From: a virus
Length of the DNA: 25,910 bases
Reading direction: 5' to 3' (one strand)
IMG/VR virus record: IMGVR_UViG_3300030107_000037
Location: 1-25,910 of that record
Shown here: piece after piece, positions 1-25,910 of the stretch
Layout: every line of letters begins with the position of its first letter
Numbering within the stretch: position 1 is the stretch's first letter
Program-made: the position numbers and the translations under genes
Notes under the pieces: generated by a model
Databases searched by the model: none
Told to the model about the DNA's origin: nothing
What the model saw: the letters and a program-made list of their open reading frames with translations, nothing else

Positions 1-452
1 TCTATATGATAGGCGGTTTATTTCATTTATTACTATGAGCAATAAACTAGGTTAAACTATACTTCAAAACAGCCGCTAGTTATCGGTATCTAATCGCTTT
101 GCCATAACGATTAGGTTACTTTACTTTTGCTAGTCTTATAGTCACTAGCTCCAAAGGACTACTGTAAAAAAGTTTCGCTAATCTCTAGCACCCAGTAACA
201 AGGGTTTAAACTTAACCTAATATTGATAAGCATTGCCTATCTAGGTTTTACAGCTCCTATTTTCAAATAACGTGGACTAACTGGTAAGGACTAATATTTC
301 CGACTAATGCCAAGCTATGAAACCGATATATAGTATAAATTAGCATTGTAAAATCTAAATGCGACTAATTTGAGATAAAAACGACAAATGATAAAAAAAA
401 TATTAAATTAATTTTAAATGAACAACTGTTCAATTATCAGCTGTGTAACTGA

Positions 453-497
453 TAGTTTAACGTTAAACTAGTTTTGTATTTTTGTTTAATGTTAAAC
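453..497. promoter_or_regulatory. paired palindromes with GTTAAAC half-sites (candidate operators)
   Basis: Positions 453-470 form a perfect 18-bp palindrome containing GTTTAACGTTAAAC (455-468). A second copy with one changed base, GTTTAATGTTAAAC, lies at 484-497, 29 bp from the first copy's start (about three helical turns). Further single GTTAAAC half-sites occur at 51-57 and 659-665. Two phased near-identical palindromes in a gene-free region look like binding sites for a dimeric repressor or an initiator protein. The protein that would bind is not in the window. Confidence 0.5.
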
Positions 498-702
498 GTG
501 TTTGGTTTTTATGGGGTGGTATATCGTGCAATATAAATGATGGGGTATACATAATTTAAGCAGTTTTTGAGCAATGTTTTTGAAAATGTTACATTATAAC
601 ATCGTAATATCGATATTCTTAATAGTATATTGTGTAAAATACTTAATAAATACAGTATGTTAAACGAAAAAGAGATACTTTTTTTATCTTTTGACCTAGT
701 GT

Positions 703-716
703 TATGTTATAACATA
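703..716. repeat. 14-bp perfect palindrome TATGTTATAACATA
   Basis: A perfect dyad. The related arms ATGTTA and TAACAT recur, split by 5 bp, at 586-602. The core TATGTTATAAC recurs at 6215-6225, where it overlaps the -10 box proposed upstream of the DUF1127 gene. That repetition suggests a common binding site, though such AT-rich strings also arise by chance in this base composition. Confidence 0.35.
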
Positions 717-849
717 GCATACCGGTATGGGACACTGGGGATACCCCCGTACATATATACCCAGAATGACAGAAATTAGAAAAATTAGGTTGTTAACCAC
801 TTTGTTTTAAACTTGTTACAATTGAAACAATACGTGTATAAATTAATAC

Positions 850-885
850 TTGACAGCGGGGGCATTATGAGATATAATTATGTAT
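850..885 (+). promoter_or_regulatory. perfect sigma70-type promoter upstream of the lysis block
   Basis: TTGACA (850-855) and TATAAT (873-878) are separated by exactly 17 bp, matching the bacterial housekeeping consensus at all 12 positions and in spacing. The start of transcription should fall near 885, about 180 bases before the first gene at 1062. No other gene lies between. This promoter probably drives the small protein at 1062, the lysis cassette and the accessory genes through about 6184. A nearly symmetric dyad sits just upstream (813-830) and a perfect palindrome covers the start site (878-891), so control by a DNA-binding protein is plausible. Confidence 0.8.
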
Positions 886-891
886 ACATAA
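878..891. promoter_or_regulatory. 14-bp palindrome over the -10 box and start site (candidate operator)
   Basis: TTATGTATACATAA is a perfect palindrome that begins on the last base of the TATAAT box and spans the predicted transcription start. Its right half, GTATACATAA, is repeated at 545-554. A protein bound here would block RNA polymerase, so I infer an operator. No candidate repressor gene is visible in the window. Confidence 0.5.
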
Positions 892-1061
892 CGTATTACT
901 TAAAGCTTAACTTAACTCTACTATTACTAAATTAATTAGAGTTAATAGATACTAAGAGTAATACTTAAAGTATTACTTAAAGTACTGACGCATATTTAAA
1001 CTTTTTTCTGTCGTCCCTATAAAAGTACTTGCTTTTCCTAAAACTTAAAGTATAACTACCA
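886..1061 (+). other. 5' leader with two dyads and four ACTTAAAG repeats
   Basis: This is the untranslated stretch between the predicted start site and the first gene. It contains a 9-bp inverted repeat, TTAACTCTA (912-920) with TAGAGTTAA (937-945), able to form a stem with a 16-base loop. It also holds a 21-base near-perfect palindrome (957-977, 10-bp arms around a single central A). ACTTAAAG occurs at 898-905, 963-970, 975-982 and 1043-1050. No run of T follows either stem, so neither is a classical terminator. The elements could be protein-binding sites or an mRNA structure. Confidence 0.4.
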
Positions 1062-1313
1062 ATGTCCAAGAAAAAAATGTTTGCTTCGGATTCCGTTATA
1101 GAGGAATTTTACAAAGCACTAGCTGATAACAACGAAGCAAAACTACGAAGAGTACATATACCACGTTCAGACGTATTCTATGTACGAGAAGCTATTCATC
1201 AAAACACAGGTGTCAGGTATACTCTAGATAGAGTAGAACGTGCTATGTATTTGGAGGGGCATCTTAATAAGCAGGACGTGTTAGACCCCGAAAGAATAAG
1301 AGATTGGGAATAA
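1062..1313 (+). CDS. conserved small phage protein, function unknown
   Basis: This 83-residue, charged and mainly helical protein has no membrane segment or recognised catalytic motif. It starts at ATG 1062 with no clear Shine-Dalgarno. It is the first gene after the promoter at 850-878, and its stop overlaps the start of the next gene (TAATG, 1311-1315), implying translational coupling to the lysis cassette. A central segment reads like a small DNA- or protein-binding fold (VFYVREAIHQNTGVRYTLDR, about residues 38-57), but that is only an impression. I do not recognise the family well enough to name it. Confidence 0.75.
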   Translation: MSKKKMFASDSVIEEFYKALADNNEAKLRRVHIPRSDVFYVREAIHQNTGVRYTLDRVERAMYLEGHLNKQDVLDPERIRDWE

Positions 1314-1615
1314 TGGTAGAAGAATACGACTTAGATGGGAACGGTAAACTGGACGCTGAAGAACGTGCTATCTACTTAGAAGATAGACGTAGAAAAATGG
1401 AGGATGAAGATGCCAAGCGTGATGCCCAACGCAACATGACTTGGTTTGCTTTATCAGGAATGGTACTCTATCCCATGGGTATCTTTCTCTGTACACTACT
1501 TGGCATGGATACAGCAGCAATGTTAATAGCTGATATTGCTAACATCTATGTCGTATCAGTATCAGCACTTGTCGGTGCATACTTTGGATTTTCAGCAATG
1601 GGGAATAAGAAATGA
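1313..1615 (+). CDS. EF-hand plus two-helix membrane protein
   Basis: The protein is 100 residues long from ATG 1313. A TTG nine bases upstream is possible, but the ATG overlaps the previous stop (TAATG) as in neighbouring genes. Residues 6-17 (DLDGNGKLDAEE) match a canonical 12-residue EF-hand calcium loop, with acidic or oxygen ligands at loop positions 1, 3, 5 and 12 and Gly at 6. A charged helical linker follows, then two hydrophobic segments (about residues 44-66 and 70-95). The next gene is a holin-like protein coupled by ATGA at 1612, and an endolysin follows. It may be a second holin component or an antiholin. Calcium binding is inferred from the loop alone. Confidence 0.75.
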   Translation: MVEEYDLDGNGKLDAEERAIYLEDRRRKMEDEDAKRDAQRNMTWFALSGMVLYPMGIFLCTLLGMDTAAMLIADIANIYVVSVSALVGAYFGFSAMGNKK

Positions 1616-1995
1616 TACAAGGTTTGATCGGACCTATAGCTAGTCTGGCAGGTACTTGGCTTAACGGCAAGGTAGAACAGAAAGCTGCACAGAATAAAGT
1701 AAAAGTAGCTAAGGCAGAGGCTGAAGCTCAGATAATGCTTTCAGCTGCTACCAGTGAAGCTGAGTGGGATCGCATTATGGCGAAAGCATCAGCTAACTCG
1801 TGGAAAGACGAGTGGCTTACTATTCTGTTTTCAATACCACTAATTCTAGCATTTTGTGGAGACTGGGGCAGACAAATAGTAGCAGATGGTTTTCTTGCTT
1901 TGGAAGTTATGCCAAGCTACTATCAATACACATTAGGCGTAATCGTATCTGCATCTTTCGGTGTAAGGGCAGCTACCAAGTTTTTTAGGAAATAG
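1612..1995 (+). CDS. holin-like membrane protein
   Basis: The protein has 127 residues. Its N-terminus is a short Gly-rich hydrophobic segment (IGPIASLAGTWL), followed by an Ala/Lys/Glu amphipathic helix (about residues 20-55). NSWKDEW precedes a hydrophobic helix (about 67-84), and a second one (about 103-122) ends in a basic tail. This resembles the three-helix holin family described from gene transfer agents and marine phages (GTA_holin_3TM type). Such proteins sit in the inner membrane and make holes that let the endolysin reach peptidoglycan. Its place directly before the M15 endolysin and after another small membrane protein supports the role. It starts at ATG 1612, overlapping the previous stop. 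Confidence 0.75.
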   Translation: MIQGLIGPIASLAGTWLNGKVEQKAAQNKVKVAKAEAEAQIMLSAATSEAEWDRIMAKASANSWKDEWLTILFSIPLILAFCGDWGRQIVADGFLALEVMPSYYQYTLGVIVSASFGVRAATKFFRK

Positions 1996-1997
1996 AC

Positions 1998-2453
1998 ATG
2001 GCATTTAAATTAAGTAGACGTAGCCTTGACAGGCTAGAGGGTGTTGATGAAAGAATGGTAGCAGTTGTTAAACATGCTATCACAGCAACAAAAACTGACT
2101 TTGGAGTTATCCAAGGTATGAGAACTGTAGAACAACAGAAAGAGTTAGTGGCAAAAGGTGCAAGTCAGACTATGAAGAGTAAGCACCTAGAGGGACTAGC
2201 AGTAGATCTGATGGCCTATATTAATGGTCGTGGCTCCTGGGAATTAAACTTGTACGATGACTTAGCTGACGCTATGAAAGAAGGTGCAAGCTTTGTCGGA
2301 TGTAAAGTTCGTTGGGGTGCAGCTTGGCACATAGATTCTATCGGTGACTACGAGGGATCTATGGAAGATGCAATGAATGAATATATTGATCTACGTAGGT
2401 CTCAGGGACGTAGACCTTTTATTGACGGTCCACATTTTGAATTAATGGTGTAA
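1998..2453 (+). CDS. endolysin, M15-family L-alanyl-D-glutamate peptidase
   Basis: This 151-residue enzyme is predicted to cut peptidoglycan cross-bridge peptides during lysis. It carries the zinc signature of M15 (VanY/Ply500/T5 Lys-type) peptidases: SKHLEGLAVD with His63 and Asp70 as ligands, and near the C-terminus DGPHFEL with His146 as third ligand and Asp143 at the position of the catalytic acid/base. The upstream segment GVIQGMRTVEQQKELVAKG is also typical. There is no signal peptide and no membrane anchor, so it should depend on the holin encoded just upstream. Length is normal for single-domain M15 endolysins. The start ATG 1998 lies three bases after the holin stop. Confidence 0.93.
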   Translation: MAFKLSRRSLDRLEGVDERMVAVVKHAITATKTDFGVIQGMRTVEQQKELVAKGASQTMKSKHLEGLAVDLMAYINGRGSWELNLYDDLADAMKEGASFVGCKVRWGAAWHIDSIGDYEGSMEDAMNEYIDLRRSQGRRPFIDGPHFELMV

Positions 2454-2464
2454 AGGAAAACAAA

Positions 2465-2656
2465 ATGGCTAAAAAAGATGATAAAATTACAGAGGCTTTA
2501 AAAATACTATTTGATACTAGTAATATGAAACCCACCCCAAAAGTTGAAAAAGAAATTGATGATTTAATTAAAAAGATTTTAGCAAAAAAATCTCGTATGT
2601 TTAAAGGTGGTCTAGCAAAAAAGAAACCTGTTAAAAAACCTGTTAAGAAGAAGTAA
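2465..2656 (+). CDS. small Lys-rich protein with KGG-type basic tail
   Basis: The protein has 63 residues. The first 40 form a predicted amphipathic helix pair (KITEALKILFDTSNM...EKEIDDLIKKIL). The tail is strongly basic, beginning at FKGGLAKKK and ending in KPVKKPVKKK. A Shine-Dalgarno-like AAAGGAAAA lies upstream of ATG 2465. The KGGL plus poly-Lys tail resembles the extreme C-terminus of the 2156-residue protein (NKGGLMKKKKK) and the repeats of the protein at 4990-5301. The function is unknown; DNA binding or virion packaging by the basic tail is only inference. Confidence 0.75.
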   Translation: MAKKDDKITEALKILFDTSNMKPTPKVEKEIDDLIKKILAKKSRMFKGGLAKKKPVKKPVKKK

Positions 2657-2657
2657 C

Positions 2658-2942
2658 ATGGCAACAACCAAAGACGTAGAACGTCTACCCAGTGGCAAAC
2701 TAAAATATCGGGGTGAAACATTTCCGGGTTACAATAAACCAAAGAAAACTCCCGGTGGATCTAAGAAGTCTGCTGTTCTTGCTAAGAAAGGCAAGGAGGT
2801 AAAGATTGTTCGTTTTGGTGATCCCAACATGAGTATTAAGAAAGACCAACCGGCTAGACGTAAAAGCTTTAGGGCAAGACATAACTGTGATACAGCAACT
2901 GACAAGTTTACTGCACGTTACTGGTCTTGTAGGGCTTGGTAA
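2658..2942 (+). CDS. conserved basic phage protein with RHNC...YWSCRAW C-terminus
   Basis: The protein has 94 residues, is very basic, and starts one base after the preceding stop. Its N-terminal half is Lys/Gly-rich (KYRGETFPGYNKPKKTPGGS). The C-terminal half carries a striking conserved block, FGDPNMSIKKDQPARRKSFR, then ARHNCDTATDK and ARYWSCRAW (about residues 53-94). The two cysteines and His might bind a metal, but there are too few ligands for a classic zinc finger. I have seen this type in many marine phage genomes, always as a hypothetical protein. Its stop overlaps the next start (TAATG). Confidence 0.8.
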   Translation: MATTKDVERLPSGKLKYRGETFPGYNKPKKTPGGSKKSAVLAKKGKEVKIVRFGDPNMSIKKDQPARRKSFRARHNCDTATDKFTARYWSCRAW

Positions 2943-3130
2943 TGTGGTTAGCTATAGTATTAGCTTGTGGTACACCATACGCTCATTCGTGTATTGTGTA
3001 TGCAAAAAATGATGTTTTATTTCCAACAGAAGAAGCATGTAAAGAAGAAACAGCTACGGGTGTAGATATAATGGAAGCACAAGGTTTCTTTGCTAGACCT
3101 GCCTGTTTTAAAATTGGAACAAACTTATAG
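2942..3130 (+). CDS. small exported or membrane-anchored Cys-containing protein
   Basis: The protein has 62 residues from ATG 2942, which overlaps the previous stop (TAATG). The N-terminus MWLAIVLACGTPYA is short and hydrophobic, a weak signal peptide or anchor without a basic N-region. Cysteines at about residues 9, 18, 34 and 56 could make two disulfides outside the cytoplasm. The segment FPTEEACKEE followed by AQGFFARPACFKI looks like a small folded domain. The next gene also has a signal peptide, so the pair may act in the envelope, and it lies close to the lysis cassette. A spanin role is possible but unsupported, because there is no lipobox. Confidence 0.6.
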   Translation: MWLAIVLACGTPYAHSCIVYAKNDVLFPTEEACKEETATGVDIMEAQGFFARPACFKIGTNL

Positions 3131-3139
3131 GAGTTTAAA

Positions 3140-3490
3140 ATGAAGAAGTTATTATTAGCGACTGCAGTAGCAGTTGCAGGAACATCAGTATCGGCTATGG
3201 ATATTGGATATGGATTATCTATCGGTGCTGAAACAGATATGAGTTATACAACAGGAACAGAAACATGGGAACTAGATGTTACCCCTAAAGTAAGCATGGG
3301 TGCTTATGGAGTTTCTTTTTCTACTGAAACAACTATTGACGTGTTAGACATTAACAACGGTGACATCTTTACCGGACTAGACTGGAAAGCTGAATATGCT
3401 TGGAAAGGTCTAACAACTTACACAGAAGTATCGTCAGATGCAGATTTTGAATTTGGTGATATTACAATGGGTGTAAAGTTTTCATTTTAA
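3140..3490 (+). CDS. signal-peptide beta-barrel-like outer membrane protein
   Basis: The protein has 116 residues. Residues 1-19 (MKKLLLATAVAVAGTSVSA) are a textbook Sec signal peptide with a cleavage site before MD. The mature part is a series of alternating hydrophilic and hydrophobic strands, about 6-8 short beta strands. It ends in TMGVKFSF: a C-terminal Phe with aromatic or hydrophobic residues at alternate positions, the usual signal for BAM insertion into an outer membrane. The mature chain of about 97 residues is short for an eight-strand barrel. A good GGAG ribosome site precedes the ATG. Phage outer-membrane proteins are known to block receptors (superinfection exclusion) in other phages. 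That role here is inference. Confidence 0.7.
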   Translation: MKKLLLATAVAVAGTSVSAMDIGYGLSIGAETDMSYTTGTETWELDVTPKVSMGAYGVSFSTETTIDVLDINNGDIFTGLDWKAEYAWKGLTTYTEVSSDADFEFGDITMGVKFSF

Positions 3491-3503
3491 TTAGGAGTAC
3501 CTA

Positions 3504-3683
3504 ATGGCTAAGAAAAAAAGTACAGTAAATGTTGCTGGTAACTACACCAAACCGACCATGCGTAAAAACCTCGTTGCCAAAGTTAAAGCCGGTAGCAAAG
3601 GTGGCAAACCCGGACAATGGTCGGCACGAAAGGCCCAGATGGTTGCAAAGCAATACAAAGCAAAAGGAGGAGGATACAGATGA
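3504..3683 (+). CDS. conserved small basic phage protein (KPGQWSARKAQ motif)
   Basis: The protein has 59 residues, with ATG 3504 after a TAGGAG ribosome site. The sequence is basic and carries YTKPTMRKNLVAKVKAG, SKGGKPGQWSARKAQMVAK and a C-terminus QYKAKGGGYR. The middle motif recurs in many phage genomes as a short protein of unknown function. The gene lies in the run of Lys-rich proteins and overlaps the next start by ATGA (3680-3683). It probably has one or two helices. Nucleic-acid binding is plausible from charge alone. Confidence 0.8.
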   Translation: MAKKKSTVNVAGNYTKPTMRKNLVAKVKAGSKGGKPGQWSARKAQMVAKQYKAKGGGYR

Positions 3684-3754
3684 GAAGGTATTTAAAAAGA
3701 CTATGGTGTGCCTTGATAAATCGTAAATGTAATCCAGAATGTGAGTGTTGTTAG
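3680..3754 (+). CDS. 24-residue Cys-rich basic peptide
   Basis: The ATG at 3680 overlaps the previous stop (ATGA) and is preceded by a very strong Shine-Dalgarno (AAAGGAGGAGGA, 3662-3673), better than those of most neighbours. The product has a basic, amphipathic N-terminus (MRRYLKRLWCALINRK) followed by CNPECECC. In all it has five cysteines, four of them in the last eight residues. The stop abuts the GTG start of the next gene at 3755. The Cys cluster could bind a metal or form disulfides. I cannot assign a function, and it might serve partly to couple translation of the next gene. Confidence 0.65.
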   Translation: MRRYLKRLWCALINRKCNPECECC

Positions 3755-4027
3755 GTGGCACTTTCTAAATCTCAAAAAAGTTTAAAGTCTTGGACAAAAC
3801 AAAAATGGAGAACCAAAAGTGGTAAGCCTAGTGCTAAGACTGGTGAGAGGTATTTACCTTCTGCGGCTATTAAGTCTCTTAGCGATGCTGAGTATGCCGC
3901 TACAACCAGAGCTAAACGAAAAGGCACGAAGGCAGGTAAGCAGCATGTGGCTCAACCTAAGAAAATCGCAAAGAAAACGAAACCTTTTAGAGCCTCTAAG
4001 GGTGGTGTTACCAGAAAGAAAAAGTAA
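3755..4027 (+). CDS. conserved Lys-rich phage protein
   Basis: The protein has 90 residues. It appears to begin at GTG 3755, directly after the stop of the small Cys peptide. The sequence is highly basic with a recognisable conserved pattern: SKSQKSLKSWTKQKW, then SGKPSAKTGERYLPSAAIKS, AEYAATTRAKRKG and GKQHVAQPKKIAKKT, ending in TRKKK. I know this pattern from phages and some large DNA viruses as a protein of unknown function; a Pfam DUF probably covers it, but I cannot name it safely. No membrane segment or enzymatic motif is visible. Its stop overlaps the next start (TAATG). Confidence 0.85.
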   Translation: MALSKSQKSLKSWTKQKWRTKSGKPSAKTGERYLPSAAIKSLSDAEYAATTRAKRKGTKAGKQHVAQPKKIAKKTKPFRASKGGVTRKKK

Positions 4028-4326
4028 TGGCTAAAGATCCTAAAGTAGGTACAGGTAAAAAACCTAAAGGTTCTGGTCGTAGACTATACACAGACGAAAA
4101 CCCAAAAGACACAGTATCAATAAAATTTGCTACTATAGCTGATGCAAAAGCTACCATAGCAAAAGTAAAAAGAATAAAAAAACCTTACGCAAGGAAGATT
4201 CAGATCTTGACAGTAGCCGAACAACGTGCTAAAGTAATGGGAAAAACTGCAATAGCTAATTTATTTAAACAGGCTAAAGCAGACTTGCGAAGGAAACATA
4301 AAAAAGATGGCGTATCTAACAAGTAG
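4027..4326 (+). CDS. conserved basic phage protein (KDPKVGTGKKPKGSGRRLYT type)
   Basis: The protein has 99 residues, is Lys-rich, and starts at ATG 4027 overlapping the preceding stop. The N-terminal block KDPKVGTGKKPKGSGRRLYT followed by DENPKDTVSIKFAT is typical of a family seen repeatedly in marine phages. The rest is helical (ADAKATIAKVKRI, AEQRAKVMGKTAI). The first part may be a flexible basic arm before a small alpha/beta domain. The last 20 bases overlap the next gene. The function is unknown. Its constant company with other basic proteins near lysis and packaging genes suggests a virion or DNA-handling role. Confidence 0.85.
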   Translation: MAKDPKVGTGKKPKGSGRRLYTDENPKDTVSIKFATIADAKATIAKVKRIKKPYARKIQILTVAEQRAKVMGKTAIANLFKQAKADLRRKHKKDGVSNK

Positions 4327-4993
4327 CATTCCTCACTTTAAAGCGTGGGTCAGAAGAGAATACACAAAAAACTTAGAAGAGTATCATGGAGAGTTCCTAC
4401 ATTGTATGGTTATTGGTGTCACTACTATGCCAAACCGGACTCTCAGCTTTCAAGTTATTTTTACAGGCTGCGAGTCTGATGATAGTGATAGCCCCAATAT
4501 ACATGGTGGTGCGATGTGGGCTAGATTACCTCTTATAGCTCTGGTGGCAGATACCCCCCTAGAAGATTGGCCTCAAGAGTTACCACCGTATCTAGCACAG
4601 CCTTGGGATTGTATGTCGCACCACCACAGTGTGTACAAATTAGAAAGAGCAACTCCAGCTCCTTGGATAGCCAAGGTAGACGGAGAGTTCTACCCAGCTA
4701 AATATTATTTTACTGTAGACTATACTGACAGTGAAGTTGCAGATGACCCAGCACAACATAAACAATCTCATGTATTGGAGTTGTTAGATGCTGGAGAGTA
4801 TACTGGTAACATGGTTGCGTTACCCAATAATAGAGTGAGAGTAACTCACCCAGCTTGGTTTGAAACAGGAGAAGGTGCTCCTGACTTTAGGCCAAATCAA
4901 CATATATACAACTCGAAAGAACACGTAGACTATGTTTGGGATACGCAACGAGTTTTTAATAATTTATATAGTGAGGATAAGGAATATCAATGA
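4307..4993 (+). CDS. conserved marine phage protein, 228 residues, unknown function
   Basis: This is an acidic, aromatic-rich protein with no signal peptide or membrane helix. The start at ATG 4307 overlaps the previous gene by 20 bases, with AAGGAAA upstream. Conserved-looking blocks include FTGCESDD, HGGAMWARLPLIALVADTPL, QPWDCMSHHHSVY, YPAKYYFTVDYTDSEVADDP, AQHKQSHVLEL and VALPNNRVRVTHPAWF. I recognise this type as a hypothetical protein common in marine phages. Clustered His, Cys and Asp residues could bind metal, but no known catalytic pattern is evident. It is the one large, non-basic gene inside a run of small basic ones. It overlaps the next start by ATGA. Confidence 0.85.
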   Translation: MAYLTSSIPHFKAWVRREYTKNLEEYHGEFLHCMVIGVTTMPNRTLSFQVIFTGCESDDSDSPNIHGGAMWARLPLIALVADTPLEDWPQELPPYLAQPWDCMSHHHSVYKLERATPAPWIAKVDGEFYPAKYYFTVDYTDSEVADDPAQHKQSHVLELLDAGEYTGNMVALPNNRVRVTHPAWFETGEGAPDFRPNQHIYNSKEHVDYVWDTQRVFNNLYSEDKEYQ

Positions 4994-5301
4994 AACATGG
5001 CATGAAGAAAAAAGGCTACGCAATGGGTGGCATGAAGAAAAAAGGTATGGCTAAAGGTGGTCTTAAAATGGTTAAGAATAAGGATGGAGACATGGTTCCA
5101 TTCTATGCAGCTGATGGCAAAGGTAAAATGAATAAAGGCGGCATGATGAAAAAAAAGGGCATGGCTAAAGGTGGAGCCATGATGAAGAAAAAAGCATATG
5201 CTAAAGGTGGTAGAGTTGCTATGTACAACCAAGGCGGCATGGTTAAAAATACAGGCACAATGAATACAGGTATTAAGACTGCCAAGAATACTTATAAATA
5301 A
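4990..5301 (+). CDS. low-complexity Lys/Met/Gly repeat protein
   Basis: The protein has 103 residues, built largely from repeats of the form MKKKGMAKGG (Gly-Gly at residues 13-14, 23-24, 50-51, 61-62, 73-74 and 82-83). A non-repeat insert, KNKDGDMVPFYAADGKGKM, lies at about residues 29-47. It has no acidic face and no membrane helix, so it is probably disordered and strongly cationic. The start ATG 4990 overlaps the previous stop (ATGA). The KGG-plus-KKK unit also ends the proteins at 2465 and 11048. Related repeat proteins occur in marine phage genomes without known function. DNA condensation inside the head or RNA binding is conceivable but untested. Confidence 0.8.
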   Translation: MKHGMKKKGYAMGGMKKKGMAKGGLKMVKNKDGDMVPFYAADGKGKMNKGGMMKKKGMAKGGAMMKKKAYAKGGRVAMYNQGGMVKNTGTMNTGIKTAKNTYK

Positions 5302-5312
5302 GGAACAGTAAC

Positions 5313-5822
5313 ATGGCTATGTCACTTCGCACATATTTAAATAACCAGATAAAAGCAAAAGGTTCTAGCCTTGCTAAAGAAAAAGCTAAGGCTGGTAAAT
5401 ACAAAAGTATTGCTGCAGCTAAAAAAGCTGGCGCACTTTACTATACTAATAAAGATGGTAAAGTAATGGCAGCTGTTTATGCAGAAGATCTAAAGAAAGC
5501 TAAACCTAAAGTAAAACCAATACCAAGACCTAAACCTAGACCTAAGAAAGAAAAATTAGGTGCAGGTGAAAGACCAAAAGTTACAGTTAAAACTCTTGAA
5601 AAAACTGGTAGTGGTCGTGGCGATAATAAAAATGAGGTTTTAATAAGACGTGCTGAAATAGCAATTTCTGCTGGAAGTAAGTCAAAACGTATAGCTCAGT
5701 TAAAAGCAGAGCAAAGAAAACTTCGAACAAAAATAGCTAATGCTAGACAAAAAGGTAAAGATGATAAAGCTGCATCAGCTAGAATCAAACAACTTACTAC
5801 TATGATTAATAAATTAAAGTAA
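5313..5822 (+). CDS. basic protein with Pro-rich linker and coiled coil
   Basis: The protein has 169 residues in three parts. An N-terminal region (about 1-60) contains YKSIAAAKKAGALYYTNKDG and AAVYAEDLKK, a block known from other phage hypothetical proteins. A Pro/Lys linker follows (about 65-85, KVKPIPRPKPRPKK). A C-terminal helical coiled-coil-like region (about 105-169) is rich in Lys, Arg, Ala and Gln. The ATG at 5313 has a GGAACAGT ribosome-like site; a second ATG two codons later is an alternative. It ends the run of Lys-rich proteins. A structural or DNA-binding role is inferred from composition only. Confidence 0.8.
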   Translation: MAMSLRTYLNNQIKAKGSSLAKEKAKAGKYKSIAAAKKAGALYYTNKDGKVMAAVYAEDLKKAKPKVKPIPRPKPRPKKEKLGAGERPKVTVKTLEKTGSGRGDNKNEVLIRRAEIAISAGSKSKRIAQLKAEQRKLRTKIANARQKGKDDKAASARIKQLTTMINKLK

Positions 5823-5827
5823 GTTAA

Positions 5828-6184
5828 ATGACTGAACCTAAATATTTTACTAAGGCAAAAAACTTATCTGCTACATCAGGTGGGGCAAGTGGTGACGTAA
5901 TATATACTTGCCCTAATAATTTTTCTTCGTTAGTTAAACTTATACTTGTATCAAACGGTGCAACTGGTGCTAAAAAATATAGTATACAATGGTATGAATT
6001 AGCTACAACTACTTATCATAGTATTGTTGATGAGGTTAGTTTAGCAGCAAGTACAAATGAAAAAGTTATTGAAGGTGGTTCCTGTATAGCACTATCTGAG
6101 GGTGATAAAATTATAGGCTTTGAAGAAAGCAGTTCAGATTTTCATGTTACAATATCTGGTGAAGAATACTATCAACCAACTTAA
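5828..6184 (+). CDS. small beta-rich protein, probable virion component
   Basis: The protein has 118 residues and is Ser/Thr/Gly-rich with alternating beta-strand pattern. Blocks include YFTKAKNLSATSGGASGD, IYTCPNNFSSLVKLILVSNG, KKYSIQWYELATTTYHSI and GDKIIGFEESSSDFHVTISG. The last block looks like the final strands of a jelly-roll or Ig-like domain. It has no signal peptide. Such proteins in phage late regions are commonly decoration, neck or fibre-associated proteins, but I cannot assign one. It is the last gene before a clear transcription unit boundary: about 96 bases without a gene, holding a promoter, follow it. Confidence 0.75.
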   Translation: MTEPKYFTKAKNLSATSGGASGDVIYTCPNNFSSLVKLILVSNGATGAKKYSIQWYELATTTYHSIVDEVSLAASTNEKVIEGGSCIALSEGDKIIGFEESSSDFHVTISGEEYYQPT

Positions 6185-6196
6185 TGCATAACGGGG

Positions 6197-6232
6197 TTGC
6201 AATATTGTCTATAGTATGTTATAACTAATTGA
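6197..6232 (+). promoter_or_regulatory. sigma70-like promoter upstream of the DUF1127 and terminase genes
   Basis: TTGCAA (6197-6202) and TATAAC (6220-6225) are separated by 17 bp, matching the consensus at 4/6 and 5/6 positions. The predicted start near 6232 leaves a leader of about 50 bases with a strong AAAGGAGTAG ribosome site before ATG 6281. The -10 box lies inside TATGTTATAAC, a string shared with the palindrome at 703-716. Position before the packaging genes suggests an independent late unit. Confidence 0.6.
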
Positions 6233-6280
6233 ATATAACTACTCCTGCCTAGTTAGGGCTAACATTTAAAGGAGTAGAAA

Positions 6281-6445
6281 ATGTTTAAAGCATACTGTAA
6301 CCGAATCTTAGAAGCAATCCAAGTAGCACAGCAAAAACGAGCAGACTATCAAACACTAATGAATTTATCTGAACGTGAACTTAGAGATTTAGGAATTGGT
6401 AGATCTCAAATAAGAGAAAAAATTTATGGCGAGAGAACTCACTGA
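6281..6445 (+). CDS. DUF1127 (YjiS-like) small protein
   Basis: The protein has 54 residues. The segment LMNLSERELRDLGIGRSQIR (about residues 26-45) matches the signature of DUF1127 proteins, small Arg-rich proteins common in alpha- and gammaproteobacteria. The N-terminus is a helix with basic residues, as usual in the family. In host bacteria DUF1127 proteins have been reported to bind RNA (Rhodobacter CcaF1) or to act on phosphate signalling (Agrobacterium). A phage copy directly behind its own promoter, with a strong ribosome site AAAGGAGTAG, is unusual. It could alter host RNA or nutrient control. Its last 20 bases overlap the terminase small subunit gene. Confidence 0.8.
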   Translation: MFKAYCNRILEAIQVAQQKRADYQTLMNLSERELRDLGIGRSQIREKIYGERTH

Positions 6446-6791
6446 AAAACAACAGGCATTTTTAAACGCATTGTTTAATGAAGCTAGAGGTAATCCTGTT
6501 CAAGCTAAAAAGCTTGCAGGATATGCCGATGGTGTGTCTACAACTTCTGTAATGGCTCCATTAAAAGAGGAAATTGCAGAAAAAACTAGAGATTTTATTG
6601 CAACAAGTGGCCCAAAAGCAGTGTGGTCTATGATGCATGTACTAGAAAACCCCACCGACTTGGGCAATAAAGAGAAAATGGCAGCAGCTAAAGACTTTCT
6701 AGACCGAGCTGGCTTTGTAAAAACAGAAAAAGTCGAAGTAAAATCAGAAAGCCCCTTGTTTATTCTGCCTCCGAAAGCAGATGAAGACTAA
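6426..6791 (+). CDS. terS: terminase small subunit
   Basis: The protein has 121 residues. The N-terminus LTEKQQAFLNALFNEARGNP followed by VQAKKLAGYAD is the characteristic opening of many terminase small subunits: a helix-turn-helix that recognises the packaging site. The central region is helical and should form the oligomeric ring. The C-terminal stretch ESPLFILPPK is a likely contact for the large subunit. It starts at ATG 6426 inside the 3' end of the DUF1127 gene and overlaps the next gene by 11 bases. The terminase large subunit follows one gene later, which strongly supports the call. Confidence 0.85.
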   Translation: MARELTEKQQAFLNALFNEARGNPVQAKKLAGYADGVSTTSVMAPLKEEIAEKTRDFIATSGPKAVWSMMHVLENPTDLGNKEKMAAAKDFLDRAGFVKTEKVEVKSESPLFILPPKADED

Positions 6792-7209
6792 AACTTGGCA
6801 GTTACCTAAGCCTGAGAAGGTAGATGACGAATATGAGTGGGTTCCAGTAGTAAGAATTGGTAGAACTATACCCTTTGGCTACAAACAAGACCCAGAAGAT
6901 GCAGATATTCTGCTACCTATACCAGAAGAACTAGAACTTTTTGAAGAAGCTAAGAAACATTTAAAGAGATATAGTTATAGAGAAGTATCTGCTTGGTTAA
7001 GTACAACCTCTGGTAGAATGATCTCCCATGTAGGTTTATTTAAAAGGGTAAAACTTGAGCAAAGACGTAAGAACGCAGCTTCAGTCCAAGATTTCTATGC
7101 CCAAAGGTACAAAGCGGCAGCAGAAAAGGCGGAGAAGCTCGAAAAAGAAAGAATTGGTGCAAGACGTAGAGTTGAAACCAGCAACTCCGATCAGCACACC
7201 GGATATTGA
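6781..7209 (+). CDS. conserved packaging-region protein between the terminase genes
   Basis: The protein has 142 residues. Conserved-looking blocks are WQLPKPEKVDDEYEWVPVVR, IGRTIPFGYKQDPED and LLPIPEELELFEEAKKHLK. Next comes a helix-turn-helix-like part (SYREVSAWLSTTSGRMISHV), and then a long basic coiled coil (about residues 90-130). I recognise this as a recurrent marine phage protein found beside terminase genes, with no known function. The HTH-like fold suggests DNA binding, perhaps helping TerS. It overlaps TerS by 11 bases at its start. Its 3' end overlaps the terminase large subunit reading frame by at least about 50 and perhaps 113 bases. Confidence 0.82.
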   Translation: MKTKTWQLPKPEKVDDEYEWVPVVRIGRTIPFGYKQDPEDADILLPIPEELELFEEAKKHLKRYSYREVSAWLSTTSGRMISHVGLFKRVKLEQRRKNAASVQDFYAQRYKAAAEKAEKLEKERIGARRRVETSNSDQHTGY

Positions 7210-8614
7210 AGTAGAGCAGGTACAAAGAGAGGTAATCTTTGAGCCTAACCCCGGTCCACAGACAGACTTTTTAGCTTCAACAGAGCAGGAAATTTTATAT
7301 GGAGGATCTGCAGGTGGTGGTAAATCATATGCGATGGTTGCTGACCCTGTAAGATACTTAAATAATCCTAATGCTCGTATGCTTTTAGTACGTAGAAGTA
7401 CTGAAGAGCTTAGGGAACTTATCTCTGTATCTAAACAATTATATCCTAAAGCAATTCCGGGTATAAAGTTTATGGAACGAGATAAGACTTGGGTAGCCCC
7501 TAGCGGAGCTACACTCTGGATGTCTTACCTTGACCGTGACGATGACGTTATGAGGTATCAGGGACAGGCATTTAACTGGATTGGTTTTGACGAATTAACG
7601 CAATGGCCTACACCCTATCCTTGGAATTATATGAGGTCACGTCTTCGTACAACCAAAGCTAGTGGGCTACCTTTATATATGAGAGCTACTAGTAACCCCG
7701 GTGGTCCCGGCCATCAGTGGGTTAAAAAGACTTTTATAGATCCAGAAACACCTAATAAACCTTTCTGGGCTACAGACCCAGACACTGGTGAGATTATCTG
7801 TTGGCCTAAAGGTCACACTAAAGAAGATGAGCCGTTATTTAAACGCAGGTTTATACCTGCTAATTTATTTGACAACCCTTATCTGGCAGATGATGGAATG
7901 TACGAAGCTAATCTTTTGTCGTTACCAGAGCACCAACGCAGACAATTACTAGAAGGTGACTGGGATATAAACGAGGGAGCAGCCTTTCCAGAGTTTAATC
8001 GAAAGATTCATGTTGTAGAACCTTTTGATATTCCAAATAACTGGCCTAAGTTTAGAGCGTGTGACTATGGTTATGGCTCTTATACTGGAGTTGTATGGAT
8101 AGCAGTTGCACCTGACGAGCAACTAATAGTATATCGTGAAATGTATGTTAGTAAAGTTCTTGCAACAGATTTAGCTGACATGATCTTAGAAACAGAGTCA
8201 GAAGAAAAAATACGTTACGGTGTTCTTGACTCTTCACTATGGCACAAACGTGGTGACACTGGCCCAAGTTTAGCAGAGCAAATGATTGTTCGTGGTTGTA
8301 GATGGAGACCGGCAGATAGATCAAAAGGATCTCGTGTTTCAGGTAAAAATGAAATACACAGAAGATTACAGGTAGATGAGTTTACAGAAGAACCTAGAAT
8401 GGTAATCTTTAATAACTGTAAAAATTTAATTTCACAACTACCAGCTATACCCTTAGATAAAAATAATCCAGAGGATGTAGATACAAAAGCAGAAGATCAC
8501 CTCTACGATGCTTTAAGGTATGGTGTTATGACAAGACCAAAAAGTAGTTTGTTTGATTATACACCTGTTTCTAATACAGGGTTTCAAGCAAGTGATGCAA
8601 CTTTTGGATATTGA
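7097..8614 (+). CDS. terL: terminase large subunit (ATPase/nuclease)
   Basis: The protein has 505 residues counted from ATG 7097. It is the packaging motor that translocates and cuts DNA at the portal. Walker A is GGSAGGGKS (about residues 69-77), with WIGFDE as Walker B (161-166). The C-terminal RNase H-like nuclease has ACDYG (Asp323), a GVLDSS block and HLYDALRYG with acidic residues near 467-471. The start is uncertain: TTG 7055 is in frame further upstream, and GTG 7157 and others lie downstream. ATG 7097 gives a basic N-terminus (MPKGTKRQQKRRRSSKKK), but it overlaps the preceding gene by 113 bases without a clear ribosome site. The catalytic domain begins well after all these starts. 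Confidence 0.93.
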   Translation: MPKGTKRQQKRRRSSKKKELVQDVELKPATPISTPDIEVEQVQREVIFEPNPGPQTDFLASTEQEILYGGSAGGGKSYAMVADPVRYLNNPNARMLLVRRSTEELRELISVSKQLYPKAIPGIKFMERDKTWVAPSGATLWMSYLDRDDDVMRYQGQAFNWIGFDELTQWPTPYPWNYMRSRLRTTKASGLPLYMRATSNPGGPGHQWVKKTFIDPETPNKPFWATDPDTGEIICWPKGHTKEDEPLFKRRFIPANLFDNPYLADDGMYEANLLSLPEHQRRQLLEGDWDINEGAAFPEFNRKIHVVEPFDIPNNWPKFRACDYGYGSYTGVVWIAVAPDEQLIVYREMYVSKVLATDLADMILETESEEKIRYGVLDSSLWHKRGDTGPSLAEQMIVRGCRWRPADRSKGSRVSGKNEIHRRLQVDEFTEEPRMVIFNNCKNLISQLPAIPLDKNNPEDVDTKAEDHLYDALRYGVMTRPKSSLFDYTPVSNTGFQASDATFGY

Positions 8615-8615
8615 T

Positions 8616-8729
8616 ATGTTAGTAACTTGCCCTAAGTGTTCAATAATTTATAATACAGATAAGTTTGATAGTTGTCCTAAATGTCAAGAACAATACGATT
8701 TTGATAACGGACCTTGGAAGGTAAAATAA
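8616..8729 (+). CDS. 37-residue zinc-ribbon protein
   Basis: This short frame fills the gap between terminase and portal. It starts at ATG 8616, one base after the terminase stop, and overlaps the portal start (TAATG). The product has two CPKC knuckles (TCPKCSIIYN and SCPKCQEQYD) about 14 residues apart, a CxxC-x14-CxxC pattern typical of a rubredoxin-like zinc ribbon. It has no other domain. Host or phage zinc ribbons of this size bind nucleic acids or proteins. The location suggests a small accessory to packaging, or a coupling peptide for portal translation. Confidence 0.75.
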   Translation: MLVTCPKCSIIYNTDKFDSCPKCQEQYDFDNGPWKVK

Positions 8730-10864
8730 TGGCAGAAGAAGACGAAACTTTTGAAAACGAAATGGCAATGGACTCGATAGAAAGTCAAGCTATTGAAGAT
8801 ATGGAAAAAGAAACATACTCCGACCCATTAACGGGAAACATTGTAGGTTTAGTTAAAGATCGTTACAGTAAAGCTTCTACAGCTCGTGAAACAGAAGAAC
8901 AACGTTGGGTAAAGGCTTATCGTAACTATCGTGGTTTATACGGACCAGATGTTCAATTTACCTCTACAGAAAAATCGCAGGTGTTTGTTAAGGTTACAAA
9001 AACAAAAGTACTTGCAGCTTATGGTCAAATTGTAGATGTATTGTTTGGAAGTAATAAGTTTCCTATATCTATTGACCCAACAACTTTACCAGAAGGTGCA
9101 GCAGAGTCTGTACACTTTGAGTCAAATGATAAAATGGATGAAGCTAAACAACAGTTTGGCCCAGAAGAAACTAAACTTAGACCCGGTGAAACTATTGTAG
9201 ATTTAACTGAGCGTTTAGCTAGTATGGAACAAAAGTTAACACCAGTTGTAGATAAACTAAAAGAGGGTGAAGGTAAAACTCCTACAGAAATTACCATACA
9301 TCCAGCAATGATTTCAGCTAAAAAGATGGAAAAGAAAATCCATGACCAGCTAGAAGAGTCCGGTGCAAGAAAACAATTACGTGTTGCAGCATTTGAAACT
9401 GCATTGTTTGGTACTGGAGTTATGAAAGGTCCATTTGCTGTAGACAAAGAATACTCTAATTGGAATGATGAAGGTGAATACTCACCTACGTTTAAAACAG
9501 TACCACAAACTTCTTCTGTATCTATCTGGAATTTTTATCCAGATCCTGATGCAGCTAACATGGACGAGGCCGAGTACGTAGTAGAAAGACACAAGATGTC
9601 TCGATCTCAAATGCGCACTCTTAAAAATCGTCCTTTCTTCCGTGAGAATGCCATCGACACTGCAATATCTATGGGTGAGTCTTATACCAAGGAGTGGTGG
9701 GAGCAAGTCATGGAAGATGATGCTCAAGAATCTAGATCCGAAAGGTTTGAAGTTCTTGAGTTTTGGGGGAACGTTGATACTGATGTCTTAGAAGGACATG
9801 ATGTAGACATTCCAGATGATCTAAAAGATATGGATCAAGTATCCGTAAACATTTGGACATGTAATGGTCAAGTTCTCAGACTTGTCATGAATCCGTTCAC
9901 CCCATCTATTATACCTTACTATGCAGTTCCATATGAGGTAAACCCATACAATATGTTTGGAGTTGGTCTAGCAGAAAACATGGACGATACCCAAACACTA
10001 ATGAATGGTTTTATGCGTATGGCAGTTGATAACGCTGCACTGTCGGGTAACATGCTCATCGAGGTTGATGAGACAAACCTAACTCCGGGTCAAGACTTGT
10101 CGGTATATCCGGGCAAGGTCTTCCGCAGACAGGGCGGTGCTCCGGGTCAGGCTATCTTTGGAACTAAGTTTCCAAACGTATCAAGTGAAAACATGCAGAT
10201 GTTTGATAAAGCGAGGGTACTAGCAGATGAATCGACAGGTTTTCCATCTTTTGCACATGGTCAAACAGGAGTTCAAGGAGTGGGTCGCACTGCTTCTGGA
10301 ATCAGTATGCTTATGTCTGCTGCTAACGGCAGTATACGTAACGTTATCAAAAATGTGGATGATTATTTACTAGCACCTATATCAAAAGCATTTTATCATT
10401 TTAACATGCAGTTTGATTTTGATCCAGAAATTAAAGGTGACTTAGATGTAAAAGCTCGTGGTACTGAAAGCTTAATGGCTAACGAAGTACGTAGCCAGAG
10501 ACTAATGCAGTTCTTACAGGTTGTACAGAATCCAGTGTTAGCACCGTTTGCTAAGATGGATTATATCATTCGTGAGATTGCCAAGGCTATGGATCTTGAT
10601 CCAGACAAGTTGGTAAACTCTATGTCTGATGCTGCAGTACAGGCAGAGATACTCAAGAAGTTTCAAGAAGCAAACCCACCAGAACCGCAGCAACAACCAC
10701 AAGTTGGACCTGCTGGACAGCCAATATCGCCACAGGGCCAAGGAGCAGCTCCACAAGCACAGGATACCGCTGGAGGTGGGGGAGGTAACATAGGTATAGG
10801 TACAGTACCTCAGCCAGGAGAACAGGGCTTCTCAGCTAATACTGGGCAACAGGGTGTTGCATGA
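8729..10864 (+). CDS. portal protein (head-tail connector)
   Basis: The protein has 711 residues from ATG 8729. A TTG 15 bases upstream is in frame, but the ATG overlaps the previous stop like other genes here. It should form the dodecameric ring through which DNA enters and leaves. Supporting features are the position directly after terminase, the length usual for podovirus portals, and portal-like blocks such as IWNFYPDPDAANMDEAEYVV (about 265-285), NGFMRMAVDNAALSGNMLIE (about 420-440) and GRTASGISMLMSAANGSIRN (about 520-540). The last 60 or so residues are a disordered Gln/Pro/Gly-rich tail. Its stop overlaps the next start (ATGA). Confidence 0.9.
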   Translation: MAEEDETFENEMAMDSIESQAIEDMEKETYSDPLTGNIVGLVKDRYSKASTARETEEQRWVKAYRNYRGLYGPDVQFTSTEKSQVFVKVTKTKVLAAYGQIVDVLFGSNKFPISIDPTTLPEGAAESVHFESNDKMDEAKQQFGPEETKLRPGETIVDLTERLASMEQKLTPVVDKLKEGEGKTPTEITIHPAMISAKKMEKKIHDQLEESGARKQLRVAAFETALFGTGVMKGPFAVDKEYSNWNDEGEYSPTFKTVPQTSSVSIWNFYPDPDAANMDEAEYVVERHKMSRSQMRTLKNRPFFRENAIDTAISMGESYTKEWWEQVMEDDAQESRSERFEVLEFWGNVDTDVLEGHDVDIPDDLKDMDQVSVNIWTCNGQVLRLVMNPFTPSIIPYYAVPYEVNPYNMFGVGLAENMDDTQTLMNGFMRMAVDNAALSGNMLIEVDETNLTPGQDLSVYPGKVFRRQGGAPGQAIFGTKFPNVSSENMQMFDKARVLADESTGFPSFAHGQTGVQGVGRTASGISMLMSAANGSIRNVIKNVDDYLLAPISKAFYHFNMQFDFDPEIKGDLDVKARGTESLMANEVRSQRLMQFLQVVQNPVLAPFAKMDYIIREIAKAMDLDPDKLVNSMSDAAVQAEILKKFQEANPPEPQQQPQVGPAGQPISPQGQGAAPQAQDTAGGGGGNIGIGTVPQPGEQGFSANTGQQGVA

Positions 10865-11055
10865 GCCTAAAATTAGTAGTTAATAATAAACCTCAATGGG
10901 ATGCAATGCTTGATGAGTTTAATATTCGTATTGCATTTGCTTATCGACAATTAGAACAACGAACAGAACTTGAAGAGATTTATAGACTTCAAGGAGAGAT
11001 TCGTGCATTAAAATCTTTAGCTATGCTTAGGGACAGAGTAAACGAAGATGGCTAA
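10861..11055 (+). CDS. small helical protein after portal
   Basis: The protein has 64 residues and is almost entirely helical with a heptad-like pattern (FNIRIAFAYRQLEQRTELEE, IYRLQGEIRALKSLAML), so probably a short coiled coil. The ATG at 10861 overlaps the portal stop (ATGA), and its 3' end overlaps the next gene by 8 bases, showing tight translational coupling. Small coiled-coil proteins occur in this slot in related marine podoviruses. The role may be head-assembly support, but it is not known to me. Confidence 0.75.
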   Translation: MSLKLVVNNKPQWDAMLDEFNIRIAFAYRQLEQRTELEEIYRLQGEIRALKSLAMLRDRVNEDG

Positions 11056-14000
11056 ACAATCTAGTATGTCACCACAAGACTATGCTCAATCTTATATGAA
11101 AGGATTGGGTATTACACCTATAGACGATGTTAATACAGATTTAACATTTAAAGATGCTGCGATTGGTGTTGGTAGTGTTTTGCCGGGAATTGGTACAGCT
11201 ATGACTGTATCAGAAATAGAAGAAGAATTAAAAAAAGAAAATCCCAGTTATGGTAAAATAGTTTTACTTGGTGGGTCTGAGTTAATTGGACTTATACCGG
11301 GTTTAGGTACTGCAGCAAAAGCTGGGTTAAGAAAAGTAGCTAAAAAGGTAGGTGCTAATAAAGTAGTAGATGCTTTAGATTCTATACCTGATTCAAAAGA
11401 TGTTGCAAAGAAACAAATATTAGCAGGGCCGGGTGCTGAAGGTTATAGTAATAGGTCACTGTATAAAGCTCAAGAATTAAAAGCTGAAGGGTATAGCCCT
11501 AAAGAAATTGAAGAAATAACAGGTAGAGTTCAAGTAGGTGGTCCAGAAGATTATGTTCCTAGTAAAAAAGTAAAATACCCACAGGTTCCTTTTAAGTTTG
11601 AAATACCAGATAAAGGTATTATAATTAGAAAAAATGATGGTTATATAACTTTAAGAGAAGCTAGTAAACAAAGACCTATTCGAGTTGGAAACCTAATACC
11701 AACGCATACAAAACTTTTTGAGCAATACCCCGACTTAAAAAATATTGGAGTCTATATAGACCCTAAACTAGGTAGTGGTGCTCATTTTGATATTACTGAC
11801 GGAAGTTATGGTTCGATTGTAATTGGCCCAGAGCATTCGGGTTATAAACAATTTTTAGCAGATGGTAATGTTAATAACCCTGAATTTAGAAGAGTTTTCT
11901 TTCACGAACTTCAACATGCAGCTCAAGCTAAAGATTTTCAACACGCTGCTTTAGAACAATTAGGTGGTGGCCCAGATGATTATGTTTTAACTGCTTCTGG
12001 AAGAAATCCATTTGGTGAGGATTTTGCAAAAGCTGCTATAAATAATAACCCTAAGCTTGTTGAAATTAGGGATAAGATGATAAAACTTTTTAAGGAAGAT
12101 ACTAGGGGGTTAGATGCTACCTCTAAAGTTGGTTTTGGTGGTAAGACATCTTTAGTTTATAGCAACCCCGAGACTGCCAAAAAAATGGCAGAGTTAATGA
12201 AAGAACTTGATTACGAAAGTTATAAAACATATCTACAGACAGCATCTGAAGTTGAAGCTGCAGTAGTAGGTGCTAGGGCAAAACCTACCTTTGCAAAAAA
12301 ACAACCATCAGTGTCTTCAGAAGTATCCAAAAGAAAAGATGTAGAAACCTATGCTGAGTATGCTCAAGGTTATTCAGATAGTAAAATTAAAAAACTTTTA
12401 AAAAGAATGACAACTAGAAAAGCCGATTTAACAGAGGAAGAAATTGAAAGTCTTACTAAAAGAGGTGTAAATTTTGTTAGGTATGCTGTTGGAATAGATG
12501 ACAAGATAGAAGGTATTGTTAAATATAGTGAAGGTGGATTAGTAGACACAGGTAAAAAAACTCCTGAAGGTAGAATTATTTGGAATGATGGAGGAAAAGA
12601 TTATTCTGAAAGAACTACTACGTTTGAAATAGACGGTAAGTGGTATACTATGCCAACAGTTGCAGAAGATGGATCACAGTATACTTCAGATCAAATTAGA
12701 GACTATGTAGCTAAGTACGGACCTATAGATTTTATAACTGGTGAAAAGTTACCAGAATTTAAAAGTAGAAAAGATGCTGAAGAGTATGCAACAAGTAGGT
12801 CAAACACTAGAAAGAGTTTTGATAAAGGTGGACTAGCAACACAGATGGATAATCTGTTTGATGCTGAAGGTCGAAGAAGACGTAAAGACAGACCTGTAGT
12901 TGAAGAGTATGTACATCCTCTAACAACTGTACCATTCTTTGATAGACCACTTGGTGCTAGCACTAGAGACCAAATAAAATTTATAGATGAAGATGGTAAT
13001 GCTCATTATGAAACTGTACTTGGTGATACATATACAATAAAACTAAATCCTGATCAAAGACGTTTTCATCAAAAATTTCAGGAGGATGTCCTTCCAGTTA
13101 TTAAAGAATATGTTAAAGATCCTAAACTACCAACTAAAAAACAAGCAGTTGATTTTGGTAAGGCAGTACTAGAAGAAACTGTAGATATTGCAAGTATACC
13201 GGGAGATGTGTTAACAGGTAAAAAATCTGCAGCTGAAATTACTAATATGGATATTCTAGATCTAGCTACTCTGACAAGTGTTGGTGCATCAGCTTTTAAT
13301 GTTCCAAAAGATTCATTAAGAATGGCTAGTGTAGCTGGAATGTTTGGAAGAAAGAAAACTCCAGTTGAAGAATATCTAACACCAGTTGAAGTTGATTTAG
13401 ACGAAAGTAAACTTGTAGATTTAATAGATGAAGATGCAAAAAAGTTTAAACTTTTTAATCCTAGATTACAAAACGAATTTAATTTAACTTATAACGATGT
13501 TATTAAACAAGAGTTTAAACCTTTAAAATTTGATGAGACTGGGGGAAGAAGATCTACACTTATAGATCCTAAAATTCATGGTAATAATAGATTAAAGTCT
13601 TACGTATCTAATAGAGTACTTGATAGATATACATCATTAATGGATGATTCTCAAGTAATTAAATCTATGGAGTTTAACCCAGCTGGCAAAGAAAAAGCTT
13701 TAAACGAGCTAGATGATTGGTTAAAAATAACCACTGATATAACATCTAATCAAGTTAAAGAAAAGTTTAATAGGTTTTTAACAGAGCAGCCCGGCCTAGT
13801 TTTAAAGTTATCAGCAGCAAATAAATTATTAAAAAAGTATAACGACCTAGATCAACAAGAAGGTATGTCTCCTGCAGAAATGCGTTTGGTTAGCTCAAAA
13901 CTTAGATCAGCAGATAATCTACAACAAGTTACTATGGCAGAAATACTAGATAGATTTTTTGATGAAACTGTTGTATATACTCCAGATCCCGGTCAAATTT

Positions 14001-17000
14001 TTAAAGATAGAAAATTTACATTTAAAGTAACTGACGTAGATGAAACCGGTGCTCAAATTCAAAGAGAGGTATCTCCAAATTTTAGTGGTGCATTTAAAGA
14101 CGAAGGTTGGGATTATGGCGTTTATAATTTTGACGAGGTGTATGGAAATGAAGGTTTAGAAAATACCTTTAGAAACCCTCTTGCCAGAGCTTTAGTAATG
14201 GAGTTTGGTGATAACGTAATAGATCCAAAAACCAAAGTAACTTATGTTGGTGAACGTAGAATGCTAGAGGGAGAAGATCTAACTCCAGCAGAAACTAGTC
14301 CAGAAGGTTTTGATACAGAAGTAACATTTCAGGACATAGTAGATTCTATCGATAAAAAACTAACGGATAAAAAAGAAGTAATAGACGTTGATACTGGAAA
14401 GTTTGAAAACCTTGGTGTAGAAATACTAACAGATTTTCTAGATAAAAAAACAGGTGGTCCTTACAATTTAAATGAAGAAAAATTATCTGAAACTGTACTA
14501 GGTGCAGATCTTTTAAAACTACTTGAAAACGATCCTAGAATGAATGTTAAAAACATTCCTGAGTTTATGAAAACTCAAGAATTTAAAAATAGAAGGATTA
14601 CTCTTCAAGATGTTGGAGAGAAAATAATAGATGATTTTGATGCAGCTACTTTTAATGTTAGAGCTTCTCCATTAACTACACCTAGGTATGATACTTATCA
14701 ACTACAAGGTGAAGCTGGATTTGAAGGCGGTGCTAAAGATAAAACCTATGAAGTTCCTATATTTAGTCGGTATGGGGATGGTAGTTTAATGGGTGCTGCA
14801 CCGGGTTATCAGCCTCAAGTAGATCATTATGGTACTGATACATTATCTCATGTAAGATTTAGTGTATATGAACCTTCAAGGGCACTTAGAATTACAGATC
14901 AAGATACAGGTATATTTGACTCTTTAATAGACAATAAGGATTTTATTTTAGTAGAAGAACTTCAATCAGACTTACTAGCTCACGGCTATCGAAAATTTAA
15001 AAAGATTCCTTACACAGTAGAAAAAACTAAACGAGTTGTAGATGCAGCAATTTTTAATCGAAAAGATCTATATCCAGAAGCATCAGAATATTTTAAAATT
15101 TATTCAGACGATCTTTCAAAAGATATAACTGAATTTTTTGATCAGTTAGATAACACACCTCCTCAAGAAACAGGTAAGTATCTGCCAAACAATCCTGATA
15201 AAGGCATACCAGATCCTGATAAAGTTTCTATGAAGTTAGCTAATAAATATACAGAGCGTATACAAAAAGATATAGCAGATGGTAAAATTACTATGGGAGA
15301 GGGAGATGATGCCCAAGAACTATTATCTCAGATTTTAACTTATGTACAAGAACCCGGTTATTTTGCTTCAGAGAGTAAATACATATTAGGTAATAAAAAT
15401 ATAGCTAGACAAAGAGCTATAAATAAAGATGCAAGAAGAAACCCAAAAAAATTTGGATCTCCACCTATTAAAAAGAATATTGAATCTGTTGAGTTAAATA
15501 TACAAACTTTAATTAATCAAGCTAATGATATGGGTATAGATAAAATTGTCTTTCCTCATTTTGATATGATTGCTGCAATGAGATTTAAGGGTGCTTCATT
15601 AAAAGCTGCAATAAATAATAAATCAATTAAAAGGGATCTTTTTGGTGATCTTATATTTGATAATGATGGTGATCCTGTTCTTACAGATGGTAACGCTCTC
15701 TATCGAAATTATGTAACAGATTTTAATAAAGCTTTAAATAAATTTAAAACAGAATATCCAGAAATAAAAATAGAAACTGGCGTAGAATTACCATATAAAC
15801 CTTTTGCAGGAACTGAAAATCTTAGGACAGACGGTGTAGTAATTGACATATCAGAAATGAAAAAAATATACGATTTAGAAAAACCAAAATTTGCCGAAGG
15901 AGGCGTAATAATGAAAGATCAAATGCAGATGGCCTTTATGCAAGAAGGTGGTTTAAGAGATGACGGTATGGATGTAGATCCAGTGTCAGGTAACGAAATA
16001 CCTTCGGGTTCTATGGCTAGTGAGGTTCGAGATGATATACCGGCTCAACTATCCGAAGGTGAGTATGTAGTTCCTGCTGATGTCGTACAATACTTTGGTG
16101 TAAAGTTTTTTGAAGATTTAAGAATGGAAGCTAAAAGAGGTTTAGCTGACATGGAATCTAATGGTAGAATAGGTGGTGAGCCTATAGATATGCCAATGGA
16201 TATGCCAATGAATCAGGGTGGTATGATGCAGACTAAAGAGCAGACAGTACCAACAGATACAGGTGTAGCTTATAATGTTGGTGGTATGACATCAAACCTT
16301 TATAACAATCCTACTAGAATGGATCAACAAGTTAATGCTGTTAGTTCTAATATGGGTAGCAATCCTCAAGGTATGGATATGCAAAACCGTACTCAAGCTA
16401 TGATGACTCCTGAACAGATGGATCAAGTTAATCCACCACCGCCACCTAGAGGTTTTAATCCCGGTGGTCTAACTGGCAATGAAGCTGCAGCTTATAATTA
16501 TGTTACAACTCCTACTATGCCTAATCCCATGTATCAAACTCCCGGAGCTAGTTATATGTATGCAGCTCCACCACAGCTAACAACAACTGCACAAGAAACA
16601 ACACCTTCAGTTGAATATTGTGATGGAGTAGGTATGGACTATGATCCAATTACAAAAATGTGTATACCTAGACCAATAGAACAAACACCACAAGGTAGTG
16701 AGGATAATGATGATCCCGGTACTAATTTACCTAAAGTAGAACCTGATAAGTGGATGGAAGATTTTGACTACAGTGGTACTGACGAAGGTATGCAAAACTT
16801 ACTACAACAAAGTTTAGATTTACTAGATCCACCAGAAAGAACAGGATTTGGTGGAGCAGTTGCTGGTCTTTTAGATAAAGGAATTTTTGGTAAGTTTAGT
16901 GCAGGAAGTAACGCTGCAAAAGTAGCTGCTAACATAATTATACTTGATCATTATGGTGTAGATACAACAGCATTAAGTACAAAATATAAAAATTATGTAG

Positions 17001-17518
17001 AAGCTAACTTAAGCGGTGTTCCACGAGGGTTATATAATGGAGACTCTTTTGCTAAACAAGCTGCTATAAAACATGGTTTAAGTTTAGGTCGTGGTGCTGT
17101 AGATCCATTCGAAAATCCAATATTTAAAAGTAAAGAAGACTACAGAAAGTTTCTTGAAAACTCTGAAAGAAAAGAAAACATTAGACGTAGATATTCAGAA
17201 ATGGACATTAGTCCTCTAAGAAGCACAGGTAAAGAGTTAACTGAAAAACAAAAACAAGATGCTAAGAGTGATGCTGGATTAGCAGAAGCAGCTAAAATTA
17301 TTGCTAGACAAGGTGATGATGGACCAACTGCTGCACAAAAAGCTGCTGCTCGAAAAAGAGGTGATGAAATTAGCAAGCGACAAAAAGAAAAAATAATAGC
17401 TTCTGGCGATACCTACTCAACTGATACTAAAAAAGCACTAAAACAAATGAAGGATAGAGGTACGTTTAACGTAGGTGGTCGTAACAAAGGCGGCTTAATG
17501 AAAAAGAAAAAGAAATAA
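11048..17518 (+). CDS. giant multidomain polyvalent protein with HELQH metallopeptidase-like domain
   Basis: The protein has 2156 residues in one frame. In order: a Gly-rich hydrophobic region (about 40-95, GVGSVLPGIGTAM); a peptidase-like domain with HELQH (286-290) and a probable third zinc ligand in SEVEA (400-404); KYSEGGL (492-498); a small domain seen in phage virion proteins (WYTMPTVAEDGSQYTSDQIR); FDKGGL (591-596); a block with IPGDVLTGKK (about 717); and an unassigned middle. The C-terminal half holds a domain with VEELQSDLLAHGYRK (1302-1316), its partner segment QANDMGIDKIVFPHFD, EVRDDIPAQLSEGEYVVPAD (about 1660-1680), a Met/Gln/Pro-rich stretch and a KGGLMKKKKK end. This layout fits phage polyvalent proteins, thought to travel in the virion and enter the host. 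The location between portal and scaffold agrees. Confidence 0.8.
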   Translation: MAKQSSMSPQDYAQSYMKGLGITPIDDVNTDLTFKDAAIGVGSVLPGIGTAMTVSEIEEELKKENPSYGKIVLLGGSELIGLIPGLGTAAKAGLRKVAKKVGANKVVDALDSIPDSKDVAKKQILAGPGAEGYSNRSLYKAQELKAEGYSPKEIEEITGRVQVGGPEDYVPSKKVKYPQVPFKFEIPDKGIIIRKNDGYITLREASKQRPIRVGNLIPTHTKLFEQYPDLKNIGVYIDPKLGSGAHFDITDGSYGSIVIGPEHSGYKQFLADGNVNNPEFRRVFFHELQHAAQAKDFQHAALEQLGGGPDDYVLTASGRNPFGEDFAKAAINNNPKLVEIRDKMIKLFKEDTRGLDATSKVGFGGKTSLVYSNPETAKKMAELMKELDYESYKTYLQTASEVEAAVVGARAKPTFAKKQPSVSSEVSKRKDVETYAEYAQGYSDSKIKKLLKRMTTRKADLTEEEIESLTKRGVNFVRYAVGIDDKIEGIVKYSEGGLVDTGKKTPEGRIIWNDGGKDYSERTTTFEIDGKWYTMPTVAEDGSQYTSDQIRDYVAKYGPIDFITGEKLPEFKSRKDAEEYATSRSNTRKSFDKGGLATQMDNLFDAEGRRRRKDRPVVEEYVHPLTTVPFFDRPLGASTRDQIKFIDEDGNAHYETVLGDTYTIKLNPDQRRFHQKFQEDVLPVIKEYVKDPKLPTKKQAVDFGKAVLEETVDIASIPGDVLTGKKSAAEITNMDILDLATLTSVGASAFNVPKDSLRMASVAGMFGRKKTPVEEYLTPVEVDLDESKLVDLIDEDAKKFKLFNPRLQNEFNLTYNDVIKQEFKPLKFDETGGRRSTLIDPKIHGNNRLKSYVSNRVLDRYTSLMDDSQVIKSMEFNPAGKEKALNELDDWLKITTDITSNQVKEKFNRFLTEQPGLVLKLSAANKLLKKYNDLDQQEGMSPAEMRLVSSKLRSADNLQQVTMAEILDRFFDETVVYTPDPGQIFKDRKFTFKVTDVDETGAQIQREVSPNFSGAFKDEGWDYGVYNFDEVYGNEGLENTFRNPLARALVMEFGDNVIDPKTKVTYVGERRMLEGEDLTPAETSPEGFDTEVTFQDIVDSIDKKLTDKKEVIDVDTGKFENLGVEILTDFLDKKTGGPYNLNEEKLSETVLGADLLKLLENDPRMNVKNIPEFMKTQEFKNRRITLQDVGEKIIDDFDAATFNVRASPLTTPRYDTYQLQGEAGFEGGAKDKTYEVPIFSRYGDGSLMGAAPGYQPQVDHYGTDTLSHVRFSVYEPSRALRITDQDTGIFDSLIDNKDFILVEELQSDLLAHGYRKFKKIPYTVEKTKRVVDAAIFNRKDLYPEASEYFKIYSDDLSKDITEFFDQLDNTPPQETGKYLPNNPDKGIPDPDKVSMKLANKYTERIQKDIADGKITMGEGDDAQELLSQILTYVQEPGYFASESKYILGNKNIARQRAINKDARRNPKKFGSPPIKKNIESVELNIQTLINQANDMGIDKIVFPHFDMIAAMRFKGASLKAAINNKSIKRDLFGDLIFDNDGDPVLTDGNALYRNYVTDFNKALNKFKTEYPEIKIETGVELPYKPFAGTENLRTDGVVIDISEMKKIYDLEKPKFAEGGVIMKDQMQMAFMQEGGLRDDGMDVDPVSGNEIPSGSMASEVRDDIPAQLSEGEYVVPADVVQYFGVKFFEDLRMEAKRGLADMESNGRIGGEPIDMPMDMPMNQGGMMQTKEQTVPTDTGVAYNVGGMTSNLYNNPTRMDQQVNAVSSNMGSNPQGMDMQNRTQAMMTPEQMDQVNPPPPPRGFNPGGLTGNEAAAYNYVTTPTMPNPMYQTPGASYMYAAPPQLTTTAQETTPSVEYCDGVGMDYDPITKMCIPRPIEQTPQGSEDNDDPGTNLPKVEPDKWMEDFDYSGTDEGMQNLLQQSLDLLDPPERTGFGGAVAGLLDKGIFGKFSAGSNAAKVAANIIILDHYGVDTTALSTKYKNYVEANLSGVPRGLYNGDSFAKQAAIKHGLSLGRGAVDPFENPIFKSKEDYRKFLENSERKENIRRRYSEMDISPLRSTGKELTEKQKQDAKSDAGLAEAAKIIARQGDDGPTAAQKAAARKRGDEISKRQKEKIIASGDTYSTDTKKALKQMKDRGTFNVGGRNKGGLMKKKKK

Positions 17519-17536
17519 TATCCGAATAACTATAAG

Positions 17537-17559
17537 GCTACCCAGCAATAACGCTGGCC
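17537..17559 (+). other. hairpin in the leader of the scaffold gene
   Basis: CCAGC (17542-17546) and GCTGG (17553-17557) form a 5-bp GC stem around AATAAC. No T run follows, so it is unlikely to end transcription by itself. It sits 20 bases before the AAGGAG ribosome site of the scaffold gene and may be a processing site or mRNA stabiliser after the giant gene. Confidence 0.35.
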
Positions 17560-17578
17560 CCAACATAAGGAGAATACA

Positions 17579-18523
17579 ATGCCTGAATTACAAGCAATAG
17601 AAACCCCAAAGACTGCCGGTTTTGTACAACGTGGAAGTAACTATGCACGTAAACAAGAACGGTTAAAAAAAGAAGAAGAAGAAATTGCTAAACTAGAGGC
17701 ACAACAACGTGGTGAAGAAGTTGAAGAAAATGAACCCGATGGCGAAGGATCTGAGACAGCCGAAGTACAGGCCACAGGTAATACCGAACAAAAAGAAACC
17801 GACATTAAAGAAGAAGCACAAGAAGATGATTCTAAATTAAGTCGGGAGGAAAAGTCTTTTAAGAAACGCTACGGTGATCTTAGAAGACATATGTCTGAAA
17901 AAGAAAAAGAGTGGAACGATAAACTTACTGCACTCGAAAACAGAATGAAGGGTGAGTCTATTATACCACCTAAGTCAGACGAAGACATTGAAGAGTGGGC
18001 AAAAGAATACCCAGATGTAGCAGGAATAGTAGAAACTATTGCAGCTAGAAAAGCTCAAGAGATGTATAAGAAAGCTGAATCACGTCTAGCTGAGTTAGAT
18101 GAAATACAATATGAAGCTAACCGTAAATCAGCAGAAGCAATAATTCGTGAAACACATCCAGACTTTGATACATTACGTAAAGCAGATGAGTTTCATGACT
18201 GGGCAGAAGAACAACCTAAATGGGTTCAGGATGCAATCTACGAAAACGCAGATGATCCAGCTTCTGTCGTAAGAGTTATTGATCTGTATAAGGTCGATAA
18301 AGGACTTACTAAAACTGCAAAGAAGGCAAGCACGAAAGCTGCCGCATCTTTGGTAAGCAAAGGTTCAAAGGCTAGTGTAGACACAGACGAATCTTCTACT
18401 CAAATAAGAGAGTCTGAAGTTGCAAAGATGTCTGCAAAAGAATTTGAAAAACGTCAAGATGATATTAATAAAGCCATGCGTAATGGTAAATTCATCTATG
18501 ATGTAACAGGTAATGCACGATAG
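17579..18523 (+). CDS. head scaffolding protein
   Basis: The protein has 314 residues, is highly charged and is almost all helical, as expected of a capsid scaffold that guides coat assembly and leaves or is degraded before packaging. The N-terminal half is Glu-rich and disordered (KKEEEEIAKLEAQQRGEE). The middle has coiled coils (SREEKSFKKRYGDLRRHMSE). The C-terminus, KMSAKEFEKRQDDINKAMRN with GKFIYDVTGNAR, is a typical coat-binding end. It starts at ATG 17579 after AAGGAG. It is followed by the coat protein gene behind a separate promoter, the usual order in tailed phages. Confidence 0.87.
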   Translation: MPELQAIETPKTAGFVQRGSNYARKQERLKKEEEEIAKLEAQQRGEEVEENEPDGEGSETAEVQATGNTEQKETDIKEEAQEDDSKLSREEKSFKKRYGDLRRHMSEKEKEWNDKLTALENRMKGESIIPPKSDEDIEEWAKEYPDVAGIVETIAARKAQEMYKKAESRLAELDEIQYEANRKSAEAIIRETHPDFDTLRKADEFHDWAEEQPKWVQDAIYENADDPASVVRVIDLYKVDKGLTKTAKKASTKAAASLVSKGSKASVDTDESSTQIRESEVAKMSAKEFEKRQDDINKAMRNGKFIYDVTGNAR

Positions 18524-18526
18524 GTG

Positions 18527-18562
18527 TTGACAAAACAAAACCTTAGTGTATAACTAGGAGTA
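18527..18562 (+). promoter_or_regulatory. sigma70-type promoter for the major coat gene
   Basis: TTGACA (18527-18532) and TATAAC (18549-18554), with 16 bp between, match the consensus at 6/6 and 5/6. It begins three bases after the scaffold stop and should start transcription near 18561, leaving a long leader of about 208 bases before the coat gene. An extra promoter here would raise coat protein above scaffold, in keeping with need. Confidence 0.72.
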
Positions 18563-18768
18563 TTTAAAGAGCCTCCCATCCGGGACTACCTCTCTTACTC
18601 TCACTAAAAACTTAAACACAAATGGGAACTACCTAAGCAAGTACAGGCCCGTAAGGATAACGGTTGGCCGACTGTTAGCCTAACGCACCCTAGAAAACGT
18701 TTAGCCTCTTATTACGGTTGTTTGGGTTCCTTAACTTGAAACGCCAATAAATTCTAAGGAGAAGAACA
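18563..18768 (+). ncRNA. long, possibly structured leader of the coat gene
   Basis: About 200 bases without a gene, more GC-rich than the rest of the window's spacers. A hairpin can form from GGC-CCGT (18646-18652) with ACGG-(TTG)-GCC (18660-18669) around AAGGATA. GGAAC (18625-18629) can close with GTTCC (18726-18730), which would make a multibranch unit of about 100 bases. The end carries TAAGGAGAAG, a good ribosome site, before ATG 18769. It does not look like a tRNA or a riboswitch I know. It could be an mRNA stabiliser or a translational control element. Folding is by eye only. Confidence 0.4.
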
Positions 18769-19842
18769 ATGGCATTTACATCCGCATCGGGTTACGGAAA
18801 CCTACCTAACGGTAATTTTTCATCCGTAATCTATTCTAAAAAGGTACAGCTTGCTTTTCGCAAGTCTACCGTTGCTGGTGATATTACAAACTCTGATTAT
18901 TTTGGGGAGATTGCTGCTCAAGGTGATACAGTGAAAATCATCAAAGAACCTGAAATCTCAGTTAGTTCTTATGCTCGTGGTACAACAATTACTGCACAAG
19001 ATCTTGACGATGAAGATTTCTCACTTGTTGTTGATAAGTCAAATTATTTTGCCTTTAAAATTGACGACATTGAAGAAGCTCACTCACATGTGAACTTCAT
19101 GGACTTGGCTACAAACCGAGCCGCATATCGTTTATCTGATCAGTACGACCAAGAAGTTCTTGGCTACTTGTCAGGTTTCAAACAGTCTGCTTTACATGCT
19201 AAAGCTGATACAGTTAACGACCAAGTAAATGGTACAAAAGCTGTTTCAAGCGCAGGTACAGACGAATTGTTATCAAGCATGAAGCTGAAAAAAGGCGACT
19301 TTGGTAATATTACAACTACTTCTGCTGGGGATCACTCAATTCCACTAGCAGCACGTTTACCCGGAGCAACAGCTCTACCAACTGCCACAGCTTCACCAGC
19401 AATGGTTGTAGCTCGTATGGCTCGTTTACTTGATCAACAACAGGTTGATAAAGATGGACGTTGGTTAGTAGTTGATCCAGTATTCATGGAACTTCTTGCA
19501 GACGAAGATTCACGTTTCTTCAATGCAGATTTCGGTGAGTCAGGTGGACTACGTAACGGTCTTGCTGTGAATAACTTCCACGGTTTTCGTGTTTATTCAT
19601 CCAGCAATTTACCAGCAGTTGGCACTGGACCGGGAACAACTGGTTCCGCAAACCAAAATGCTAACTTCGGTGTAATCGTTGCAGGTCATGATTCTGCTGT
19701 CGCAACTGCGGAGCAAATCAATAAGACCGAAACATATCGTGATCCTGACAGCTTTGCTGACATTGTTCGTGGTATGCACCTTTATGGACGTAAAATTTTA
19801 CGCCCAGAAGGTATTGTAACCGCTAAATATAACGCAGCATAG
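18769..19842 (+). CDS. major capsid (coat) protein
   Basis: The protein has 357 residues and follows scaffold behind a strong promoter and ribosome site. The sequence reads as an HK97-fold coat protein of the podovirus type. An N-terminal arm with VIYSKKVQLAFRKSTVAGDI and GDTVKIIKEPEISVSSYARG is followed by a helix region VNFMDLATNRAAYRLSDQYD (the long spine helix). The A-domain portion contains MARLLDQQQVDKDGRWLVVD, and the chain ends HLYGRKILRPEGIVTAKYNA. No protease cleavage is evident. It assembles on the scaffold and forms the shell that terminase fills. Length is normal for the family. Confidence 0.9.
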   Translation: MAFTSASGYGNLPNGNFSSVIYSKKVQLAFRKSTVAGDITNSDYFGEIAAQGDTVKIIKEPEISVSSYARGTTITAQDLDDEDFSLVVDKSNYFAFKIDDIEEAHSHVNFMDLATNRAAYRLSDQYDQEVLGYLSGFKQSALHAKADTVNDQVNGTKAVSSAGTDELLSSMKLKKGDFGNITTTSAGDHSIPLAARLPGATALPTATASPAMVVARMARLLDQQQVDKDGRWLVVDPVFMELLADEDSRFFNADFGESGGLRNGLAVNNFHGFRVYSSSNLPAVGTGPGTTGSANQNANFGVIVAGHDSAVATAEQINKTETYRDPDSFADIVRGMHLYGRKILRPEGIVTAKYNAA

Positions 19843-19855
19843 GAGGGATTGAATT

Positions 19856-20392
19856 ATGGCTACTATTTCTATGAGCACGAACTCAGCCTCTACTTCCAAC
19901 AATGGCGGTACTGGTAATAAGCAGCTTCGTGGAAGCTTGGTAACTCTGCAAAACGATATTGATCTTGCAGATGCTATCTTACAAAACGGTGGTACTGCAC
20001 TAGCGGCAAATGATATTATTGAAGCTATTGCTGTTCCTGCAAACACTTTAATCCTACATGCAGGATTTAAAGTTGTCACTGCAATGGCAGGTACTACCAC
20101 TGACTCTGCTATTCATGTTGGTATTACAGGAACAGATGTAGATATCTTTGCTGCATCATTTGACCTTGATGGTGCATCAGTAGGCGCTCATACTCCTGCT
20201 ATCACATCTTCAGGTGTATGTTCTAACTTACCTGTATTTACTGCATCAGCAGATACTATTGACGTAGAGATTCATACGTCAGGCGGAACTATCACTGGTG
20301 GTATTATTCGTGTTTATGCAGTATGCGTATTAATGGATGATGTCTCACAGTCTGGCTCTGCTCAAGAAGTAGATCGTGATCTACTAGCATAA
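19856..20392 (+). CDS. second head protein, probably decoration or minor coat
   Basis: The protein has 178 residues, is beta-rich and Ser/Thr/Ala/Gly-rich, and starts 13 bases after the coat stop with AGGAGGG as ribosome site. Blocks include RGSLVTLQNDIDLADAILQN, NDIIEAIAVPANTLILHAGF, DSAIHVGITGTDVDIFAASF and GGIIRVYAVCVLMDDVSQSG. It looks like a virion surface or head-completion protein, and this slot after the coat gene in related marine phages holds such a protein. It ends the head unit, since a terminator-like hairpin follows. The exact role is inferred from position. Confidence 0.75.
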   Translation: MATISMSTNSASTSNNGGTGNKQLRGSLVTLQNDIDLADAILQNGGTALAANDIIEAIAVPANTLILHAGFKVVTAMAGTTTDSAIHVGITGTDVDIFAASFDLDGASVGAHTPAITSSGVCSNLPVFTASADTIDVEIHTSGGTITGGIIRVYAVCVLMDDVSQSGSAQEVDRDLLA

Positions 20393-20401
20393 AATAACTT
20401 T

Positions 20402-20428
20402 AGGGGCTGCTTTTTAGGTGGCCCCTTT
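20402..20428 (+). terminator. terminator-like hairpin after the head genes
   Basis: AGGGGCTGC (20402-20410) pairs with GGTGGCCCCT (20417-20426). Nine pairs form, including two G-T pairs, around a T-rich loop, and TTT follows. The downstream T run is short, so termination may be partial. It lies ten bases after the stop at 20392 and 12 before the next start. Confidence 0.65.
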
Positions 20429-20439
20429 AGAACATCTAA

Positions 20440-20832
20440 ATGATACTTAAAGCTAAGAATAAATTATCTGATTGGGATGTTAGGGTATTCAACATAAGTG
20501 AAGTGTATTCACAAATGGATGAAGCTGCCTTATTAGATAGAAATTTTTTAGCTGCTATAAAGAAATCACTAGATAATAATGGAATGCTTTGGCCTCCTAT
20601 AGTTTGGACACAAGAAACTTTTTTAGTTTATTGTCAAGAGCAACCACATAGACAAGACCCTAACAAACTTATAGACATAAATTTAAAGTATCGTTGTGCT
20701 ATAGGAAACAATAGATTTAACTACGCTAAAGAAAATGGATATAAACAAATAGAATGTGTTTATGTTCCAACTTGGCAAGATAAAGATGCAGTATTAAAAA
20801 TAACTAAAATGGAATACTGTGTAGACTTTTAA
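20440..20832 (+). CDS. ParB/sulfiredoxin-like small protein
   Basis: The protein has 130 residues with no clear ribosome site before ATG 20440. The pattern AIKKSLDNNGMLWPPIVW, then LKYRCAIGNNRFNYAKENGY and KQIECVYV, resembles the ParB N-terminal/sulfiredoxin-like fold. In that fold a 'P-I-V' strand and a G-x-x-R-x-x-A/Y helix segment form a nucleotide- or DNA-interacting site (compare the ParB box GxxR). The usual ParB helix-turn-helix is absent. It lies just past a terminator-like hairpin, between head and tail genes, where it fits none of the structural roles. It may be a late-acquired cargo gene or a DNA-binding or modification factor. The fold call is moderate; the function is unknown. 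Confidence 0.6.
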   Translation: MILKAKNKLSDWDVRVFNISEVYSQMDEAALLDRNFLAAIKKSLDNNGMLWPPIVWTQETFLVYCQEQPHRQDPNKLIDINLKYRCAIGNNRFNYAKENGYKQIECVYVPTWQDKDAVLKITKMEYCVDF

Positions 20833-20849
20833 ATAAAAAGGATTCAAAC

Positions 20850-21287
20850 ATGGCTATTACAACAGCAATGTGTACAAGTTTTAAAGCAGAACTTCTTGGT
20901 GGTATCCATGATTTGGATACACACACTATAAAATTAGCATTAATTAAATCATCTATGTCTGGTACATATAATGCAGCTACCACTAATTATTCAGATGTTA
21001 CAGGTAACTCTGATGAAGCTAGTGGCACTAACTATTCTGCAGGTGGTCAAAACCTAGATAGTCCTGCTATTACTACGTCTGGAACTACTGCAATGGTAGA
21101 CTTTGCAGATGAAGTATTTTCAAATGTAACAACTTCAGCAGATGGTTGTATTATATATAATTCTTCTGCATCAAACAAAGCTATTTGTGTAATTGATTTT
21201 GGTGGTACAGTTAGTGCTACAGCAGGTGATTTAACTATTGAGTTTCCTGCAGTAGGAACAAGCACTGCAGTAATACGTATTGCCTAA
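20850..21287 (+). CDS. small beta-rich virion protein
   Basis: The protein has 145 residues and starts at ATG 20850 after AAAAGGATT. It is Ser/Thr/Ala/Gly-rich with alternating strands. The opening MAITTAMCTSFKAELLGGIH followed by HTIKLALIKSSMSG is a recurrent phage motif. GTNYSAGGQNLDSPAITTSG, MVDFADEVFSNVTTSADGCI and CVIDFGGTVSATAGDLTIEF complete a compact beta sandwich. Proteins of this type occur in many tailed phages near tail or neck genes as structural proteins without a fixed name. The place before the tail tubular genes agrees. Confidence 0.78.
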   Translation: MAITTAMCTSFKAELLGGIHDLDTHTIKLALIKSSMSGTYNAATTNYSDVTGNSDEASGTNYSAGGQNLDSPAITTSGTTAMVDFADEVFSNVTTSADGCIIYNSSASNKAICVIDFGGTVSATAGDLTIEFPAVGTSTAVIRIA

Positions 21288-21297
21288 GAGATAAATT

Positions 21298-22035
21298 ATG
21301 GCAGTCGTAGCAGCTTCAGCTAAGTATGGTGTTGGTGTATATGGTGCATCTAGTTTTGGTGCAGTAAATATATCAAGAACTCTTTCTGGAGTTGCAGGTA
21401 CAGGTGCTATTCAACCCGTTGCAATTAACGGTTTTGAAATAGATATATCTGAAAGACTTGGTAGTGTAAGTGCTGCAGGTGCAATCGGAACAATATCTCC
21501 AAACATAGCACCGAACATAACAGGTGTATCTGCAACAGGTGCTATAAATGCATCTTTTAAATTTAGTAATACACATAGTCTTAGTGGAGCATCATCAACA
21601 GGTAGTATAGCTACTGTTGGTGCTGGTGTATCGACTTCACTAACAGGTGTGTCAGGTACAGGTGCAGTAGAGTCTGTTTCAGCAGGTGGTTTTGAAATAG
21701 ACATTAGTGAAAAACTAGCTAGTGTATCTGCAACAGGTGCTATAAATGCAGTACAACCAGTTGTAAGTTTTTCTACTTCACTTACTGGTGTTAGTGGTAC
21801 ATTAGAACTAGGCAGTATAGAAGCTAAAACTGATGAAAAACTAGGTAGTGTACAGGGTACAACTTCTTTAGGTACAATTACAACACACACTAGTACAGCT
21901 ATAACTTCAGTAAGTTTAACAGGAGATATAGGTTTTGCTAGATCAAATGTAACAGCAATAGTGTTTGACTACAATGCAGTAAAACATTTGTACAATAAAA
22001 GAAGAACCGTTAATTTACCTGAAAGAGCAGCGTAA
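21298..22035 (+). CDS. tandem-repeat beta protein, likely virion or fibre-associated
   Basis: The protein has 245 residues, and most of it is about nine degenerate repeats of 20-25 residues around the pattern L-(S/T)-G-V-S-x-T-G-A-I-x-x-V. Two units carry an identical insert GGFEIDIS/NGFEIDIS (about residues 42-50 and 123-131). A 29-base DNA repeat (21524-21552 and 21722-21750, 198 bases or 66 codons apart) marks a recent in-frame duplication. A different C-terminal cap follows (about 218-245), with FDYNAVKHLYNKRRTVN. The repeats should stack as a beta solenoid or fibrous rod. The next gene carries one repeat unit and a related cap, so the two are paralogous. Confidence 0.75.
   Translation: MAVVAASAKYGVGVYGASSFGAVNISRTLSGVAGTGAIQPVAINGFEIDISERLGSVSAAGAIGTISPNIAPNITGVSATGAINASFKFSNTHSLSGASSTGSIATVGAGVSTSLTGVSGTGAVESVSAGGFEIDISEKLASVSATGAINAVQPVVSFSTSLTGVSGTLELGSIEAKTDEKLGSVQGTTSLGTITTHTSTAITSVSLTGDIGFARSNVTAIVFDYNAVKHLYNKRRTVNLPERAA
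21524..21750 (+). repeat. 29-bp exact direct repeat marking duplicated repeat units
   Basis: Positions 21524-21552 and 21722-21750 are identical over 29 bases, and the surrounding units are clearly similar. The 198-base spacing is a multiple of three, so recombination between the copies would delete or add exactly 66 codons in frame. Such a pair offers a route to length variation of the repeat protein. Confidence 0.85.
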
Positions 22036-22217
22036 TGCCTAGTCAAACATTAACTGGTGTAACATCTACAAACTCTGTTGGAACACTGTCTACAAATGTA
22101 GTAAATGGACCAACTAATGGTGCAAGAACATCTTTAGTTATAGCAGAATTAAGAAAAGTATATATTGCTCGTAAACCTACATCAGAAGATAGAGTTGTTT
22201 ACGCAAATGAGGATTAA
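22035..22217 (+). CDS. short single-repeat paralogue of the preceding protein
   Basis: The protein has 60 residues and starts at ATG 22035, overlapping the previous stop (TAATG). Residues 4-17 (QTLTGVTSTNSVGTLS) repeat the unit seen nine times in the gene before. The end VIAELRKVYIARKPTSEDRV resembles the cap of the previous protein (a VYI/LYN-x-R-R/K stretch). This looks like a one-repeat version of the same protein, or the piece from which the larger one grew. It may be a small fibre-base or neck subunit, but no function is known. Confidence 0.7.
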   Translation: MPSQTLTGVTSTNSVGTLSTNVVNGPTNGARTSLVIAELRKVYIARKPTSEDRVVYANED

Positions 22218-22220
22218 CAT

Positions 22221-22568
22221 ATGAGTTTTCGTTGGCCTAGTAAAGACCCAGATGAAACGTTAGATTATAGTGTAGATTGGTCAAGATTTCTTGATACTGC
22301 AATTATTACTTCAGTAATATGGTTTGTAAAGTCTTCATTATATAATACTAAAACAAGAATAGATCCCGGTCAAACTTTAACAACAGCTTCAAGTAGTGCA
22401 ACAACTGATAGTTTACAAAATGTTGCACAAACAAATACAAATACTGTTGCTACTATAAATATTGGTGGTGGACAAAATAATGTTGAGTATACTTTTTTTT
22501 GTCAAATGACTGATAATACTGGCAGTACAGCAGAAAGAAGTATTAAAATAAGATTGAAGGAACGGTAA
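22221..22568 (+). CDS. small structural protein with Ig-like appearance
   Basis: The protein has 115 residues. The N-terminal block FRWPSKDPDETLDYSVDWSR followed by FLDTAIITSVIWFV is found in a recurrent phage family. The C-terminal part, INIGGGQNNVEYTFFCQMTD with NTGSTAERSIKIRLKER, looks like the closing strands of an Ig-like or fibronectin-like domain. The start is ATG 22221, three bases after the previous stop. It directly precedes tail tubular protein A, so a neck or tail-attached role is likely. Confidence 0.78.
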   Translation: MSFRWPSKDPDETLDYSVDWSRFLDTAIITSVIWFVKSSLYNTKTRIDPGQTLTTASSSATTDSLQNVAQTNTNTVATINIGGGQNNVEYTFFCQMTDNTGSTAERSIKIRLKER

Positions 22569-23285
22569 ATGGCATATAATTTTCTTGGACTTGTTAATGA
22601 TGTAAACCGTAGACTTAATGAAGTTGAATTAACTTCTTCAAATTTTCTTAATGCAGTTGGTGCATATAGTATGGTTAAAGATGCTGTTAATGCATCTATT
22701 CGTTTTATTAATCAACATGAATTTGAATGGCCTTACAACCATGTTACAGAAGAAGAAACTCTTACTCCCGGAATTGTAAGGTATGCATTTCCTGCCGACA
22801 CTAAAGTTTTAAATATGAACAGCTTTAGAATAAAAAGAAATGATACATTAGGTAACGAAACTAAAAAATTAAATATACTAACTTATGAAGAATACCTTGA
22901 CAGTTATGCAGATGTAGAGTATAATACCTCAACGTCTTTAAGAGCATGTCCAACTCTTGTTTTTAAAGCGCCTAGTTCAGAGTTTGGTTTAGTTAGCGCA
23001 CCAGATAAAGCTTATGAATTAGTTTATGAATATTATAGATTACCTGTCGATTTAATAAATGCTACAGATGTTCCAAGTATTCCTGAACAATTTAGATATG
23101 TAATTGTAAATGGTGCTATGCACTTTACTTATTTATTTAGAGGTGAAAGTCAAGAAGCCGCAATGATGCAAGGTAGATTTGAACAAGAAATAAAACAGAT
23201 GAGAAGTTTGTATATTAACCGTTATGATTATCTTAGATCAACTGTTGTAAATACTACAGTTCAGACAAACGCTAGAGTTTCTTAA
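22569..23285 (+). CDS. tail tubular protein A (T7 gp11-like adaptor)
   Basis: The protein has 238 residues, a normal length for the family that forms the ring between portal and tail nozzle in T7-like phages. An N-terminal helical part has VNDVNRRLNEVELTSSNFLN and AVNASIRFINQHEFEWPYNH. A beta portion contains TPGIVRYAFPADTKVLNMNS and YELVYEYYRLPVDLINATDV. The C-terminal helix (EAAMMQGRFEQEIKQMRSLY) with YDYLRSTVVNT is diagnostic. It is followed directly by the nozzle protein. A perfect promoter sequence is embedded in its coding region at 22897-22925. Confidence 0.85.
   Translation: MAYNFLGLVNDVNRRLNEVELTSSNFLNAVGAYSMVKDAVNASIRFINQHEFEWPYNHVTEEETLTPGIVRYAFPADTKVLNMNSFRIKRNDTLGNETKKLNILTYEEYLDSYADVEYNTSTSLRACPTLVFKAPSSEFGLVSAPDKAYELVYEYYRLPVDLINATDVPSIPEQFRYVIVNGAMHFTYLFRGESQEAAMMQGRFEQEIKQMRSLYINRYDYLRSTVVNTTVQTNARVS
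22897..22925 (+). promoter_or_regulatory. perfect sigma70 promoter sequence inside the tail tubular A gene
   Basis: TTGACA (22897-22902), exactly 17 bp, then TATAAT (22920-22925) match the full consensus in sense direction, within codons for LDSYADVEYN. If active it would start near 22932 and give extra mRNA for the tail tubular B and fibre genes. A coding coincidence is possible, because Asp/Tyr/Asn codons supply much of the sequence. Confidence 0.5.
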
Positions 23286-23288
23286 TAA

Positions 23289-25466
23289 ATGCCTACAACT
23301 CACCAAACATATCCTGTAGAGTTCAGGGGTGGGCTTATTAGTAATATGAGTCCTTTGCAGCAAGGTATTAATATGCCGGGATCTGCAAGAACTCTTAGAA
23401 ACTTTGAACCTTCTGTTGAAGGTGGTTATCGTAGAATAGAGGGTTATACTAAGTACGACAGTAACTTAATACCACCTTATGGTTCTCCTGTAGTAACTGG
23501 TGCGAGTCAAACTGGTACAAGCCTTAATATAGCTAATATAAGAACAACTCCAGTTGCTGCTGATACATTTAAACTTATACATGCTACAGCAAATGTAAAT
23601 GGTGCTACTAGTAATGCTACTGCACTTGTATTAGATGGTAACTCTGGTACTATTGTTGCAGGTATGACAGTTACAGGTACTGGTATTTCAGGAACAGTAA
23701 CAGTAGCTTCAGTATCAGATCAAAATAATATTGTGCTTTCTGATGCACAAACATTAGCTAATGATACAGCATTAACTTTTAGTAAAGTATATACTATTGC
23801 AAGTGGTGGTGTTAGTTTTAATAGTACAAATAGAACTGCTACTTTAACTTTAACTTCTAGTCTTCTTACTTCGCCATCAAACGAAGACTCTTTAGAGTTT
23901 GTTTCTACTACTAATAATTACTTAGCATTAGGTTGTGGTGTATTTTTAGATAGTGTTATTGTTGCTAAAAATAGTGACTTATTCAAAACTACAGGTTCAG
24001 GCTATACTCTTTTAAATGTTCCTTCTTATGGAACTGTTTTAGTAAATGGTGGATCACAAAGTGGTACAAGTCTTGTAGTAGATGGTCTTACAGATACACC
24101 TCAAGCAGGTGATGTGTTTAAAGTTGCAGGTATAGATAAGATATACACTGTTACATCTAATGCAAGTGTAAGCTCTGGTGGTGCAACATTAGCAATAGCA
24201 CCTGCTTTAGCAAGCGCACCTGCAGATAATGCTGCTGTAACTTTTTTAAGTACATCAAGAGAAAGTGCTAGTAAAACTAGATTTTCTAGATATAACTATG
24301 ATGGAACAGAAAAAATAGCTATTGTAGATGGTCAAAATGTACCTGCTACATTTACACAAACAAGTACATTTACAAAACTTATTGATGCACCTACAGATGT
24401 AACAGGTGCAGATTTTGTAGTCAACTTTAAAAATCATTTATTTTTTGGTAAAGATAATCTATTAACTTTTACTGCACCATATACAGATAATGATTTTACA
24501 GCAGCTAATGGTTCAGGTGTAATCAGTGTCGGTGCTGATATAACTGGATTAATAGTATTTAGACAACAGTTAATAATATTTACAGAGTCATCTATATTTC
24601 AATTAACTGGTAACAGTGTTGGAGATTTTACACTACAATCTATTACACTGGATATTGGCTGCACTAATCCAGATACTATACAAGAAGTTGGTGGAGACAT
24701 AATGTTTCTTGCACCAGATGGTTTAAGACTTTTAAGTGCAACAGATAGAATAGGTGATTTTGGGTTAGCAGTTGTATCTAAACCAATACAAAAAGAAGTT
24801 ACAGATTTTGTAACTAGAAACACTTCTTTTGCTAGTGTTGTTATAAGAGAAAAATCTCAATATAGAATACTTGGATACAATGCTAATATTACTCAAGGCT
24901 CTTCAATGGGTATATTAGGAACTCAATTTGAAGCTCAAGGTGGTCAAGGAATGTCTTGGGGAAATTTAAGGGGTATTAGAGCCTACGTAGCAGACAGTAG
25001 ATTTTATCAAAATACAGAAACAATAGTATTTGCAAACGATGATGGCTACTTATATAAAATGGAAGATGGTAATAGTTTTGATGGAGCAAATATTCAAACT
25101 GATTTTTCTACTCCATTTTTACCAATGAATGATCCAAGAATTAGAAAAACATTTTATAAAATGAATATATATACTGATGCAAAAGGAAGTGTTGCATTAA
25201 ACTCAAATTTAAAATTAGATTTTGATAATGAAGGAAGTATACAACCAGAACAAATTAGTTTAAGTAATGCAACTTCTGCTGCATCATTTTATGGAACTTC
25301 AGTTTTTGGCACAGATACTTATGGAAGTAAATTAAAAACACTTTTTGAATCACAAGTAATAGGATCAGGTTTTGTCGTATCTTTACAATTTACATCTGAT
25401 AGCACTGATCCACCATTTTCTTTAGATGCTATCACATTAGAGTACGGAACAAATACAAGAAGGTAA
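23289..25466 (+). CDS. tail tubular protein B (T7 gp12-like nozzle) with inserted beta modules
   Basis: The protein has 725 residues. The N-terminus FRGGLISNMSPLQQGINMPG with ARTLRNFEPSVEGGYRRIEG and the later part FKNHLFFGKDNLLTFTAPYT, SVGADITGLIVFRQQLIIFT, GDIMFLAPDGLRLLSATDRI are typical of nozzle proteins that close the tail. Two related inserted modules start at Tyr64 (YGSPVVTGASQTGTSL) and Tyr247 (YGTVLVNGGSQSGTSL). The first copy also contains a further beta module (about 98-164, with GTIVAGMTVTGTGISGTVTV) that the second copy lacks. Such insertions vary between related phages and may extend the nozzle surface. The start ATG 23289 follows the tail tubular A stop by three bases. Confidence 0.85.
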   Translation: MPTTHQTYPVEFRGGLISNMSPLQQGINMPGSARTLRNFEPSVEGGYRRIEGYTKYDSNLIPPYGSPVVTGASQTGTSLNIANIRTTPVAADTFKLIHATANVNGATSNATALVLDGNSGTIVAGMTVTGTGISGTVTVASVSDQNNIVLSDAQTLANDTALTFSKVYTIASGGVSFNSTNRTATLTLTSSLLTSPSNEDSLEFVSTTNNYLALGCGVFLDSVIVAKNSDLFKTTGSGYTLLNVPSYGTVLVNGGSQSGTSLVVDGLTDTPQAGDVFKVAGIDKIYTVTSNASVSSGGATLAIAPALASAPADNAAVTFLSTSRESASKTRFSRYNYDGTEKIAIVDGQNVPATFTQTSTFTKLIDAPTDVTGADFVVNFKNHLFFGKDNLLTFTAPYTDNDFTAANGSGVISVGADITGLIVFRQQLIIFTESSIFQLTGNSVGDFTLQSITLDIGCTNPDTIQEVGGDIMFLAPDGLRLLSATDRIGDFGLAVVSKPIQKEVTDFVTRNTSFASVVIREKSQYRILGYNANITQGSSMGILGTQFEAQGGQGMSWGNLRGIRAYVADSRFYQNTETIVFANDDGYLYKMEDGNSFDGANIQTDFSTPFLPMNDPRIRKTFYKMNIYTDAKGSVALNSNLKLDFDNEGSIQPEQISLSNATSAASFYGTSVFGTDTYGSKLKTLFESQVIGSGFVVSLQFTSDSTDPPFSLDAITLEYGTNTRR

Positions 25467-25472
25467 AAAATT

Positions 25473-25910
25473 ATGGGAACAGGTTACACTAGAAACGATA
25501 CAGGAAATAACATTGCTGATGGTAATGTTATTAATGCTTCCGACTTAGATGGTGAGTTTGACGCAGTACAGTCAGCGTTTAATTCTTCTTCTGGTCACAC
25601 ACATGATGGCACATCTGCAGAAGGTGCTCCGATAGAAGTACTCGGACCTTCTCAAGATATTGTTATTACGGCAGCACTTTTACGTCCTAAGACAGATAAT
25701 ACTGTAGACTTAGGTACATCATCTTTGATGTATAAAGATGGATTTTTTGATGGTTCAATTACTACTCATGGATTAACAGTTTTTGATGATGAAGGTACAG
25801 ATGCTACAATTAAACTAGATGGTAATTATCCTGATGGTTCTAGAAACATAGCATTTGGTTTAACTGCATTAGATAGTTTAGATGGTTCAAGTCCTGGTGG
25901 AGATAACATT
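25473..25910 (+). CDS. tail fibre protein, N-terminal part (cut by window end)
   Basis: An open frame starts at ATG 25473, six bases after the nozzle gene, and runs off the window with 146 codons seen. The N-terminus has NVINASDLDGEFDAVQSAFN and SSGHTHDGTSAEGAPI, a common opening of phage fibres. DNTVDLGTSSLMYKDGFFDG, a repeated element of marine phage fibres, follows. The tail of the visible part (NIAFGLTALDSL) looks like the start of a repeating 'GxxAL' series. The N-terminus should bind the nozzle; the missing C-terminus would bind the host receptor. Confidence 0.82.
   Translation, partial: MGTGYTRNDTGNNIADGNVINASDLDGEFDAVQSAFNSSSGHTHDGTSAEGAPIEVLGPSQDIVITAALLRPKTDNTVDLGTSSLMYKDGFFDGSITTHGLTVFDDEGTDATIKLDGNYPDGSRNIAFGLTALDSLDGSSPGGDNI

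Follow-up and report, generated by a model that had tools for sequence, protein, structure and literature searches.

Bead-chain fibres in described phages

The closest described counterpart of the locus analysed here is fibre I of phage GP4 (PDB 8JOU, titled 'Fiber I and fiber-tail-adaptor of phage GP4'), with the Pfam families Gp80 (PF23140) and Gp77 (PF23148). In the paper on the GP4 structure (J Mol Biol 2023, 435:168258), gp80 dimers are reportedly linked by an elongated 'rope protein', and the adaptor is said to be 15-fold. Among relatives of GP4, the phages BcepIL02, BcepMigl, Itty13 and POI1126 encode a Gp80 protein (PF23140), then a protein of 246-285 amino acids and then gp77, with one extra gene between the middle protein and gp77 in BcepMigl. 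The Gp80 of these BcepIL02-type phages matches 8jou_a (10 chains) in the PDB. The middle proteins, which are without known relatives and for which no PDB homologue was found, have a lag-20 period that is pronounced in BcepIL02 (z 9.1) and POI1126 (z 6.7) and weaker in BcepMigl and Itty13 (z 2.6-3.0), and they bear R-x-[VLI]-x-V motifs near the C-terminus. In BcepIL02, the gp80-type, middle (gp56) and gp77 proteins are all three annotated by the depositors as virion-associated, and gp56 has about 11 units, as read from the periodicity analysis, compared with 10 gp80 chains in 8jou.

Such assemblies exist or are proposed elsewhere, according to two further reports (PMC10966104, PMC13243795). In the Anabaena myophage A-1(L), five bead-chain neck fibres stand on a 15-fold neck ring, and the recombinant fibre, obtained by co-expression, has about 14 bead trimers per chain (PMC10966104). 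The likeness to the putative fibre of the window would lie in the bead-chain fibres anchored to a neck ring; the difference is that trimeric gp81 beads are joined through gp82 and gp80, and no repeat rope is described in the passages on this fibre (PMC10966104). In Alishewanella phage LSH1, the 'extra structural module' consists of the three genes gp34-gp35-gp36, which always occur together (PMC13243795). It resembles the present locus in combining an unpredictable, possibly repetitive protein bearing a payload domain with a GP4-fibre-I-like dimer and an Ig-fold protein, and differs in belonging to a siphovirus and in its payload, an N-terminal polysaccharide-lyase-like domain, the likeness being drawn from the description of the module (PMC13243795).

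The locus and its gene neighbourhood

The window, that is, the whole stretch of 25,910 nucleotides that was analysed, is a fragment of an HMO-2011-type marine podovirus. This placement comes from nucleotide matches and from the genes for terminase, capsid and tail, with a portal and an adaptor of the SU10 type. The nearest isolate is Roseobacter phage CRP-345 (74% over 68% of a 4.5-kb query), and HMO-2011 and several CRP phages are further nucleotide matches of the capsid gene. The HMO-2011 type ranks with the most abundant phage groups in the sea (PMC9038755). The capsid gene (18769-19842) is followed by those of a 178-aa protein, a 130-aa protein, p145, REP, p60, a gp77-type protein, the adaptor and a tail/nozzle-like protein, with the following features.

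20850..21287, + strand: p145, 145-aa putative bead protein, phrog_644 (function unknown), by PHROG match and 21 homologues
21298..22035, + strand: REP, 245-aa repeat protein and putative rope, with an N-terminal segment, nine units of 20-25 aa and a short C-terminal segment, from sequence
21382..21960, + strand: the nine REP repeat units, starting at 21382, 21457, 21517, 21580, 21640, 21715, 21781, 21841 and 21901, by self-match analysis
21524..21552, + strand: 29-bp exact direct repeat, copy 1, from sequence
21722..21750, + strand: 29-bp exact direct repeat, copy 2, 198 bp downstream of copy 1
22000..22017, + strand: RRTVNL, the sole C-terminal R-x-V-x-L motif of REP, from sequence and motif counts in relatives
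22033..22037, + strand: TAATG overlap of the REP stop and the p60 start, from sequence, with putative translational coupling
22035..22217, + strand: p60, 60-aa putative anchor, one rope unit and then three R-x-V-x-V-type motifs ending PTSEDRVVYANED, by the three-motif profile
22221..22568, + strand: gp77-type fibre-tail adaptor, Ig-like, Pfam PF23148 Gp77 (E 1.3e-14, 54.9 bits, cutoff 27)
22569..23285, + strand: head-to-tail adaptor, SU10_adaptor family (PF24175, 70.4 bits)
23289..25466, + strand: tail/nozzle-like protein, named by position (PHROG 5107 and 1302 matches, DTP-pb9 domain)

The order p145, REP, (p60), gp77 and adaptor is retained in nearly all IMG/VR relatives, p145 sometimes lying a few genes upstream of REP, and the REP gene of the relatives is always located within the neck/tail gene order, adjoining the Gp77-type adaptor. 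The best PDB profile match of the gp77-type protein in the window is 8jou_D, a weak one (E 0.017). As in GP4 fibre I, an adaptor of the Gp77 family adjoins the putative fibre genes.

The repeat protein REP

An earlier reading of the sequence had counted nine repeats in the 245-aa gene, and this count holds: the units start at residues 29, 54, 74, 95, 115, 140, 162, 182 and 202, the best internal self-match scores 144 while none of 300 shuffles exceeds 76, and the periodicity peaks at lag 20 (z 5.9). The strongest self-match lies at lag 86, not 66. The repeats are real, but the consensus first given, L(S/T)GVSxTGAI, is stricter than the actual one, which is approximately [LI]-x-[GS]-[VA]-x-x-[TA]-x-x-[IVL]. 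No relatives of REP were found in Pfam, PHROG or the PDB, and no paper mentioning the motif was found.

The relatives are designated here by L numbers. A LamG/concanavalin-like lectin domain (PF13385) is inserted between rope units in L037:2842-4365 and L054:3357-4835, and a LamG-like stretch is also visible in the rope homologues of L038 and L042; the suggestion that REP is an adhesin is supported for such relatives and for them only. The rope homologue L032:1879-3222 has two N-terminal-like segments, YGTGVYG... and YGLGEYG..., and the domain between them (FYLRGVAKPALTF...YYCTVHGDAMGN) looks cupredoxin-like, with no Pfam match. In the first-unit linker (REP residues ~38-46), L003 reads IQPVAINGFEID and L004 reads IESVSAGGFEID, the latter nearly copying the fifth-unit linker VESVSAGGFEID, which looks like gene conversion between repeats.

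The small gene p60 and the R-x-V-x-V motif array

The single repeat claimed for the 60-residue gene is present as LTGVTSTNSV, and p60 also matches the three-motif profile with 43.3 bits (best shuffle 7.6), placing it in the motif-array family, with one rope unit in place of the usual N-terminus. Most small-gene relatives have no LTGV unit; in 33-62 aa they string together three or five R-x-V-x-V motifs, and PTSADRVVYANED is a common ending. LTGV units are restricted to a subset of the 60-80-aa members, such as the small gene of L003 (80 aa, two units) and those of the window and L004 (60 aa, one unit). The gene had been taken for a one-repeat paralogue of REP, of which the rope unit stands; the rest belongs to a separate motif-array family that acquired this unit. 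The two C-terminal caps, considered related, have no more than one short R-x-V-x-[LI] motif in common in the window, and their relationship becomes clear only across the family. The origin of p60 as a whole-gene duplicate of REP was rejected, as most family members lack the LTGV unit.

The motif array is encoded either by a gene of its own or, often where that gene is absent, at the C-terminal end of REP. None of the 16 REPs with at least three C-terminal motifs has a small gene, compared with 95 of the 122 having fewer (Fisher p 8e-10, uncorrected for shared ancestry), and the three-motif profile finds REP C-termini above all shuffles in L112, L124, L016, L128, L102 and others. This separate-or-fused array argues that the products of REP and of the small gene act together.

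Regarding their expression, 86 of the 95 distinct pairs of REP and small gene overlap by one base, the final base of the REP stop codon being the first of the small gene. Production of p60 by a programmed frameshift from REP was rejected: p60 is in another frame, but its own ATG is conserved, as is the TAATG overlap, making stop-start coupling the simpler explanation.

The putative bead protein p145

The mean column identity of p145 among its 21 homologues is 89%, compared with 41% for REP, a contrast that would be expected for a bead fitting many units. In addition, the isolates of the HMO-2011 type that have p145 are exactly those in which gp77 and REP were found, namely CRP-345, CRP-207 and CRP-603 (with a weak REP match in CRP-603); searches of the others detected none of the three (Fisher p 0.002, about 15 isolates). 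Outside the HMO-2011-type group, the gene after a p145-family gene was readable at 152 loci and encodes a repeat protein of the LTGVxxTGxVG type at 71 of them, about half of the distant p145 relatives having no recognisable repeat protein next to them. In the aquatic phage DSL-LC04 (L222), which has a distant p145 homologue, the next gene encodes an LTGVQGTGQVG-type protein with a period of 22. The conservation contrast, the co-occurrence in three isolates and the repeat proteins following distant p145 genes give independent support to the pairing of p145 with REP.

The AF2 model of p145 has a pLDDT of 74, and the Foldseek search with this model placed 8jou_a, of GP4 fibre I, at rank 2 of 350,542 PDB chains over the full length, the match being weak (E 0.19, prob 0.33, TM 0.35, rmsd 9.5). 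As the bead hypothesis preceded the search, this match is suggestive and not proof. By sequence, no Gp80 (PF23140) match up to E 10 was seen in a Pfam scan of 34 p145-family members, hhalign of p145 against gp80 in three alignments gave E 0.2-0.3 with no homology detected, and profile HMM searches between the two did no better than shuffled decoys. Therefore, homology of p145 to gp80 is not claimed, and formal membership in GP4 fibre I is not established for this locus, the Gp80 sequence test having failed.

Comparison with the GP4-type phages

By position, p145 would correspond to gp80 and REP to the rope. The BcepIL02-type relatives of GP4 share with the window the succession of a bead, a repeat protein with a 20-aa period and C-terminal R-x-V-x-V motifs, and gp77, and the lag-20 z of 5.9 of REP falls among their values of 9.1, 6.7, 3.0 and 2.6. 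The differences are that p145 has no detectable sequence similarity to gp80 besides its weak fold match, that the repeats are of the LTGVSATG type in REP and of the A-x-[ML]-x-L type in the GP4-type proteins, and that many HMO-2011-type phages have an extra small anchor gene of the p60 family. In the window, the motif array is mostly located in p60. An hhalign comparison of REP with the rope candidates of GP4-type phages aligned nothing beyond the C-terminal motif (E 0.088).

In a Gordonia and a Mycobacterium phage, a Gp80 gene is followed by repeat-rich proteins, of which the mycobacterial one ends in an R-x-V-x-V array. In Mycobacterium phage CELFI, the minor tail protein gp23 (L394:2840-5140), encoded downstream of a Gp80-family protein, has such an array at its end, which suggests the same anchor principle in actinobacterial siphophages.

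Length variation of the putative rope

The IMG/VR scans yielded 138 distinct REP sequences adjoining a gp77 gene. Complete homologues are between 182 and 673 aa long, or 934 aa for the longest frame, and approximately 4 to 20 units were detected in them, these counts being approximate because the unit HMM misses degenerate units (it finds seven of the nine in the window). Closely related viruses gain and lose single repeat units: the REPs of L130/L134 (468 aa), L136 (446 aa) and L131 (512 aa) differ by single 22-codon units, L130 and L136 being separated by one 66-bp gap at 97.8% DNA identity with flanking proteins 99.7% identical, and L134 and L131 by two unit-sized gaps at 98.7% identity. 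Moreover, L103 and L106 are about three units apart with flanks 94% identical, and two copies of the C-terminal motif set L089 apart from L092. The repeat number thus varies across relatives, and the proposal of a length-variable virion part is supported by the 182-673 aa range, the single 66-bp unit changes and the neck/tail position.

The exact 29-base direct repeats 198 bases apart were confirmed. They had been thought to allow the loss or gain of 66 codons, and no such allele was found: the complete members of the close group (L001-L009) all have 245 aa, and the identity of the two copies is private to the window and L001, being absent in L002-L005 among the relatives checked.

A probable bead-on-rope fibre and its alternatives

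The gene order, the gp77 family, the BcepIL02-type counterparts, the co-occurrence, the conservation contrast, the 66-bp changes and the mutual exclusion of motif array and small gene together support the reading that REP is probably part of the virion structure and serves as the rope in a bead-on-rope fibre at the head-tail junction, where its number of units would set the fibre length. Each REP unit of 20-22 residues would bind one copy of p145 (or half a dimer), and the number of units would then determine the number of beads per fibre and the fibre length, with nine to ten beads here, near the ten gp80 of 8JOU. The R-x-V-x-V motifs of the REP C-terminus and of p60, as β-strands, would add to the Ig sheets of gp77 and so tether the fibre, while a ring of gp77-type Ig adaptors would sit on the head-tail adaptor. 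The p60 protein may be a detached, translation-coupled piece of the rope anchor that gained one rope unit in this lineage. The repeat protein is thus real, varies in length and probably belongs to the virion, and most likely it forms a bead-on-rope fibre that functions in the manner of GP4 fibre I. Against this reading weigh the negative sequence comparisons of p145 with gp80, the weakness of the Foldseek match, the failed structure prediction of REP, an alignment with the GP4-type rope candidates confined to the C-terminal motif, the failure to find virion proteomics for this group, and the distant p145 genes that no recognisable repeat protein follows.

The alternative that survives best, though it seems unlikely, is that REP trimerises into the shaft of a conventional tail fibre (T7/SU10-like or a triple β-spiral) docked on the tail adaptor, p145 being an unrelated decoration or cement protein. 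Short β-rich repeats with much Gly, Thr and Ser suit fibrous trimers, some REP homologues have LamG lectin-like domains as fibres do, and the long fibres of SU10 dock on the adaptor (PMC9509320). AlphaFold, given 22 sequences, predicted single-chain REP with a mean pLDDT of 36.8, a pTM of 0.28 and no solenoid, and a failed monomer prediction is what an obligate trimer would give. However, REP is linked to p145 and gp77 by its conservation and by the gene order, the GP4-type counterparts lie between gp80 and gp77, the R-x-V-x-V arrays resemble anchoring tails instead of a receptor tip, and in CRP-345 another gene, downstream of those for the tail, is the putative tail fibre gene.

The same prediction bears on a β-solenoid, a virion adhesin or rod in which each repeat would be a coil, which the sequence-only reading had proposed to check by structure prediction. 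The 20-22-residue period would be compatible with β-helix coils and the length changes are unit-wise, but no solenoid coils appeared in this single-chain prediction and REP has no Pfam, PHROG or PDB relative, so the solenoid was rejected as unsupported and is very improbable. From the 'rod' first suggested, a structural part of variable length is retained; 'rope' fits better, given the missing solenoid support and the GP4-type arrangement, in which such a protein is paired with a fibre-forming bead. Least credible of all is a non-structural role of REP and p60, as an assembly chaperone or a secreted decoy merely located in the structural cluster, which is compatible with our finding no direct virion proteomics for the HMO-2011-type group but is opposed by the conserved position among neck/tail genes and by the virion-associated annotation of the BcepIL02 counterpart gp56.

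Returning to the bead-on-rope fibre, a broader proposal can be put forward tentatively, namely that the repeat count may be an encoded ruler for the length of a neck/tail whisker, with one 20-22-aa unit per bead subunit, and that the bead and rope pair may form a fibre system which is widespread in aquatic and actinobacterial phages but so far unannotated. Gain and loss of single units would tune this system, and its modular anchor would shift between a gene of its own and the rope tail. Tape measure proteins are comparable in that the length of a protein sets that of a virion part; they act inside the tail tube on the length of the tube, whereas the rope would stay in place within an external fibre, where its ruler role is proposed. 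The fibre genes of HMO-2011-type phages carry the annotation 'hypothetical', and, if the reading is true, three or four of them (bead, rope, anchor and ring) would be named at once. It would also account for the low-complexity LTGVSATG-repeat proteins, a class common in phage metagenomes, and offer a simple case of a fast-evolving repeat number setting the length of a virus appendage.

Other features of the window

Between the 178-aa gene and p145, the 130-aa ORF (20440-20832) has weak ParB-like PHROG matches and occurs at this place in some relatives only, being an optional insertion in the structural cluster. A 2156-aa ORF without Pfam match (11048-17518), located between the portal and capsid genes, carries FHELQHAAQ, an HExxH zinc-protease-like motif, and its counterparts vary greatly in size among relatives (about 1246 aa in CRP-345 and about 438 aa in CRP-603). 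The 54-aa protein encoded at 6281-6445 has a DUF1127 domain (PF06568), a small domain known mainly from alphaproteobacterial hosts, and one is annotated at a similar position in CRP-603. Finally, a 103-aa protein rich in Lys, Gly and Met (4990-5301) is built of MKKKGMAKGG-like tandem repeats.
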